In this document: positions 1 to 62,945 of the stretch, one piece after another | How positions within the stretch are numbered: position 1 is the first letter of the stretch | How the letters are laid out: every line of letters begins with the position of its first letter | NCBI GenBank assembly: GCA_015066625.1 | Contig: SVOC01000017.1 | Coordinates: 1 to 62,945, forward strand | Reading direction: 5' to 3' | DNA: 62,945 nucleotides | Origin: Oscillospiraceae bacterium | GTDB taxonomy: Bacteria > Bacillota > Clostridia > Oscillospirales > Acutalibacteraceae | Notes under the pieces: generated by a model | The model's database searches: none | The model's input: the letters and a program-made list of their open reading frames with translations, nothing else | What the model was told of the DNA's origin: nothing | Program-made: the position numbers and the translations under genes

Positions 1-80
1 GCTGTGTTGCGTGACTTGTTTCTTGCAGCTCTGGTCTTGTTAACGATAACTCTCTTCTTAGCTGATTTAATATTGGGCAT
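1..80 (-). CDS. rpsT: 30S ribosomal protein S20, N-terminal part (cut by window edge)
   Basis: Small-subunit ribosomal protein S20, which binds 16S rRNA early in 30S assembly. Only the first 26 codons lie in the window. They read MPNIKSAKKRVIVNKTRAAR and continue with basic residues, the typical S20 N terminus rich in lysine and arginine. The ATG is at 80-78 and is preceded by an AGGAGG ribosome binding site on the minus strand (about 86-91). A promoter lies at 111-139. The gene is divergent from gpr. The family assignment is firm; the remaining two thirds of the gene are outside the window. Confidence 0.93.
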   Translation of the reverse strand, partial: MPNIKSAKKRVIVNKTRAARNKSRNT

Positions 81-110
81 AGTGGCACCTCCTTCTTCAT
101 ACAGGTGAAT

Positions 111-139
111 ATGATATCACATTTTTTTTGTAATTGCAA
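111..139 (-). promoter_or_regulatory. Sigma-A type promoter of rpsT
   Basis: On the minus strand a -35 box TTGCAA (139-134) and a -10 box TATCAT (116-111) are 17 bases apart, leading into the AGGAGG and ATG of rpsT. Seen by eye, not tested. Confidence 0.7.
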
Positions 140-219
140 GGTTTTTTTAAAAATTATTTCAAACTTTTGCAGTTAATATTACCAAATTTTCTTAAAAAAA
201 TCAAGAGGAAAATTAAAAT

Positions 220-1092
220 ATGAATTTCAGAACGGATCTTGCACTGGAAAGGTGCGAATTTTTGGGCAAAAAGAGCCTTGAAGGAATTGAAATAGACAGC
301 TTCAGAGCACACAAAGCAAAGGTGACGAGAATTGATGTCACAAGTGATGTGGGTGCCGATTCCGTAGGTAAACCCATGGGCAGATATGTGACGGTTGAGG
401 TAAGCCCTTTTGCAAAGCACGCACAGTTTATTGATGAAAGTCTTTCTGCTCTGACAGAGGAGGTCAGGCGGATAATTCCCCGTGAGGGCAGTGTGCTTGT
501 GGCAGGTCTGGGGAATACGAAAATCACACCCGATGCACTGGGCCCCAAGTGTGCGTCAATGATATTTGCAACAAGGCATATTACAGGTGAGCTTCTTGAA
601 TCAACGGGGCTTTCGGATCTGCGGTGTGTCAGTGCCTTTTCCACGGGAGTGTTGGGTGAAACGGGTGCGGAATCCGTTGAAATGATAAAGGGTGCGGTGC
701 ATATGATAAAGCCCGATTTTGTCATAACCGTGGATGCGCTTGCCGCAAGAAATGTGGGCAGGCTTGGCACTACGGTGCAGATGTGCAACACGGGTATCGT
801 GCCAGGTTCGGGCGTAGGTAATTCCAGGCAGGAAATAAGCGAAAAAACCGTGGGTGTGCCTGTTATTTCAATCGGAGTGCCCACGGTTGTGGATGCGGCA
901 ACCCTTGTGCTTGACTGCGGTTCGGGGTGCGATGATGAGCAGGCGCTTTATGAGCAGACGGGCAATATGATGGTAACTCCCCGTGAGGTTGACCTTATGA
1001 TAGAGCGTGCCTCAAAGCTGACCGCACTTGCAATAAACTGCGCCCTGCAGCCGGGAATTTCACCCGAAGATATGCTTATTCTCACATCCTGA
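220..1092 (+). CDS. gpr: Germination protease GPR (spore endopeptidase, family M63/A25)
   Basis: GPR degrades the small acid-soluble proteins that coat spore DNA when the spore germinates, and it acts in the spore core. The 290-residue product carries the family signature close to its N terminus (RTDLALE at residues 4-10), the PxxxGRYVTVE segment near residues 51-61, and the conserved core VLVAGLGN..TPDALGP (about residues 91-109). The ATG at 220 has AGAGGA nine bases upstream, and an in-frame TAA at 214-216 rules out a longer start. Relative to Bacillus GPR, whose zymogen carries a propeptide of about 15 residues before RTDLA, this one has only three residues before RTDLA. A sigma-G or sigma-F promoter is expected from Bacillus, but I could not see a convincing one. 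The gene is followed by a strong terminator and points to a spore-forming organism. Confidence 0.93.
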   Translation: MNFRTDLALERCEFLGKKSLEGIEIDSFRAHKAKVTRIDVTSDVGADSVGKPMGRYVTVEVSPFAKHAQFIDESLSALTEEVRRIIPREGSVLVAGLGNTKITPDALGPKCASMIFATRHITGELLESTGLSDLRCVSAFSTGVLGETGAESVEMIKGAVHMIKPDFVITVDALAARNVGRLGTTVQMCNTGIVPGSGVGNSRQEISEKTVGVPVISIGVPTVVDAATLVLDCGSGCDDEQALYEQTGNMMVTPREVDLMIERASKLTALAINCALQPGISPEDMLILTS

Positions 1093-1093
1093 T

Positions 1094-1129
1094 AAAAAGT
1101 GCCGTTTCTGTGACGAGGCGGCACTTTTT
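1094..1129 (+). terminator. Intrinsic terminator after gpr
   Basis: An 11-base stem (AAAAAGTGCCG paired with CGGCACTTTTT) closes a 14-base loop and ends in a T run. It starts two bases after the gpr stop and isolates gpr from the mraZ promoter. Confidence 0.85.
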
Positions 1130-1224
1130 CTATATCTTGTGGCAAAGATTTTTCGGTATACAAGAGGGTATCGGAAATGAAGGAAAAAAAGTGAAAAATA
1201 GTTGAAATTTTTAATAAAAACCCC

Positions 1225-1253
1225 TTGATATTCGGAAAGTTTTTTTATATAAT
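1225..1253 (+). promoter_or_regulatory. Promoter of the mraZ-led dcw operon
   Basis: TTGATA (1225-1230) and TATAAT (1248-1253) are separated by 17 bases, 65 bases ahead of the mraZ start. The TTG of the -35 box could be read as a start codon in frame with mraZ, but its role as a promoter element argues against that. MraZ in other bacteria binds repeats just upstream of its own gene; no clear repeated GTGG-type boxes were seen here. Confidence 0.8.
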
Positions 1254-1317
1254 AGGAGTCGTCAGGGAGACAAAGGATGGAAAAGGTGGATTTTTCGCAA
1301 GGAAGGAGGAAAATGTC

Positions 1318-1785
1318 ATGCCAAAGCTTCAGGGCAAGGAAATAAGGAAATTTGACCAGGTAAGCAGAATGACGCTTCCTCCGAAACACAGAAGAGGTCT
1401 GGGGGATGAAATCATAATTTTCAGACCCGTTCATCATGAGCCTTGCGTTATGCTTTTTTCAACCGAGGGATGGGAAGAGTTTTACGAAAATCTGCTTGAA
1501 TGCTTCGACGGTGCCGAGCAGGCGGTTGCCGAAAGAAAAATCGCCAACAGATGCGATGTGCTGATTCCCGACAAGTCAAACCGAATTACAATCGGCGATA
1601 AGTTTATGGCGTATGCAAAGCTTACCGATGAGGTGCTTGCGGTTGGTGTGGGCGACAGAGTTGAGCTCTGGAATCCCGCAACTTGGGAAGAATACTTCGG
1701 CGACGATGACGAAGAAGATGAAGACGACGATGACAGCGGCTTCTTCGATAAGGTTCCCTATTCAAGACCGAGGAGCAAAAGATGA
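1318..1785 (+). CDS. mraZ: Transcriptional regulator MraZ
   Basis: MraZ is an AbrB-fold DNA-binding protein that represses the dcw operon from the mraZ promoter. The start is the ATG at 1318, eight bases after a perfect AGGAGG (1304-1309); the protein is 155 residues, slightly longer than the usual ~143. Two SpoVT/AbrB-like repeats are visible: an N-terminal one around FDQVSRMTLPPKHRRGLGDE and a second around IPDKSNRITIGDKFMAYAKL. The C terminus adds an acidic run (GDDDEEDEDDDDSG) followed by a basic tail. It is the first gene of the cluster and overlaps rsmH by four bases (ATGA), so the two are translationally coupled. Confidence 0.92.
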   Translation: MPKLQGKEIRKFDQVSRMTLPPKHRRGLGDEIIIFRPVHHEPCVMLFSTEGWEEFYENLLECFDGAEQAVAERKIANRCDVLIPDKSNRITIGDKFMAYAKLTDEVLAVGVGDRVELWNPATWEEYFGDDDEEDEDDDDSGFFDKVPYSRPRSKR

Positions 1786-2708
1786 GTGCAAATTCATTTC
1801 ATCACATCCCCGTGCTTTTCAACGAAACCATTGACTCCCTCAACATAAAGTCCGACGGCATTTACGTTGACTGCACATCGGGAGGCGGCGGACATTCAAC
1901 CGCTATTGCAAAAAGGCTGTCAACGGGCAGGCTCATTTCAATCGACCGTGACCCTCAGGCAATCGAAACCCTTAAAGAAAGGCTGGGCGGCTTTGAGTGC
2001 GTAACCGTTGTTCACGATAATTTCTTCAACATAAAATCCGTTCTTGCAAATCTGGGTATCAGCGGTGTTGACGGTGTGCTTGCAGACCTGGGCGTAAGCT
2101 CACATCAGCTTGACGAGCCCTCAAGAGGCTTTTCGTTTCACCACGATGCACCACTCGATATGAGAATGAGCATTGAGGGAATGAGTGCGGCGGATGCGGT
2201 AAATAACCTCTCTCAGCAGGAACTTCAGAAAATAATTTTTGACTACGGCGAAGAAAAATTCGCATCTTCGATTTCCAGAGCTATCGTAAGGGCGAGGGAA
2301 ATAAAACCCATTGAAACAACCTTCGAGCTTTCGGATATCATAAAATCGGCGATGCCTGCCGCTGCAAAGCGTGACGGTCATCCCGCAAGAAAAACTTTTC
2401 AGGCAATCCGCATATTCGTAAATTCAGAAATCCGGGGATTGGATGATGCGGTTTCGGATATGTTTGACTGCCTTAACAAAGGCGGAAGGCTCAGCATAAT
2501 AACCTTCCACTCACTTGAAGACAGAACGGTGAAGCAGCAGCTTGCTCCTCTTGCAAAGGGTTGCACCTGCCCCAAGAATTTCCCCGTCTGTGTATGCGGC
2601 AACACACCGAAAGCAAAGGTGTTCAAGGCGGTTGCTCCTTCCGACGAAGAGCTTGCCGAAAATCCCAGAAGCCGAAGCGCAAGGCTTCGCACTGCAGAAA
2701 GATTATGA
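1782..2708 (+). CDS. rsmH: 16S rRNA (cytosine-1402 N4)-methyltransferase
   Basis: RsmH (MraW) uses S-adenosylmethionine to methylate the N4 of C1402 in the decoding centre of 16S rRNA. The 308-residue length is normal. The N terminus HIPVLFNETIDSL and the SAM-binding loop DCTSGGGGHS (residues about 30-39) are family hallmarks, as are DGVLADLGVSSHQLD and the C-terminal FHSLEDR. The ATG overlaps the mraZ stop, giving the usual mraZ-rsmH pair. Next in line is ftsL, 105 bases downstream. Confidence 0.96.
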   Translation: MSANSFHHIPVLFNETIDSLNIKSDGIYVDCTSGGGGHSTAIAKRLSTGRLISIDRDPQAIETLKERLGGFECVTVVHDNFFNIKSVLANLGISGVDGVLADLGVSSHQLDEPSRGFSFHHDAPLDMRMSIEGMSAADAVNNLSQQELQKIIFDYGEEKFASSISRAIVRAREIKPIETTFELSDIIKSAMPAAAKRDGHPARKTFQAIRIFVNSEIRGLDDAVSDMFDCLNKGGRLSIITFHSLEDRTVKQQLAPLAKGCTCPKNFPVCVCGNTPKAKVFKAVAPSDEELAENPRSRSARLRTAERL

Positions 2709-2813
2709 CCTGTGCAAGTTTGGATGGCTTTGTGCAAGTCATGTAATAATCACCTCCATTCCTTCATCGGATGGCTGTGACATTTTGCTCACTCTGTGAA
2801 AGGAGAAAGATTG

Positions 2814-3305
2814 ATGGCTGACTATAACCGCAGCGAGGCTTATGACCTTTCGCTGTATGATATGCCCGCAATGAGAACATCTGCGGCACCTCAGATTGAA
2901 AGACCCGCTCAAAGACCTGCACAGCCTAAGCGTGCAAAGTCAGCGGCGCAGGCAAGAAAAGAATCCATAGAATCTGCAAAGCGCGCGGTCAAGCTGTTTG
3001 CGGTTTCGTTAACATTGATTGTGCTTTTCGGTGCGGTTCTGCTTTCCAACATCAGCCTTATAATGCTTGAAAATGAAGCTGCGGCAATCGAAACCCGTAT
3101 AGGCGATGCCGTAAGCGAAAACACAAGGCTTGTTGTTGAACTCAATTCCAAGGTTTCACTTGAAAAGGTGGAAGACTATGCGGTGTCGGTTTTGGGCATG
3201 AACAAGCTTGAAAGATATCAGGTGCATTACTTCGGCAACGGCGGTACGGATAAAGTGGTATTGGCCGACGGTGTGGCGGTTGAAGATGGAGCCAAGGGAA
3301 GCTGA
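2814..3305 (+). CDS. ftsL: FtsL-like cell division protein
   Basis: A small bitopic membrane protein of 163 residues placed between rsmH and the division PBP, where FtsL always sits. A basic, disordered cytosolic N terminus (about 60 residues) is followed by one membrane span (about VKLFAVSLTLIVLFGAVLLS) and then a heptad-containing extracellular coiled coil ending in VEDYAVSVLGMNKLERYQV, a typical FtsL/DivIC end. FtsL forms the FtsQLB complex that activates septal wall synthesis. The start at 2814 follows AGGAG at 2801-2805; a start 18 bases earlier lacks spacing to any ribosome binding site. Sequence divergence is usual for this family, so position carries much of the assignment. Confidence 0.85.
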   Translation: MADYNRSEAYDLSLYDMPAMRTSAAPQIERPAQRPAQPKRAKSAAQARKESIESAKRAVKLFAVSLTLIVLFGAVLLSNISLIMLENEAAAIETRIGDAVSENTRLVVELNSKVSLEKVEDYAVSVLGMNKLERYQVHYFGNGGTDKVVLADGVAVEDGAKGS

Positions 3306-3335
3306 AATCAGCGGCGGCTTTATCTTGTTTTGGCT

Positions 3336-3365
3336 GCATATGCGGCTGTGTAACAAGCATATATA
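3336..3365 (+). promoter_or_regulatory. Possible sigma-E type sporulation promoter
   Basis: GCATATG (3336-3342) and CATATATA (3358-3365) are 15 bases apart. The Bacillus sigma-E consensus is KMATATT, about 14 bases, then CATACANT, so the first box matches well and the second partly. Bacillus spoVD, the closest homologue type of the downstream gene, is sigma-E controlled. This is inference from a weak motif. Confidence 0.3.
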
Positions 3366-3410
3366 TTGATTATAATCAAGGCTGTCTCAATTTTAGCGAG
3401 TTCAAATCTT

Positions 3411-3475
3411 TCCCGACGGTGAGTCGGGATTGCTGTTGTATGTACGCTTGCTTTGGGGCGGCAATTTTTGTTTTT
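3411..3475 (+). promoter_or_regulatory. Structured leader with terminator-like hairpin before the PBP gene
   Basis: A perfect seven-base stem with a five-base loop (3411-3429, TCCCGAC/GTCGGGA) abuts a second stem (ATTGCTG at 3429-3435 with CGGCAAT at 3459-3465) that is followed by TTTT, G, TTTTT. Base A3429 is shared, so the two stems compete slightly. The second stem with its T run resembles an intrinsic terminator with a long loop and sits only 24 bases before the next start codon, so it may attenuate the downstream genes. Confidence 0.4.
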
Positions 3476-3498
3476 AAATTTCTGAAAGGAAGAATGAT

Positions 3499-5808
3499 TT
3501 GAAAAAGACATCACCCAAAAAGAAGCTCATAAACAGAGCTGCTGTGGTTTTTCTTGCACTTACAATCGGTGTTTTCGGCGCAACAAGTGTTAATCTTGCC
3601 CGAATTCAGCTTGTAGATAACGAACAGTATAAGCAGAAGGCAGAGCAGAATCAGCTTCACGATACCGAAATCGTTGCGGAACGCGGAATTATATATGATT
3701 CAAATATGACCATGCTTGCAAAGAGTGCATCGGTATGGAAGGTTTACATAAAGCCCAATAAAATTGCTGAAAAAGAAAATGAAGGCTTCACAAACGACCT
3801 TTGCCGCAGACTTTCCGAAATAACGGGAGTTGACATTGAATCAATAAAATCAAAGGCGGCAAAAAGCCGGTACGGCTACCTTATCATCAAGCGTCAGATT
3901 GAGTTTGAAGAAAAAGAAGCAATCAGCAAATTCCTCAGCGAAGCATACGAATACACGGTTTATGAAGAAAAAGACGGCGTGACGGTGCCTGTTGATTATG
4001 AAATTTATTACAGCAGTGCAGTGGGTCTTGACCCCGATGTGAAGCGTTATTATCCCTACGGAACACTTGCTTCAAATGTTATCGGCTTTACGGGTACGGA
4101 TGATGTGGGCCGTTCGGGTGTGGAGCTTAAATACGACAGTGTTCTTACGGGTACGCCGGGCAGAATAATCACTGCGCAGAACGGCAAAAGCGATGTTATG
4201 AGCCGTGAGTTTGAAACCATTTACGATGCGGTGCAGGGCACAAGCCTTGTGCTTACGATCGATGAGGTTATTCAGCGTTATCTTGAGGATTCGCTTGAAC
4301 AGGTTTACATAGATTCAAAGGGCAAGGGTGCCTACGGCATTATTATGGATGTTGATACGGGTGCAATCCTTGCAATGGCATCTATGCAGAATTATGACCT
4401 TAACAATCCTCAGGCACTTACCGATGAAGAAAAGGCACAGCTTGAAGAAGCTTATCCCGATGAAGGCGAAAGAAGTGCCGCAAGAAACAATCTCTATTAT
4501 TCAAGGTGGAGAAACTTTATTGTCAGCGACAGCTATGAGCCGGGCTCGGTTTTCAAAATTATAACCGCTGCCGCCGCACTTGAAGAAAATGCGGTTGATA
4601 ATGAAACAAATATTTGCACCTGCACGGGTAAAATCAAGGTTTCGGACAGAATAATAAAGTGCCATAAGCGTGACGGACACGGCACACAGAATCTTAAGCA
4701 GGGTCTTATGAATTCCTGTAACCCCTTGTTTATTACCGTAGGTCAGAAGCTGGGCAAAGAAAAGTTCTATGAATATTTTGAAGCTTTCGGTTTCACCGAG
4801 AAAACGGGCATTGACCTGCCTGCGGAATCCGCACCTGTTGCGGGAGTTACCTATCACTCACTCAACAGCATGGGCATTGTTGAGCTTTCAAGCTCATCCT
4901 TCGGCCAGACCTTCCAGGCAACACCCATTCAGATGATAACCGCCATAAGCGCAGTTGCCAACGGCGGCAAACTTATGACACCTTACCTTGTTCAGAAGCA
5001 ACTTGATGCAAAGGGCAATGTTATAAACGAAACACAGCCCACCGTCAGAAGGCAGGTTATATCGGAGCAGACCGCAAGAATTGTTGCGGATATGATGGAA
5101 GGCGTTGTTTCGGGCGGTACGGGTAAAAATGCCTATGTGGCAGGCTACCGCGTAGCAGGTAAAACGGGCACATCCCAGAAAATCGGTACGGCACAGGGCG
5201 AGTATGTTGCATCCTTCGGATGCTTTGCACCTGCCGATGACCCCGAAATCGCGATGCTCATTCTTGTTGACGAACCCGTAGGTCAGATTAACGGCGGTCA
5301 GATTTGCACACCCGTTGCGGCTCAGGTTATTGAAAAAACTCTTGAATATATGGGTGTTGAAAGGCAGTATACCGATAAGGAAATTGCACTTCTTGATACC
5401 AATGCACCCAACCTTGTAGGCACTGAAATCGGCGATGCCGAGGCAATGCTTACTCAGGAGGGCTTTGAGGTCAAAACCGTAGGCAAGGGCGATGTTGTTG
5501 TGAGCCAGGTGCCTGCATATAATCAGAGTATGCCCAAGGACGGAATCATTGTTCTTTACACGGAAGCGGATGCTGAAAGAGTTACCGTAACCGTGCCCGA
5601 CCTTAAGCTTATGACCGTGTCTCAGGCAAACAATGCCGCGGTTGCCGCAGGTCTTAACATTAAAATTTCAGGTAACGCACTTAATGCATCCGAGCTTGTT
5701 TCTTATGATCAGAGCCTTGAAGCGGGCACGGAGGTTGAATGCGGTAAAACAGTGACGGTTTATTTTAAATCCAACACGGGAGTAGACGATTACGCAAGTC
5801 AGGAGTAG
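3499..5808 (+). CDS. Penicillin-binding protein 2, SpoVD/FtsI type with two PASTA domains
   Basis: A class B PBP (769 residues) that transpeptidates peptidoglycan at the septum or, in the SpoVD subtype, in the spore cortex. It has one N-terminal membrane span (about residues 13-35), a dimerisation/pedestal domain, and a transpeptidase domain with all three catalytic motifs: S350-V-F-K (nucleophile Ser350), S406-C-N and K555-T-G. Two PASTA domains follow (about residues 630-757). The start is a TTG at 3499 preceded by AAGGAAG; the ATG at 3494 runs into a stop at once. It sits at the ftsI position, but PASTA repeats and sporulation context fit SpoVD as well. The gene has a 190-base structured leader. 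Confidence 0.93.
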   Translation: MKKTSPKKKLINRAAVVFLALTIGVFGATSVNLARIQLVDNEQYKQKAEQNQLHDTEIVAERGIIYDSNMTMLAKSASVWKVYIKPNKIAEKENEGFTNDLCRRLSEITGVDIESIKSKAAKSRYGYLIIKRQIEFEEKEAISKFLSEAYEYTVYEEKDGVTVPVDYEIYYSSAVGLDPDVKRYYPYGTLASNVIGFTGTDDVGRSGVELKYDSVLTGTPGRIITAQNGKSDVMSREFETIYDAVQGTSLVLTIDEVIQRYLEDSLEQVYIDSKGKGAYGIIMDVDTGAILAMASMQNYDLNNPQALTDEEKAQLEEAYPDEGERSAARNNLYYSRWRNFIVSDSYEPGSVFKIITAAAALEENAVDNETNICTCTGKIKVSDRIIKCHKRDGHGTQNLKQGLMNSCNPLFITVGQKLGKEKFYEYFEAFGFTEKTGIDLPAESAPVAGVTYHSLNSMGIVELSSSSFGQTFQATPIQMITAISAVANGGKLMTPYLVQKQLDAKGNVINETQPTVRRQVISEQTARIVADMMEGVVSGGTGKNAYVAGYRVAGKTGTSQKIGTAQGEYVASFGCFAPADDPEIAMLILVDEPVGQINGGQICTPVAAQVIEKTLEYMGVERQYTDKEIALLDTNAPNLVGTEIGDAEAMLTQEGFEVKTVGKGDVVVSQVPAYNQSMPKDGIIVLYTEADAERVTVTVPDLKLMTVSQANNAAVAAGLNIKISGNALNASELVSYDQSLEAGTEVECGKTVTVYFKSNTGVDDYASQE

Positions 5809-5826
5809 TGACACGGAGGACAAAAG

Positions 5827-7269
5827 ATGAAACTCAGCGAAATAATTAAAGATATGGGTATTACGGCGGCTTTTGAGGATAAGGAAGTTGCTTTCATTAC
5901 CGATAACTCTGCAAAGATTGGCGAAGGCTGCATATTCGTATGCATTGAAGGCAAGCGTTTTGACGGTCACACCAAGGCTGCGGAAGCACTTGAAAAGGGT
6001 GCGGCTGCGATTGTTGTGCAGAAGGATATGGGTCTGCCCAATCAGATTCTTGTTGAAAATACAAGAAGTGCCTATGCATATATCTGTGCCGCATTTTACG
6101 GTCATCCCGAAAGACGCCTGAAGATTATCGGCGTAACAGGTACAAACGGCAAAACTACTACCTGCTTTATCATCAAATCCGTTCTTGACGGTATGGGTCA
6201 TAAAACAGGTCTTATCGGCACTGTCAAAAATATTGTGGGAGATAGGGAATATGAAGCATCCCTTACAACACCCGATTGCAACGACCTTTTTGCACTGTTC
6301 AAAGAAATGGCTGATTACGGCTGTGAATACTGTGTTATGGAGGTTTCTTCCCAGGCACTTGACCAGCGCAGAGTTGACGGTATTCATTTTGATGCGGCGA
6401 TATTTACGAATCTAACTCAGGACCATCTTGATTATCACGGCACCTTTGAAGCTTATAAAGCGGCAAAGCATATGCTGTTTGAAAATTCATCACTTGCTGT
6501 TGTCAATATTGACGACGAAAGCGCGGAGTATATGCTTGAAGGCACAAGCTGCAGAAATGTAACCTTCTCAATCAACAGCGATAAATGCGATTATTCCGCA
6601 AAGAATATCAGAATTTCAGCATCGGGAGTCAAATATGAGCTTCTGGGCACAGGCGGAATCGGCAGAATTCATTTCGGCGTACCCGGTAAGTTTTCCGTTT
6701 ATAACTCAATGGGTGCGGCGGCCTGCCTTGTTGAAATGGGTATGGATTTCAAGGCAGTGCTTGATTCGCTTGTTGCCTGCAAGGGTATTCCCGGCAGAAT
6801 GGAAGTTGTGCCCACAGATACACCCTATACCGTAATTATCGACTATGCACATACACCCGACGGGCTTGAAAACGTGCTGGGCTGTGTGCGTGAAATCACC
6901 GAGGGCAGAGTAATAACCGTTTTCGGCTGCGGCGGTGACAGAGATAAAACCAAAAGACCCATTATGGGCGAAATTGCCGCAAGGCTTTCGGATGTTGTGG
7001 TTGTAACCTCCGATAATCCCAGAAGCGAAGACCCTCAAACGATTATTGAAGATATAACCGCAGGTATCGGCAGGCACGATTCAAAGATTATTGTGGATAT
7101 TGACAGAATGAGTGCAATCGGAAAGGCGCTTGAAATTGCCCGTGAGGGAGATGTTGTTGTGCTTGCAGGCAAGGGTCAGGAAACCTATCAGATTCTTGCA
7201 AGCGGTAAAATTCACTTTGATGAGCGTGAGGCAGTTGCAAAAATTCTTTCCGAAAAGGCGGCAAAATAA
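5827..7269 (+). CDS. murE: UDP-MurNAc-L-Ala-D-Glu meso-diaminopimelate ligase
   Basis: MurE adds the third amino acid of the peptidoglycan stem in the cytoplasm using ATP. The 480-residue protein shows the Mur ligase P-loop GTNGKTT (about residues 105-111), the middle-domain ATPase core, and the C-terminal DNPRSEDP motif (about 396-403). In characterised MurE enzymes the arginine of DNPR marks specificity for meso-diaminopimelate, while lysine-adding enzymes have a different residue, so this wall is predicted to be mDAP type. The ATG lies eight bases after GGAGG. The stop is immediately followed by the murF start, so they form one translational unit. Confidence 0.96.
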   Translation: MKLSEIIKDMGITAAFEDKEVAFITDNSAKIGEGCIFVCIEGKRFDGHTKAAEALEKGAAAIVVQKDMGLPNQILVENTRSAYAYICAAFYGHPERRLKIIGVTGTNGKTTTCFIIKSVLDGMGHKTGLIGTVKNIVGDREYEASLTTPDCNDLFALFKEMADYGCEYCVMEVSSQALDQRRVDGIHFDAAIFTNLTQDHLDYHGTFEAYKAAKHMLFENSSLAVVNIDDESAEYMLEGTSCRNVTFSINSDKCDYSAKNIRISASGVKYELLGTGGIGRIHFGVPGKFSVYNSMGAAACLVEMGMDFKAVLDSLVACKGIPGRMEVVPTDTPYTVIIDYAHTPDGLENVLGCVREITEGRVITVFGCGGDRDKTKRPIMGEIAARLSDVVVVTSDNPRSEDPQTIIEDITAGIGRHDSKIIVDIDRMSAIGKALEIAREGDVVVLAGKGQETYQILASGKIHFDEREAVAKILSEKAAK

Positions 7270-8628
7270 ATGAAATCAATGACTTTTAAGGAAGCGGCAA
7301 AGGCGGTCGGCTCGGAGTCAAAGCTGTCGGGCAGCTTCAATACGGTATGTACCGATACAAGAAAAATAACCGAGGACTGTCTGTTTATTGCCATTAAGGG
7401 CGAAAATTTTGACGGCCACGATTTTGCCGTGAAAGCAGTTGAAAGCGGTGCGGCGGCGGTTATTGCCGAAAAAGACTGCGGTCTTGAAGAAAGGCAGATT
7501 CTTGTTGAAAGCACAAGGCAGGCGCTCCTTGACCTTGCAGGCTATTACAGAAGCCTTTTCAGTATTCCCGTTATCGGCGTTACGGGTAGTGTGGGCAAAA
7601 CCACAACAAAAGAAATGATACACGCCGTAATGTCGTCAAAATACAATACCCTTAAAAACGAGGGTAATCTCAATAATGAAATCGGTGTACCCCTGACTCT
7701 TTTCAGGCTTGACAGCACCCACGAAGCGGCTGTCATTGAAATGGGAATGAGTGATTTCGGTGAGATTTCACGCATTACCAAAGCAGTGAAGCCCGATGTT
7801 GCCGTTATTTCAAATATCGGTGTTTCACATATTGAAAATCTGGGTTCAAGAGAAGGCATACTCCGTGCAAAGCTTGAAATACTTGAGGGAATGAAGGGGG
7901 ATGCACCCGTTATTCTCAATGCGGATGACGATATGCTTATTACTGTCAGACCCGGAGCACATCCCGTTATTTATTACGGCATCGAAAACGAAAAATCAAT
8001 GTTCAAGGCATCAGAAATAACCTCCAAAGAGGCTGGAATCGGGCTTACCGTCGGTTTCAGCGGCGGCTCGGCTTCGGTGAGCCTGCCTTATCCGGGCCGT
8101 CATAATGTCTACAACTCTCTTGCCTCTGTTGCGGCGGGCAGTATTTTCGGCATTGAGCCTGAAACTGCTCTTGAAGCGCTGAAAAATTATGTGCCCGCAG
8201 GTATGAGGCAGAGAATCAATAAAATGCACGGCATCACCTTTATTGAAGATTGCTATAACGCAAGCCCCGATTCTCAGGCGGCGGCACTTGCGGTGCTTGG
8301 CGGAATGAATGCCGGAAGAAAAATTGCCGTTATCGGCGATATGCTTGAGCTTGGCAGTGTCAGCCGTGATGCTCATTACGGAGTAGGTACAAAAGCGGCG
8401 GAAAATAAGGTTGACGCTGTGTTTACTTACGGTGAACGCTCCCTTGAAACCGCAAAGGGTGCAAGGGACGGCGGAGTTGCCCATGTGAGAAGCTTTGACG
8501 ATAAGCAGAAGCTTTCCGCTTTTCTTGCGGAATATCTTGAAGAGGGCGATGCGGTTCTTTTCAAGGCAAGCAGGGGAATGAAGCTTGAAGATGTTATTCA
8601 TTCCGTATATGATGCTCTCGAAAAATAA
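7270..8628 (+). CDS. murF: UDP-MurNAc-tripeptide:D-Ala-D-Ala ligase
   Basis: MurF attaches the D-Ala-D-Ala dipeptide to complete UDP-MurNAc-pentapeptide. The 452-residue length and three-domain Mur ligase layout are normal: an N-terminal UDP-binding domain with CTDTRKI, the P-loop GSVGKTTTKEM near residue 106, the NEIGVP segment, and the C-terminal ligase domain with DCYNASPDS and GDMLELG. The ATG follows the murE stop with no gap, and the ribosome binding site lies within the end of murE. Substrate comes from MurE and the product goes to MraY encoded next. Confidence 0.96.
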   Translation: MKSMTFKEAAKAVGSESKLSGSFNTVCTDTRKITEDCLFIAIKGENFDGHDFAVKAVESGAAAVIAEKDCGLEERQILVESTRQALLDLAGYYRSLFSIPVIGVTGSVGKTTTKEMIHAVMSSKYNTLKNEGNLNNEIGVPLTLFRLDSTHEAAVIEMGMSDFGEISRITKAVKPDVAVISNIGVSHIENLGSREGILRAKLEILEGMKGDAPVILNADDDMLITVRPGAHPVIYYGIENEKSMFKASEITSKEAGIGLTVGFSGGSASVSLPYPGRHNVYNSLASVAAGSIFGIEPETALEALKNYVPAGMRQRINKMHGITFIEDCYNASPDSQAAALAVLGGMNAGRKIAVIGDMLELGSVSRDAHYGVGTKAAENKVDAVFTYGERSLETAKGARDGGVAHVRSFDDKQKLSAFLAEYLEEGDAVLFKASRGMKLEDVIHSVYDALEK

Positions 8629-8649
8629 CAGCTGGAAGGAAATCCTTTT

Positions 8650-9687
8650 ATGAATGTTGCCGTTGCCGTGATAACCGCATTTGTTGCGGCGCTTGCCATT
8701 ACAGGTCTTTCAGGCTTTGTCCTGATACCGTGGCTTCGGCAGTTTCAGTTCGGTCTGCCCGTTTCATATGCCGATAAAAAGCTTTACGGCAAGGGCAATG
8801 TGCCCACGGCAGGAGGCGTAATGCTTGCCCTCGGTACGGTATCGGCAGTGCTGATTACGGTGCTGACCGATAAGCTTATGGGCGGTGATATTGCCGCTTC
8901 GGGAAGTCTTGTTCCTCAGGAAATGTATACGAAGCTGTGGAGCGGTGTCATTACGGCACTTGCCTTCGGCTTTATCGGCTTTATTGACGATTATTTTAAA
9001 ATTGCAACAAACGGGAATTCGGGTCTTACAATGAAGCAGAAATCCCTTTTGCTGATTCTTACCGCCACCGCATACCTTACAAGTCTTTATATGGGGATGC
9101 AGGGCGCACCTTTTATGTTTGTTCCTTTCATCGGCAATGTTGAAACAGGATTTTTCTACTGGATATTCGGGATTGTCTTTATTTACTGTGCGGTGGATTG
9201 TGCCGATGTTACCGACGGAATTGACGGCCTGTCTTCGGGCATATCCGTAACGGCAGCAGTATCTTTGGGCGTTATTGCGGCGCTCAAAGGCTTTTTCGGT
9301 TTTTCTGCGGCAGCGGCGGCGCTCGCAGGTGCCTGCGTGGGCTTTCTGATGTGGAATAAAAATCCCGCAAAAATCAATTCGGGTAAAACGGGCAGTCTGT
9401 TTCTCGGCGGTATGACAGTTGCGCTTGCCTATGCACTGAACTCGCCGCTGATACTCCTTCTTGCGTGTGTTTCGTATTTCATTGAAGGGCTTTCCGTTGC
9501 TGCCCAGATTGTATATTTTAAAGCAACAGGCGGCAAATTACTGCTTAAAACCGCACCTCTTCACCGCCATATGGAGATATGCGGTAAAAGTCACAAGAAA
9601 ATAAGCCTGACCTTAACGGTCATTAACATCCTCGGCGGCGCTTCGGCGGTTGCCGTTATGTATTACGGAGGATATATATTAAGATGA
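8650..9687 (+). CDS. mraY: Phospho-MurNAc-pentapeptide transferase
   Basis: MraY transfers phospho-MurNAc-pentapeptide to undecaprenyl phosphate, making lipid I at the cytoplasmic membrane. The 345-residue, about ten-span protein has the family motifs: GGVMLALG near the N terminus, FIDDYFKI with the paired catalytic aspartates, DVTDGIDGLSSG, and the C-terminal HRHMEICGKS (the HHH-type motif variant). GGAAGGA lies just upstream. It overlaps ftsW by four bases (ATGA). In most firmicutes murD comes next; here ftsW follows directly. Confidence 0.95.
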   Translation: MNVAVAVITAFVAALAITGLSGFVLIPWLRQFQFGLPVSYADKKLYGKGNVPTAGGVMLALGTVSAVLITVLTDKLMGGDIAASGSLVPQEMYTKLWSGVITALAFGFIGFIDDYFKIATNGNSGLTMKQKSLLLILTATAYLTSLYMGMQGAPFMFVPFIGNVETGFFYWIFGIVFIYCAVDCADVTDGIDGLSSGISVTAAVSLGVIAALKGFFGFSAAAAALAGACVGFLMWNKNPAKINSGKTGSLFLGGMTVALAYALNSPLILLLACVSYFIEGLSVAAQIVYFKATGGKLLLKTAPLHRHMEICGKSHKKISLTLTVINILGGASAVAVMYYGGYILR

Positions 9688-10952
9688 AGCTGGATGCTAA
9701 AAAAGAGTTCAAAGCACATTTCGGCATATTCAATATCATTGCCGATGTGTTTACGGGCAGAAGGAAGATAAGGGATTTATTCAACACAAATCCTATGGAT
9801 ATAACCTTCCTTGCCCTCGTTATTGCCGTGCTTACAATCGGCATAATAATGATGTTTTCCGCAAGCTATGTAAATGCCTGGTATGATTCAAGTCCCACGG
9901 TTGACAATGACCCTTATTATTACATCAAAAATCAGGCACTTTTTGCGGTAATCGGTATTGCACTGATGATTGGAGTATCCTTTGTCAAGCCCGATGTGTT
10001 CAGGCAGGCATCATCGCTTATAGCTGTAATTTCACTTCTTCTGCTGGTGTATGTTCTTATTAATCCCTATATCATTCCCGGCAAAGAGGAATTCAAGCGT
10101 TGGATGTGGGTGCCGGGTATCGGCTCCTTTCAACCGTCTGAAATTGCAAAGCTTGCAATAGTTATGCTCCTTGCTTTCAGTATGGAGCGTTACCATAAGC
10201 TTATCGAAGAAAAATGGTGGATGATTGTTCCCTATGTGGGAGTAGTTCTCGTATTCTGTGCCCTTGTTTATGCCGAAAATCATGTTTCGGGCACGGTGCT
10301 TATGTTCGGCATCGGTATTGCAACCATTTATTTCGGCGGCGTGCGTATTCATAAGCTTGTGTATATTGCAATAATTGCGGCGCTTGTTGTGGGTGTTATT
10401 GTGATTGCACTGAATGCTGAAAAAATTCTTGAAGGCTATGCAAGCCAGCGAATCAGCGTATGGCTGAAGCTTCTCGGCGGCGAAGATTTGACTACGGAAG
10501 AAAAGCAGGGTTCGGGCTGGCAGAGCCTTCAGTCCCTTTATGCCATAGGTTCCGGCGGACTTTTCGGTCTGGGCTTCGGTAATTCAAAGCAGAAACATAT
10601 GTATATTCCCGAACCGCAGAATGACTTTGTGTTTGCGGTTGTGTGCGAAGAGCTGGGTTTCATAAGAGCAATGCTCATTATTCTGCTGTTTGTTCTTCTT
10701 GTCGGCAGAGGCTTTGTTATAGGTCTGAGAGCAAAAACAAGATACGAGGCTATGCTTGCCATGGGTATAAGCTTCCAGGTGGGTCTGCAGGCGGCACTGA
10801 ATATTGCCGTTGTAACCGCCACAATCCCCAATACGGGCATAAGCCTGCCGTTTTTCAGCTACGGCGGCACATCACTTGTTATGCTGCTTCTTGAAATGGG
10901 CGTAGTTCTTGCCATATCAAGAAACGGAGAAAGGAAGAAGAAAAATGCTTGA
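9684..10952 (+). CDS. ftsW: SEDS peptidoglycan polymerase FtsW/SpoVE
   Basis: A SEDS-family glycosyltransferase that polymerises lipid II together with its partner class B PBP. The 422-residue protein has about ten membrane spans. It contains the family segments IKNQALFAVIG, WMWVPGIGSFQPSEIAKLA, and the C-terminal PNTGISLPFFSYGGTSL, the latter a hallmark of FtsW/RodA/SpoVE. Its position between mraY and murG points to FtsW or SpoVE rather than RodA. The start overlaps the mraY stop. The last eight bases overlap the murG start. The natural partner is the PASTA PBP encoded at 3499-5808. Confidence 0.93.
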   Translation: MKLDAKKEFKAHFGIFNIIADVFTGRRKIRDLFNTNPMDITFLALVIAVLTIGIIMMFSASYVNAWYDSSPTVDNDPYYYIKNQALFAVIGIALMIGVSFVKPDVFRQASSLIAVISLLLLVYVLINPYIIPGKEEFKRWMWVPGIGSFQPSEIAKLAIVMLLAFSMERYHKLIEEKWWMIVPYVGVVLVFCALVYAENHVSGTVLMFGIGIATIYFGGVRIHKLVYIAIIAALVVGVIVIALNAEKILEGYASQRISVWLKLLGGEDLTTEEKQGSGWQSLQSLYAIGSGGLFGLGFGNSKQKHMYIPEPQNDFVFAVVCEELGFIRAMLIILLFVLLVGRGFVIGLRAKTRYEAMLAMGISFQVGLQAALNIAVVTATIPNTGISLPFFSYGGTSLVMLLLEMGVVLAISRNGERKKKNA

Positions 10953-12069
10953 AAATAAAAAAATTCTTATTGCCGCAGGCGGTACGGGCGGCCATATAAA
11001 TCCTGCTCTCGGCACTGCAGGTTATATCAAAGAGCAGAACCCAACGGCTCAGATTGCTTTTGTGGGTACTGCCGATAAAATGGAGGCAAAGCTTGTGCCT
11101 CAGGCAGGCTATGAGCTTAAGACCATCGAAATCAGCGGCTTTTGGCGAAGCTTTTCACCCGAAGCAATAAAGCATAATATCGGCACCGTCAAAAAGCTTC
11201 TCAAATCTTCATCGCAGATAAAAAAGATAATCAAAGAATTCAAGCCGGACCTTGTAATCGGCTTCGGCGGTTATGTAAGCGGTCCCGTGCTCAGAGTTGC
11301 GGCAAATATGGGTATTCCCACCGCGATTCACGAGCAGAATGCTTACCCCGGCGTTGCAAATAAGGCTGTTGCAGGTCAGGTGGACAGAGTTATGCTTACC
11401 GCAAAGCAGGCAGAACAGTATATGAAGCCCAAAAACCCCTGCGTTGTAACGGGTCTGCCCATCAGAGGGGACATTCTTAAAGCAGACAGAGATTTTGCCC
11501 GTGCGGAGCTTAATCTGGGCAATAAGCCCCTTATTCTTTCAATGGGCGGAAGCCTGGGTGCAAAGCCCGTCAACGATGCAATGCTTGGTGTTATTCTCAA
11601 TAAGTATAAGGATAACGACTGCGTTTTCCTTCACGCAACGGGTAAGGGCGGCGATTGGTTCACCGAGGAGCTTGAAAAAGCAGGTGTTGACCTTAAGACA
11701 AATCCCCACATAAGAGTGGTTGAATATATTGATATTCCCAAGTGTCTGCCTGCGGCTGACCTTGTGGTGTGCCGCTCGGGTGCAAGCACTCTCAGCGAGC
11801 TTCAGGCACTGGGTAAGCCCTCGATACTTATTCCTTCGCCCTATGTTACCGAAAATCACCAGTATCACAATGCAATGGCACTTGTGAATAACGGTGCGGC
11901 GGAAATTCTTGAAGAGAAGGACCTTACGGCAGACAGCCTTACAGAGAGAGTAAACGCTCTTCTTGCTGATAAATCAAAGCTTGCCCAAATCAGCGCAAAT
12001 GCAAAGAAAATGGCGGTTATCGATGCCACGAAGCGTATTTACGATACACTTTGCGAGATAATAAAGTAA
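10945..12069 (+). CDS. murG: UDP-GlcNAc:lipid I N-acetylglucosaminyltransferase
   Basis: MurG converts lipid I to lipid II on the inner membrane face. The chosen start (10945, reading MLENKKILIAAGGTGGHINP) has GGAAGAAG upstream and gives 374 residues, the usual length; a start 36 bases earlier would add residues not seen in the family. Motifs: the N-terminal G-loop AAGGTGGH, the second glycine loop MGGSLGAKPVND, and the UDP-GlcNAc-binding region VVCRSGASTLSELQALGKPS with PYVTENHQYHNA. It overlaps the ftsW end by eight bases. murA follows after about 67 bases. Confidence 0.96.
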   Translation: MLENKKILIAAGGTGGHINPALGTAGYIKEQNPTAQIAFVGTADKMEAKLVPQAGYELKTIEISGFWRSFSPEAIKHNIGTVKKLLKSSSQIKKIIKEFKPDLVIGFGGYVSGPVLRVAANMGIPTAIHEQNAYPGVANKAVAGQVDRVMLTAKQAEQYMKPKNPCVVTGLPIRGDILKADRDFARAELNLGNKPLILSMGGSLGAKPVNDAMLGVILNKYKDNDCVFLHATGKGGDWFTEELEKAGVDLKTNPHIRVVEYIDIPKCLPAADLVVCRSGASTLSELQALGKPSILIPSPYVTENHQYHNAMALVNNGAAEILEEKDLTADSLTERVNALLADKSKLAQISANAKKMAVIDATKRIYDTLCEIIK

Positions 12070-12136
12070 GTAACAACATTGTGCTTCTTTGAATAATATG
12101 GAACAGAGCTTTCATTGCTTCAAAGGAGCGTGTGTT

Positions 12137-13396
12137 ATGAAAAATATCGTTATAAACGGCGGAAGAAAGCTTGACGGAAGCGTGAGCCTTCAAGGGTCAA
12201 AAAACAGTGCCTTGCCCATTCTTGCGGCATCGGCTATGGTAAACGGAATAAGTGTGATACATAACTGCCCCGACCTTACGGATATATCGGCGGCGATTAA
12301 AATACTCAGATATATTGGCTGTAAGGTGAAGCGTGAAGGGAATACTGTTATTGTTGATGCTTCCTGCGCGGGGAGATTTGATATTCCCGAAAAGCTTATG
12401 CGTGAAATGCGCTCGTCAATCGTCTTTCTCGGTGCCCTTGTTTCAAGATTCGGCAGAGGCAGTGTTACGCCTCCCGGAGGCTGTGAAATCGGTTTAAGGC
12501 CAATCGATTTGCACCTGAGCGCGCTCCAACGGATGGGTGTGGTTATTGAAGAAAAAAACGGCAGGCTTGAATGTAATGCACCCTGCGGAGTAAGAGGCTG
12601 TCACATCAGCCTTGCGTTTCCCAGCGTGGGTGCAACGGAAAATATTTTGCTTGCCTGCGTTACCGCAAAGGGAGAAACGGTAATCACAAATGCGGCAAGA
12701 GAGCCCGAAATTGTTGACCTTGCGGATTTTCTCAACCGTTGCGGTGCAAGAATAAGAGGTGCGGGGCAGAGTGTTATTCACATCAGCCCTGCAAAGGAGC
12801 TTGTGCCTGTGGAGCATACGATTATTCCTGACAGAATAATTGCTTCAACCTATATGGCATGCGCAGCGGCGGCAGGGGGTGCGGTTTCGGTAAAGGGTGT
12901 TATCCGTGAGCATCTTATGCCCGTTACGGGTATATTTGAAACCGCAGGCTGCAATGTAATGTTCAGCGGCAGGGAGCTTATCGTAAGAGTGCCCCGACGC
13001 ATATCGCGGATAAGATATCTTCGCACAATGCCTTATCCGGGCTTTCCCACGGATGCTCAGGCTGTTGTTATGGCAATGCTTGCCACGGCAAACGGCACAA
13101 GCGTCATAACGGAAAAAATATTTGAAAACAGATTCAGGCATGTGCCCGAGCTTTCCAAAATGGGTGCGGATATAAGAACCGAAAACGGTTGCGTTGCCGT
13201 TGTGGAAGGTGTTGAAAGGCTTCGCGGTGCAAAGGTTACCGCAACGGATTTGCGCGGCGGTTGTGCACTGGCTGTTGCGGCACTTGGTGCGGAAGGTGAA
13301 ACGGTTATAGACAGTATTCACCATATCGACAGGGGATGCGAGAATTTTGAGCTGTGCCTGACACAGCTTGGTGCGGATGTAAAAAGAATTCAGTAA
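12137..13396 (+). CDS. murA: UDP-GlcNAc 1-carboxyvinyltransferase
   Basis: MurA performs the first committed wall step, transferring enolpyruvate from PEP to UDP-GlcNAc. The ATG at 12137 has AAGGAG at 12123-12128, giving 419 residues, the family norm; an upstream in-frame ATG at 12089 lacks a ribosome binding site. The fosfomycin-target cysteine is present as Cys116 in PGGCEIGLRP, matching Cys115 of E. coli. The N-terminal GSKNSALPIL is typical. Placement between murG and divIB is a common Clostridia arrangement and takes the place of murB seen in Bacillus. Confidence 0.95.
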   Translation: MKNIVINGGRKLDGSVSLQGSKNSALPILAASAMVNGISVIHNCPDLTDISAAIKILRYIGCKVKREGNTVIVDASCAGRFDIPEKLMREMRSSIVFLGALVSRFGRGSVTPPGGCEIGLRPIDLHLSALQRMGVVIEEKNGRLECNAPCGVRGCHISLAFPSVGATENILLACVTAKGETVITNAAREPEIVDLADFLNRCGARIRGAGQSVIHISPAKELVPVEHTIIPDRIIASTYMACAAAAGGAVSVKGVIREHLMPVTGIFETAGCNVMFSGRELIVRVPRRISRIRYLRTMPYPGFPTDAQAVVMAMLATANGTSVITEKIFENRFRHVPELSKMGADIRTENGCVAVVEGVERLRGAKVTATDLRGGCALAVAALGAEGETVIDSIHHIDRGCENFELCLTQLGADVKRIQ

Positions 13397-13411
13397 AACG
13401 GTGGAGTGGAA

Positions 13412-14368
13412 ATGGACAGAGAAACAATTCAGGGTCAGCCTCGCAGGCTTACACCCGAAGAAAGAGAAATACGCAACAAAAAAATTAAAAGAAAAAAACG
13501 CATAAGGCTTGCAATAGTTATCACGGGCTTTGCACTTGTAATAAGCCTTATTGTATGCCCCGTTGTGCTCTTTGCACTTTTCAGGGTAAACAGCTTTGCG
13601 GTTGAGGGTATCAGCCCTTATTCCAAGGAGGAAATCATTAATGCCTGCGGAATAGAAAAGGGCAAGAGCCTTATTTTCGTTGACATCGATGAAGCGAAGG
13701 CGGCTATTGAAAAGAATCTGCCCTATACGGATGAGGTTGTTATCAAAAGAAAGCTGCCCGATACCCTGGTTATCCGTTACGGCGAAACCTCAAAATCCTA
13801 TGCGGTTCAGGCAAGCGGAGCCTATGCTCTCACGGACAGTAAGCTCAAAGTGCTTGAGCTTATGTCCGATGTTCCCGAAGGAATAACACTTATCAAAGGT
13901 GTTGTGCCCGTCAAGGCGGAAGTCGGTACCGTTATGAGCTTTATCGCAGAGAAGGAGGATAAAAAAGAGGATGAGCAGGTAAGCGACAGAACTCTTGATA
14001 TAGTTCTCAGAGTGCTCAGTGCAATTCCCGAGGAAGAAACCGTCAATATCAATATGATTGATTTTTCTTCAAACAACAACATTTACCTTATCTACAGAGA
14101 GAGGGTAGTTATGCGCTTTGGCGAAAGCACGGATATTGAGCCACGCATTGACCTTGCCTTCAGAAGTCTTGCGGTTGAAATCGGAATTGATCCGTCGGTA
14201 ACGGGAATTATGACATCTACCATTCCCAAAGAGGCCTCGTTCAATCCCCATGACCCCGATGATATAAAGGAGCTTGTGCTCTATAACGGCGGTGAGTGGG
14301 AGGAGCCCGAAATTCCTTCAATGGATGAAACTCAGCCTGCCGAAACTGAAGAAAATGAAGAAGAATAA
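13412..14368 (+). CDS. divIB: Cell division protein DivIB/FtsQ
   Basis: A bitopic septum protein (318 residues) of the FtsQLB complex. A strongly basic cytosolic N terminus (residues 1-38) precedes one membrane span (about LAIVITGFALVISLIVCPVVLFALF). A POTRA domain follows (VNSFAVEGISPYSKEEIINA onward) and then a beta domain; the last 30 residues are acidic and probably disordered. The ATG at 13412 has GGTGGAG five bases upstream; a GTG two codons earlier overlaps that site. It is the last gene before the gap that separates ftsZ. Confidence 0.88.
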   Translation: MDRETIQGQPRRLTPEEREIRNKKIKRKKRIRLAIVITGFALVISLIVCPVVLFALFRVNSFAVEGISPYSKEEIINACGIEKGKSLIFVDIDEAKAAIEKNLPYTDEVVIKRKLPDTLVIRYGETSKSYAVQASGAYALTDSKLKVLELMSDVPEGITLIKGVVPVKAEVGTVMSFIAEKEDKKEDEQVSDRTLDIVLRVLSAIPEEETVNINMIDFSSNNNIYLIYRERVVMRFGESTDIEPRIDLAFRSLAVEIGIDPSVTGIMTSTIPKEASFNPHDPDDIKELVLYNGGEWEEPEIPSMDETQPAETEENEEE

Positions 14369-14373
14369 TTGAT

Positions 14374-14416
14374 TTTTGCCCGAAGCGGTACGATTTTCGC
14401 ACTGTTTCGGGCAAAA
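14374..14416. terminator. Stem-loop between divIB and ftsZ
   Basis: TTTTGCCCGAA (14374-14384) pairs perfectly with TTCGGGCAAAA (14406-14416), with an inner GCG/CGC pairing. On the plus strand no proper T run follows, so termination after divIB may be partial. Confidence 0.5.
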
Positions 14417-14471
14417 TATATGTAATATTGCAAAAAAACCGCTGAAAATAAGAGTTTTTTAAAAAATGTTC

Positions 14472-14500
14472 TTGTTTTTTTTATAAATATATGGTAATAT
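14472..14500 (+). promoter_or_regulatory. ftsZ promoter
   Basis: TTGTTT (14472-14477) and TAATAT (14495-14500) are 17 bases apart, about 45 bases before the ftsZ start in a very AT-rich stretch. It lets ftsZ be expressed apart from the wall genes. Confidence 0.65.
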
Positions 14501-14544
14501 AATTCTGTTTTATTATACCTTAATATTAATAGGGGGTCAAAGAA

Positions 14545-15801
14545 ATGGCATTCGAAATTGATAACGATTTTGAAAGTGCGGTTCAGATAAAAGTAATCGG
14601 CGTCGGCGGCGGCGGCGGAAATGCAGTTAACCGCATGATCACACAGGGTGTTCTCGGTGCAGAGTTCATCGCTGTTAACACAGACAAGCAGGTTCTTGTT
14701 CATTCAAAGGCTACACATAAAATCCAGATCGGCGAGAAGTCAACTCACGGTCAGGGCGCAGGCGGCAAGCCTGAGGTTGGTGCAAAGGCTGCAGAGGAAA
14801 GCAAGGATGCAATCTCCGATGCACTCAAGGGCACAGATATGGTATTTATCACCGCAGGTATGGGCGGCGGCACAGGTACAGGTGCAGCTCCCGTTATCGC
14901 ATCTGTTGCAAAAGAAATGGGCTGCCTTACCATCGGCGTTGTAACAAAGCCCTTCAAATTTGAAGGACGCAGAAGAATGGCTCAGGCTCAGGACGGTATT
15001 TCAAAGCTTGCAGAGCATGTTGACAGCCTTATTGTTATTCCTAACGACAGACTCCGTGCACTTGACGAGAAAAAGAAGACCATTGCAGAAGCTTTTGCAG
15101 AGGCAGACGAAGTTCTTCTTCAGGGTGTTAAGAGCATTTCAGAGCTTATCAAGATTCCCGGCTTCATTAACCTTGACTTCGCTGACGTTACCAGCGTAAT
15201 GAAGGATGCAGGCTATGCTCATATGGGCGTTGGCCGTGCAAAGGGTAAGGACAAGGCAGAATGTGCCGCAAACGCAGCAGTATCAAGCCCCCTTCTCGAA
15301 ACATCAATCGCAGGTGCAAAGGGCGTTATCATCAGCATTACCGCATCTGATGATGTTGATCTTGAAGATGTTGAGAATGCAGCAGAAATCATCACCAACA
15401 AGGCTCATGAGGATGCAAACATCACCTGGGGTATTGCATTTGATCCCGACCTTGATGATGAAATGGTTATCACTGTTATCGCAACAGGTTTCGATTCAAC
15501 CGTTAAGGCTCCCGAAGCACCCGTTGCAGCAGCAAATCCCTTTATGGCAGCCGCAAAGGCAGCTGCACCCGTTGCAGCACCTGCCGCTCCCGCAGCTCCC
15601 GTTGTTAAGCCTGCCGCACCTGCAGCACCTGCTGCACCCAGCATCCCCAACTTCGGTGCAAACAACAACGGCAGCAACGATATTTCAAGCACTTCTGCTC
15701 CCGCAGCAGCACCTGCAGCACCCAAAAGCGAAGGCAGCTTTGATGACGATCAGTTCTACATTATGATCAACGATATCATCAGAGGCAACGACAACAAATA
15801 A
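14545..15801 (+). CDS. ftsZ: Cell division GTPase FtsZ with unusual C-terminal tail
   Basis: FtsZ polymerises with GTP into the cytokinetic ring. The globular core (about residues 1-318) is typical: [13 protein letters not shown], the tubulin signature [11 protein letters not shown] starting near residue 107, and the T7-loop segment NLDFADV. The linker that follows is rich in Ala and Pro. The last residues read [19 protein letters not shown]; the conserved partner-binding peptide of most firmicutes (a DIPxFLR-like core) is not recognisable. AGGGGG lies ahead of the ATG. ftsA and sepF are not nearby. A strong terminator follows. Confidence 0.96.
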
Positions 15802-15815
15802 TTTTTATAAAAATT

Positions 15816-15843
15816 GCTCCCGTTGAAAAACGGGAGCTTTTTT
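15816..15843 (+). terminator. Terminator after ftsZ
   Basis: GCTCCCGTT pairs with AACGGGAGC around a short A-rich loop (15816-15837) and is followed by TTTTTT. It ends the ftsZ transcript. Confidence 0.9.
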
Positions 15844-15900
15844 GTTTATGTGAGTGTTTTTGTGTCCTGGGGCGAATAATGATTGAAAGGGGAGTTTACA

Positions 15901-16350
15901 GTGAAAAGATTTTTATTATTGCTTCTTTGCGGATTTCTGATGTTTTGCTTTGTATCCTGTAAAGAAACAGACACGGTCAATGATAATACGCATCAGTCGG
16001 AAAAAGCCGTTTTGCCGAAACACGAAACAACTCCTGCATTCAATACGGATAATATTTCTCGCATCACTTTTTACGGGTATCACGATTACGGAACGGGAAA
16101 AGGAAGCGAAGTGCCGCAGGAATATATGGATGAAATTATAAACTGGCTTGCTACCTTTACTGTGGGCGATAAAGTTCCCGATCTGGTACCTCCCGGGACA
16201 AACTCGGTTCATATGGAAATTGTGTATTCGGACGGCATAATTTTTGAAAGCGGTTTGGATACGGTAAGGCTTGACGGAGCTACATACTATATGGAACACG
16301 ATAATGTACCGCCCGAATGCTACTATGAGATTTTATCCCATACCAAGTAA
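15901..16350 (+). CDS. Small lipoprotein of unknown function
   Basis: Not recognised beyond being a lipoprotein. The 149-residue product begins with a lysine/arginine pair, a leucine-rich hydrophobic stretch and a lipobox-like FVSC, so it is probably exported and lipidated at that cysteine, followed by a charged spacer. The rest is soluble-looking, with no motif I can name. The start is a GTG at 15901 with GGGGAG seven bases upstream. Its translation start region is nearly identical to that of the next gene at 16380. Confidence 0.7.
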   Translation: MKRFLLLLLCGFLMFCFVSCKETDTVNDNTHQSEKAVLPKHETTPAFNTDNISRITFYGYHDYGTGKGSEVPQEYMDEIINWLATFTVGDKVPDLVPPGTNSVHMEIVYSDGIIFESGLDTVRLDGATYYMEHDNVPPECYYEILSHTK

Positions 16351-16379
16351 AAATTTAATGCCTGAAAGGGGAGCTTGCA

Positions 16380-16595
16380 GTGAAGAAATTTATACTGTTT
16401 TCATTTGTTTTTATTGCCGTGTTTGTAACCGTATATATTGCCTTGTGCTATTCACCCTGGTTTGCGCTGAAGCTTTCTGCACCGCCGTTTGAATACTTTA
16501 TGGCGAGTGTGAAAAAGCTGTGGCATACAAAAGCGGCAATCGGCGGAGTTTTCGGTATGACGGTAGGCGGTTTTGTAACATATAAATACCGATAA
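16380..16595 (+). CDS. Small membrane protein of unknown function
   Basis: A 71-residue protein with a long N-terminal hydrophobic segment (about residues 3-25) and a second weaker one near the C terminus (about AIGGVFGMTVGGFVTY). No family recognised. The GTG at 16380 has AAAGGGGAG upstream, the same leader as the lipoprotein 30 bases before, so the two are probably cotranscribed. It ends just before a bidirectional terminator. Confidence 0.6.
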   Translation: MKKFILFSFVFIAVFVTVYIALCYSPWFALKLSAPPFEYFMASVKKLWHTKAAIGGVFGMTVGGFVTYKYR

Positions 16596-16600
16596 AATTT

Positions 16601-16630
16601 AACGGGCAGTACGGTGTTGTACTGCCCGTT
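16601..16630. terminator. Bidirectional terminator
   Basis: AACGGGCAGTAC (16601-16612) pairs with GTACTGCCCGTT (16619-16630) over a six-base loop, between the convergent small membrane gene and the carrier gene. The T run is only partial on either side. Confidence 0.75.
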
Positions 16631-16638
16631 AACTGTTT

Positions 16639-19056
16639 TTACTTCTTTTTCTTTGCCGCCTTTTCAGCTCTCAGCTTTTCGGCATATGCCTTTTCTTCTT
16701 CGGCAATTCTTGCTGCCTCTGCGGCGGCTTCTGCCTGAGCTTTTTCGTGACGGATTTTTGCTTCGTCATACATTGCGGCGATTTCTTCAAATCTTGCATA
16801 GTTTTCGCTCTGTGTAACAAGCTTGCGTGCCTTTATTATGGGTCTTGCCGCACGGTTGTAAACAGAGTTGTCATTGGTAGCCTTCTTGATTTCAGCTTCT
16901 GTTTTCTTCTGCTCTGCCTTGATTTCCTTGATTTTGTTCATATAAAATGAAACAGAATCTTTGTCCTTGTCATCCCTTGCCTTGTAGAGCTTCTGATATG
17001 TTTCTTTCAGTTCGGCATCAAGGGCATCTTCTCGGTCAAAGAGCTTTTCAAATACCGAAAGGTCAAAATCAACGATGTTGTTTGAGAAATATTTTGCCGC
17101 AGCCTTCTTGGCATCAATGAATTCTTTTGCAACGGAGATTGCGTATTTTCTGTATTCTTTTTCTTCGGGTGTTGCTGAGGGCAGAACTTTTGCGGCGGCA
17201 AGTGCGGATGCATCGTAGTTATAGATTGCTTCGTAGCCTGCACCTGCGTTAAGGCGGGCTTCTGCAAGCTGTGCCTTGCCAAAGGGAGTGTTGAAGCGGT
17301 CCATTTCGTCAAGAACGATTTTTGAAATTTCAATGTTCTGATTAAAGGCAACAGCTTCTCTGTAAGCTTTTCTTGCGGCTTTCTTTGCTTCTTTACCCGA
17401 GGCAGTGCGTTTTTCTGCTCTGAGGGCTTTAAGGTCTGCGGGCTGTGCATCTGCAAGCTCGTTTGCCTCTCTTACAGCTTCAACAGCCTCAACAAGGTCT
17501 TTGTCTTTAAGAACACCGTTGCCGTAGTCCTCGAAAAGGGCGCGGATTTTAAGGACCTTGATCATACCCTGCTGCTTTACTTCCGAAAGGTCATAGAAGA
17601 AATAGGGAATAACATTCATTGCCGCACCGAGAATGGAAACCGCAATAAGAACGCCGAAAATGCTTATAAAAGTTTCCTTATGGTACAGAACATTATAAAC
17701 ATTGGTTGGGTCTATCAGTTCACCTTCCTGAGCAACAATGGCAGGTAAAAGTTCTTTCAGCTTGGTTTCGTTGAAACCGATTTTTTCATAAATTGCGGGG
17801 AGAACGGAACTAGTTGCCATTGTGATAACCGAGCCGATAAGACCGACAGCGGCGAACATACCGTCAATTCTTTCGCCTGTGATATACTGCTGATAGTCGC
17901 GGATATCGCCATTAAGTGCAGGTGTAAGGATATGTGCAAATGAACCTACAAGAGCGTTGAACCACAGACACATCATAACAAGCCATATCATTATGCTCAT
18001 ATCTGCATATTTAACAACGGGATAGATGAGGGCTATGAATATAATGTTGAGGGCATTGGTAAGAATGAGGGTGTTTTTCTTGCCGATTTTCTTGATTGAA
18101 AGAGGTGCAAGAAGCATACCCCAGAGGGAGGCGTTACCGTAAATGGTAACAATAAGCGAATACTGACCGCTTGTGCAGGCGTGCTGATATGAGTAAAGCC
18201 AGTTGAGGATGTTGAGGCAGGAGCCTTCAAGGAAGCCGAGCCAGCCTGCAAGTGAAATTACCCAGAAATACTTGTTTTTCGCAACTGCACGGAGAGCGTC
18301 GATGAACTTAATCTGAACAACGTGTGTTTTTGCCTGAACAATTTTTTCTTCGGTGTTTACATAAACAATAACGCTCAGAAGGAAACCTAAAATAAGAACG
18401 GGCGGCCAGATGTAGCGGTAAATTCTGATATCATTAAGGTTGTTTGTGCCGATAAGGCTCTTTGCAAGAAGGGGAATAACCGCGTTTGTTATTGTGGGTG
18501 CAAGTGAGTCTGTAACGGATTTTATTGAAGAAACATTTGCTCTTTCCTGAGTGTTGGGCGAAAGAACAACAATATAGTTATCGTATGCGTCGTAAAGGAA
18601 GTTATAGAAGAACTGGAAGCCGATGTTGAAAAGAAGAACAACGGCACACTTCATAAGCTGGCTGCCTAATTTCTCATAGGGGAACCAGAAATAACCGATT
18701 GCAAGAATAACGGTCGGAAGACCCATGGACAGTATGTAAGGTCTGTATTTACCTTTTCTGTTACGGGCGTTGTCGATAATGTAGGCTCTGAACATGGTCA
18801 GAGGGAAGCTGAGAATGACCGCAAGAATATATATGAAATACATATTCATGGGCTCAATGCCTATGGTGTTACCTACAAAAACGTTTGTTGCCGAAAGCAG
18901 AACGGCTGAAATACAGGTGATAATAAACTTAACACCTATTCCGCCTCCCGCAAGGGATACGATTTCTTTGAAATTCATGTACTTTCCGAGAGGCGGCGTT
19001 TTCCAATAGGTTCTTACCTTTGAAATGCCGTCTTTCACAATGCCGACCAAGTTCAT
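16639..19056 (-). CDS. GPH-type (MFS) carrier with about 300-residue cytosolic tail
   Basis: An 805-residue membrane protein. The first ~490 residues have about twelve spans and resemble glycoside-pentoside-hexuronide:cation symporters of the MFS superfamily, with the loop DNARNRKGKYRPYILSMG resembling the MelB-type loop. The remaining ~300 residues are hydrophilic, rich in Ala, Lys and Glu, and predicted mainly helical/coiled coil, ending in a lysine run. MelB-type carriers normally end near 450-500 residues. The start at 19056 has AGGAGG upstream and a good promoter at 19089-19117. It is divergent from an FGGY sugar kinase, which suggests a sugar substrate taken up and phosphorylated together (inference). 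Confidence 0.8.
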   Translation of the reverse strand: MNLVGIVKDGISKVRTYWKTPPLGKYMNFKEIVSLAGGGIGVKFIITCISAVLLSATNVFVGNTIGIEPMNMYFIYILAVILSFPLTMFRAYIIDNARNRKGKYRPYILSMGLPTVILAIGYFWFPYEKLGSQLMKCAVVLLFNIGFQFFYNFLYDAYDNYIVVLSPNTQERANVSSIKSVTDSLAPTITNAVIPLLAKSLIGTNNLNDIRIYRYIWPPVLILGFLLSVIVYVNTEEKIVQAKTHVVQIKFIDALRAVAKNKYFWVISLAGWLGFLEGSCLNILNWLYSYQHACTSGQYSLIVTIYGNASLWGMLLAPLSIKKIGKKNTLILTNALNIIFIALIYPVVKYADMSIMIWLVMMCLWFNALVGSFAHILTPALNGDIRDYQQYITGERIDGMFAAVGLIGSVITMATSSVLPAIYEKIGFNETKLKELLPAIVAQEGELIDPTNVYNVLYHKETFISIFGVLIAVSILGAAMNVIPYFFYDLSEVKQQGMIKVLKIRALFEDYGNGVLKDKDLVEAVEAVREANELADAQPADLKALRAEKRTASGKEAKKAARKAYREAVAFNQNIEISKIVLDEMDRFNTPFGKAQLAEARLNAGAGYEAIYNYDASALAAAKVLPSATPEEKEYRKYAISVAKEFIDAKKAAAKYFSNNIVDFDLSVFEKLFDREDALDAELKETYQKLYKARDDKDKDSVSFYMNKIKEIKAEQKKTEAEIKKATNDNSVYNRAARPIIKARKLVTQSENYARFEEIAAMYDEAKIRHEKAQAEAAAEAARIAEEEKAYAEKLRAEKAAKKKK

Positions 19057-19088
19057 GATTTTCCTCCTTTAATCTTTATATAAAAATT

Positions 19089-19117
19089 ATTATAGCAAAA
19101 CATATGATAATTTGCAA
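19089..19117 (-). promoter_or_regulatory. Promoter of the GPH-type carrier
   Basis: On the minus strand TTGCAA (19117-19112) and TATAAT (19094-19089) are 17 bases apart, ahead of AGGAGG and the ATG at 19056. Confidence 0.8.
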
Positions 19118-19121
19118 CAGG

Positions 19122-19140
19122 TTGAGCACTTTTTGTTCAA
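19122..19140. promoter_or_regulatory. Inverted repeat between divergent promoters
   Basis: TTGAGC and GTTCAA, seven bases apart, form an imperfect inverted repeat midway between the two -35 boxes of the divergent carrier and kinase promoters. Possible operator; inference only. Confidence 0.3.
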
Positions 19141-19144
19141 AGTC

Positions 19145-19173
19145 TTGACGGCACAAATGGATTTTGTTATTAT
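19145..19173 (+). promoter_or_regulatory. Promoter of the FGGY kinase
   Basis: TTGACG (19145-19150) and TATTAT (19168-19173) are 17 bases apart, 43 bases before the kinase start. Confidence 0.7.
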
Positions 19174-19215
19174 TGATATAATATAAGTTAAACTTTCTGA
19201 CGGAGAGTGATAATA

Positions 19216-20805
19216 ATGGAAAACATTAAAAAAGCAATAGCTTCGGGGCAGACTGCTCTGGGTATTGAATTCGGTTCAACAAGAATAAAGGCTGTGCTTA
19301 TCGGCAAGAATCACGAGCCTCTTGCATCGGGTAGCTTTGACTGGGAAAATACATACGACAACGGTATATGGACTTACCCCATGGAGCAGGTATGGGAAGG
19401 CCTCAGAGGTGCTTTCGGTGCGCTCAAAAAGAATGTTGCCGAAAAATACGGCGAAAAGCTGACTACTGTAGGCGCTCTGGGCATCAGCGGTATGATGCAC
19501 GGTTACCTTGCTTTCGATAAAGACGGCAATCAGCTTGCACAGTTCAGAACCTGGAGAAACACAATCACCGCAAAATCGGCAGAAGAACTCGGTGAGCTTT
19601 TCAATTTCAACATTCCTCAGCGTTGGAGCATTGCCCACCTTTATCAGGCAATTCTTAACGGTGAAGAGCACGTCAAGGATGTTGACTTCATCGCAACCCT
19701 TGCTGCCTATGTTCACTGGAAGCTGACCGGCAACAAGGTTATCGGTGTGGGTGAAGCATCGGGTATGTTCCCCATTGACAGCAACACCAACGATTACGAT
19801 GCAAAAATGCTTTCACAGTTTGACGAGAAGGTTGCTCCTTACGGCTTCCCCTGGAAGGTTGCGGATATTCTTCCCAGGGTTCTCGTTGCTGGCGAGAACG
19901 CAGGCATTCTCACCGAAGAAGGTGCACTTCTTCTTGACCCCACAGGCGAGTTCAAGGCAGGCGTGACTCTTTGTCCTCCCGAGGGCGATGCAGGCACAGG
20001 TATGGTTGCAACAAATTCCGTTGCCGTAAGAACGGGTAACGTTTCCGCAGGTACATCCATTTTCCTTATGGTTGTTCTTGAAAAGGCACTTTCAAAGCTT
20101 TACCCCGAAATCGATATGGTCACAACCCCCGCAGGTATGCCCGTTGCAATGGTGCACTGCAACAACTGTTCGGGCGAAATCGATGCCTGGGCAGGTATGT
20201 TCACGTCAATGTGCAAGGCACTGGGTATGGATATCAGCATCTATAAGGTTCTTGACAAAATGTTTGAAAAAGCACTTGAAGGCGATAAGGACTGCGGCGG
20301 ACTTGTTGCATATAACTACCTTTCGGGCGAAGTTATTACGGGTCTTGACAGCGGTAAGCCTATGTTTTTCAGAGGACCCGACAGCAAATTCACTCTTGAA
20401 AACTTTGCAAGAGTTCAGCTTTCATCAGCGGCTGCAACCCTCAGTATCGGCATGGAAATTCTTGAGGATGAAGATGTAAAGGTTGACAGAATTCTTGGTC
20501 ACGGCGGCTATTTCAAGGCTCCCGTAGCAGGCCAGAAGATTATGGGTGCCGCACTCAACGCGCCCGTATCCGTTATGAAAACAGCAGGCGAGGGCGGTCC
20601 CTGGGGCGTAGCAATCCTTGCAGAGTATATGGTAAGCAAGGCAGAGGGTGAAACCCTTGACCAATACCTTGAAAACAAAGTTTTTGCAGGTCAGGATTCA
20701 ACGGAAATCGCTCCCGATGCGGATGATATCGCAGGCTTCAAGGCATTCCTTGAAAACTACAAGAAGGGTCTTGCGGCTGAAAAGGCGGCAGTTGAGGCAT
20801 TCTGA
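19216..20805 (+). CDS. FGGY-family carbohydrate kinase
   Basis: An ATP-dependent sugar kinase of 529 residues in the actin/hexokinase fold. The N-terminal phosphate-1 motif [15 protein letters not shown] (about residues 16-30) and GTSIF within [13 protein letters not shown] are visible, as are ILGHGGYFK and [13 protein letters not shown] in the C-terminal ATPase half, as in xylulokinase-like members. Which sugar (xylulose, ribulose, another ketose) cannot be read from sequence alone. The ATG at 19216 follows GGAGAG by eight bases. The divergent transporter is the likely supplier of its substrate. Confidence 0.85.
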
Positions 20806-20816
20806 TAATTGAACAT

Positions 20817-20850
20817 AAGAGCAGTTCTTTTACGGACCGCTCTTTTTTCT
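20817..20850 (+). terminator. Terminator after the FGGY kinase
   Basis: AAGAGC..GTTC pairs imperfectly with GGAC..GCTCTT (20817-20844), followed by a T run. Confidence 0.7.
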
Positions 20851-20901
20851 TGACAAGAATAAAAAGTAATGCTACGATAAAAAAGGAATGGGGTGAAGTG
20901 A

Positions 20902-22230
20902 ATGAAAGAAATGAAAAAAGAGATTAATATTTACTCTTATTACGATTGTACGGGTATTGAAAATCACCTTAAAAAGATGGCGGAAAAAGGCTGGCTGCTG
21001 AAAGAGATTACGGGCAGCAAATGGAAATACCGCCGTATTGAGCCGAGGTCAATGAGCTTTTCAGTGTGTTATTATCCCAAAAGGGTTTTGTTTGACGATA
21101 TGACCGATGAAAGGCTGAAATACATTGATGAGCATTCCGTGGCAGGGTGGAAGTTCGTTACACACATCGGTAAAATGCATATATTCTGCAACGAAAGTGA
21201 AAATCCCGTACCCCTGCATACCGATGCCGCAGAAAGAGTCAGAGAAATTCACCGCTTTGCAAAGGGAAATATTATTTTCGAAAATCTTTTTATGTTTGCC
21301 GTTGCAGCAGCGTTGACAACATATTTTGCTTTCAGATTTTTTGAGAAGCCCATCGATACAATGTCCGATGCGGCATACATATTCTGGTCGGTTCCCTTTG
21401 CAATTCCTTTGTCGCTTTACAGCATTTTTAAATATCTTTTCTGGTATATAAAAGCAAAAAAAGCGGCGGAAGACAGAATTTTTACCGACACGAAGAGGAT
21501 TTTTAACTATGCAAATTTTTATATTCCTCTTTATTTTACTGCCGCAGCTCTTAAAATTTATACCTTCCTTTCACCGCCACAGATGATATTCGGTGTGATT
21601 GCCATTGCACTTGCGGTTGTTATGTGGTTTGCATTCAAATCCTTGCGCCGGAGTATCGCAGGAAAAGATATTGCCGATGAAAAGAAGAAGTCACAGACCG
21701 CCATAGCCGCAGTGGGATTCATTGCAGTTTTTGTCGCAGGCTCAATCGGTGTTTATTCCTTGTTCCCTGCACGGAGTGAAAAAGTCGCTCTGCCAGACGG
21801 CGGAACAACAGAAATTTATTATGATAAAAACCTGCCCGTTGACCTTGAAGACCTGATTGAAACGAAAAGCATTGTTTCAAAGTATAAATCCTTTGAATGG
21901 CTGGGATTTGCAAGCGTTACGGAAACCGCCCAGTCTGTATGGGACGAAAACGGGGATGAGTTTTATTTTAACTGCGATGTTTACCGCATATATTATATGC
22001 CCGTTTACGATGCCTGCGTCAGCGAAGTGCAGGATATATTCAAAGACCGTTATGTCAAGGTTGACCCTGCACCCTGGGGTGCGGATACGGTTTACCGCAT
22101 AGAATACGAAGACGGACCGGGCGATATGTTTATTATTTGCAAAGACAACGTGATTGCCGAAATTAATATGACATTGCCTCCCGATGAAACGCAGATGTCA
22201 ACCATAAGTGAAAAGCTTTTGAATAAATGA
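20902..22230 (+). CDS. DUF2812 multi-span membrane protein
   Basis: The first ~110 residues match the DUF2812 pattern (YDCTGIENHLKKMAEKGWLL, then KWKYRRIEP), a module often found beside PadR-family regulators. Here the protein is 442 residues, longer than usual for the family. About five membrane spans follow (roughly residues 130-295) and an extracellular C-terminal domain of about 140 residues of no known type. No PadR gene is adjacent. The ATG at 20902 follows GGGGTGA. The function of the family is not established. Confidence 0.75.
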   Translation: MKEMKKEINIYSYYDCTGIENHLKKMAEKGWLLKEITGSKWKYRRIEPRSMSFSVCYYPKRVLFDDMTDERLKYIDEHSVAGWKFVTHIGKMHIFCNESENPVPLHTDAAERVREIHRFAKGNIIFENLFMFAVAAALTTYFAFRFFEKPIDTMSDAAYIFWSVPFAIPLSLYSIFKYLFWYIKAKKAAEDRIFTDTKRIFNYANFYIPLYFTAAALKIYTFLSPPQMIFGVIAIALAVVMWFAFKSLRRSIAGKDIADEKKKSQTAIAAVGFIAVFVAGSIGVYSLFPARSEKVALPDGGTTEIYYDKNLPVDLEDLIETKSIVSKYKSFEWLGFASVTETAQSVWDENGDEFYFNCDVYRIYYMPVYDACVSEVQDIFKDRYVKVDPAPWGADTVYRIEYEDGPGDMFIICKDNVIAEINMTLPPDETQMSTISEKLLNK

Positions 22231-22235
22231 AAAAA

Positions 22236-22262
22236 CACTCCGAAGTTTTACGCTTCGGAGTG
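22236..22262. terminator. Bidirectional terminator
   Basis: CACTCCGAAG (22236-22245) pairs perfectly with CTTCGGAGTG (22253-22262) between convergent genes, with T runs on both sides. Confidence 0.88.
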
Positions 22263-22268
22263 CATTTT

Positions 22269-23909
22269 TTATTGTAATGTTTCTGCGTATGCCAGAGCTT
22301 CATCAATATTGGGCAGGAAGTTTTCTCCGCCTACCTTGTCATAAAAGCCTGATTTTTTCATAACCGCAAGAGGCTGTTCGTTTGTATGCGAAAGAATAAG
22401 GGTGCGGTCTGATTTTTTGCAGATACCGTAAATTTCAAAAAGTGCACGGGTTGCCGTTTCGTCAAGTGCGGGCACATTACGCATTCTCAGAATGATTGTT
22501 GTAACATCGTCCTTTATGGGAATACTGCTGAATTTTTCTGCCGACGCAAAAAACATGGGGCCTTCAAATTCAACAACCTCCGTGTGGGGAGGAATGGCTT
22601 TGAGCCTTTCGCTGTCGGGTGTGTCATCCTCTTTGGGGTCGCTCCATGTTCTTATGCTTGTAACATCCGCCATACGTTTCATAAACAGCACAACGGCGAT
22701 TATCATACCTGCCGCAATGGCAACAACAAGGTCGAAAACAACGGTCAGAACAAATGTGACAACAAGAACAATAATATCGCTTTTCGGTGCGGTTTTGCAG
22801 ATTTTAACAAACTGACGCCATTCGCACATATTGTATGCAACCATAAACAGTATTGCCGCAATTACGGGCATGGGAATCCAGGCGGCATAGGGCATAAGCA
22901 CAACAAGAATAAGCAGAAGCACAGCGGCGTGAACAATGCCTGCCACGGGTGTTCTGCCGCCGTTTTTTACGTTTGCGGCTGTTCTTGCAATAGCTCCCGT
23001 TGCGGGAATACCGCCGAAAAGACCTGAGAATATGTTACCCATACCCTGAGCAATCAGCTCTGTGTTTGAATTGTGTCGGTCGTTAATCATACCGTCGGAA
23101 ACAACACAGGAAAGCAGTGATTCAATGGCGGCGAGAATTGCGATTGTGAATGCATTGGGAATAAGCTGTCTGACAGCGTCAAAGCTGAATCCGGGAAGTG
23201 AGAATTCGGGTAAATCCCTTGAAATTGTGTAAAGATCGCCTACGGTGTTAACGTCCATATCAAGCGCCTTTACCATTATAACACCTGCAACAACCGCAAT
23301 AAGCGAACCGGGAATTTTTTTGCTGATTTTGGGCCATACAATAAGAATCGCCATTGCCGCAATGCCAATAACAAGTGCCTGCCAATTAAAGGTGCCTATG
23401 GATTTACCGATAGCTTCAAGCTTTTCAACCGTTTCAACCGTAGGCAGTGACGGGTCGAAGGTAAGACCGAGAAAGTCTTTCACCTGACCTATAACAATAG
23501 TAAGCGCAATACCCGAGGTGAAGCCCGTTGTTATGGTGTGAGGTATGTATTTTATAAGTGAACCGAATTTGAATATACCCATGAAAACAAGTATAATACC
23601 TGCCATAATGGTAGCGATTATAAGACCGCCCGTGCCGTGCTGGGCAACAATACCTGCAACTATGGTGGCGAATGCCGCGGTAGGTCCCGAAATGTTTACG
23701 TTACTGCCGCCGAGAAACGCAATCACAAAGCCTGCAACAATGGCGGTGTAAAGACCTTTTTCGGGAGATACGCCCGACGCTATTGCAAGGGCAATAGAGA
23801 GAGGCAGAGCAATAATGGCGACGATGACACCTGCCACAAGGTCGTTGATAAGCTGTTTTTTACTGTAGCTTTTCAGTGATGTGAAAAGCTTGGGCTGAAA
23901 GATATTCAT
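22269..23909 (-). CDS. SulP (SLC26-like) anion transporter with STAS domain
   Basis: A 546-residue transporter. The N-terminal part has the SulP signature region (LVAGVIVAIIALPLSIALAI, then SGVSPEKGLYTAIVAGF) and ten to fourteen helices. The C-terminal ~110 residues form a STAS domain (VVEFEGPMFFASAEKF to the end). Family members carry sulfate, bicarbonate or dicarboxylates; the substrate here is unknown. The start at 23909 is preceded by a GGGG-type site, and a promoter lies at 23949-23976. The gene stands alone between terminators. Confidence 0.92.
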   Translation of the reverse strand: MNIFQPKLFTSLKSYSKKQLINDLVAGVIVAIIALPLSIALAIASGVSPEKGLYTAIVAGFVIAFLGGSNVNISGPTAAFATIVAGIVAQHGTGGLIIATIMAGIILVFMGIFKFGSLIKYIPHTITTGFTSGIALTIVIGQVKDFLGLTFDPSLPTVETVEKLEAIGKSIGTFNWQALVIGIAAMAILIVWPKISKKIPGSLIAVVAGVIMVKALDMDVNTVGDLYTISRDLPEFSLPGFSFDAVRQLIPNAFTIAILAAIESLLSCVVSDGMINDRHNSNTELIAQGMGNIFSGLFGGIPATGAIARTAANVKNGGRTPVAGIVHAAVLLLILVVLMPYAAWIPMPVIAAILFMVAYNMCEWRQFVKICKTAPKSDIIVLVVTFVLTVVFDLVVAIAAGMIIAVVLFMKRMADVTSIRTWSDPKEDDTPDSERLKAIPPHTEVVEFEGPMFFASAEKFSSIPIKDDVTTIILRMRNVPALDETATRALFEIYGICKKSDRTLILSHTNEQPLAVMKKSGFYDKVGGENFLPNIDEALAYAETLQ

Positions 23910-23948
23910 AGAATTTACCCCGTTTATATTTATTATTCCAAAACAGTA

Positions 23949-23976
23949 TTATACAACTTTTCCTGCCCATTACAAG
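23949..23976 (-). promoter_or_regulatory. Promoter of the SulP gene
   Basis: Minus strand TTGTAA (23976-23971) and TATAAT (23954-23949), spacer 16 bases. Confidence 0.7.
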
Positions 23977-24028
23977 GCAAAAACCGTATGTTTTTCATTT
24001 TCGGAAATGTGCACTGAAAAACAAAAGC

Positions 24029-24061
24029 TTTGCAAAAAAATAATGTTTATTTTTATTGCAA
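24029..24061. promoter_or_regulatory. Near-perfect inverted repeat overlapping a -35 box
   Basis: TTGCAAAAAAATAA is followed after three bases by its reverse complement with one extra base, ending in TTGCAA that is also the -35 box of the next gene. Its placement suits an operator. The arms are AT-rich, so chance is possible. Confidence 0.35.
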
Positions 24062-24084
24062 GGGAACAGGGGTTATGGTAAAAT
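24056..24084 (+). promoter_or_regulatory. Promoter of the glutaminase-like gene
   Basis: TTGCAA (24056-24061) and TAAAAT (24079-24084), spacer 17 bases, ahead of AAAGGAAG and the ATG at 24116. Confidence 0.75.
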
Positions 24085-24115
24085 TTAAGCTGAGCAAACC
24101 GAAAGGAAGATTATT

Positions 24116-25993
24116 ATGAGATTAAGAGCACCCGCAGTTCCTCTGATTACGATGGACCCCTATTTTTCAGTCTGGTCCTCCGATACAACCCTCAATGTAT
24201 CAAACACCGAACACTGGACAGGCAAAAGCAATTCAATTATCGGCACCGTTACCGTCGACGGCAGCCGTTACCTTTTTCTCGGATATCACAGGGATTATCA
24301 TAAAATTAATCAGGTTTCCCTTGATATTGATGCGCTTTCAACCACTGCGGTTTTTGAGAATGAGCAGATACGCCTGAAAGCAGTGTTCACTTCTCCCGTG
24401 ATTGCGGATGATTACCGTCTGCTTACACGACCCGTTACATATCTTGAAGTATCCTACGAAATTCTTGACGGTAAAGAGCATACCGTAAGCGTAAACATTG
24501 CCGCAAGCGAAGAGCTTTGTCTTGACGAAGGCGGACAGAACGATGTTATCACCGAAGCTGTTGAATACGGCAAGGTAAAGGGTATGCGTATGGGCAATAC
24601 GGAGCAGAAGCCCCTTAACCGAAGCGGTGACGATGTGCGTATCGACTGGGGATATTTCTACCTTATGACCGATAAGGCTGGTGCGGAAATAAGTGCAAAC
24701 AAAATCTGGGACGATGTTCACATCAATGTTGCATCGGAACTTACACCTTCCGAAAAGCTTATGTATTATTTTGCGTATGATGATATTGAAAGCATTGAGT
24801 ATTTCGGCAAGCATCTGCGTTCATACTGGAATAAAGACGGACAGACAATTCTTGAAGCCGTTGATGAGGCGGCAGGCGAATATGATGAGGTAACGGGCAG
24901 ATGCAAGGCTTTTTCGGAAAAGCTTTATTCCGATGCCTTTGAAGCTGGCGGTGAGAAATACGCAGAGCTTCTCAGCCTTGCTTACCGTCAGGTTATTGCC
25001 GCACATAAGCTTGTGCTTGATGAAAACGGCGAGATTCTTTACATATCAAAGGAATGCTTTTCAAACGGCTGTGCCGCAACGGTTGACGTTTCATATCCCT
25101 CAATTCCCATGTTCCTGCTTTATAATCCCGAGCTTGTCAAAGGTATGATGCGCCCTGTTATCCGCTACGCAAAGAGCGACGCCTGGGTGTTTGATTTTGC
25201 ACCTCACGATGTAGGACAGTATCCTCTCGTCAATGGTCAGGTTTACGGACAGAATGCCCTTAAATATCAGATGCCCGTTGAAGAATGCGGCAATATGCTG
25301 GTTATGGATGCCAATGTTGCCATTGCAACAGGCTCGGCGGATTTTGCGGCAGAGCATCTTGACCTGCTTGAAGGCTGGTGTACCTACCTTATAAAATACG
25401 GTGCAGACCCCGAAGACCAGCTTTGCACCGATGACTTTGCAGGCCATCTTGCCCACAACTGCAACCTTTCCCTCAAAGCTGTTATGGGCTTGCAGGGCAT
25501 GGCAATAATCACCGATATGCTTGGCGACGTCGAAAAATCCGCCTTTTATCACGGCGAGGCTGAAAAAATGGCGGCAAACTGGATGAATACCGCACTTAAT
25601 CCCGACGGCACCTCAAACCTCGCTTTCGACCAGCCTTATACCTATTCAATGAAGTACAATATGGTATGGGATAAGGTATGGAAAACGGGTCTTTTCACTC
25701 AGAAATTCATGGATGCCGAAATTGCGGATAACAAGAAGCATTTCAATAAATACGGTATGCCTCTTGACAGCCGTGCGGATTACACCAAATCCGACTGGCT
25801 TGTGTGGACAGCGTCAATGGCATCTGAAAAGAAAGATTTTGAAGAATATATTGCACCTTTGTGGAAGGCTTATGACGAAAGCCCCTCAAGAGTGCCTATG
25901 ACCGACTGGTACGATACCGTCAGCGGCAGGTGGGTTTCCTTCCGTCACCGTACCGTGCAGGGCGGCTTGTTTATGAGATTGTTAATGAAATAA
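24116..25993 (+). CDS. Glutaminase-A-like protein (DUF4964/DUF5127/DUF4965/DUF1793 architecture)
   Basis: A 625-residue protein whose start RAPAVPLITMDPYFSVWS with HWTGKSNSI is the DUF4964 signature, followed by a beta-sandwich region (DUF5127) and an alpha/alpha-barrel-like C-terminal half (DUF4965/DUF1793). Fungal relatives are called glutaminase A, but bacterial members sit in glycan-use regions and their activity is unproven. There is no signal peptide, so it acts in the cytoplasm. The ATG has AAAGGAAG upstream. It ends before a hairpin shared with the convergent carrier gene. Confidence 0.83.
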   Translation: MRLRAPAVPLITMDPYFSVWSSDTTLNVSNTEHWTGKSNSIIGTVTVDGSRYLFLGYHRDYHKINQVSLDIDALSTTAVFENEQIRLKAVFTSPVIADDYRLLTRPVTYLEVSYEILDGKEHTVSVNIAASEELCLDEGGQNDVITEAVEYGKVKGMRMGNTEQKPLNRSGDDVRIDWGYFYLMTDKAGAEISANKIWDDVHINVASELTPSEKLMYYFAYDDIESIEYFGKHLRSYWNKDGQTILEAVDEAAGEYDEVTGRCKAFSEKLYSDAFEAGGEKYAELLSLAYRQVIAAHKLVLDENGEILYISKECFSNGCAATVDVSYPSIPMFLLYNPELVKGMMRPVIRYAKSDAWVFDFAPHDVGQYPLVNGQVYGQNALKYQMPVEECGNMLVMDANVAIATGSADFAAEHLDLLEGWCTYLIKYGADPEDQLCTDDFAGHLAHNCNLSLKAVMGLQGMAIITDMLGDVEKSAFYHGEAEKMAANWMNTALNPDGTSNLAFDQPYTYSMKYNMVWDKVWKTGLFTQKFMDAEIADNKKHFNKYGMPLDSRADYTKSDWLVWTASMASEKKDFEEYIAPLWKAYDESPSRVPMTDWYDTVSGRWVSFRHRTVQGGLFMRLLMK

Positions 25994-25999
25994 AAAAAG

Positions 26000-26031
26000 C
26001 GGATTGCAGAGAAATAAATCTTTGCAATCCG
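26000..26031. terminator. Bidirectional terminator
   Basis: CGGATTGCA (26000-26008) pairs with TGCAATCCG (26023-26031). A runs precede and T-rich sequence follows, serving both convergent genes. Confidence 0.8.
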
Positions 26032-26048
26032 TTTCTTATTTGTAAAGC

Positions 26049-27563
26049 TTATTTTACGATGAACTGTGAGTTTGCGATTTCTTCAATTTCCTCTGCGGTT
26101 GTTGCTTTGTTCATTCTGTCGGCAACCTTGCTTCTTCTTTCACGGAGTTCAGCGTACATCTGATCACGCTTTTCTGCCGAAATGGGGTAGAAGAGCTTGG
26201 GAATGATGCCGAGAGCACCCGTGATGATGGGAACGCCTGTACCGAGAGCGAAAATCCACCATTTTGTTCTGTCGGTCTGTGTTCCGATTGTAGCTCCCTG
26301 AACATAACCGATACCTTTAAGAACGAGGCTGTTGATACTGCCCATAACAGCCATCTGAAGCTTTGCGATTGTTGTTTGTGCAACGCCTATCATAGCCTCT
26401 GCACGGTAGCCGTTTTTCCATTCGCAGTAGTCCATTGACTCGTTGCTGATTTCTGCGGGAATAACTCGTCTTAAGCCGTAGATACACATCTCGAAGATTT
26501 CTTCAATGCCCATCATTGGCAATATAATATGCTTTTTCTGGAAGTTGTTGTTGATTGAACCTATGCCGAAAACGATCATCCACAGCATATCGGTCCAGGC
26601 ATCCTCGAAAATCCACAGAGCTTTTGTTGAAAATCTCTTTCTGAGCGGCTCAACGAAGCTGTAGCTGATAAACTTAACCGGGAAAGCCGGAATACCGACA
26701 ATGGTTTTCCATGTGATAGAGCCGATAACGTCAATATAGAAGTTCGTTCGGCTTGTGCCGACTGCGAAACCGTTAAGGAATGATGAAAGCACCTGAATAA
26801 ACATCGGCTTGTTTGTGATGATAGCCTTCAATCCCTGAATTACACTCGGTTTTTTGATTGTCTGAGCAACTCTTTCTCTTGTGGTGAGGAAGAAATAAAG
26901 GCAGAAGGCAGCACCGAGAACTGCAAATGAAACACCGAAGCCTGCGAAAAGCTTGGGAAGCTTGACCTTAATCTTGTTGTTGATTATGAGGTCATAGACA
27001 ATACCGAAAATCTGCTTCGGCACATCTTCAACAAAGTGCGACATAAGGTTCGCCGTTGCAATAAGCCTCGAGCGGTCCAACGGCTCGGGCGTTATCGTGG
27101 AGCCGAAGCCTGCACGGGAAATGGCGGTGAAGGTGTTGGCTGTTTCGGTGATGATTGACATTGCGAAATAGAAAATCCATTTGGGAAGATAATCTCCCGG
27201 GGTATCGGGAAAGATAAAGGGAATCAGCCAATACCATAATCCCAAAATTGTGAGGGGAAGCTGACCGAGGAGAAGGTATGGTCTGAATTTACCCCAGCGT
27301 GTTCTGGTCTTTTCAACGATGACGCCGATAAATGTGTCGTTGAAAGTGTCCCATACAGTTGCAACAATGTTTTGGATTGCCAGATAGCTGAAATCAATTT
27401 TGACAACATCATATATGTATCTGTCTTTGAAATCGTTGATGTTCAGGCTCTGAGCCGTGTCTTCAAGAACATAGGCAACAGTTTCTTTTATGCCTACAAA
27501 GCGTCTGTTTTTTAGAAGTATAGAATTATCAGTTGTTTCAACAAATTCTCTTTCTGCTGACAT
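26049..27563 (-). CDS. GPH-type (MFS) carrier
   Basis: A 504-residue, about twelve-span protein of the same broad MFS/GPH group as the one at 16639 but without the long tail. The motif VEKTRTRWGKFRPYLLLG is a good match to the MelB-type loop (D/E..R.R.G..RPY). A sugar or sugar acid with a cation is the likely cargo. The ATG is at 27563 with a GGCGG-type site, and a promoter lies at 27616-27644. It has no adjacent glycosidase in the same direction, so the substrate cannot be inferred from an operon. Confidence 0.82.
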   Translation of the reverse strand: MSAEREFVETTDNSILLKNRRFVGIKETVAYVLEDTAQSLNINDFKDRYIYDVVKIDFSYLAIQNIVATVWDTFNDTFIGVIVEKTRTRWGKFRPYLLLGQLPLTILGLWYWLIPFIFPDTPGDYLPKWIFYFAMSIITETANTFTAISRAGFGSTITPEPLDRSRLIATANLMSHFVEDVPKQIFGIVYDLIINNKIKVKLPKLFAGFGVSFAVLGAAFCLYFFLTTRERVAQTIKKPSVIQGLKAIITNKPMFIQVLSSFLNGFAVGTSRTNFYIDVIGSITWKTIVGIPAFPVKFISYSFVEPLRKRFSTKALWIFEDAWTDMLWMIVFGIGSINNNFQKKHIILPMMGIEEIFEMCIYGLRRVIPAEISNESMDYCEWKNGYRAEAMIGVAQTTIAKLQMAVMGSINSLVLKGIGYVQGATIGTQTDRTKWWIFALGTGVPIITGALGIIPKLFYPISAEKRDQMYAELRERRSKVADRMNKATTAEEIEEIANSQFIVK

Positions 27564-27615
27564 AATTCCGCCTGCCTTTCAGTTTTTACCTAAGAATAAC
27601 TTTTGCTATTTTTTT

Positions 27616-27644
27616 ATTTTACAATATATGCAGCCTTTCGTCAA
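27616..27644 (-). promoter_or_regulatory. Promoter of the second GPH-type carrier
   Basis: Minus strand TTGACG (27644-27639) and TAAAAT (27621-27616), spacer 17 bases. Confidence 0.72.
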
Positions 27645-27682
27645 GGCTTTATGCGAAGGAAAAGACTTGGCAATAGTGCTGA

Positions 27683-27708
27683 AAAATGCTGTCCGAAGAC
27701 AGCATTTT
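27683..27708 (-). terminator. Terminator after the dehydrogenase gene
   Basis: A perfect 11-base stem (AAAATGCTGTC with GACAGCATTTT) closes a TTCG tetraloop on the minus strand and ends in a T run. Confidence 0.9.
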
Positions 27709-27710
27709 AA

Positions 27711-28745
27711 CTAAAAGCATTTTCCGTTTTTACAGTCAACGGTTTCATCTGTGCGGAAGCAAAGCTCATTGGAGCACTGACCCTTTTCGAAAAACTCCGA
27801 AAGATTTTTTACCGTTGTTTCCGCAATGTTTTCAAGGGCTTCTTCAGTGAGAAATGCCTGATGTGAGGAAACTATGACATTAGGCATTGAAATAAGCCTT
27901 GCAAGCGTGTCGTCTTCAAGAATGTGACCTGAGTTATCCTCAAAGAAAAGGTCGGATTCTTCTTCATAAACATCAAGGCAGGCGGCACCGACCTTGCGTG
28001 ATTTTATGCCTGCAAGCAAAGCCTCAGCATCAACAAGCGCACCTCTTGAAGTGTTGAGAATAACAATGCCTTTTTTGCACTTTTTCAGTGCGTTTTCATC
28101 GATCATGTGGTAGGTTTCTTCGGTGAGAGGGCAGTGGAGAGAAATGATATCGCTTTTTGCAAAAAGCTCGTCAAGCTCCGTGTATTTCACATTTCCGTCA
28201 GCTTCGATTCCCTTGTCGGGGAATTTATCGTAAGCCAGCACCTTCATACCGAAGCCTTTGCAGATGTCAATAAATACTTTTCCTATTCTGCCTGTGCCGA
28301 TAACGCCGACGGTTTTGCCGTAAAGGTCAAAGCCTGTAAGCCCCGAAAGGCTGAAATTAAAATCACGGGAGCGGATATACGCCTTGTGAATGCGGCGTAC
28401 GGATGTGAGAAGCAAAGCCATGGTGTGCTCTGCAACTGCGTAGGGTGAATATGCAGGTACTCTCAGCACATGAAGCCTTCCGAATGCGTGCTTCATATCA
28501 ACATTGTTGAAGCCGGCACAGCGAAGCGCAAGCACATTAACACCCGTATCATAAAGTCTGTCTATAACCTCGGCGTTCACTGTGTCGTTTACAAATGCAC
28601 AAACTCCGTCAAAGCCTTTGGCGAGCTCTACCGTGTCGGTGTTGAGTTTTGTTTCGTAGAATTTAAAATCAATTCCGTAATCCGCACCGTATTTTCTGAA
28701 TGCGGGAATATCGTAGGGCTTGGTGTCAAAAAATGCAATTTTCAA
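27711..28745 (-). CDS. D-2-hydroxyacid (D-lactate) dehydrogenase family enzyme
   Basis: An NAD-dependent dehydrogenase of 344 residues that interconverts a 2-oxoacid and its D-hydroxyacid, closest in style to fermentative D-lactate dehydrogenase (LdhA). Visible are the Rossmann loop GTGRIGK, the substrate arginine in NTSRGALVD, the glutamate in DVYEEES and the catalytic histidine in SSHQAFLT. The start is best placed at a TTG (28745) eight bases after AGGAGG; an ATG 14 codons upstream would place that ribosome binding site inside the gene. A promoter and a terminator flank it, so it is monocistronic. Confidence 0.88.
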   Translation of the reverse strand: MKIAFFDTKPYDIPAFRKYGADYGIDFKFYETKLNTDTVELAKGFDGVCAFVNDTVNAEVIDRLYDTGVNVLALRCAGFNNVDMKHAFGRLHVLRVPAYSPYAVAEHTMALLLTSVRRIHKAYIRSRDFNFSLSGLTGFDLYGKTVGVIGTGRIGKVFIDICKGFGMKVLAYDKFPDKGIEADGNVKYTELDELFAKSDIISLHCPLTEETYHMIDENALKKCKKGIVILNTSRGALVDAEALLAGIKSRKVGAACLDVYEEESDLFFEDNSGHILEDDTLARLISMPNVIVSSHQAFLTEEALENIAETTVKNLSEFFEKGQCSNELCFRTDETVDCKNGKCF

Positions 28746-28777
28746 TTTTTTGTCCTCCTGCAAAGATTGCTGAGATA

Positions 28778-28806
28778 AGGATATCATAAAACAGCGGTAT
28801 TTTCAA
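28778..28806 (-). promoter_or_regulatory. Promoter of the dehydrogenase gene
   Basis: Minus strand TTGAAA (28806-28801) and TATCCT (28783-28778), spacer 17 bases. Confidence 0.5.
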
Positions 28807-28865
28807 CAAAATATAGTTTCACTGTAAAATTATTCGTTATTTATGCAGAAAAATTCAAAAATACA

Positions 28866-28894
28866 TTGTTTTTAGTAGATGTAGGTGATATAAT
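28866..28894 (+). promoter_or_regulatory. Promoter of the alpha-mannosidase gene
   Basis: TTGTTT (28866-28871) and TATAAT (28889-28894), spacer 17 bases. The -35 TTG is a spurious in-frame start; the true start lies 69 bases on. Confidence 0.8.
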
Positions 28895-28934
28895 TTCTGC
28901 GTTAAATTATGTCCTACCGAAAGGAAAAACACCT

Positions 28935-31900
28935 ATGCTTACAGACAGACAGTTTGAACGCACGTTCAGAAAGCTCAGAAGATTTGAAAATACACTCAAT
29001 TCAATGCTTTTCAGAAAAGAAGCCGTAATTGATAAAGTTATGTTTTATGAAACGGCTGAAAGACTTTATGAAATACCGGAAGATTCTTTGTGCAGACCCA
29101 TGCAAAGCGGTGAAACCTGGGGCAGTGAAGAAGCCTTCGGTTGGTTCAAAGCAGAATTTACCGTGCCCGAATCCCTTGCAGGCAAAGAAATCTTCATTAT
29201 GCCTCACACAGAGGGCTATGAATCCCTTCTTTGGGTAAACGGAAAGGCATTCGGTAACTTTGCCACAAAAATTGTTTTTACGGGTCACGGCAACCATTAT
29301 TGCGACCTGCTTGTGCAGAACCCCGAGGCAGGAGATAAGATAGAAATTGCCCTTGAGGTATATACGGGTCATACCCATTACGGCACACAGCCTCTTGAAA
29401 ACGGAAAGCTTCTTAAAAGCTATACCTATCATTTTACAGGTCTCGATATCTGCACGAAAGATGAGTTCATTCAGGAGTTTTATTTCGATTTAAGAGTTAT
29501 TAATGACCTTTACGAAACTCTGCCCGATTCATCTTTCAGAAAAGGCGAGCTTGCAAATGCTCTTTATGAAGTTCACAAGAGATTGTATTATGCTTACGAT
29601 GATGTTGATGAAGAATCGTTCAGAGAAGCGATGGCTCAGGCACATCCCTTCCTCAAAGAGGTGCTTGCGGTTAAAAACGGCCCCGATGCACCGGAGGCAG
29701 GCGTTATCGGACATTCGCATATGGATACCGCCTGGCTGTGGAAAACCACGGAAACCATCAAAAAATGTGCCCGTACATATTCAAACCAGCTTTCTTTGAT
29801 GGCAAGATACCCCGAATTCAAATTTGTTCAGAGTTCAGCCTGCCACGGCAATATGCTTCTTGAACATTATCCTGCGCTTTTCGAAGATATAAAGCAGAAG
29901 GTTGCGGAGGGCAGATATGAGCCCAACGGTGCAGTGTGGGTTGAGTGCGACTGCAACATTACCTCGGGCGAGGCAATGGTAAGGCAGTTTTTGTGGGGCC
30001 AGAGATTCACAAGAAAGCATTTCGGCTTCACATCAAACAGCTTCTGGCTGCCCGATACCTTTGGCTACAGCGGTGCAATTCCTCAGATTATGAAGGGTTG
30101 CGGTGTTGATTACTTCCTCACCACCAAAATTGACTGGAACGATACAAACCACTTCCCCTATGATACCTTCTGGTGGCAGGGCATTGACGGCACAAAGGTC
30201 TTTACACATTTCAATAAAACGTTGGGTCTGCTTACTCCGACTACGTTGCATCAGACCGTTTCGGGTGATGTGCGTGAAAACAAAACCATCAACGAAAGAA
30301 GTGTTACAAGAAAGCGTCTTACCGCATTCGGTCACGGTGACGGCGGCGGCGGACCTCAGTTTGAAAGCATCGAAATGGGCAGAAGAATGCTTGACCTTAA
30401 CGGCTGTCCCAAGGTAAAGTATTCAACCGTTACCGAGTATATGAAAGAAATGGAAGCGGAAACAAAAAATCCCAGCACATATACCGGCGAGCTTTACCTT
30501 GAACTTCACAGAGGCACTCTCACAAATCAGCACAGAATAAAGCATAACAACAGAAAGTGCGAGCTTGCTCTGCGTGACCTTGAATTTCTTACCGTAAGCA
30601 ATGCGGTAAAGGCAGGCAAGGTTTCAAGTGACGAAAAAATTCATCCTCTTTACGAAAAGCTGCTTATAAATCAGTTTCACGATATTCTTCCCGGCACCTG
30701 CATCAATTCCGCCCACCGTATGTCGCTTGAAGAAACCGACAGTGTTCTCAAAACCGCAGGTGAGCTTATTGCGGAATATACAAAGGGCGAGGGCGATTTT
30801 GTAACCGTTACAAACACTCTTTCCTATGACAGATGCGACCCCATTTTCCTTGAATGTGAAGAAGGTTTTGTTGCGGATATTCCCTGCAAACAGCAGGCAT
30901 ATAAAAACCTTGACGGCAAGAATATTCTTATTATCAGCGGCGTTACGGTGCCTGCATTCTCGACCCTGAAAATAAATCTTGTAAAGGGTAATGCGGATGC
31001 ACAGAGTGATATCACCGTTAACGAAAACGGTGTTTCAACTCCTTTTGCAGATGTCGTATTTGACGAAAGGGGTTACATTTCATCATTTATCGATAAGAAG
31101 TGCGGCAGACAGGTCAGGGGCGACGGCTATGCACTCAACACCTTCATTATGGCAGAGGATTTGCCCTGTGCCTGGGATAACTGGGATATCGATGCGGATA
31201 TAGAATGCAAATTTGAAGATACATCGGAGCTTATAAGCCGTCAGGTCGTATCTCACGGCAGTGCGGCACTCGTAATCAGAAGTGTCTATAAGATATCGGA
31301 AAAATCAACAATCACTCAGGATGCGATTTATTTTGCAGACAGCCCCGAAATCCGTTTTGATACCCTTATGGATTGGCAGGATAACCACCGTTTCCTCAAA
31401 ACGGCATTTGATACCTCCGTTCAGAGCAATTTTGCACGCTTTGAAATTCAGTTCGGCAATGCTATGCGACCCACAACAAGAAACGATTCCGTTGAAAAGG
31501 CAAAGTTTGAGGTTGTCAACCATAAATTCACCGACCTTTCAGAAACACGCTACGGCGTTGCGATTCTTAACGACAGCAAGTACGGTATAAGCGTTGAGGG
31601 CGGGAAAATGAGACTTTCACTTCACAAAGGCGGCACCCGCCCCGATATTGAAGGCGACAGGGGTCTTCACAGAACGGTATATTCCTTCCTGCCCCATAAC
31701 AGCGGCTTCGGTGCGGAAACGGTTATCAGACCTGCCTATGAACTGAATATTCCCGTTATTCAGGGTAAGGGCGAATTTGAAACGGTTGCGCTTGTCGTTC
31801 CTGAAGAAGCAAACATTATTGTTGAATCTGTAAAGCCCTGCGAGGACAACGAAAAAGCCTTTATCGCAAGAATTTATGAGGCAGAGGGTACCTTCACCAA

Positions 31901-32036
31901 CAGCTCGGTCAGATTCTTTGAGGGTGCAAAGAAGGTTGAAATAACTAATATGCTTGAAGAAGTTCAGCAGGCATTTGAAGGTGACAAGCTTCCGTTCAGA
32001 CCCTTCGAAATCAAAACACTTAAAATCACATATTAA
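28935..32036 (+). CDS. Alpha-mannosidase, glycoside hydrolase family 38
   Basis: A 1033-residue cytoplasmic exo-alpha-mannosidase (no signal peptide). An N-terminal beta-rich domain precedes the catalytic domain with the metal-binding GHSHMDTAWLW and FWLPDTFGYSGAIPQI, in which the aspartate of LPDTFG is the expected nucleophile of GH38. A conserved HDILPGTCI and the C-terminal beta-sandwich domains follow. The length is normal for bacterial GH38. The ATG at 28935 lies after AAAGGA and downstream of a promoter. It would trim mannose from imported N-glycan or other mannosides. A terminator follows. Confidence 0.93.
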   Translation: MLTDRQFERTFRKLRRFENTLNSMLFRKEAVIDKVMFYETAERLYEIPEDSLCRPMQSGETWGSEEAFGWFKAEFTVPESLAGKEIFIMPHTEGYESLLWVNGKAFGNFATKIVFTGHGNHYCDLLVQNPEAGDKIEIALEVYTGHTHYGTQPLENGKLLKSYTYHFTGLDICTKDEFIQEFYFDLRVINDLYETLPDSSFRKGELANALYEVHKRLYYAYDDVDEESFREAMAQAHPFLKEVLAVKNGPDAPEAGVIGHSHMDTAWLWKTTETIKKCARTYSNQLSLMARYPEFKFVQSSACHGNMLLEHYPALFEDIKQKVAEGRYEPNGAVWVECDCNITSGEAMVRQFLWGQRFTRKHFGFTSNSFWLPDTFGYSGAIPQIMKGCGVDYFLTTKIDWNDTNHFPYDTFWWQGIDGTKVFTHFNKTLGLLTPTTLHQTVSGDVRENKTINERSVTRKRLTAFGHGDGGGGPQFESIEMGRRMLDLNGCPKVKYSTVTEYMKEMEAETKNPSTYTGELYLELHRGTLTNQHRIKHNNRKCELALRDLEFLTVSNAVKAGKVSSDEKIHPLYEKLLINQFHDILPGTCINSAHRMSLEETDSVLKTAGELIAEYTKGEGDFVTVTNTLSYDRCDPIFLECEEGFVADIPCKQQAYKNLDGKNILIISGVTVPAFSTLKINLVKGNADAQSDITVNENGVSTPFADVVFDERGYISSFIDKKCGRQVRGDGYALNTFIMAEDLPCAWDNWDIDADIECKFEDTSELISRQVVSHGSAALVIRSVYKISEKSTITQDAIYFADSPEIRFDTLMDWQDNHRFLKTAFDTSVQSNFARFEIQFGNAMRPTTRNDSVEKAKFEVVNHKFTDLSETRYGVAILNDSKYGISVEGGKMRLSLHKGGTRPDIEGDRGLHRTVYSFLPHNSGFGAETVIRPAYELNIPVIQGKGEFETVALVVPEEANIIVESVKPCEDNEKAFIARIYEAEGTFTNSSVRFFEGAKKVEITNMLEEVQQAFEGDKLPFRPFEIKTLKITY

Positions 32037-32040
32037 AAAA

Positions 32041-32075
32041 CAAGACCTTCGGTTCAGCCGAAGGTCTTGTTTTTT
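32041..32075 (+). terminator. Terminator after the alpha-mannosidase gene
   Basis: CAAGACCTTCGG pairs perfectly with CCGAAGGTCTTG over a five-base loop, then TTTTTT. Confidence 0.92.
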
Positions 32076-32121
32076 CAAGCACTTTTTATCTGTGCTCATA
32101 TAAACTTCTTTTCAGAGTTTT

Positions 32122-34134
32122 TCAGTCTTTCTGATATGCGCCTCTTGCGTAGAGAATCCATCTTGAACGGTCAAGAGGATTGACTCCGCGGCGGGGATTT
32201 ATATGTTCCGCTCCGTCACGGCATTCACGGTAACCGTAAAATGTCTGATTGAGCACCGCCTTGCCCGACGAGAGAATCGCAAGCCGTGCAGGCAAATCCA
32301 TTGAGGTTGCAACGGGCACGATTGCTTCAAGAACAACATTGTCCGAGCGGATAACAGGGGAATCGTATTCACCGCCCGTTCTCACAATTTCCGAAAGCAG
32401 CTTGCCCGAAAGCTCCGCAGGTGCGGAAATGCGTATTTTAAGCAGTGGTTCAAGAATTGTTGAACCGATTTCATTAAGTCCGTTCATAAATGCCATAGGC
32501 GTGCACACAAAGAAATCCAGCGGATGTGTATGGATTGTGTGGTGCTCGCCGCCGACAAGAGTGCATCTGAAATCCGTAACCTCCCAGCCGTAAAGACCCT
32601 GTTCAAGGCAGGAATTGAAGGAAGTGCGTATATGCGACTGATATCGGTAAAAGCATTGATTTGAAGGAAGTCTGCCGTGATAGGATACTCCGTAGCCGCG
32701 GGGCATAGGCTCAAATAAAAATTCAACAACCGCCCAGCAGGGCTTTGGCATTGTGTAGCTTGCTCTTGCAAATCCCTTTCCCGAGGGTGTTTCTTTATAT
32801 ATAACGGTAGGGGGTGAAAACTGAGCCGAAAGCCCGTAACGCTCTTTGATGAGGTTATCAAGAACTTCAAGCTGAATTTTACCCGTTGTGCTTATGGTTA
32901 TTTCCTTCTGCCCGTTTTCCCATTTTGCATCAATATACGGCTCTTCGTCTGAAAGCTCACCCAAAGCCGCCGCAAGCGCAGGCAGTTTAAGCGGGTCACC
33001 GTCGGAGGGAGTAACTTTTACACGCAGAAACGGGTTGACGAGTTTTGCACTGTCGCTGACCGCAAGCGAGCCTACAAAAAAGCCCGTTTTTGCCGATGGC
33101 AGACCGCATACCGCACCGATATCGCCGCTTTTTACAATGCCCGAATCCGTGTGTTTTGCACCCGAAAAGCTTTTAATCTGTGAAATCTTTTCTTTCACGG
33201 CAGGCTTTTCTTCCGTTTCAACCGCATCGCTTTCGGCAAGCTGTTTTACGGCGGGGGAGATAAGCTCGATTTCATCGCGGTTTGAAAGTTCACCGCCAAA
33301 AAGTCTTATGTGAGAAACCTTGCCCAGGGTTTTATCGTGCTCGATTTTAAAAATTATTCCGCATAAATCATCGGTTGCCCTGCGTTTTGCCGAGGGCATA
33401 AGCTCTGTCAGCATATCAGCAAGTTCTTTGACACCGATTGAATTTTTTGCACTTCCGCACATAACGGGAATGAGCCTGCATGAAGCGATTTCTTCACAAA
33501 TAAGCTCCTTTGCACGGCTGTAATCAAGAGCCTTTTCTTCAAGGAACAAATCTGCCGCTTCGTCGCAGATATCCGCAAGGGTTTCTGTGGCAAGAGCTGA
33601 AAATTCTTTCTCATCAAGAGACTTTACAGAAGGATTTTCAAGACCTTCGTTTTCGGGTGCCGTAAGCAAAAAACACTGCCTTGAAGAAATCTGTTTCAGT
33701 TCATTCAGTACGGATTTAACATCCGAGCCTGCACGGTCGATTTTGTTGATAAAAACAGCATAGGGGAGTTTTGCGGTGTCAAGTGATTTGAGAATTGTTT
33801 CTGTATGTGCACGCACACCCTCAACGGCAGAAATTATAACCACCGCATAGTCAAGTGCCGTAAGTGCACGCTCAACCTCGCCTGCAAAATCAACGTGACC
33901 GGGGGTGTCGATTATGTTGATTGTAATGCCTTTCCATCGGGTGCTTGCCGTGGCTGTGCGTACGGAAATACCTCTTTGCTTTTCAACTGCGAGGCTGTCC
34001 GTTGCGGCAGTGCCGGAATCAACGCTCCCTGCACTGCGTATTGCACCCGTAAGGTAAAGCAGCTGCTCTGTCAGTGTTGTTTTACCCGAGTCAACGTGGG
34101 CAAGTATACCGATGTTGTGGATTCTGTCAGGCAT
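32122..34134 (-). CDS. TetM-like ribosome-associated GTPase with altered tip loop
   Basis: An EF-G-like translational GTPase of 670 residues, related to the tetracycline ribosomal protection proteins (TetM, TetO, TetW; ~640 residues). G motifs are intact: HVDSGKTT, RGIS, DTPGH, NKID. In TetM the domain IV loop with a Ser-Pro-Val core reaches the drug site on 16S rRNA; here the aligned stretch (residues about 531-543, HHTIHTHPLDFFV) has no Ser-Pro-Val. There is also an insertion rich in Ala/Lys/Glu around residues 290-330. The protein is therefore placed in the family, but tetracycline resistance is not claimed. The start at 34134 has AAGGAG; the promoter overlaps the end of the thi operon. 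Confidence 0.85.
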   Translation of the reverse strand: MPDRIHNIGILAHVDSGKTTLTEQLLYLTGAIRSAGSVDSGTAATDSLAVEKQRGISVRTATASTRWKGITINIIDTPGHVDFAGEVERALTALDYAVVIISAVEGVRAHTETILKSLDTAKLPYAVFINKIDRAGSDVKSVLNELKQISSRQCFLLTAPENEGLENPSVKSLDEKEFSALATETLADICDEAADLFLEEKALDYSRAKELICEEIASCRLIPVMCGSAKNSIGVKELADMLTELMPSAKRRATDDLCGIIFKIEHDKTLGKVSHIRLFGGELSNRDEIELISPAVKQLAESDAVETEEKPAVKEKISQIKSFSGAKHTDSGIVKSGDIGAVCGLPSAKTGFFVGSLAVSDSAKLVNPFLRVKVTPSDGDPLKLPALAAALGELSDEEPYIDAKWENGQKEITISTTGKIQLEVLDNLIKERYGLSAQFSPPTVIYKETPSGKGFARASYTMPKPCWAVVEFLFEPMPRGYGVSYHGRLPSNQCFYRYQSHIRTSFNSCLEQGLYGWEVTDFRCTLVGGEHHTIHTHPLDFFVCTPMAFMNGLNEIGSTILEPLLKIRISAPAELSGKLLSEIVRTGGEYDSPVIRSDNVVLEAIVPVATSMDLPARLAILSSGKAVLNQTFYGYRECRDGAEHINPRRGVNPLDRSRWILYARGAYQKD

Positions 34135-34162
34135 CGCAATTCTCCTTCATAATGATAGTGCC

Positions 34163-34191
34163 ATTATAAAACAAAATCACTGCATTTTCAA
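34163..34191 (-). promoter_or_regulatory. Promoter of the TetM-like gene
   Basis: Minus strand TTGAAA (34191-34186) and TATAAT (34168-34163), spacer 17 bases. The -35 box overlaps the stop codon of the upstream thi ATPase gene. Confidence 0.78.
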
Positions 34192-34925
34192 TAAAGATTT
34201 TTGATTACCCGCTTTTTGTACCCGGTGAATTCCGCTGTCAGAGAAAAAGCCTCGTTTCTCGGTTTGGGGTAATCAATGATGATTTCATCAGTGATGTGTG
34301 CGGGGCGGCCGGAAAGAATATATATTCTGTCCGAAAGAAGAATTGCCTCATCAATATCGTGGGTAATGAAAAATGTTGTAAGCTTTATATGTTCCATAAC
34401 ATCCAGATACCATTTGTGTACTGCCGCTTTTGTTAGAGTATCAAGTGCGGAAAAAGGCTCGTCAAGCAGAGCGACATCCTGAGAAAACAGATAGGTGCGA
34501 AGCAGTGCGGCTCTTTGGCGCATACCGCCCGAAAGCTGTGAGGGATAAAGCTTTTCCGTTCCTTCAAGCCCGAATTCAGGAAAGAATGAGATAGCTTTTT
34601 TGCGGGCAGTTTTCTTGTTTTCCCCCTTCATTATCAAGGGTAGTGCCACATTGTCACAAACAGTACGGAAAGGGAGCAGTAAATCCTTTTGCATCATATA
34701 GCTTATTTTGCCGGTTATACCTGTTATGTCCTCGCCGTTAAGCAAAACGCTGCCGCTGTCAGGCTGCATAAGTCCTGAAACAATGTTGAACAGTGTTGTT
34801 TTACCGCTTCCGCTGACTCCCAGAAGACTGACGATTTCTCCCTGCCTGAGATTCAGCGATATATTTTCAACAATTTTTTTGCCGTCAAAACTTTTGCTGA
34901 CGTCACATATTTCAAGCTTATTCAT
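34188..34925 (-). CDS. thiZ: ABC transporter ATPase for thiamine precursor (ThiZ-like)
   Basis: A 245-residue ATPase that powers uptake. Walker A GVSGSGKTT, signature LSGGMRQRAALLR, Walker B VALLDEPFSALD and the switch histidine in FITHDIDEA are all present. The ATG at 34925 lies within the last codons of the binding-protein gene (eight-base overlap), which is a sign of translational coupling; the 55 residues that a longer frame would add are out-of-frame copies of that gene. Like nitrate/taurine-type ATPases, it pairs with the permease at 35930-36709. Its role is assigned from the operon (TPP riboswitch). Confidence 0.88.
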   Translation of the reverse strand: MNKLEICDVSKSFDGKKIVENISLNLRQGEIVSLLGVSGSGKTTLFNIVSGLMQPDSGSVLLNGEDITGITGKISYMMQKDLLLPFRTVCDNVALPLIMKGENKKTARKKAISFFPEFGLEGTEKLYPSQLSGGMRQRAALLRTYLFSQDVALLDEPFSALDTLTKAAVHKWYLDVMEHIKLTTFFITHDIDEAILLSDRIYILSGRPAHITDEIIIDYPKPRNEAFSLTAEFTGYKKRVIKNLY

Positions 34926-35925
34926 AGGGCAGATAATCATTTGTAAATCCCTTGTAAGGGTCAATGGGTTCTTCAAGGATATCAAGAGTGTTGAGCCATT
35001 TGTAGAAACCTGCCCAACGTTCGGGGTCAAATTCGCCCCATCTGTCGCATTCTGCAACATATTGAGCCGAAAGATATTTCTGGCTTTCATAGATAAGCTC
35101 GGGATTGCTTTTTAATTCGGGTGCGTACTTCATAAGAATATCGGCGGCATCGTCGGGATTTTCAACGGCATATTCATAGCCTTTTGAAAGTGCCGAAAGA
35201 AATGCTCTGACCGTTTCGGGATTCTCTTCAAGGTATTTGTTGTTTGCGATAAGAAGGGGAGTATAATAGTCAAAAACCTCGTCAATGTCCGCAAAGTGGA
35301 AATAATCTGTTTCAACTCCCGCAACACGGCAGGCAATTCCTGCCCAACCGTAAAAAACCCATATCGCATCAACGGATTTATTGCGTAATGCCGAAACCTC
35401 GTCCGTAACCGTTGAAGGAATAAGCTCAACCTTTGAAAAATCGCCTCCCTGAGCCTCCATAACCTGTTTGATTGTCGCTTTTTCAACAGGTGAATCCCAG
35501 GTTGCATATTTGTGCCTTTCAAGACCTTTTGCGGTGTTCATTCCTTCGCCCTTGCGTGAAATAATGCCCGATGTGTTGTGCTGAACCAGTGCGGCAACCG
35601 CCGTTACCGGTAATGCGTTTTCACCGGCAAAAGCAGGAGCAAGACCGTCCTGAACGGAAATTCCGAACTGTGCTTTGCCTGAGCCTACAAGCATTTCCGC
35701 ACCGCCCTCGGGAGGCTGAACAACCTCTACTTCAATTCCCGCATCGGTGAAATATCCTTTTTCTGCGGCAACATATATGCCCGTGTGGTTAGTGTTGGGA
35801 GTCCAGTCAAGGACAAGGGTTATCTTTTCTGAATCCGTATTATTGTTTTTATCTTTGCAGGCGCCGAGACCGCAGGTCAACGTTATTGCAAGACTCAGCA
35901 ACAAAAATTTTTTCAGTATTTTCAC
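34918..35925 (-). CDS. thiY: Thiamine-pyrimidine (HMP) binding lipoprotein, NMT1/THI5-like (ThiY)
   Basis: An extracytoplasmic solute-binding lipoprotein. The start is a GTG at 35925, four bases after the permease stop, with AAGGAG in the end of that gene; the product begins with a signal sequence ending in the lipobox LGAC. The mature part shows the NMT1/THI5-like signature LVLDWTPNTNHTGIYVAAEKG and VQDGLAPAFAG. Homologues bind formylaminopyrimidine or HMP. The last eight bases overlap the ATPase start. It is regulated with the rest of the operon by the TPP riboswitch. Confidence 0.9.
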   Translation of the reverse strand: MKILKKFLLLSLAITLTCGLGACKDKNNNTDSEKITLVLDWTPNTNHTGIYVAAEKGYFTDAGIEVEVVQPPEGGAEMLVGSGKAQFGISVQDGLAPAFAGENALPVTAVAALVQHNTSGIISRKGEGMNTAKGLERHKYATWDSPVEKATIKQVMEAQGGDFSKVELIPSTVTDEVSALRNKSVDAIWVFYGWAGIACRVAGVETDYFHFADIDEVFDYYTPLLIANNKYLEENPETVRAFLSALSKGYEYAVENPDDAADILMKYAPELKSNPELIYESQKYLSAQYVAECDRWGEFDPERWAGFYKWLNTLDILEEPIDPYKGFTNDYLPYE

Positions 35926-35929
35926 AAAA

Positions 35930-36709
35930 TTACTCCTTTGCATTGTTTATGTGCCTGTAAGGCATTGATTTTTTTTCGGCAAGGCTCACAAGAGCCGTCA
36001 ATACCAGTGAAATTGTTGAAATAAGAAAAATAACGGCAAACATTCTGTCAAAAGCGAATGCTTTTTTAACTCGGGTCATATACACACCCAGTCCGCCGAA
36101 GCCTCCAAGCCATTCGCTTATAACTGCCCCTACAACCGAATAGGATGCAGCGATTTTCAGTGAAGCAAAAAACTCGGGCAGTGCAGAAGGCAGTTTTATG
36201 TAAAGAAAGATTTGTTTGCGGTTTGCGCCCATTGAACGAAGCAGGGCAACGGTATCTTTATCAGCACTTTCAAATCCGCCCAGAAGACCTATTGCAACGG
36301 GAAAGAAAGTTGAAAGCACAATCAGAATTATTTTCGGGGTCATTTCATAACCGAACCACAGCACAAGAAGAGGTGCGATTGCAACGGTGGGTACGGTTTG
36401 TGACAGAACCATAAGAGGGTAAATCCCACGGCGCAGAAATTCAACACTGTCCATAATCACTGCTGCCGTAAATCCTACGGTGACACCTGACAAAAGACCG
36501 ATAAAAGCTTCTTTGAGAGTAATGACCGCATTTTCAAAAAGCAATTTACGGTCATCAATAAACGCTTTTACTACGTCTGACGGCGAGGGGAGCATATATT
36601 CCGGAACAGCACCAAGGGCGCAGAAAAAGTGCCACAGAACAAGAAAAATTATTATTCCCCATGCCGCAGGAAGGTTACGGCGTATGGTGTTTCGAAACCT
36701 TTTTCTCAA
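35930..36709 (-). CDS. thiX: ABC transporter permease for thiamine precursor (ThiX-like)
   Basis: A 259-residue permease with about six spans of the BPD-transporter type, including the EAA-loop region (LLRSMGANRKQIFLYIKLPSA, split here as ALLRSMGANRKQ and LPSALPEFF). The start is a TTG at 36709 that lies inside the end of the thiamine-binding gene (overlap of 35 bases), with GGAGGGAGAGG ahead of it. It is in the ssuC/nitT-type family; the substrate is assigned by operon context. Confidence 0.87.
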   Translation of the reverse strand: MRKRFRNTIRRNLPAAWGIIIFLVLWHFFCALGAVPEYMLPSPSDVVKAFIDDRKLLFENAVITLKEAFIGLLSGVTVGFTAAVIMDSVEFLRRGIYPLMVLSQTVPTVAIAPLLVLWFGYEMTPKIILIVLSTFFPVAIGLLGGFESADKDTVALLRSMGANRKQIFLYIKLPSALPEFFASLKIAASYSVVGAVISEWLGGFGGLGVYMTRVKKAFAFDRMFAVIFLISTISLVLTALVSLAEKKSMPYRHINNAKE

Positions 36710-36977
36710 TGGTCAGCACCTCTCCCTCCGGTTCATACACAACCTTGATGTAAGCAGAAATACGCGGTGCACCTGCACGGATTGCAATGTGCTGACATTC
36801 TTTGGCTATATCCATCAACAGGTCATAGTCGTCACCCTCAATTGCCGTTTCAAAGGGACCTACATAATAGTTGAGTCCCGTGCTTCTGATGTAGGCGATA
36901 ACTTCGTCTACAATGCGGATTGCTTCATCACTGCTTTCTGCGGCGGGAAGCACCTGAATTGCTACGCTTGCTTTCAT
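36675..36977 (-). CDS. MTH1187-family thiamine-binding protein (YqgV-like)
   Basis: A 100-residue protein of the MTH1187/YkoF-like group, formerly DUF77, with the ferredoxin-like pattern VAIQVLPAAESSDEAIRIVDE and VGPFETAIEGD. Members bind thiamine. It is the first gene after the riboswitch and terminator, so it is likely expressed under thiamine shortage. The ATG at 36977 has an AGGT-type site upstream. Its exact task with an HMP-type ABC transporter is not settled. Confidence 0.88.
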   Translation of the reverse strand: MKASVAIQVLPAAESSDEAIRIVDEVIAYIRSTGLNYYVGPFETAIEGDDYDLLMDIAKECQHIAIRAGAPRISAYIKVVYEPEGEVLTIEKKVSKHHTP

Positions 36978-37011
36978 TTTGTTTTACCTCCATATCGGTG
37001 AAATAAAAAAA

Positions 37012-37041
37012 TTGCCCTTGCCGTAAATGCGGCAAGGGCAA
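37012..37041 (-). terminator. Riboswitch-linked terminator of the thi operon
   Basis: On the minus strand a perfect 12-base stem (TTGCCCTTGCCG with CGGCAAGGGCAA) over a six-base loop is followed by TTTTTTTATTT. It lies between the TPP aptamer and the first gene, as expected for a transcription-terminating riboswitch. Confidence 0.9.
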
Positions 37042-37094
37042 CGGTAACACAAAATAAATTGCAGTGTCATAATTCTGCAACCCAATAGCTGTGC

Positions 37095-37192
37095 ATCGGT
37101 ATTTTCCCTACGCCGGCATTATCCGGATCAGGTTAATGGGTCGCAGAAAAACATCTGCCTCTCAGCCCGTCGGTTCGAGCTCCCCTTTGTTG
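37095..37192 (-). promoter_or_regulatory. TPP riboswitch (THI element)
   Basis: The minus strand carries the conserved THI-box parts in order: GGGGAGC, CTGAGAGG, GACCC, AACCTGATCCGGATAATG, CCGGCGTAGGGAA. It begins almost at the predicted transcript start and precedes a strong terminator. Bound thiamine pyrophosphate should favour termination. The 36978-37368 interval has no gene: it holds this riboswitch, its terminator, the thi promoter and the divergent oxidoreductase promoter. Confidence 0.96.
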
Positions 37193-37197
37193 CGGAC

Positions 37198-37226
37198 AGT
37201 ATACACCTGTTAAATTTTTTTGTCAA
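37198..37226 (-). promoter_or_regulatory. Strong promoter of the thi operon
   Basis: Minus strand TTGACA (37226-37221) and TATACT (37203-37198), spacer 17 bases; it is a perfect -35 box. Confidence 0.88.
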
Positions 37227-37309
37227 GACCGTTTTCTTTCAGCTTCAATGGCAGCACTTTTGATAACATTTAATAAGAAAGGGATGTGCAGAAAAATTTT
37301 TTAAAAGTG

Positions 37310-37338
37310 ATGACAAAAGGATGAAAGTGATATATAAT
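37310..37338 (+). promoter_or_regulatory. Promoter of the oxidoreductase gene
   Basis: ATGACA (37310-37315) and TATAAT (37333-37338), spacer 17 bases, just ahead of AAGGAG and the ATG at 37369. Confidence 0.75.
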
Positions 37339-37368
37339 AGTGTCATATCCGTGAAAAGGAGAATTGAC

Positions 37369-38463
37369 ATGAGCGATAAAATTATAAAAGTGGGTGTTGT
37401 AGGTCTCGGCAGAGGTACTGCCATTGCCCGTTGCCTCAAAGGTGTAAAGAATGCAAAGCTTGTTTCTGTCTGCGACCATAATCCCGCTATTCTCAAGTCG
37501 GGCTACGAAGAGCTTTCCGAAGCAGTGAACGATAAAAACCTTATTCAGTTCAGCGACTATGATGAATTCCTCAAATCCGATATCGATGCGGTTATCGTTG
37601 CTACCGAAGCGGTTTACCACGTTCCAATCGTTATCAAGGCTTTTGATGCAGGCAAGCACGTGCTTTGCGAAATTCCTTCGGTTAATTCCGTTGAAGAAGC
37701 TGTTGAACTCAAAGAAGCTGTTGCGGCTCATCCCGAGCTTACATATATGGCGGCCGAAAACTGCTGCTACTGGGCTTTTATCCAGACCTGGAAGAAGATG
37801 CACGAAGACGGTCTTCTCGGCGAAATCGCATATGCCGAGGCAGAGTATCTTCACGCACTCAATCCCGATGAATTTTCACCCACATATTACCCCGAAGGTC
37901 ATTGGAGAACCTATCAGCCCGCAATCCGTTATCTTACTCATGAGCTTGGACCTCTGCTTTATGTTATGAATGATAAGGTTGTCAGCGTAACCTGTATGGA
38001 AGCGGATGTTCATTATGACCCCTATACTCCCGAGCGCAAAGAAACGGGTGTTGCACTTTTCAAAACCGCAAAGGGTGCAGTTATCAGACTTCTCGTAAGC
38101 TTCGGCGCATACACAGCATATGACCATAACTACCGTATCTGCGGAACGAGAGGAACTCTCGAAACAGACCGCAGAAAGGTTGTTGACGAGGCGCATACCC
38201 TTGCAAGCCTTCACAGTGTGCCCGGTACCTTCGGCGCAAACTCAAAGATTGATATTCCCGTTACTTCCTGCTATGAAGGCGAGGATTCAAGCGGTCACGG
38301 CGGTGCAGACGGCAAAATGGTTAAGGATTTCATCGATTGCCTTGTTGAAGGCAGAAGACCTGAGCTTGATGTTGATTTTGCCATCAATATGTCACTGCCC
38401 GGTATTATTGCTCACGAATCTGCGGTTCAGGGCGGTATGCCTATGGAAATACCTCTTGTATAA
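37369..38463 (+). CDS. Gfo/Idh/MocA-family oxidoreductase
   Basis: A 364-residue NAD(P)-dependent oxidoreductase acting on sugars, inositols or their derivatives. The Rossmann loop VGVVGLGRGTAIAR is at the N terminus, and the family segment DAGKHVLCEIPS (the usual EKP replaced by EIP) follows near residue 105. The C-terminal alpha/beta domain is intact. The ATG at 37369 follows AAGGAG; a start 48 bases earlier overlaps the -10 box. The conserved lysine of EKP is thus replaced by isoleucine here. The exact substrate is unknown. Confidence 0.88.
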   Translation: MSDKIIKVGVVGLGRGTAIARCLKGVKNAKLVSVCDHNPAILKSGYEELSEAVNDKNLIQFSDYDEFLKSDIDAVIVATEAVYHVPIVIKAFDAGKHVLCEIPSVNSVEEAVELKEAVAAHPELTYMAAENCCYWAFIQTWKKMHEDGLLGEIAYAEAEYLHALNPDEFSPTYYPEGHWRTYQPAIRYLTHELGPLLYVMNDKVVSVTCMEADVHYDPYTPERKETGVALFKTAKGAVIRLLVSFGAYTAYDHNYRICGTRGTLETDRRKVVDEAHTLASLHSVPGTFGANSKIDIPVTSCYEGEDSSGHGGADGKMVKDFIDCLVEGRRPELDVDFAINMSLPGIIAHESAVQGGMPMEIPLV

Positions 38464-38478
38464 AATCGAAAAAATTTT

Positions 38479-38520
38479 CAGCGGCCTGCACGGATTTGTT
38501 CCGTGTAAGCCGCTGTTTTT
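38479..38520. terminator. Bidirectional terminator
   Basis: CAGCGGC..CACGGA pairs with TCCGTG..GCCGCTG (38479-38515) and is followed by T runs in both directions, between convergent genes. Confidence 0.82.
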
Positions 38521-40495
38521 ATCTGAAAAGATTATGATAAAGTTTTCTGAAATCCGCATATGCAGATTCAATTCTGTTTGCGACAGCTTCGAAAATCTGC
38601 CATAAACCGCCGCTGTTCTCAGGCTCGGTTTCTCCCGTTGCGGTGCTGTCAAATACAAATGCAAAGCGTCCTCCGGGTGCTGCATCGCCGTTTTGGTAAA
38701 ATGCAGTTGCGTCTGAACCTTGAAGGTTATCCGACCACTTGAAATTGAATTTTACATTGCTGCCTGTAAGACCCAGTGCATTTCTCGGCACTGCAATTTG
38801 AAGCACATTGCCGTTGACGGAATAATCAACCTTGCATACTTCTTCAAAATCAAGACCGCCCAGAGATTTTTCAAGGGTTGCCTTGCCGTCTTTCGGGGAT
38901 TCTCTGTTTATGACAAATTCAAAGCCTTCCCAGTTTGCGGAAATGCCGCTTGTGTCCGTATCAATCAACAGACGCATCCAGTCGCTGTCCGTTGAAGGTG
39001 TAAGATTCTCAGCTGTTCGTACACAGAAATAAATATTGCTGCTGTCGTATGCAACCTTTGCCTGAACGATATCATTGCGCAGGGTGTTATTGGTGTAATA
39101 ATATCCCTTCCAGCCTTTGCTGTCACGGTTTTCGCCGCCTTCGTAGTGGTTGTATTCAGGCATAACATCATCCCACTGAGAAAGACTGCCGTTTATATCT
39201 ATTGATTTTTCAGCATTGTTGGCAGGCAGAGGTTCCGTACCCTTGAAACGGCGGATATTTTCAACAAGCTGGTAGTAATAATGGTCTTTAAGCACGCCCG
39301 ATGACGGCTCAATGTCACGGCTGTATTCAGGGTTATACTGGTCGGGAAAGGCATTTTCGATGCCTGTCCAGTTCATCCATCTGCCTGCAATCCATTCGTT
39401 GAAGCCTGTTACGAATATAAGCTCAGGGTCGCTTTCTATTGCGTAATCCCACTGCTGCTGAAAATTAATACCGTAAAGCTGAGAGTTTTCAATGCTTTTA
39501 TCAACTGTGATTTCCTTGCCTGCGTATGTATAGCTGTATGAATAATCGCCGTCTGCAAAGCTTCTGCCCTGAACGGTGCCTACGGGGGAATTCATTGCGG
39601 TGAGTCCGTGTTCATTTGCGTTCTGAGCAACGGAAACGCACATTTCTTCAATGCCGCCGAAAAGTCTTTTTCCGAATTTTGTTTGCTTGTAATCGGAACA
39701 CCAGCCCCAGGTGTCATCAAAGTAGTTGGTGTCGTCGGCAAAATAAGTGGATTCATTATCTCTGAAAGTGAAGAAATTAAAAATCTCTCTGTCTTTTTTG
39801 TCAGACAGGTAGAGCGAACTCACATCAGCCATAAGCATAGGCTTACCGTCCCACATAAACCACATATCACGGTATCTGTTTTGGCTGTAAAGATTATCAT
39901 AAAGGTCGTGCAGCTGAGTGCGGGTATCGTCCGAACCGCCAAAATTCAATATGAATGAAATCGCCGGTGCAGCAACGCCGTCTTCCCTTGCTTCGCTCCA
40001 TACTTTGAGGAGTGCTTCATATGCTTCCGTAAAAACAAGGGTGCCGTTTGTGGCATCGAAGAAAACAACATCAACATCTGCGTCTGCGAGCAGCTCTGCG
40101 TGCTTTCGCAGCACATATTCATCGGTGTTGGTGTAGTAGCCGTAAAGAGGCTCGTCCCAGAAATAGGGTCTGCCGTCGGGGGTGCCGCCCCATGCAGGGT
40201 GTTCCCAGTCGTTTACGGCTTCGGGGTATTTGTCCAGCACGCTGCCTGTGGTTATGGGCTCATGGGTATCAACCCACGGGTAATGCCATGTCCAGTAAAA
40301 CATTGCAACGTATTTATCTTTTTTTGTGTTGCCAACTGTATCATTCATTGAAAGTGTGCGTCCGAGACCGTCAACGGCAGTCCAGGTTGAGGGCTCAATT
40401 TCATTGCTTTTATTGTGAGCCGATACTCCGCTGACCGAAATGCCCAGCACAGTAAGAAGACACATTATAACGGCAGTGATTTTCCTGAATTTCAT
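38519..40495 (-). CDS. Secreted glycoside-hydrolase-like protein with CBM9-like domain
   Basis: A 658-residue exported protein (signal peptide about residues 1-26). The central part, with FYWTWHYPW, YYTNTDEYVLRKHAELLADA and VDVVFFDATNG, resembles the GH71/GH99-type and related TIM-barrel glycosidase pattern, but I cannot fix the family. Residues ~430-620 look like a CBM9/DOMON-type carbohydrate-binding beta sandwich (SIDINGSLSQWDDV start). The last ~28 residues form a hydrophobic amphipathic helix. The start has GGGAGG upstream and a promoter lies at 40523-40551. It probably acts on an outer polysaccharide. Confidence 0.72.
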   Translation of the reverse strand: MKFRKITAVIMCLLTVLGISVSGVSAHNKSNEIEPSTWTAVDGLGRTLSMNDTVGNTKKDKYVAMFYWTWHYPWVDTHEPITTGSVLDKYPEAVNDWEHPAWGGTPDGRPYFWDEPLYGYYTNTDEYVLRKHAELLADADVDVVFFDATNGTLVFTEAYEALLKVWSEAREDGVAAPAISFILNFGGSDDTRTQLHDLYDNLYSQNRYRDMWFMWDGKPMLMADVSSLYLSDKKDREIFNFFTFRDNESTYFADDTNYFDDTWGWCSDYKQTKFGKRLFGGIEEMCVSVAQNANEHGLTAMNSPVGTVQGRSFADGDYSYSYTYAGKEITVDKSIENSQLYGINFQQQWDYAIESDPELIFVTGFNEWIAGRWMNWTGIENAFPDQYNPEYSRDIEPSSGVLKDHYYYQLVENIRRFKGTEPLPANNAEKSIDINGSLSQWDDVMPEYNHYEGGENRDSKGWKGYYYTNNTLRNDIVQAKVAYDSSNIYFCVRTAENLTPSTDSDWMRLLIDTDTSGISANWEGFEFVINRESPKDGKATLEKSLGGLDFEEVCKVDYSVNGNVLQIAVPRNALGLTGSNVKFNFKWSDNLQGSDATAFYQNGDAAPGGRFAFVFDSTATGETEPENSGGLWQIFEAVANRIESAYADFRKLYHNLFR

Positions 40496-40522
40496 AATAA
40501 TCCTCCCTTCGGTTACGGCTTT

Positions 40523-40551
40523 ATGATATCACACGAAGAAATTCAAGTCAA
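40523..40551 (-). promoter_or_regulatory. Promoter of the secreted glycoside-hydrolase-like gene
   Basis: Minus strand TTGACT (40551-40546) and TATCAT (40528-40523), spacer 17 bases. Confidence 0.75.
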
Positions 40552-40683
40552 TCAAAATGAAAATCATTCTTAATGAAACCTTAATATTTAAGCCGCAACA
40601 AAACATCATTTCTTTCGACACTTATATTATGAGGGGTCAAAAGACCTTCGGGGGATAAAAATATAAAAAAGGGGACGAAAGAA

Positions 40684-43044
40684 ATGACACTGGGAAGTAA
40701 AATTGAAAATCTGAAAATTATGAAAGGAGCAGGCTTGCCCGTGCCTGATTTTGAAGTTTTTTCATTTGATGAGCTTGTACCGTCAAAAGAAAGAATTCAG
40801 GCGGCACTGACGGCTTGCAAGGGCAAAACAACGGCAGAAAAAAGCAATTTGCTGAAAAAAGCCGTAAGAGAATCCGTTAAAAACGATTGGGATATATCCC
40901 TTGACGGTGAGCTGTTTTCCGTACGCTCATCATCAAGCGTTGAGGATTCATCCGACAACAGCTTTGCAGGTCAGTTTGATACTTTTCTTAATGTTGACCG
41001 AAAAGACATCTGCGGAAAAATCGTTGAATGTGTCTGCTCGCTTTATAATGAAAATGTGTTGATATATATGGAGCAGAAGGGGCTTGACCTGAGCCTTATG
41101 CGAATGAATGTGATTGTTCAGAAAATGGTGAATTCCGAGGTTTCGGGTATTCTTTTTACTGCAAATCCCCAGGGAATTCTCAACGAAAGCGTAATTGTTG
41201 CAGGCAGGGGACTTGGCGAAAATGTTGTGTCCGATAAAATCGATACCACCTCATATTACTACTCTCTCACCGATAATATTTACTACTACGACGGCAAGGA
41301 AAATCTGCTGACGGATGAGCAGGTGCATAAGCTTACAGGCATTTCAAAAATCATCTGTGATAATATCTGCTCTTATTCCGATATTGAATTTGCCGTGGAA
41401 AACGGTGAAATTTATATTCTGCAGGCAAGACCTATTACAACAATAGACGACAGCAAGCCCTTGCTTTTTGACAACAGCAACATTGTTGAAAGCTATCCGG
41501 GTCTGAGCCTGCCTCTGACAATTTCATTTGTTGATATGGTTTTTGCAGGGGTTTTCAAGGATGCGGGCCGCAGACTTCTCAAAAATAAGAGAGAGCTTAA
41601 AAAACGCTATGATATACTGGAAAATACCGTAGGCAACGCAAACGGAAGACTTTATTATAATCTCAACAGCTGGTATTCCGCAATAAAATTCCTGCCCTTC
41701 AGCAAAAAAATCATTGCAATCTGGCAGGAGCTTGTGGGCGTCAAATACAAGGAATATGACGAGAAGAAAAATGAGATAAATCCTCTTGTGAAAGCATCCG
41801 TATATGTGAATACTCTGACGGAGCTTATCATGACTCCGCATAATATGAAAAAGCTTAACGAAAGCTTTGTTGAAATCAAAAACTATGTTTACCGCAGATT
41901 TGAGGAGGATATGTCACCCTCTGAAATACTTGAGCTTTTTGATAAAATTCAGGACAGACTTCTCTCTTGCTGGGGCATAACTTTACTTAACGATACATAT
42001 GCTTTTATCTTTACGGGTCTGCTGAAAGCAAGGCTCAAAAAGAAATATAAAAACCACGAGGAGCTTGCCAATTCTTATATTTCGGGCATTTCGAATATTG
42101 AAAGCATGAAGCCAGTGAAGGAAATGATAAGAATTGCCGCCGACAGGGATAAAATCAGCGATGCCGAATATCGCAGGCGCGCAAAGAAATATATTGAAGT
42201 TTACGGTGACAGATGCCTTGAAGAGCTGAAGCTTGAAACCGAAACATTCAGAACAGACTTTGAACTTTTTGACAGAAAAATAAATGAATTCGCCGCCGAT
42301 AAAGACAGGCTTATGTCATTGCTTGATGACGGTTCGGAAAGCGGTATAGACCTTAAACACGACCCGATTACAAAATTTCTCAGCGGCAGATGTATGCTTG
42401 GTATCGGCAACAGAGAAATTCAGCGTCTTAACAGGAGCCGTATTTTCGGCATGGTCAGAGAAGCGGTGCTCCGTCTCGGCGGAATTTATGCTCAAAAGGG
42501 TTATATTGCAGAAAAAAGAGATGTGTTTTACCTTACTCTTGATGAAGTGCGTGCCCTTGCGGATATGCCCCGTGATATGAGAGAAACCGTTGAGGCAAGA
42601 AAGCAGAAATATGAAATGTATTCAATGCTGCCTGCCTATTCACGCATAGTTTTCAGCGGTGAAGCCTTTGATAAAAACCACAGAAGCGTTAATATGACGG
42701 CGGTACATTCGGGTAAGGATGAAATGCTGGGAGTGCCTTGTTCCAACGGAATCGTTGAGGGCGAAGCCTGCGTTGTGACGGATGTGAAAAAGGTAAGCAG
42801 TGTAAAGGATAAAATCCTTATCACAAAGATGACCGACCCCGGCTGGGTATTCCTGCTTGCGGAGGCAAAGGGCGTTGTCAGCGAAAAGGGCTCGCTTCTT
42901 TCACACACCGCAATTATTTCAAGGGAGCTTGGCATACCTGCGGTTGTGGGCATTGACGGACTTATGAATACCGTAAAAAACGGCGACATCGTACGCCTTG
43001 ACGGCGCAACGGGTATTGTAAAAATAATCAAGAGAGCATCATAA
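40684..43044 (+). CDS. PEP-utilising, rifampin-phosphotransferase-like enzyme
   Basis: A 786-residue protein with an N-terminal ATP-grasp PPDK-type domain (VRSSSSVEDSSDNSFAGQFD near residues 80-99), a long helical middle region, and a C-terminal swivelling histidine domain (SHTAIISRELGIPAVVG, about residues 741-757, with the phospho-histidine). The C-terminal PEP-binding barrel of PEP synthase is missing. This order and lack match rifampin phosphotransferase and related orphan enzymes rather than PpsA. The substrate is unknown. GGGG lies ahead of the ATG. No clear -10/-35 pair was seen. A terminator follows. Confidence 0.82.
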   Translation: MTLGSKIENLKIMKGAGLPVPDFEVFSFDELVPSKERIQAALTACKGKTTAEKSNLLKKAVRESVKNDWDISLDGELFSVRSSSSVEDSSDNSFAGQFDTFLNVDRKDICGKIVECVCSLYNENVLIYMEQKGLDLSLMRMNVIVQKMVNSEVSGILFTANPQGILNESVIVAGRGLGENVVSDKIDTTSYYYSLTDNIYYYDGKENLLTDEQVHKLTGISKIICDNICSYSDIEFAVENGEIYILQARPITTIDDSKPLLFDNSNIVESYPGLSLPLTISFVDMVFAGVFKDAGRRLLKNKRELKKRYDILENTVGNANGRLYYNLNSWYSAIKFLPFSKKIIAIWQELVGVKYKEYDEKKNEINPLVKASVYVNTLTELIMTPHNMKKLNESFVEIKNYVYRRFEEDMSPSEILELFDKIQDRLLSCWGITLLNDTYAFIFTGLLKARLKKKYKNHEELANSYISGISNIESMKPVKEMIRIAADRDKISDAEYRRRAKKYIEVYGDRCLEELKLETETFRTDFELFDRKINEFAADKDRLMSLLDDGSESGIDLKHDPITKFLSGRCMLGIGNREIQRLNRSRIFGMVREAVLRLGGIYAQKGYIAEKRDVFYLTLDEVRALADMPRDMRETVEARKQKYEMYSMLPAYSRIVFSGEAFDKNHRSVNMTAVHSGKDEMLGVPCSNGIVEGEACVVTDVKKVSSVKDKILITKMTDPGWVFLLAEAKGVVSEKGSLLSHTAIISRELGIPAVVGIDGLMNTVKNGDIVRLDGATGIVKIIKRAS

Positions 43045-43048
43045 AAAA

Positions 43049-43083
43049 CGGGACAGCCTCCAAACGGAGACTGTCCCGAAGTT
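43049..43083. terminator. Bidirectional terminator
   Basis: CGGGACAG.CTCC pairs with GGAG.CTGTCCCG (43049-43078), followed by T runs, between convergent genes. Confidence 0.88.
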
Positions 43084-43092
43084 TTTATAAAA

Positions 43093-45156
43093 TTACAGTT
43101 TCATTGCGATATCCCATGCACCCCAGATAACGGTACGGAGATTGCCAACTTTAGCGGCATCGCCGATAACATGAACGTGCTTTGCCTTGGGAGCAACGGG
43201 TGTGGGAACATAACCGACTGACATAACAACCGAATCAGCAGGAATCTCAAAGGTCTTGCCTTCCTTATCCTTAACGGTTACGCTGCCGTTGTTGATTGAG
43301 CAAAGTGATGTTTCAAGGTGAACGGGAACTTTGTTTGTCTTGAAGAAATCACGCAGGAAGCTTGTGTTGGCAAGTGCAACACCGGGTGTTGTAACAAGGT
43401 CATCCTGCATTTCAACGATTGTGGGCTTCTTGCCCTGAAGGTAAAGGTCATATGCGATTTCACAGCCTGTAAGACCGCCGCCGATAACTGTTACGTTTTC
43501 GCCGACTTCCTTGTTGCCGAGAAGATAATCAACAGCTTCAACAGCCGTGTCTGCACCGGGAACGGGGATTTTTCTTGCCTTTGAACCGGTTGCAACGATA
43601 ACTTCGTCTGCACCGAGAGCGGCAATATCCTTAACCTCTGTGTTCATATGAATGGTGATTGCGCTGTATTTCTTAACCTCGCGGTTATACCATGCAATAA
43701 GGTCGCGGTCCTTCTCCTTGAATGAGGGAGCTGCGGCTGCAATGAATACGCCGCCAAGCTTATCGCTCTTTTCGTAAAGGTCAACCTTGTGGCCTCTCTT
43801 TGCACAAACGATAGCAGCTTCCATACCGCCGATGCCGCCGCCGATGATTGCAACGTTCTTTGACTTCTTTGCAGGCTTGATGCTGTATTTCTTTGACTGC
43901 ATTGTCTGGGGGTTAAGAGCACAGCGTGAAAGACCCATTGTGTCAGTAAGATCCTGAGTGTTTGCATGACCCTTTGATGATGAGAAGTTGAAGCAGGCAC
44001 TGTGACAGCAGATACAGGGTTTGATATCTTCGATTCTGTCTTCGATAAGCTTTGTAACCCATTCGGGGTCGGTAAGGAACTGACGTGCAACACCTACGCC
44101 GTCAATCTTGCCCTCTGCAACAGCCTTTGCACCTTCGTCGGGTTCCATACGGCCTGCGCATACAACGGGAATATCAACAAACTTCTTGATGTGTGCAACA
44201 TCTTCAAGGTTACAGTTCTGGGGCATATACATGGGGGGATGTGCCCAGTACCAGGAGTCGTATGTACCGTTGTCGGCGTTGAGCATATCGTAGCCCATAT
44301 CCTGAAGATATTTTGCAGCCTTTTCGGATTCTTCCATTGCACGGCCTACTTCTGTGTAATCTTCGCCGGGCATTGCGCCTTCGCAGAAGCCCTTCATCTT
44401 TGATTCAACGGAGTAACGGAGTGAAACGGGGTAATCGTCGCCGCAGGAAGCCTTGATAGCCTTAACAACTTCTGCTGCGAAACGGTATCTGTTTTCAAAG
44501 CTTCCGCCGTATTCGTCGGTACGCTTGTTGAAGAATTCGATTGCAAACTGGTCAAGAAGGTAGCCTTCGTGAACGGCGTGAACCTCAACACCGTCAACGC
44601 CTGCGTCACGGCAGAGCTTTGCGGTTTTTGCAAATGCTTCGATGATTTCGTGAATCTGCTCAACTGTCATTTCGGGGCAGATAATGTCGTGTGCCCAACG
44701 TGAGGGCTGGGGGCTGGGAGATGCAAGCTCGTGTGAAGTGTCAAGAATGGGCTTCACAAGAGCACGTGTGAATTTATTTCTGTGAAGGGGAGCAACAAGC
44801 TCGGTGATAGCCCATGAACGGCCCATACCTGCCGTAAGCTGAACAAAAAGCTTTGCGCCTGTTTTATGGATTTCATCCATAAACACTTTGAGCTCTTCAA
44901 ACATTTTGGGGTTCTGCCAGAGCCACTTGCCCCAGAATGTATCACGCAGAGGTGCGATACCGGGAATGATAAGACCAACATTGTTGTTGGCTCTTTCAAG
45001 GAAAAGCTTTGCTGCTTCCTTGTCGAAATGGCAACCGCCGAGCTCAAACCAACCGAAAAGCGATGTGCCGCCCATGGGGCACATAACAATTCTGTTCTTG
45101 ATTTCAACATTGCCTATTTTCCAGGGAGTAAACAATGCTTCATACTGCTGATTCAC
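43093..45156 (-). CDS. Old-yellow-enzyme/2-enoate-reductase family flavoprotein
   Basis: A 687-residue NADH:flavin oxidoreductase. An N-terminal FMN TIM barrel (YEALFTPWKIGNVEIKNRIV start) is followed by a 4Fe-4S binding set (CICCHSACF, then RCALNP) and C-terminal FAD/NAD(P) Rossmann domains (AIIGGGIGGMEAA, VIGGGLTGCEIA). This is the layout of 2,4-dienoyl-CoA reductase and the bile-acid enzymes BaiCD/BaiH. The GTG at 45156 has AAGGAAG, and a longer frame would add a non-family stretch. The substrate (enoate, enone or bile-acid-like) is not inferable from the neighbours. Confidence 0.9.
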   Translation of the reverse strand: MNQQYEALFTPWKIGNVEIKNRIVMCPMGGTSLFGWFELGGCHFDKEAAKLFLERANNNVGLIIPGIAPLRDTFWGKWLWQNPKMFEELKVFMDEIHKTGAKLFVQLTAGMGRSWAITELVAPLHRNKFTRALVKPILDTSHELASPSPQPSRWAHDIICPEMTVEQIHEIIEAFAKTAKLCRDAGVDGVEVHAVHEGYLLDQFAIEFFNKRTDEYGGSFENRYRFAAEVVKAIKASCGDDYPVSLRYSVESKMKGFCEGAMPGEDYTEVGRAMEESEKAAKYLQDMGYDMLNADNGTYDSWYWAHPPMYMPQNCNLEDVAHIKKFVDIPVVCAGRMEPDEGAKAVAEGKIDGVGVARQFLTDPEWVTKLIEDRIEDIKPCICCHSACFNFSSSKGHANTQDLTDTMGLSRCALNPQTMQSKKYSIKPAKKSKNVAIIGGGIGGMEAAIVCAKRGHKVDLYEKSDKLGGVFIAAAAPSFKEKDRDLIAWYNREVKKYSAITIHMNTEVKDIAALGADEVIVATGSKARKIPVPGADTAVEAVDYLLGNKEVGENVTVIGGGLTGCEIAYDLYLQGKKPTIVEMQDDLVTTPGVALANTSFLRDFFKTNKVPVHLETSLCSINNGSVTVKDKEGKTFEIPADSVVMSVGYVPTPVAPKAKHVHVIGDAAKVGNLRTVIWGAWDIAMKL

Positions 45157-45196
45157 TGAAAACCACTTCCTTAATAAAATTAATGTCAACAGGTAT

Positions 45197-45225
45197 ATAA
45201 TAAAATATTTAACTGTCGATGTCAA
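45197..45225 (-). promoter_or_regulatory. Promoter of the flavoprotein gene
   Basis: Minus strand TTGACA (45225-45220) and TATTAT (45202-45197), spacer 17 bases. Confidence 0.82.
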
Positions 45226-45234
45226 GGAGTAAAA

Positions 45235-45280
45235 AACAAAAAAGGGGACTGTTTCGCTGTGAAAAACAAAACAGTCCTTT
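45235..45280 (-). terminator. Terminator after the GH2/GDPD operon
   Basis: AAAGGACTGTTT pairs with AAACAGTCC..CTTT (with two extra bases) on the minus strand and ends in TTTTTT. It closes the operon that starts at 50934. Confidence 0.75.
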
Positions 45281-45284
45281 GCTT

Positions 45285-46295
45285 TTATTGCATACATTCC
45301 TGCACAACGCTGTATACTTTTTCGGGGTAGTCCGTCATTATGCAGTCAGCTCCGTTGAGGGTAAGTGTTCTTACTTCTTCCTCGTCGTTGATTGTCCAGT
45401 ACTGAACCGCAATGTTGTTGCTGTGAGCGTAGTTCAGCATTTCTCTTGTACCAAGGTTGATAAGGTTGTCAAATGCGCTTGAACCGTAGGGTATCTGCAA
45501 TGCGACATATGAGGGGCTTACGTCCTGCAAATCCCAACCCATTCTGAAATAGAAATAGAACTGAACCGCTTCGATGGCATCTGCGGTTCTTGCAATTTCG
45601 GGGTATTCCGACTTCATGTAAGCCGAAACATCGGGTGCAAAGGTTGACCAGATAACTCTGTCCTGCAAATTACGCTCGGTTATAACGGAATAAAGTCTGT
45701 CAACAGCTTTTCTGCCGTTTATACCGATGCTCTTTATTTCGATGACATATCTGTATTCTTTATCGGCATTTGCTTCAACATAATCAATAACGCCGTCGCA
45801 GGTTGCAATGTGCAGATTATAGGGAATGTCGTCGCCTCTTAATCCGCGGTAAGGGTAATCGCCGTTGCCTTTGAAGTTTTCGCCCATGTTGAGCTGCATT
45901 GCTTCTTCAAGAGTGAGGGATGAAACAAAAATATTCTTTCTGCCGAAAAGCTCGGCTGCGTTTGAAGTGCCGTCATATGTAAGGTCGTGGTGAAGCACAA
46001 GCTCACCGTCTTTTGTTACCTGAACGTCAAATTCAAGAGTGTCAACACAATTCGAATTCTCAACAATATTCTCAAACGCCATAAGGGTATTCTGAGGTGC
46101 ATTGCCCGCACCCGAGCGGTGAGCCGCAATATCCGGATCAAGATATTCGTTTATGTACGGATTTGTGCAATCGGGGTATACAACCGGAGTTTCGGGGTCT
46201 CCTGCATCACCCATTGTCAGAAGAATGGGGATAAGCATTGCGGCGGCAATGAAACCGTTGAAAATATTCTTGATTGTTAAAAATATTCCTGCCAT
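45285..46295 (-). CDS. Membrane-anchored glycerophosphodiester phosphodiesterase
   Basis: A GDPD-family phosphodiesterase of about 336 residues. One N-terminal span (about IFNGFIAAAMLIPILL) should hold the catalytic TIM barrel outside the cell. Seen: HRSGAGNAPQNTL (the family HRG...PENT, here PQNT), the metal ligands in LEFDVQVTKDGELVLHHD and the third acid in VIEIKS. Metal and catalytic ligands are thus in place. The ATG at 46295 follows GGGTGA in the end of the previous gene; a GTG nine bases earlier is an alternative. It is the last gene of the GH2 operon. Confidence 0.85.
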   Translation of the reverse strand: MAGIFLTIKNIFNGFIAAAMLIPILLTMGDAGDPETPVVYPDCTNPYINEYLDPDIAAHRSGAGNAPQNTLMAFENIVENSNCVDTLEFDVQVTKDGELVLHHDLTYDGTSNAAELFGRKNIFVSSLTLEEAMQLNMGENFKGNGDYPYRGLRGDDIPYNLHIATCDGVIDYVEANADKEYRYVIEIKSIGINGRKAVDRLYSVITERNLQDRVIWSTFAPDVSAYMKSEYPEIARTADAIEAVQFYFYFRMGWDLQDVSPSYVALQIPYGSSAFDNLINLGTREMLNYAHSNNIAVQYWTINDEEEVRTLTLNGADCIMTDYPEKVYSVVQECMQ

Positions 46296-46296
46296 A

Positions 46297-48474
46297 TCAG
46301 TCACCCAGAAGTCCGTGATATCTGCCCATCCAGTAGGGGAGAAGGTAGATATAAGGCATCATTGCTTTCATACCGTTTGCACCTGCGGTTGCGGGAAGGG
46401 TTGATGTTTTGTTAACGATTTTACTGTTGATATCAACAAATCTTTCCGCACCCGAATCGCACACAAATGGATTGCCGTCATAGTGAACAAGAACTCTTGC
46501 GGAATACTCAACGGGGTACTTGAGTTGGGGAGGAATACCCATTGACTCCTGCTCCGTATCCCATACGATATCCTTTCTGTAGCTGTTGTATGCAGGCCAT
46601 CTGATAAGGTCAAGATTCATTTCTGAAAGTGATTTTGCGGCGTTTTCAATGTCGCAGTAATTCTCTGTCAGTGCACCGTAAACAATGTTGAAGAAGGGTG
46701 AACGCTCAACTCTTTCGTATTCCCAGTGGTGGGTAAGACCCATTTTGAATATTTCTTTGTGAGCATTATTATCGGTGTAAACGATAAGGGGATAGATGTT
46801 GACAAAATCAAGCTGGTCGTCGATATGTGCAACGTGACCGTCCTCGCACTTATACTGCATGCAGTTCATTGCATAGTGGTGCTTTTTAATAAGCATATCG
46901 TATACTTCATCGTATTTCTTATCGCCTGTTACGTGATATGTTGTTTTGAGGAATGAAAGAATTTCAAGTGAGTTTGTGCCGCGCTCGTAATACCATCTGT
47001 CGTCGTTGTTGAGAAGGTCGGGCTCCCAGTTTGCCCAGGTGGTGGGCACTCCGTCAACATCGGTCAGGTGGAAGTTGTTTTCAATGATATGGTCGGTGAT
47101 TGTTTTTACGACCTGAGCAATCTTCTTCTTTTCTTTTTTGTCTGCGACAAGGTCGTAATAAATGCCGTATGCAAAGTAGTGGCCTGTCATTTCGTCGCTT
47201 GATGTTTCGCCAAGCCATTCGCAGTCGGGATTTTCGGGGCAGATGTGCCATTCTTCACGGTTGCCCGTGCCGAAATCGGGCTCGTGTGAATATCTTGTTG
47301 CTCTTGCGGTGAAGCCTGCCTTGCCCGTAACCTCGGTAAGCTTAATCATAGCCTCAACAGCCCTCTTTGCGTTTGCCTTTGCTTTTTCATCGCCTGTTAC
47401 CTTGTAGCGGAAGCACTGTGCGGCGCAGTAAAGACCGGTGAAAAGACCGTCGTTATCCGAGTTGGGAAGTCTGCCCGAGGTAAGGTCGCCGTATTTTGAA
47501 AGTGACCTTGTTACCTGATAGCCTTCGTTGCGGGTAAAGTATTTTTCGGCAATGTCGTCATAGTGATTTGCCTTTTCTTCAAGAGTCATATCCTTTGAAG
47601 TGATAAGGCTGATGCCTTCGGGAGTTACGGCGGCGATTGTGCCGCTGTCTGAAACGGTAATCTGTGTTACCGTGGGGTGCATAAGCCATGCACCGTAGGA
47701 ATAATATGTAATTTTGCCTTCAACAAGAGTAATGATGCCCGTGTTCGTTGCAAAATACTTTTTGCCGTCTGCGGCAAAGAACATATCGTTGAATGAGCCG
47801 TCGGGAACGGAATAAAAATCGTTGCCGTTGAACCAGAAGTTTCTGCCGTCGTAGATGTTGAGACCTGCGCTTGTGCCTACCCAGAGATGACCCATTGCAT
47901 CAATGGCGGTGCACTTTATATCCTTACTGAGCACGCCCGACATATCGGGTGTCATTTCAGCCCAGTGACGGCGCTTGCCCTTCATTGAAAGCAGACCCTC
48001 GGAGGTTGCACCGATATAAACGGTTTCGCCGTATTTTGATTTGTTGTCAAGTGCGGCAAGGCATACCGTATCTTCGGGCACGTCAACTATTCTTGTGAAA
48101 CTGCTGTTTTCTTCAAGGTAAAGAGCTTTTGAAGTAACAAGCCACAGTGAGCCGTCAAGAGCAACTGACATATCGATAACGGGAGCATCGAACTCGGCAA
48201 TAACGTGAACCTTGCCCTTTTTAATCTGAGCAAGAGCGTTGCCGTTTGCGGCGTAGAGCTTACCGCCCTTTGAGAAAAGCTTTGAAGCCTTTATACTCAG
48301 TTTCTTTGCTTTGCCGTCTGCAAATTCAACAATGCCTTCGGGCTGTGCGATGTAAAGATTTTCGCCCTCAAATGCAACGGATGTAACGTTTTCAAGGTCA
48401 ATGCCATGCTCGGCAGTGATGAAAATTTTGTCATACTGTCTGAATGAACCGAAATTAAGAGTAGGTTTTTTCAT
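46297..48474 (-). CDS. Beta-propeller plus alpha/alpha-barrel protein
   Basis: A 725-residue protein with no signal peptide. The first ~330 residues repeat short beta-propeller blades of the two-component-regulator type (LWVGTSAGLNIYDGRNFWF, and AALDNKSKYGETVYIGATSEG). From about residue 300 the sequence is helical, with DGLFTGLYCAAQCFRY and DEMTGHYFAYGIYYD, like alpha/alpha-barrel glycan hydrolases, but I cannot name the family. The start follows AGGAG. It sits between the GH2 peptide pair and the phosphodiesterase, whose start it overlaps or abuts. It has no obvious membrane anchor, so both catalytic and binding roles are open. Confidence 0.65.
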   Translation of the reverse strand: MKKPTLNFGSFRQYDKIFITAEHGIDLENVTSVAFEGENLYIAQPEGIVEFADGKAKKLSIKASKLFSKGGKLYAANGNALAQIKKGKVHVIAEFDAPVIDMSVALDGSLWLVTSKALYLEENSSFTRIVDVPEDTVCLAALDNKSKYGETVYIGATSEGLLSMKGKRRHWAEMTPDMSGVLSKDIKCTAIDAMGHLWVGTSAGLNIYDGRNFWFNGNDFYSVPDGSFNDMFFAADGKKYFATNTGIITLVEGKITYYSYGAWLMHPTVTQITVSDSGTIAAVTPEGISLITSKDMTLEEKANHYDDIAEKYFTRNEGYQVTRSLSKYGDLTSGRLPNSDNDGLFTGLYCAAQCFRYKVTGDEKAKANAKRAVEAMIKLTEVTGKAGFTARATRYSHEPDFGTGNREEWHICPENPDCEWLGETSSDEMTGHYFAYGIYYDLVADKKEKKKIAQVVKTITDHIIENNFHLTDVDGVPTTWANWEPDLLNNDDRWYYERGTNSLEILSFLKTTYHVTGDKKYDEVYDMLIKKHHYAMNCMQYKCEDGHVAHIDDQLDFVNIYPLIVYTDNNAHKEIFKMGLTHHWEYERVERSPFFNIVYGALTENYCDIENAAKSLSEMNLDLIRWPAYNSYRKDIVWDTEQESMGIPPQLKYPVEYSARVLVHYDGNPFVCDSGAERFVDINSKIVNKTSTLPATAGANGMKAMMPYIYLLPYWMGRYHGLLGD

Positions 48475-48522
48475 ATATATCTCCTCAATATGTGATGGTG
48501 TAATCTTTTTCGAAAGTCAGAC

Positions 48523-48645
48523 CTATTCCGCAACCTCATAAGCTTCAATAATATCGCAGACCGCACCTACGCCCTTGCCTGCGGTGGGGAGCATTGCGAA
48601 AACAAGCATTGCCGCAATAAGTGCGGATAAAACAGATTTCTTCAT
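48523..48645 (-). CDS. 40-residue signal-peptide-like small protein
   Basis: A 40-codon gene in the 192-base gap between the GH2 gene and the propeller gene. AAAGGAAG sits about nine bases before its ATG (48645). The product begins MKKSVLSALIAAMLVFAML, has PTAG and a single cysteine (residue 30) and ends in acidic EAYEVAE. It looks like a secreted or membrane-inserted peptide. A dedicated ribosome binding site and codon use like that of the neighbours favour a real gene. The function is unknown. Confidence 0.6.
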   Translation of the reverse strand: MKKSVLSALIAAMLVFAMLPTAGKGVGAVCDIIEAYEVAE

Positions 48646-48666
48646 AAGTCAACTTCCTTTAAGTTA

Positions 48667-50934
48667 TTACTTTACGGGCTTTTTGACTTTGTTGAGCATT
48701 GTGTTGATTTCAAGAATCTGCTCCTTGGTGAATTTGCCGCCCAGCATTGAGAATACACGCTTTACGGTGAAGCCCTTTGCCATACCGTAAACATTTTTTA
48801 TCATTCCCATATTCATGCTGAAGCCTGCAACCTCAAGACCGCCGCCTTTTTTGCCTTCCTTGCCTGCGGTCATTGCGTTCTTGATTTTAAGCAGAATTTT
48901 CACCATTGCGATTTTACCGCCGAAGGTGGACATAATATCGCCGATTGTATCGTTGATTGAGAATCTGCCGTCGGGCATTGTGATATCAAACCAGTTGATA
49001 ACCTCGCCCTCTTCCTTCATAATGTATGCTTCGTTGGGAGTATCAACCCTGCGGATAGTTGCTGTATCTTCAAGACCGTCGGCCTTTGCGGTGAGGGTTG
49101 TTTCGCCTTCATTCTTTACTTCAAAATAGAAGAAGGGATATTTGCCCTTTGTCTGCTTGCCTACGCTTACGCCGTTTGCAAAAAGCTCAACCTCGCTGCA
49201 GTTTGAGTAAACGGTAACCTTTGTTACATCCTCAACACGGTCAATATAACGCTTTGAGCAGATATGCACCATGGGTTCAGGGTTAAGCCATGCCTTGTAA
49301 GCGTAGAAGGAATCTTTCTTGTATTTTCTGTCGAAGGTAACAAGACCCTTGTGGTTCATTCCGTTTTCGCCGCCCTCTGCTCTTGCATCTGCGGCAAAGT
49401 CAAACATATTCCATACGTGGGTTGCCCAGAGGTAGGGTCTTTCGGCGATTTGCTTGATAAGCTCTTCGTGATAATATGCCTGATATTCCTCGGTGTAATC
49501 GCCCTGAACAGGAGTTGAAGTGTGCCAGTCAAGTGCTTCACAGCCGTATTCGCTTATGCCGATGGGCTTTTTGGGATATTTCTTATGGAAATCGTCAAAC
49601 CAGGGACCGTTCATATCCGTTGTGCCGCCGTACCAGCCGAAATAGTGGTTGTATGAAAGCACATCGCTGATGTGAACATATTCCGCGTCGATTGAGCACA
49701 TTGTAACGGAAGCCACGGTTGTGGGTCTTGTCTTATCCATTTCGTGGCAAAGCTCATTAAGCTTTTTATGGTTTCTGATAAGGTCGGGGTCGGCCGCGCC
49801 TGCAATTGTGATTTCGTTTGAAAGGCCCCATACAACGATTGAAGGATGGTTGTAATTCTGAACGATGAGCTCCTTCATCTGTGTGATTGTGTTGTCGTAG
49901 CCGCCGGGCATATGCTTTGAAATATAGGGGATTTCAGCCCAGAGAACAAGACCCGCTTCATCGCAAAGGTTGTAAAAATACTGTGAGTGCTGATAGTGTG
50001 CAAGTCTGATTGTTGTTGCACCCACCTCGAGAATAAGGTCAAGGTCTTCCTTGTGATGTTCAGGCAGAAGTGCGTTGCCGATGCCGGGTCTGTCCTGATG
50101 GCGTGATACACCTCTGAGGGGGTATTCTTCGCCGTTGAGAATGAAGCCCTTGTCGGGGTCAATCTTAAATGTGCGGCAGCCGAAGCGTGTGATGATTTCG
50201 TCAACTTCCTCGCCGTTACAAATGAGAGTTGCCTTTGCGGTGTAAAGAAAGGGGTCTTTTCTGCCGTGCCAGAGATGAACGTTTTCGATTGTCAGCTTAA
50301 CCTCGTCATCTTCGTCGCCTACGGTGCTTGCGATAACCTTGCCCTCTGCAAGAATTTCATATTTTACCTTGCAGTCATCATCATCTTCAATGAAAGTTTT
50401 GATTGTAACTTCTGCATTACTGCCCTTGATTTCGGGAGTAACCATGATTGAGGGTGAACCGTAATATTCAAGGTCAAAATGATTTTCGGGTACGCCGATA
50501 AGAGTAACATCACGGTAAATACCGCCGTAGAAGGTGAAGTCTGCATTCTGGGGGTAAACCTTGTCGTTGGGTGAATTGTCAACAGCAAGAGCAAGAATAT
50601 TTTCAGCCTTGATATCCTTAAGCTCTGCTCTGAATGTTGAATATCCGCCGTGATGCTCGCAGATTTCTTTGCCGTTCCAGTAAACCTTGCAGGATGAATT
50701 TACACCGTCAAACTGAGCGTAAACCTTCTTGCCTTCGGGCATATCCTCCGCTTTGATTCCTTTTGCAAAAAAACAGGTGCCTCTGTAATAATCGTTGCCG
50801 CCGTCCTGACCGTCGGTGCCGTTCCAGGTGTAGGGCAGATTTATTTCATCCCAGCCTGAGGGCAGGGCAGCGGGTGCGGCTTTTGCTTCCTTTGAAAAAA
50901 GCCAGTTTGCATTAATGCTCTTTATGTTTCTCAT
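48667..50934 (-). CDS. Glycoside hydrolase family 2 enzyme with C-terminal extension
   Basis: A 755-residue beta-galactosidase/beta-glucuronidase-type enzyme without a signal peptide. N-terminal jelly-roll and immunoglobulin-like domains precede the TIM barrel, with the acid/base glutamate in GLSNEI and the nucleophile in ISEYGCEA. After a beta domain at ~590-650, the last ~100 residues (RFSINDTIGDIMSTFGGK to the basic end KKPVK) are not part of the standard GH2 fold. The start has GGAGG; promoter at 50974-51002. It heads the operon with the small peptide, the propeller protein and GDPD. Confidence 0.9.
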   Translation of the reverse strand: MRNIKSINANWLFSKEAKAAPAALPSGWDEINLPYTWNGTDGQDGGNDYYRGTCFFAKGIKAEDMPEGKKVYAQFDGVNSSCKVYWNGKEICEHHGGYSTFRAELKDIKAENILALAVDNSPNDKVYPQNADFTFYGGIYRDVTLIGVPENHFDLEYYGSPSIMVTPEIKGSNAEVTIKTFIEDDDDCKVKYEILAEGKVIASTVGDEDDEVKLTIENVHLWHGRKDPFLYTAKATLICNGEEVDEIITRFGCRTFKIDPDKGFILNGEEYPLRGVSRHQDRPGIGNALLPEHHKEDLDLILEVGATTIRLAHYQHSQYFYNLCDEAGLVLWAEIPYISKHMPGGYDNTITQMKELIVQNYNHPSIVVWGLSNEITIAGAADPDLIRNHKKLNELCHEMDKTRPTTVASVTMCSIDAEYVHISDVLSYNHYFGWYGGTTDMNGPWFDDFHKKYPKKPIGISEYGCEALDWHTSTPVQGDYTEEYQAYYHEELIKQIAERPYLWATHVWNMFDFAADARAEGGENGMNHKGLVTFDRKYKKDSFYAYKAWLNPEPMVHICSKRYIDRVEDVTKVTVYSNCSEVELFANGVSVGKQTKGKYPFFYFEVKNEGETTLTAKADGLEDTATIRRVDTPNEAYIMKEEGEVINWFDITMPDGRFSINDTIGDIMSTFGGKIAMVKILLKIKNAMTAGKEGKKGGGLEVAGFSMNMGMIKNVYGMAKGFTVKRVFSMLGGKFTKEQILEINTMLNKVKKPVK

Positions 50935-50973
50935 GATAACCTCCGTGTTTTGAATTCACAAATTACCATTCTG

Positions 50974-51002
50974 ATTATATAACAAAAAAATAAAATTTTC
51001 AA
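50974..51002 (-). promoter_or_regulatory. Promoter of the GH2 operon
   Basis: Minus strand TTGAAA (51002-50997) and TATAAT (50979-50974), spacer 17 bases. Confidence 0.78.
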
Positions 51003-51035
51003 CGAATATATTTGGTATAATAAGTAATCTGTTTA

Positions 51036-51064
51036 TTGACTTTTGCATTTGCACATAGTAGAAT
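51036..51064 (+). promoter_or_regulatory. Promoter of the ABC exporter pair
   Basis: TTGACT (51036-51041) and TAGAAT (51059-51064), spacer 17 bases. The predicted start site falls in the palindrome just downstream. Confidence 0.72.
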
Positions 51065-51065
51065 C

Positions 51066-51083
51066 AATTCCGTATACGGAATT
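51066..51083. promoter_or_regulatory. 18-base perfect palindrome, likely operator
   Basis: AATTCCGTATACGGAATT is a perfect inverted repeat that begins two bases after the -10 box and spans the expected transcription start. This position is typical of a repressor operator. No regulator gene is adjacent. Confidence 0.6.
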
Positions 51084-51096
51084 TTCGGAGGATGAA

Positions 51097-52911
51097 ATGA
51101 AAAAGGAAGTCAAACAGAAAGCGCATATATTCAGAAATACCGCATTTATGCTTAAATGCGCGTGGAAAAGTGCGCCTCTTTCACTGATTACAATCTACCT
51201 TGCGTACATATTGGAGAATGTGTATTACTCGGTTGTTATCAGCGTAATGTTTTTGCAGACCGCACTTTCAATTATTGAAGGTAACGGCACCTTTAAGGAA
51301 TTTGCAATCAGAATGTGCATTATTGTATTCGGCAAGGTGTTTGTTGACCTGTTTGCGTATATCGATATGTATACGGTCAGAACAAAATTTGAAATCAAGT
51401 GCGAAAGCTACATAAACAGCCTGATTTTCAAAAAAGCTCAGGAGGTTGAGCTGGGCTGTTATGAAAATCCCGATTTTTTTGATAACTACAACAGAGCAAC
51501 CTGGGTTGTTGAAAAAGGCGGCTTCAAGCGTATTATTGAAGGCTCGGCATGGACAATCGGCTCGGTTGTGAGCATAATATTCCTTGTGGCTTACCTTATT
51601 TCCATTGACCCGTTCCTTCTGTTCTTTATTATCTGCCCCATTATTGTTATCGGCATAAGTGCAAAGAAAAACAATGTTGAGCTTGAAAAAGAAAAGGCAA
51701 TGACCCCGTTTGAAAGGCAGAAGGATTACACCAAAAGAACTATTCTGCTCAAAGATTTTGCCAAGGAAATCAAAACAACGGGCATATTTGAGGTTGTGAA
51801 AAAACGCTTCAATAACGCCGTTGAAAAGAATATTGAGGTTATCAAAAAGTACGGCTGGCGCATTGCCCTTCTTGAAACGCTTGCGGATTTCTTCGGTGAA
51901 ATAATTCCCGTGTGCGGCGGTTTCGGATACGGATGCTACAGACTTATTGTGCTTCAGAACCTTGAAATAGCGGATTTCTCCGTGCTTATTTCCGCAATTA
52001 CCACAACCCGAAACAAGCTCAATCAGCTTGCAAGATATTTTGCAATGCAGCAGAAGCACTGCCTCTGGGTGCAGAATCTCCGTGATTTTCTTGATTATGA
52101 GCCTAAACTGACGGACAACGGAATTGAACCCGGTGAATTCGAAAGCCTTGAATTCAGAAATGTTTCGTTTCGCTATGACGGCAACAGCAAAAATACGCTG
52201 AGCAACATATCATTCAAAATCAATAAGGGCGATACCTTTGCCGTTGTAGGCCATAACGGTGCAGGCAAAACAACCCTTTCAAAACTTATTATGCGGCTTT
52301 ATGACGTAACAGAGGGTGAAATTTTATACAACGGCATTAATATCAAAGAATACGACCTGCTGAAATACAGAGATAAATTCGCAAGCGTTTTTCAGGATTA
52401 CAGAATTTTTGCCATGACCGTTGCGGAAAACGTGCTTATCCGTGAGGTGGATGACGAGAACATTCAGCTTGCCCGTAAAGCACTGGGTCAGAGCGGTGTT
52501 TACGATAAAATTCAGACTCTGCCCGAAAAAGAAAATACTCTGCTTACAAGAGAATTCGATAATCAGGGTGCCCTTCTTTCAGGCGGTGAATCCCAGAAGG
52601 TGACCATTGCAAGACTTTTTGCAAAGGATTTTGACGTTGCCATTCTCGACGAGCCATCCTCCGCTCTTGACCCCGTTGCGGAAAGCAGGATGTACGACGC
52701 ACTTATGGAGGGTACGAAGGGCAAAACGGTTTTCTATATTTCACACCGTCTTTCAAGTGCAACACGCTCGGATAAAATTCTTGTTTTTTCAAAGGGCAGG
52801 CTTATAGAAACGGGCAGCCACGATGAATTGATGGCACTTGAAGGGGAGTACTGTGAAATGTTTACCCTTCAGGCGTCAGGTTACAGAGAGGAGGCTGACG
52901 GTAATGAGTAA
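51097..52911 (+). CDS. ABC exporter half-transporter, subunit A
   Basis: A 604-residue TMD-NBD fusion with about six spans and a C-terminal ATPase. Walker A GHNGAGKTT (near residue 385), the signature LSGGESQKVTIARLF, Walker B VAILDEPSSALD with its catalytic glutamate and the switch histidine in ISHRLSS are complete. The ATG at 51097 follows CGGAGGA; a start 54 bases earlier would sit on the promoter. It overlaps subunit B by eight bases, so the two probably form a heterodimer. Cargo (drug, peptide or lipid) is unknown, as no precursor or immunity gene is adjacent. Confidence 0.9.
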   Translation: MKKEVKQKAHIFRNTAFMLKCAWKSAPLSLITIYLAYILENVYYSVVISVMFLQTALSIIEGNGTFKEFAIRMCIIVFGKVFVDLFAYIDMYTVRTKFEIKCESYINSLIFKKAQEVELGCYENPDFFDNYNRATWVVEKGGFKRIIEGSAWTIGSVVSIIFLVAYLISIDPFLLFFIICPIIVIGISAKKNNVELEKEKAMTPFERQKDYTKRTILLKDFAKEIKTTGIFEVVKKRFNNAVEKNIEVIKKYGWRIALLETLADFFGEIIPVCGGFGYGCYRLIVLQNLEIADFSVLISAITTTRNKLNQLARYFAMQQKHCLWVQNLRDFLDYEPKLTDNGIEPGEFESLEFRNVSFRYDGNSKNTLSNISFKINKGDTFAVVGHNGAGKTTLSKLIMRLYDVTEGEILYNGINIKEYDLLKYRDKFASVFQDYRIFAMTVAENVLIREVDDENIQLARKALGQSGVYDKIQTLPEKENTLLTREFDNQGALLSGGESQKVTIARLFAKDFDVAILDEPSSALDPVAESRMYDALMEGTKGKTVFYISHRLSSATRSDKILVFSKGRLIETGSHDELMALEGEYCEMFTLQASGYREEADGNE

Positions 52912-54718
52912 AGCACCCAAAAAGAACAAAGAAGAAAAAACTCACGGCACGATAAGCAACAACCTCTTTATGCTTGGCTTCGTTGCGAGAAACGCACCGG
53001 GTATGCTGTTTTTTAACATTTTCTTTGATTTGCTCACCAATGTGCCCTGGATACTTTCAAGCGTTGTGCTTCTCAAATACATAATCGATGTTGTTACCTC
53101 GGGAGTTGACTATTACAGAATTGCCGTTGCCTGCGGAATATTTGCGGTGCTGGTTATAATCGGTACAATAGGCAGCACGGTTTTCTATGAGGTATACAGA
53201 CCCAGACAGAAGGAAAGGCTTCATTTCAAGCTGTATTCATCCATATACGAAAAAGCGGCAAAAATGGATTTTGAGGCATACGATAACCCTGCTTATTATA
53301 ACGACCTTGTGCTGGCAATGACCTCTATGAGTGAAAGGGTAGACAGTGTTATTTCCGACACTCAGGATATAGTCCGTCTGCTTACTTCCATACTTTCAAT
53401 AACTGCGGTTATTGCATCCATTGACCCCATATGCCTTGTGTTTATTTTCCTTTGTGTTGCCATAATGATACCCATAGGCAGGCTGATTGCAAAGGTCAAT
53501 GTTGACCGCACCGAGGCAATGACTCCTCTTGACAGAAAAAATCTTTATTTCAGCCGTGTTTTCTACTTGCAGGATTATGCAAAGGAGCTCAGGCTTAACC
53601 CTGCCGGCAGAATGATTGAAGACAGATACAACAAAAATGTAAAAGACAGAATTTTTACAATTGCACCTTTCCTGCGTAAGCAGTGGCAGCTTTACTTCTG
53701 TCAGGAAGCCTTGCCTATGACACTGCTTGTGTATCTCGGAATCGCTCTGCTTATGGGCTACAAAGCCATTGTTACAAAAGAGATTTCTCTGGGTGATTTT
53801 GCCGCAACCTTTAACGGTGCAAATGCTGTCAGCAGATGCGTTTTTGACCTGACAAGCTGGTTTTCAATAAACCTGAGAGAAAATTCACTTTATGTTGAAA
53901 AATACAGAAAGTTTATGGCGGCAAAAGAAAAAATCATCGGCGGCGAAGATAAAACCGTTTTTGAAAAGCCCGTAAGCATAAAGCTTGAAAATGTATCGTT
54001 CACATATCCGGGTAACGAAAAGCCCACGCTTAAAAACATAAATCTTGAAATCAAGCCTTATCAGAAGATTGCTTTGGTCGGTTATAACGGAGCAGGAAAG
54101 ACCACGCTTACCAATCTGCTTCTCAGACTTTACGATGTAACCGAAGGCAGAATAACCGTTGACGGCAAGGATATCCGTGAGTGGCATATTCCGTCATATC
54201 ACGCCAACTATGCGGCGGTATTCCAGGATTTTTCCCTTTTCGGTGCAACCGTAGGCGAAAATGTTGCAATGAGCGGTACTCACGATAAAATCCGTGTTCT
54301 CAATGCGCTGAGAGAAAGCAATTTCGGCAAAGAGCTTCATAACGGCACGGATACAATGCTGCTGCGTGAATTCGACGATACGGGGCTTTCCCTTTCGGGC
54401 GGCGAGGCACAGAAGGTTGCCGTTGCGAGAGCTTTCTATAAGCAGTGCCCCTTTGCAATTCTTGATGAACCCAGTGCAAACCTTGACCCCGTTTCCGAAT
54501 ATGCACTCAACGAAGCAATGACCAGAGCTGCGGCGGATAAAACCGTTATCTTTATTTCACACCGACTTTCCACAACCGTTATGGCGGATGTGATTTATAT
54601 GCTTGAAAACGGCGAAATTGTTGAAAGCGGTTCCCACGACGAGCTTATGGCGCTGAACGGTAAATATGCTTATATGTTCAATCTTCAGGCAGAGAAATAC
54701 CGTGACACCGAAGAATAA
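52904..54718 (+). CDS. ABC exporter half-transporter, subunit B
   Basis: A second 604-residue half-transporter in the same fold. After a lysine-rich start, about six spans are followed by the ATPase with Walker A GYNGAGKTT, signature LSGGEAQKVAVARAF, Walker B FAILDEPSANLD and ISHRLSTT. Both subunits keep the catalytic glutamate, so both sites may be active. The ATG lies in the end of subunit A (ATGAGTAA). A bidirectional terminator closes the pair. Confidence 0.9.
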   Translation: MSKAPKKNKEEKTHGTISNNLFMLGFVARNAPGMLFFNIFFDLLTNVPWILSSVVLLKYIIDVVTSGVDYYRIAVACGIFAVLVIIGTIGSTVFYEVYRPRQKERLHFKLYSSIYEKAAKMDFEAYDNPAYYNDLVLAMTSMSERVDSVISDTQDIVRLLTSILSITAVIASIDPICLVFIFLCVAIMIPIGRLIAKVNVDRTEAMTPLDRKNLYFSRVFYLQDYAKELRLNPAGRMIEDRYNKNVKDRIFTIAPFLRKQWQLYFCQEALPMTLLVYLGIALLMGYKAIVTKEISLGDFAATFNGANAVSRCVFDLTSWFSINLRENSLYVEKYRKFMAAKEKIIGGEDKTVFEKPVSIKLENVSFTYPGNEKPTLKNINLEIKPYQKIALVGYNGAGKTTLTNLLLRLYDVTEGRITVDGKDIREWHIPSYHANYAAVFQDFSLFGATVGENVAMSGTHDKIRVLNALRESNFGKELHNGTDTMLLREFDDTGLSLSGGEAQKVAVARAFYKQCPFAILDEPSANLDPVSEYALNEAMTRAAADKTVIFISHRLSTTVMADVIYMLENGEIVESGSHDELMALNGKYAYMFNLQAEKYRDTEE

Positions 54719-54723
54719 AAAAG

Positions 54724-54760
54724 CCCTCACAGCCGTTGATTTACGGTTGTGAGGGTGATT
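54724..54760. terminator. Bidirectional terminator
   Basis: CCCTCACAGCCG pairs with CGGTTGTGAGGG (54724-54755), with T-rich sequence after it, between convergent genes. Confidence 0.85.
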
Positions 54761-54775
54761 TTTATGCGATGTTGA

Positions 54776-55171
54776 TTATGCATAAATGCACTTCATAATT
54801 GTGGGCTTGCACTTGTTGGCGATGTCGAGAATGCGGATAATAAGCTCAAAACATTCTTCTGCGGCAGAGTCGCCTGAAATAAGGGCGTCGTCATGAATGA
54901 CAAGGTCGCCTTCTTTGTCAACATAGAATGTTGCCCACTTGTACTTTGCGTTGAGTTCGTTGCAAAGGAAAATAACATCGGCAAGCTTCTCTTCGGGGAT
55001 TTTTTCAAACACAAGATAGATTGAAAGAAATTTATCGCCGCTGAAGAAGCATTTTATAACTTTTCCGTCAAAAGGAAGGTCGATAATGCCGTCACCGTTT
55101 TCTGTTGTGCGCGATGCATAGTTGAGCGATTTTTCGTCAAGTAATTTTTTGAAAAGTTCAAAATTTGCCAT
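54776..55171 (-). CDS. YbjN-like protein
   Basis: A 131-residue soluble protein with the YbjN/type-III-chaperone-like pattern (FELFKKLLDEKSLNY, WATFYVDKEGDLVIHDDA, and helices toward the C terminus). Members are small, acidic and of unclear function. The ATG at 55171 follows GGAGG. An alternative start 39 bases earlier lacks the site. Confidence 0.65.
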   Translation of the reverse strand: MANFELFKKLLDEKSLNYASRTTENGDGIIDLPFDGKVIKCFFSGDKFLSIYLVFEKIPEEKLADVIFLCNELNAKYKWATFYVDKEGDLVIHDDALISGDSAAEECFELIIRILDIANKCKPTIMKCIYA

Positions 55172-55337
55172 ATCCGATACCTCCGTGATTGTTTTACTAG
55201 ATTGTATCACCGCGGATTTTGACTGTCAATAACACAGCATTTTTTTGTAGAAAACACATAAATAACGCAGCTCCCGTATAAGCAATATCAACAAAGAAGG
55301 ACATGGCGAAGCGGTTAAAAGTTTATATGCAACAAGG

Positions 55338-56570
55338 TTAAGGTGTTGTGCTTTCGTTGATAATAAGTATGATATTCAAAAGCAACAAAGACAATGTAAA
55401 CAAATGGAAGGCAGTTTTTAAATGTTTTATTGCTGACATGTAGCGAACATGGTCTTCAGGAATCCATATCAGTCCTATAGACACAATAGCACTTGTAATG
55501 TTGAAGATGAATAAAACGGAAATGCTGTGAGAGATTGTTCCTAAAAGTTGTGCGCAAATCGGCAACAGGAATGATATTATGGCTACCAACATTTGGGTGT
55601 TGTTTTCGGTAGCGACAGAACGGTTTTCATACCATTGAAATTTTTCGGATGTTTTCCCTAATTTTTCATCAAAAGTCGAGAAATACAAATTAGCTAAGAA
55701 GAACAGGTTTCCTACTAACCAAGGGAAAAAGAAACTGTTTGTGTTTTTGTTAAGCCAGCCGACATAGTACAGAGAAAAAATAATAAGATTCCATAAAACA
55801 ACAGAGATGTAGAAAAGTGCGGTTGAAAATTTTACCAAAAGGTAAGTTGATGTTTTGCTTTGCTTGCTTTTTTGGTTGATTATTTTGAACAGCGGATATC
55901 CGAAACTGAGCATTAAAATTACATTTGAAAAAAACCAGCGAAAAAAATTATCCCAATATATATTTATTTCAGTCAGCGGCATATCTTGCAAGGAACCTAT
56001 TGTTGCACCTGTAAAATTCGGTATCAAAACAACAAATAAAGCAAATTTTAAAAGTTGTCCGTCTCTTTTTTTGAAAAAATCGATGATGTAAATGCACACC
56101 AGAAAAACTAAAATTACACTTGAACCAACGGTATAGTATTCATTATGCAAAAAGCTGAAGAGAACATAAGCGGTTCCGGCTATAAACGACAGCAGAGTGG
56201 TTGTTCCGATAGCAGAGTCACTGCGTGCAGAAAATCTGAAAATTTTAAATGCGGAGTATATTAAAACAGCTTGAACAGTATTGGCTAAGACTACTGTAAA
56301 AAAAGCCGCGGGTTCTTGGTGTATGGAGAAAAGAAACAAAGCAGAGGAAATTCCGGCAGCAATTACGCCGTAAAAACCTATCTTATATATGGACAGTGTC
56401 AAGAGTACTATGCTGAAATACAAGGTGACAATAGCTTGTGATGTATCGTTTCCGGAAGAAGACAGCACCTGCATCAGAGTGGCTAAAATGACACACAGTA
56501 TAAATGCATATGGTTTGTATGATTTGCCTTCAATTTTGAGTGTGATTTCACTTTTTTGATTATTAAACAT
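55338..56570 (-). CDS. AT-rich multi-span membrane protein, unknown
   Basis: A protein of about 410 residues with some ten hydrophobic spans, no soluble enzymatic domain and no motif I know. Its DNA is markedly richer in A+T, with codon use unlike the neighbours, which suggests recent arrival. The start is taken as the ATG at 56570 with AGAGGA upstream. A promoter lies at 56687-56715. Sensor-type membrane domains (MASE-like) look broadly similar but no output domain follows. Confidence 0.65.
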   Translation of the reverse strand: MFNNQKSEITLKIEGKSYKPYAFILCVILATLMQVLSSSGNDTSQAIVTLYFSIVLLTLSIYKIGFYGVIAAGISSALFLFSIHQEPAAFFTVVLANTVQAVLIYSAFKIFRFSARSDSAIGTTTLLSFIAGTAYVLFSFLHNEYYTVGSSVILVFLVCIYIIDFFKKRDGQLLKFALFVVLIPNFTGATIGSLQDMPLTEINIYWDNFFRWFFSNVILMLSFGYPLFKIINQKSKQSKTSTYLLVKFSTALFYISVVLWNLIIFSLYYVGWLNKNTNSFFFPWLVGNLFFLANLYFSTFDEKLGKTSEKFQWYENRSVATENNTQMLVAIISFLLPICAQLLGTISHSISVLFIFNITSAIVSIGLIWIPEDHVRYMSAIKHLKTAFHLFTLSLLLLNIILIINESTTP

Positions 56571-56686
56571 ATTCATCCTCTTTAAAATCAAGTTGGATTA
56601 TTTGGTGTGCAGATTGTCTTTTGCTGATATTACTTAGCAGGGGCTGTTTCTTCTGTATTTGCAGAAACAAATAACTGTTTTCACAT

Positions 56687-56715
56687 ATTTTATCATATAA
56701 TGTCAAAGTATGCAA
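56687..56715 (-). promoter_or_regulatory. Promoter of the AT-rich membrane protein gene
   Basis: Minus strand TTGCAT (56715-56710) and TAAAAT (56692-56687), spacer 17 bases. Confidence 0.6.
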
Positions 56716-56747
56716 GTTGCAAAATTTGTCCGCAGAGTTTATTTCTC

Positions 56748-56776
56748 TTGATTTAAGCAAAAGAAGTGTTTATAAT
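56748..56776 (+). promoter_or_regulatory. Promoter of the GH95-like gene
   Basis: TTGATT (56748-56753) and TATAAT (56771-56776), spacer 17 bases, 24 bases before the GTG start at 56800. Confidence 0.75.
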
Positions 56777-56799
56777 ATTACAAAGGTTGGTGATACACA

Positions 56800-58893
56800 G
56801 TGAATACCTATTTTAACGAAATAACCTCAAAGCCCGTCAATACCGCAGACGGTGAAATTTTATACAAAATACCTGCAGGTGCCTTCTGCAGTAACGGTGA
56901 CTTGGGTGTTGTTTTGGATAATGACGAAAACGGACTTATCATTCATATTTCGAAATGCGATTTCTGGAAGTTTACAAAAGGCGCACACAAAAGCGGCGGC
57001 ATAAAAACCGTCGGCAGTCTTAAGATAGATAATGTTGATTTGTCGGAGTACAACGTAAAGCAGTATTTTGACAAAGGGCTTCTTGAATGTAAATTCGGCA
57101 ATGCGGAAATTGAATTGTTCATAGCTCCCCAAAACATTATTTACTTCAAAATCAAATCACCCGATACGGAAGAATTTTCCCCGGTTTCCGTTGAGCTTCC
57201 CGATACCTGCGATTCGAAGAATTCCGAAATCTCCGACGGGGGAGTGAAGTGCTGTATCCGTAAGTTTGAGGGCGGTGATGTTGTCCGTGAATCGGCGGTT
57301 GCCCTGGGCTTGCGTGAGATTGATTCGGTTACATCCGACGGCATCACAGTTGCCCGTTACTGCATTTCTGTTGTTACGAATTTTGATGATTCCGATTACA
57401 CAAAAAAAGCCGTTGATACGGCACTTAACTGCGATTATGACGGCGACAAAGAAAAAACACGTGAAAAATGGGAAAAATTCTTTTCCGCATCCAAGGTTAC
57501 GCTTGAAGATAAAGAGATCGAAAGCTGGTATAATTCAAGCCTTTACCATCTTGCCGGCTGTATGGGTAACAAGGAATTCCCTCCCGGACTTTTCGGCAAT
57601 TTCGTAACAGATGATTTCTTCCCCTGGGCGGGAGATTATCATATGAACTACAACTACGAAGCGCCCTATTACTGCGTGTTTTCTTCCAACCATCCCGAGC
57701 TTTTTGACGGCTATATGACCCCCGTTAACGATATGGCGGAGGATGCAAAGCGTTTTGCAAAGCTTTTCGGCTGCGGAGGTTACGCACTCCCCGTAAGCTT
57801 CGGTCCCAAGGCTATGGATGTCTACACTCAGGAGGACTGCAAGGAGCACGGCATACTTTTTCTCGGTCAGAAAAGCCATGCCGCCTATGCCTGCGTGATT
57901 CCCGCCATGCACTGGTTTTCAACCTATGATAAGGATTATGCACGTGAAAACTACTATGATTTTGTGCTGAATACAGCCGCTTTCTGGGAGGATTATCTGG
58001 TCAAAGAAAAGGGCAGATATGTTATAGAAAATGATGCTGCCCACGAAATTCCCTATTACCGCGGAGAAAAATTCAGATATATCACCCATAAGGGTCAGAT
58101 TGAAGCCGTGAATGCCATAAACTCTCTCGGTCTTGTAAAACTTCTTTTTGCCGCCGTTTACGATATGGCAAAGGAACTTGGTCTGAACTCAGAAAAATAT
58201 GCTCTGTGGCAGGATATTATTGAAAACTTAAGCGATTTTCCCACATTCATTAAGAAGGGTAAAAAATGCTTCCGTTACTCAAAAAGAGGTATCCGCTGGA
58301 GAGATGACAACACAGTAGGTCTTCAGCATATTTACCCCGCATCGCAGATAGGTTTTTCGTCGGGTGAAAAGCTGCTGAAAATTGCAAGGAATACATATTT
58401 CATCAATGACAGACGACTTGACGATAACGGATCCAATTCTTATCTTCCCGCAGGTGCGAGAATCGGTGTTGACCCCGAATTTCTGCTTGAAGGACTTCGT
58501 ATGAATATCAAAGAATTCGGGCTTCCCAACAGGCTTTTCCGCCATCACGGCGGCGGAATAGAGCATCTGACAACCGTACCCGTAACCGTCAACGAAATGC
58601 TTATGCAGAGCCACGAAGGGGTTATCAGACTCTTCCCTTGCTGGGATAAAAAGATGAACGTATCCTTTGAAAATCTGCGTGCGGACGGTGCTTTTCTTGT
58701 TTCCTCCGAACTTAAAAACGAGCAGGTTGAATCACTGAAAATCAAAAGCCTCAGAGGCAGAAAATGCAGTGTTGAATGCACGGGTATCGGCGACGTCATA
58801 AGAGAATCCGATAATGCAAAGATTCCGTGTGAAAAAGAAGGAAATACCGTCGCCTTCGAAACACAAGCCGGTGAAACATACATTCTGATATAA
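56800..58893 (+). CDS. GH95-like alpha/alpha-barrel glycosidase
   Basis: A 697-residue cytoplasmic protein (no signal peptide). An N-terminal beta sandwich (~230 residues) is followed by an alpha/alpha barrel in which WAGDYHMNYNYEAPYYCVFSSN resembles the GH95 (alpha-L-fucosidase or galactosidase) pattern, and a beta C terminus. GH95 is the nearest family I can name but catalytic residues were not aligned. The start is a GTG at 56800 with AAAGG and GGTG upstream. A hairpin terminator follows. Confidence 0.68.
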   Translation: MNTYFNEITSKPVNTADGEILYKIPAGAFCSNGDLGVVLDNDENGLIIHISKCDFWKFTKGAHKSGGIKTVGSLKIDNVDLSEYNVKQYFDKGLLECKFGNAEIELFIAPQNIIYFKIKSPDTEEFSPVSVELPDTCDSKNSEISDGGVKCCIRKFEGGDVVRESAVALGLREIDSVTSDGITVARYCISVVTNFDDSDYTKKAVDTALNCDYDGDKEKTREKWEKFFSASKVTLEDKEIESWYNSSLYHLAGCMGNKEFPPGLFGNFVTDDFFPWAGDYHMNYNYEAPYYCVFSSNHPELFDGYMTPVNDMAEDAKRFAKLFGCGGYALPVSFGPKAMDVYTQEDCKEHGILFLGQKSHAAYACVIPAMHWFSTYDKDYARENYYDFVLNTAAFWEDYLVKEKGRYVIENDAAHEIPYYRGEKFRYITHKGQIEAVNAINSLGLVKLLFAAVYDMAKELGLNSEKYALWQDIIENLSDFPTFIKKGKKCFRYSKRGIRWRDDNTVGLQHIYPASQIGFSSGEKLLKIARNTYFINDRRLDDNGSNSYLPAGARIGVDPEFLLEGLRMNIKEFGLPNRLFRHHGGGIEHLTTVPVTVNEMLMQSHEGVIRLFPCWDKKMNVSFENLRADGAFLVSSELKNEQVESLKIKSLRGRKCSVECTGIGDVIRESDNAKIPCEKEGNTVAFETQAGETYILI

Positions 58894-58897
58894 CCGA

Positions 58898-58930
58898 AAA
58901 ACCGTCCGTAACCGAAACGGGCGGTTTTTT
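58898..58930 (+). terminator. Terminator after the GH95-like gene
   Basis: AAAACCGTCCGT pairs with ACGGGCGGTTTT (one T-G pair) and is followed by a T run. Confidence 0.82.
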
Positions 58931-59038
58931 CTGTGAAAGTGAAAATCTGAGAAAAATTTTTGTTCACAGTTTGCTAACAATTTCAGGCGCATAATTTGCT
59001 AATATAGAACTGAATTTATCAGCACAAGAGGGATTGAA

Positions 59039-60634
59039 GTGAAAAGAATATTTTGTTTGATTCTGGCGATTGTAATGACATTGAGTGCTTCCGCTTTTTC
59101 GTGCTTCGGAATACCGCTTTCATCAGGTGTGATTGCTTACGCCGGAAGCTTTGAAACCGAGAATGGTGTTCAGGTTGAAATGGCTCCGTTTCTTTACAAA
59201 TCAACTCTTTACCAAATGGAATTCCCGAGCCGTTTGTCTTATGAGATAAAAGAAAAGAGTACTGTGGGTGATTATACCGTATCCCGTGAACTCAACGACC
59301 TGTCCTACACATTTGTTTTTCCTGCCGGAACAACAAAAATAGAATGTTTGGTATCTCTCAACGGTGAAACCGATTGGCGCGGCTTTTCCCTCAACTCCAC
59401 GGATAATCCGTCTTATTGGGCAAAAGACGGGGAAGGCAATATTGATTACAGTCAACCCATGACCTTTAAACGCGACGAAATACTCGCTGAACGTGACGAG
59501 TACGGTGTCCTATACAGGGATTACTTGCAGGGCAAAGATATCAAGGGCTTCAAAAACTACGACAGGATTTATTGGAAGCTCAGCTACATATGCAACGGAG
59601 AAACATTTACGGACCGCCATGATGTAAAGCTTTACGATTACGATGAAGCCGAAAAGCACGTTCTTAAAACAGTCAATTTCAATGTTGCGGGTCTGCCGTT
59701 TGCGGTTTTGCAGGGTAAAAATGTGATTGCCAACCAAAAGGCTGCCGCCGAATATCTTTCACAAAACGATTTTGATATTGTTGCCGTTCAGGAGGATTTC
59801 GGATATCACAAACATCTTGCCGGAAATATGAACGGTTTCAGGTATATGACCAACCACACTGGCGGTATTCCCGGCGGCGACGGGCTTAATATATTTACAA
59901 AAAATATGCCTGTTTATAATGAAATGCGAGTTAGCTGGAACGAAGCCTGCGGTATTCTTTCGGACGGCTCCGATGCACTCACGCCAAAGGGCTTTGTTTA
60001 CACCGTTATTGATATTGGCAACGGTATTTATGTGGATTATTACAACTTACACGCAGATGCCTACGGCGGGGAGGGTTCAATCGCCGCAAGAACAAGCCAG
60101 TACAAACAGCTTGCCGAATTTATACAGGCACGCTCAGCCGAGAATGACAGACCTGTAATCGTAACGGGTGATTTCAACAACCATATGCATACTCACGAAG
60201 ATGACGGAGCACTCTATAAAACACTTTATCTCCAATGCGGTCTGAAAGATGCCTGGATAGAATATCACAATAACGGTGACTATTTTAACTTGTATGATTG
60301 GCATATAACGGGGCTTCCGGCCTGGGGTAACTGGGATTCGGTTGAAAGATTTATGTACAAATCCGGAGGCGGTGTTGATATTGTCGTAAAGGATTTCAGA
60401 TATGTTGAGGTTTGTAATGATGACGGAGAAGCGGTATCAGACCATTCTTCGGCAGAATGTGATTTTACATTCATAAAAACCGCGGATTTTGTTGAAAACA
60501 CGCAGAAGCTTCGGACGGTCGAAAATACGGGAAACGGTCTTCTTCATCGTATCAAGTGGATTTTAAAGGACTTAATTATGATCCTTTCGGATCTTAGAAA
60601 TCTTCCCGGACTGTTGAAAGAATTAACCGCATAA
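59039..60634 (+). CDS. Secreted endonuclease/exonuclease/phosphatase-family protein
   Basis: A 531-residue exported protein (signal peptide about residues 1-36). A beta-rich N-terminal domain of ~180 residues precedes an EEP (DNase I/sphingomyelinase-like) domain with all metal and catalytic motifs: NVAGLP, the QEDF glutamate, NLHADA, TGDFNNH and SDHSS. NVAGLP and NLHADA point to the neutral sphingomyelinase-like branch, but DNA or sugar-phosphate substrates cannot be excluded. The last ~30 residues form a hydrophobic amphipathic helix. The GTG at 59039 follows GAGGGA. It may act at the host or cell surface. Confidence 0.85.
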   Translation: MKRIFCLILAIVMTLSASAFSCFGIPLSSGVIAYAGSFETENGVQVEMAPFLYKSTLYQMEFPSRLSYEIKEKSTVGDYTVSRELNDLSYTFVFPAGTTKIECLVSLNGETDWRGFSLNSTDNPSYWAKDGEGNIDYSQPMTFKRDEILAERDEYGVLYRDYLQGKDIKGFKNYDRIYWKLSYICNGETFTDRHDVKLYDYDEAEKHVLKTVNFNVAGLPFAVLQGKNVIANQKAAAEYLSQNDFDIVAVQEDFGYHKHLAGNMNGFRYMTNHTGGIPGGDGLNIFTKNMPVYNEMRVSWNEACGILSDGSDALTPKGFVYTVIDIGNGIYVDYYNLHADAYGGEGSIAARTSQYKQLAEFIQARSAENDRPVIVTGDFNNHMHTHEDDGALYKTLYLQCGLKDAWIEYHNNGDYFNLYDWHITGLPAWGNWDSVERFMYKSGGGVDIVVKDFRYVEVCNDDGEAVSDHSSAECDFTFIKTADFVENTQKLRTVENTGNGLLHRIKWILKDLIMILSDLRNLPGLLKELTA

Positions 60635-60644
60635 AACAAGTGTA

Positions 60645-60690
60645 AATCGCCATCCTTGAAACAATGATTTTCAGGATGGCGATTCTTTTG
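60645..60690 (+). terminator. Terminator after the EEP gene
   Basis: AATCGCCATCCT pairs perfectly with AGGATGGCGATT (60645-60684), then CTTTTG. The 60691-60858 stretch has no gene; a second hairpin (GAGTATTC/GAATACTC, 60702-60737) is noted, with no known match. Confidence 0.78.
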
Positions 60691-60858
60691 ATATAAAAAA
60701 TCGAGTATTCACAGGAAAATCCTTTAAGAATACTCAATACGATTGCGGCAACTGTTTCTTATTGGTACGGATACCTGTAAGGGACATAGGAAAGCCCTTA
60801 TACATCAAGGCTTACAGTCACAGCAATGTTTTTGAAGTATATGTTACAAAGCTGTAAA

Positions 60859-60887
60859 TTGACATAAAAGAATTCTGCAGATATAAT
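60859..60887 (+). promoter_or_regulatory. Promoter of the LRR lipoprotein gene
   Basis: TTGACA (60859-60864) and TATAAT (60882-60887), spacer 17 bases: a full consensus promoter. Confidence 0.9.
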
Positions 60888-60917
60888 AAAATTATAACAG
60901 AAGAAGGAGTGATAACC

Positions 60918-62702
60918 ATGAAAAAAGCTTTAACCGTTTTTTTGCCCATATATATTTGTTTATTGCTGGTTGTTTTTTTGTCATCATGCTCTGATTCCCG
61001 GCATGATTTGACCGATACAACAACAGAAACCGTGACAACAGAAAAAATTTATAAAACAAACGGGGCTTACAACAACACAGTAAAATGGAAATACGATGAA
61101 GCAAGCCGCACTTTCAGCTTTTCGGGGACGGGCAAGATAGATAAAGACGGAAATCAGTCTGTTGATAATCACGGAGATTATTGGACCGCAGGTACGGAAA
61201 GCATAAAAATTGAAGAAGGCATAACAGATATTGATAATAATGACTTTCTGATTTTTGAGTTTGCGAAAACGCTTTATCTGCCGTCAAGCTACAGCGGCTC
61301 TGTGCCCGAACTTAAAAATATTGAAAAATATGTTGTTGCAGAAAACAATTCAAAATATTCTTCTGATAAAAACGGCGTTTTATTTAATCACGACAAAACA
61401 GAAATTATCCGCTATCCCAAAGGAAACACCTCTGAAATTTATAAAATACCGGACGGAGTAATCCATATCAGTTACGGTGCTTTTGATGAAAGCAAGTATT
61501 TAAAAACCGTTATCATTCCCGAAAGTCTTAACGATATTTCAAGAACCGTATTTGATAAATCTTCAATTTATTCAAACCCCGAAAACTGGGAAAACGATAT
61601 TTTTTATGTTGACACCTGCCTTGTCCGGGTCGATTGGGAAACAACCGCCGAGCACATTATTGTGAAAGACGGAATACAAACAATTTCCCCGTATGCTTTT
61701 AATCAATGCCAAAACTTAAAATCAATAACTATCCCCGACAGCGTAAAAACAATCGGAACCGGTGCATTCGAAAGCTGCTCCTCTCTTGAAGAAATTTATA
61801 TAGGCAGCGGTGTTGAAAAAATTGAAGATATGCCGTTTATTTTTGAGGTTGAAGGCTTGCCTTGCAGCAGTCTCAAAAGTATTGAAGTGAGCAAAGATAA
61901 CAAACACTATACAAGCGTTGACGGCGTGCTGTTCAACAGAGAAATGACAGAGCTTATCCAATATCCGATAGGCAAAAAACAGAAGGAATATGTTATTCCC
62001 GACAGCGTAACCGAAATCGGTAACGGCGCTTTCCGTTTCTGCAACGAATTAACAAAGCTTACTGTCGGTAAAGGTATAACTGTAATTGAAAATTCCCTTT
62101 TATTCCACTGCGAAAACATTGAAACGGTAATTCTTCCCGAAACCTTCACGAAGCTTGACGGCGGTGCTTTCAAATATTCGGGAATTAAATATATTGATAT
62201 TCCCGACAGCGTAACTTATCTCGGCTGCGAAGCAATGACAGGCTGTGACCGTCTTGAAACCGTGAATATAGGCAAAGGTGTTTCGTTTATTCACGAAATA
62301 GCAATTCACAGTCCGATGCTTAAAGCTGTTAATGTTGACAGTGAAAATGGATATTTTTCTGATGTTGACGGTGTTTTGTTCAACAAGGACAAAACCGAGC
62401 TTTTGCTGTATCCTTCAAACAAAAGCGGAGAAGAATATCATATTCCCGGGAGTGTAAAAACAATAAAAATCGGAGCGTTGAGTTACGCAAAACATCTTGA
62501 AAAAGTATATGTAGGCTCAGGCGTCGAAAAAATTGAAGAAGGTAATTTTTACGAGAATACGGAATATGATGAATCGGGTTACACAGAAGAAACAAACTAC
62601 GAGATATATTATGACGGAACAAAAAGACAGTGGAACAAGCTTTTCACAAATGAATACGAAAGAGAATATATAGACAAAGAAAAAATCAAATATCTGAAAT
62701 AA
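60918..62702 (+). CDS. BspA-type leucine-rich-repeat lipoprotein
   Basis: A 594-residue surface lipoprotein. A signal sequence ends in the lipobox LSSC, then a threonine-rich spacer and a series of LRR_5 (BspA/TpLRR) repeats such as VKTIGTGAFESCSSLEEIYI. Three longer units repeat DGVLFN..(M/K)TE(L/I)..YP, near 61372, 61918 and 62362. BspA-type proteins bind host matrix or glycans. The ATG at 60918 follows AAGGAG; promoter and terminator make it monocistronic. Confidence 0.9.
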   Translation: MKKALTVFLPIYICLLLVVFLSSCSDSRHDLTDTTTETVTTEKIYKTNGAYNNTVKWKYDEASRTFSFSGTGKIDKDGNQSVDNHGDYWTAGTESIKIEEGITDIDNNDFLIFEFAKTLYLPSSYSGSVPELKNIEKYVVAENNSKYSSDKNGVLFNHDKTEIIRYPKGNTSEIYKIPDGVIHISYGAFDESKYLKTVIIPESLNDISRTVFDKSSIYSNPENWENDIFYVDTCLVRVDWETTAEHIIVKDGIQTISPYAFNQCQNLKSITIPDSVKTIGTGAFESCSSLEEIYIGSGVEKIEDMPFIFEVEGLPCSSLKSIEVSKDNKHYTSVDGVLFNREMTELIQYPIGKKQKEYVIPDSVTEIGNGAFRFCNELTKLTVGKGITVIENSLLFHCENIETVILPETFTKLDGGAFKYSGIKYIDIPDSVTYLGCEAMTGCDRLETVNIGKGVSFIHEIAIHSPMLKAVNVDSENGYFSDVDGVLFNKDKTELLLYPSNKSGEEYHIPGSVKTIKIGALSYAKHLEKVYVGSGVEKIEEGNFYENTEYDESGYTEETNYEIYYDGTKRQWNKLFTNEYEREYIDKEKIKYLK

Positions 62703-62703
62703 C

Positions 62704-62744
62704 AGAAAAAGCCTTGAAACCGTAACGATTTCAAGGCTTTTTCT
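62704..62744 (+). terminator. Terminator after the LRR lipoprotein gene
   Basis: AGAAAAAGCCTTGAAA pairs perfectly with TTTCAAGGCTTTTTCT over a nine-base loop. It can work in both directions. Confidence 0.85.
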
Positions 62745-62768
62745 ATTGGTTGCGGAGACAGGACTTGA
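62744..62768 (-). repeat. Duplicate of the initiator tRNA 3' end (22 tRNA bases plus 3 flanking bases)
   Basis: The 25 bases at 62744-62768 are identical to 62898-62922, which hold the last 22 bases of the adjacent tRNA gene (acceptor 3' side, part of the T arm, encoded CCA) and three bases beyond it. The rest of a tRNA is missing, so it is not a second gene. Confidence 0.9.
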
Positions 62769-62853
62769 CTCGCGCCGCTGCGGCGGCTTGGTCGCTCGCG
62801 GTCACAACAGTCCACCGGACTGTTGCTCTGTACCGCTCGTCCTTCAAGTCCTG
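62759..62853 (-). other. Structured element joined to a tRNA 3' end
   Basis: A perfect 10-base inverted repeat (CAGGACTTGA 62759-62768 with TCAAGTCCTG 62844-62853) encloses two further perfect stems: GCCGC/GCGGC (62774-62787) and GCGGT/ACCGC (62798-62836) with an inner CAACAGTCC/GGACTGTTG hairpin (62805-62825). Together they make a three-way junction. No coding frame of note. Confidence 0.55.
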
Positions 62854-62859
62854 CCTGAA

Positions 62860-62898
62860 AAAGAAAAATCACAGACCATCTGACGATGACCTGTGATT
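62860..62898 (-). terminator. Terminator of the initiator tRNA gene
   Basis: On the minus strand AATCACAG pairs with CTGTGATT around an inner CATC/GATG stem, followed by TTTTTCTTTTTC. Confidence 0.85.
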
Positions 62899-62900
62899 AT

Positions 62901-62945
62901 TGGTTGCGGAGACAGGACTTGAACCTGCGACCTCCGGGTTATGAG
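62901..62945 (-). tRNA. Initiator tRNA-Met (CAU), 3' part
   Basis: The minus strand reads from the anticodon loop CTCATAA through the CCC side of the anticodon stem, the T arm (GGTTCAAGTCC) and the acceptor with encoded CCA. Position 72 is A, the base of the C1-A72 mismatch typical of initiators, and the anticodon stem ends CCC, so initiator rather than elongator is likely. The 5' half is outside the window. Confidence 0.88.

Follow-up and report, generated by a model that had tools for sequence, protein, structure and literature searches.

A 154-bp unit beside a tRNA-fMet gene of an Oscillospiraceae bacterium (assembly GCA_015066625.1, contig SVOC01000017.1, of which all 62,945 nt were analyzed and are called the window here) belongs to a family of miniature cassettes built on tRNA tails; the family is real, and no description of it was found in the titles and abstract beginnings of the open-licence PMC literature. 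With moderate confidence, the unit can be read as a miniature integrative element that is non-autonomous, measures ∼150 bp, and uses the 3′ ends of tRNA genes as insertion sites. It is bounded by direct repeats with a sharp edge between T54 and position 55 of the tRNA, both of its arms fit the local tRNA, and it is present at some and absent from other matching tRNA loci. Mobile DNA classically docks at tRNA genes, but the familiar elements that do so are kilobases long, and a geneless unit of 150 bp with a tRNA-matched stem would be a minimal case of tRNA-targeted integration. Sublocations of tRNA integration were reportedly the subject of work by Williams in 2002.

The contig end cuts the tRNA gene and leaves only its last 45 nt, and ARAGORN therefore reports no tRNA within the window. 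The initial annotation had named this gene an initiator tRNA, of which the 3′ part of a tRNA-Met(cat) is borne out by a complete tRNA-Met(cat) with an identical 3′ part on another contig of the same genome (L002); the initiator identity is a reading by eye (C1.A72 and a GGG/CCC anticodon stem). An exact 25-nt direct repeat (62744–62768 and 62898–62922), made of the 22-nt tail and three further bases, has a spacing of 154 bp and frames the unit (Table 1), and the first 10 nt of the second tail copy serve as the 3′ strand of the closing stem. The element had been placed right after the tRNA terminator, and a terminator-like hairpin (62898–62867, minus strand) does lie directly 5′ of it; its extent, given as 62759–62853, covers the folded part but omits an important part, namely the second 22-nt tail and the second terminator. 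At the L002 paralogue, the tail passes at once into a terminator of the outer kind, and T′ and the unit are absent, so that this locus, being a paralogue, may be called an empty site by analogy only. A gene for a BspA-type leucine-rich repeat protein (window 60909–62702, plus strand) ends at the outer terminator (62703–62745), convergent with the tRNA.

Table 1. Features of the unit beside tRNA-fMet, in window coordinates.
Feature	Position	Strand	Basis or remark
tRNA-fMet 3′ part, last 45 nt	62901–62945	minus	matches 3′ part of complete tRNA-Met(cat) in L002
Tail (positions 55–76) of upstream tRNA-fMet	62922–62901	minus	
Whole 154-bp unit (T′, antisense arm, core, tail copy)	62747–62900	minus	comparison with L002 and repeat spacing
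Terminator T′ of the unit	62857–62900; stem 62898–62867, then T-rich run	minus	terminator-like scan
Antisense T-arm (5′ strand of closing stem)	62844–62853	minus	10-bp stem; fits local tRNA in relatives
Conserved core (internal stem, 9-bp apical hairpin, side hairpin)	62769–62843	minus	alignment A1 (34 relatives), model R1, covariation
Closing stem, 10 bp	CAGGACTTGA 62853–62844 / TCAAGTCCTG 62768–62759	minus	
Internal stem, 5 bp	GCGGT 62836–62832 / ACCGC 62802–62798	minus	second strand positioned by eye
Apical hairpin stem, 9 bp	CAACAGTCC 62825–62817 / GGACTGTTG 62813–62805	minus	
Side hairpin, 5 bp	GCCGC / GCGGC inside 62787–62774	minus	
tRNA tail copy 2 (positions 55–76, CCA included)	62747–62768	minus	exact direct repeat
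Second terminator, presumably the original one of the tRNA-fMet gene	62703–62745	minus	terminator-like scan; same kind in L002

The three-way junction of four perfect stems that had been drawn at 62759–62853 is reproduced by folding, with a minimum free energy of −49.7 kcal/mol (z −5.99; 0 of 200 shuffles folded as well) and, for the minus strand, −47.3 kcal/mol (z −4.99). The closing stem had been described as built from the tRNA T-arm sequence itself, and its 10 bp are indeed the T-arm. The G+C content of the element is 65%. The absence of a reading frame was not borne out in the strict sense, as a mechanical ORF of 87 aa (62609–62872, minus strand) spans the element; nothing marks it as a gene. 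Conserved unpaired bases are present in the alignment of the core (A1), where the unpaired ACAGAG (columns 24–30) and UGA (columns 54–57) flank the apical stem in what we take, by eye, to be a kink-turn-like arrangement. No Rfam family matched the core, a TPP riboswitch (37094–37191, minus strand) being all that the window yields at gathering score, and a relaxed Rfam scan of seven loci returned tRNA, Gut-1 adjoining two copies, and weak matches, including one over the core of L027 that scored 19.1 bits where the gathering score is 137.

The element had been taken for a dispersed structured repeat or RNA that uses a tRNA 3′ end, and many copies beside tRNA genes agree with the first half of that description, though the core is single-copy in its own genome and the RNA half is not supported, as set out below. 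The search for further copies succeeded in the genus, in the family, and behind the tRNA genes of relatives. Within the genus, blastn matched 22 of 45 genomes, and a covariance model (R1) built from the 34 copies of A1 matched 57 of 300 genomes and 37 of 135 genera of the family (E ≤ 0.001) and 8 of 391 genomes in a class-wide draw (E ≤ 1e-5), the own genome being included in all three counts and both model searches being run under stricter filters. Among 30 loci from the family search, a complete tRNA lies at most 420 nt upstream in 18, a tRNA or tail lies upstream in 21 and on at least one side in 24, and the remaining six are away from tRNAs, several of them within other dispersed repeats. 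At class level, a tRNA-Ser, -Gln or -Tyr gene precedes the copy in 7 of 11 new loci, and the other four (L232, L235, L238, and L239) have no tRNA by ARAGORN, L235 being a non-tRNA repeat. In a collection of named genomes, 31 stretches carry the core, all from metagenome-assembled Clostridia, Clostridiaceae, and Ruminococcaceae, and most of the records are of animal gut origin by their titles. Plasmid and phage records gave no core match at E ≤ 0.01, and four IMG/VR contigs were matched; in three of these (L036, L037, and L039), the copy follows a tRNA-fMet 3′ half fused to other DNA, with an integrase-like ORF (by eye) on L037 and L039, and the copies are read here as the host flank of a prophage rather than as phage cargo. 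Tandem copies and arrays of units occur. In three genomes (L072 4396–4426, L079, and L080), a cut-off copy of 31–43 nt that retains the tRNA-side part precedes a gene that is similar in all three and, in L072, is YgjV-like by Pfam.

The fit of the unit to its tRNA was scored in a copy set drawn from 100 of 239 loci, which leaves out seven non-tRNA core loci (L099, L100, L102, L103, L105, L109, and L235), duplicates of the same place, truncated copies, loci included for other purposes, and loci not chosen (e.g., L046), and in which six sources (L187, L189, L193, L200, L210, and L216) came from a tRNA census rather than from the element search. These loci gave 116 matches (the weakest with 22.8 bits), of which 112 were not duplicates, 72 had a complete tRNA at most 420 nt upstream, 70 could be scored, and 69 were distinct. 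The 69 copies stand behind complete tRNAs of 23 kinds with 34 T-arm sequences, at a median gap of 51 nt between tRNA and element (range 38 to 263, the long gaps being mostly second units of arrays). The antisense arm mismatches the local tRNA at 104 of 828 positions (permuted 232 ± 8.5, minimum 193 in 1000) and the tail copy at 146 of 1518 (permuted 604 ± 18.6, minimum 558), in permutations that treat genomes as independent and ignore relatedness. Tails were found on both sides of 68 of the 112 copies (in the other 44, the flank is too short or one tail was unrecognized) and are the same in 66 of these 68; in the two copies with unlike tails, the antisense arm is closer to the upstream one. 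The base before the tail copy, scored in 82 of 112 copies at two mismatches or fewer, is A in 32, G in 49, C in 1, and T in none, and since it is never T54, the copied stretch begins at position 55.

Occupancy varies between two congeners. Among the 44 tRNA gene copies of G229, units of the same frame, some of them with other cores, were counted at 9 loci, matches that are a further complete tRNA being left out. Between G229 and its congener G302, unit occupancy (any core type) differs at 9 of 39 paired tRNA loci, of which three are weakly paired: the pairing rests on short matches for Tyr and Thr(tgt), and the two Pro(tgg) tRNAs have unlike tails. At Arg(tct), Arg(acg), and Ser(gga), a possible remnant of the unit was seen by eye in the genome that has no unit, so that loss may explain part of the difference, and gain and loss are not distinguished. 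At tRNA-Gly(ccc), the two genomes are identical over 50 nt upstream and at 67 of 68 nt downstream and differ by a 149-bp unit; in the locus without an adjoining unit, one is found 959 bp further down, past a single gene, and the difference can therefore be explained equally well by reshuffling of an array and by simple insertion. At the same tRNA-Gly(ccc), L278 (G302) and L279 (G229) hold different single genes between similar ends, one product having 164 aa and no Pfam match and the other 222 aa and a CAT domain, which looks like an exchange of one-gene cassettes.

Cores follow lineage and not tRNA kind. In 38 of 66 cases, the nearest core at another tRNA kind comes from a genome of the same genus (permuted mean 12.65, maximum 25), and in 12 of 66 from the same genome (permuted 3.03, maximum 10), and across genera, cores behind the same tRNA are no closer (identity 0.506) than those behind different tRNAs (0.558). 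Core identity for the same tRNA within a genus is 0.761 (18 pairs), and for different tRNAs, it is 0.649 in one genome, hardly more than the 0.638 between genomes of a genus; these values therefore do not show recent jumps within single genomes. The units are very probably mobile, and the sequence comparisons point to dispersal among tRNA loci on the time scale of a genus rather than to current jumping.

An explanation without any mobility of the unit would be tandem duplication of tail and terminator, with the hairpins arriving by gene conversion and the arms perfected by template switching. In keeping with this, the two terminators of a locus are more alike than shuffled pairs (mean score 14.3 versus 5.6; at least 20 in 20 of 66), copies occur in tandem, and template switching is reported to create and fix stems (PMC8794818; PMC7202029). 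It is nevertheless unlikely, as homologous cores stand behind 23 tRNA kinds, the inner and outer terminators look dissimilar by eye in the window and at the tRNA-Gly(ccc) of G229, and the flanks at Gly(ccc) and, with another core type, at Thr(tgt) are alike with and without an adjoining unit.

Covariation, which the initial annotation had named as a check on the stems, is present, with 96.8% of the cells in A1 pairing and 14 of 29 pairs doubly changed, neither of which was reached in 500 shuffles. Such a result could reflect selection on a structured non-coding RNA, made by read-through from the tRNA promoter and mimicking the tRNA 3′ half (e.g., as a decoy for a processing enzyme), and the conserved unpaired bases would suit that reading. 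In an RNA, G.U is tolerated on its own strand only. In the helices of 105 distinct copies, G.U (41) is about as rare as A.C (35) with one pair excluded, in contrast to 125 distinct tRNAs of the same loci, where the ratio is 54:5 in the acceptor stem and 67:5 in the T-stem; in the closing stem alone, there are 23 G.U and 21 A.C. The excluded pair is the outermost of the apical stem (alignment columns 42/150), with G.U in 34 of the 105 copies, which speaks for an RNA, A-G in 32, A.C in 1, and mostly standard pairs in the remainder, and its inclusion brings the totals to 75 G.U and 36 A.C. The core is also preceded by a terminator-like hairpin, its occupancy is scattered, and it folds well on both strands, and altogether a transcript with a function of its own is improbable. 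A promoter scan found none, which carries little weight since shuffles gave 0.5.

The near equality of G.U and A.C, together with the terminator between tRNA and element, is thus at odds with the RNA half of the initial annotation, and the pairing is taken to be kept at the DNA level; a DNA hairpin rather than an RNA is quite likely. Template switching between arms is reported to make and repair perfect stems (PMC8794818), and it could give the same pairing without any function. Strong covariation alone is no proof of an RNA, and the ratio of G.U to A.C offers a cheap test for other candidate RNA motifs.

The proposed insertion of a miniature element would leave the tRNA gene intact, with its terminator now supplied by the unit (T′) and the old terminator ending up after the second tail; as the unit carries its own terminator, the tRNA would keep one. 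The unit would travel as DNA, either as a circle or as a folded single strand, and strands would be exchanged at the T-loop or close to it. Once the strand is folded, its closing stem would restore a double-stranded T-arm, which suggests that a recombinase supplied in trans could take the hairpin for its site, and the perfect pairing may be maintained at the DNA level, in part perhaps by template switching from arm to arm. That a recombinase acts on the folded strand is offered tentatively, as one possibility with precedent in IntI, which recombines attC as a folded bottom strand (PMC2727003). A wider proposal, which we regard as doubtful, is an integron-like system on tRNA genes, in which the T-arm would be the docking site, the arms of folded cassettes would rebuild it, and a recombinase would swap the cassettes, giving arrays with occasional genes. 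The unit would be a natural test of folded-single-strand recombination outside integrons.

No neighboring gene stands out as the mobilizer among 241 ORFs of at least 110 aa within 4 kb of the copies, where the largest recombinase-like clusters (by eye) reach at most four loci each, and no autonomous copy was found among the ORFs near the copies. Tyrosine recombinases were found in all 14 element-bearing genomes tested and in all 14 control genomes, and the one tyrosine recombinase over the cut-off in G302 is Xer-like and falls under the curated XerC and XerD cut-offs. Y1_Tnp, which a REP/RAYT or IS200/IS605-type element would call for, is present in 9 of 14 element-bearing genomes and RVT_1, which a retroelement would call for, in 7 of 14, all incomplete assemblies in which outside or past help is possible, and RVT_1 is absent from G229, a genome with nine matches to the covariance model; neither a resident Y1 transposase nor a reverse transcriptase therefore looks required, and such a requirement is not supported.

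Compared with known systems, the unit shares with the islands and prophages of tRNA 3′ ends the direct repeat of the tRNA 3′ end, the intact tRNA, and the terminator after the tRNA, and differs from them in its ∼150 bp, the lack of genes, the palindromic core, the tRNA-matched arms, and the tandem arrays. The flanking tRNA 3′-end repeat of such islands is found in the window, and the two tails agree in 66 of the 68 copies that have both; presence and absence at orthologous sites is seen at 9 of 39 loci (three weakly paired and three with by-eye remnants), whereas an integrase of its own is lacking from the 154-bp unit, which is crossed only by the mechanical 87-aa ORF. Tail duplication is the usual mark of an island, tRNA-targeted integrative elements leaving one complete and one partial tRNA copy (PMC9897764), and in three IMG/VR contigs, the copy stands behind the 3′ half of a tRNA-fMet that is fused to other DNA, but that the units are attachment ends of large islands or prophages retained by chance is hardly credible given one conserved geneless family of cores, a close tRNA tail on both sides of 68 of 112 copies, tandem arrays, and 23 tRNA kinds.

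With integron cassettes and attC, the miniature unit has in common a folded palindromic site, cassette-like tandem units, and possibly a tyrosine recombinase, from which its anchoring at tRNA genes, its hairpin shape, and the lack of R boxes, integrase, and gene set it apart. attC sites end in the R boxes RYYYAAC and GTTRRRY, and these consensus motifs occur in 0 of the 34 A1 elements on either strand. MITEs, REP, and ERIC are short, geneless, palindromic, multi-copy repeats, presumably mobilized in trans. The unit is like MITEs in being short, non-coding, palindromic, and multi-copy (though single-copy in its own genome), and it differs from all three in that it has no terminal repeats of its own, its ends are tRNA sequence, and its location is fixed relative to tRNA genes; ends shared with an autonomous transposon together with a short target duplication, as in MITEs, were not found, the repeats being at least 22 nt long. 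The GGCTCCC...TGAGGGA hairpin repeats of gut Clostridia contain the same apical hairpin in some cases (L099, L102, and L235) but lie away from tRNA genes and have a different closing stem.

The frame of tail duplication may be more general than the core of the window. Behind a tRNA-Ser(gct) of the own genome (L134 1700–1970, on C8), the duplicated tail and terminator enclose a core, CGCCTGTGGCGGAT...GTTTCTGA, that is unrelated to the one in the window; tRNA-Asn (L115) is followed by a decayed relative, and G302 has a further core between tRNA-Thr and tRNA-Tyr that is absent in G229. The motif ATCCGTTATGAACACTCGTACCA, considered as a distal boundary for gene cassettes belonging to this system, was set aside, as it ends other islands behind tRNA-Arg in the own genome. 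Islands with a ATCCGTTATGAACACTCGTACCA-like end lie there in L160 and L159 (C4 84218–95413 and C9 254610–256321), the one on C9 carrying DUF4368 and TnpV genes, and C4:94831–95184 holds a Y1 transposase interrupted by an internal stop. In several copies (L176 1660–1745, and also L193, L200, and L187), another hairpin repeat, of the type AAGATTCCCCCAC...GGGGGAC, is seated at the tip of the apical hairpin, and the converse nesting, with the apical hairpin inside GGCTCCC-type repeats, is seen in L099, L102, and L235.
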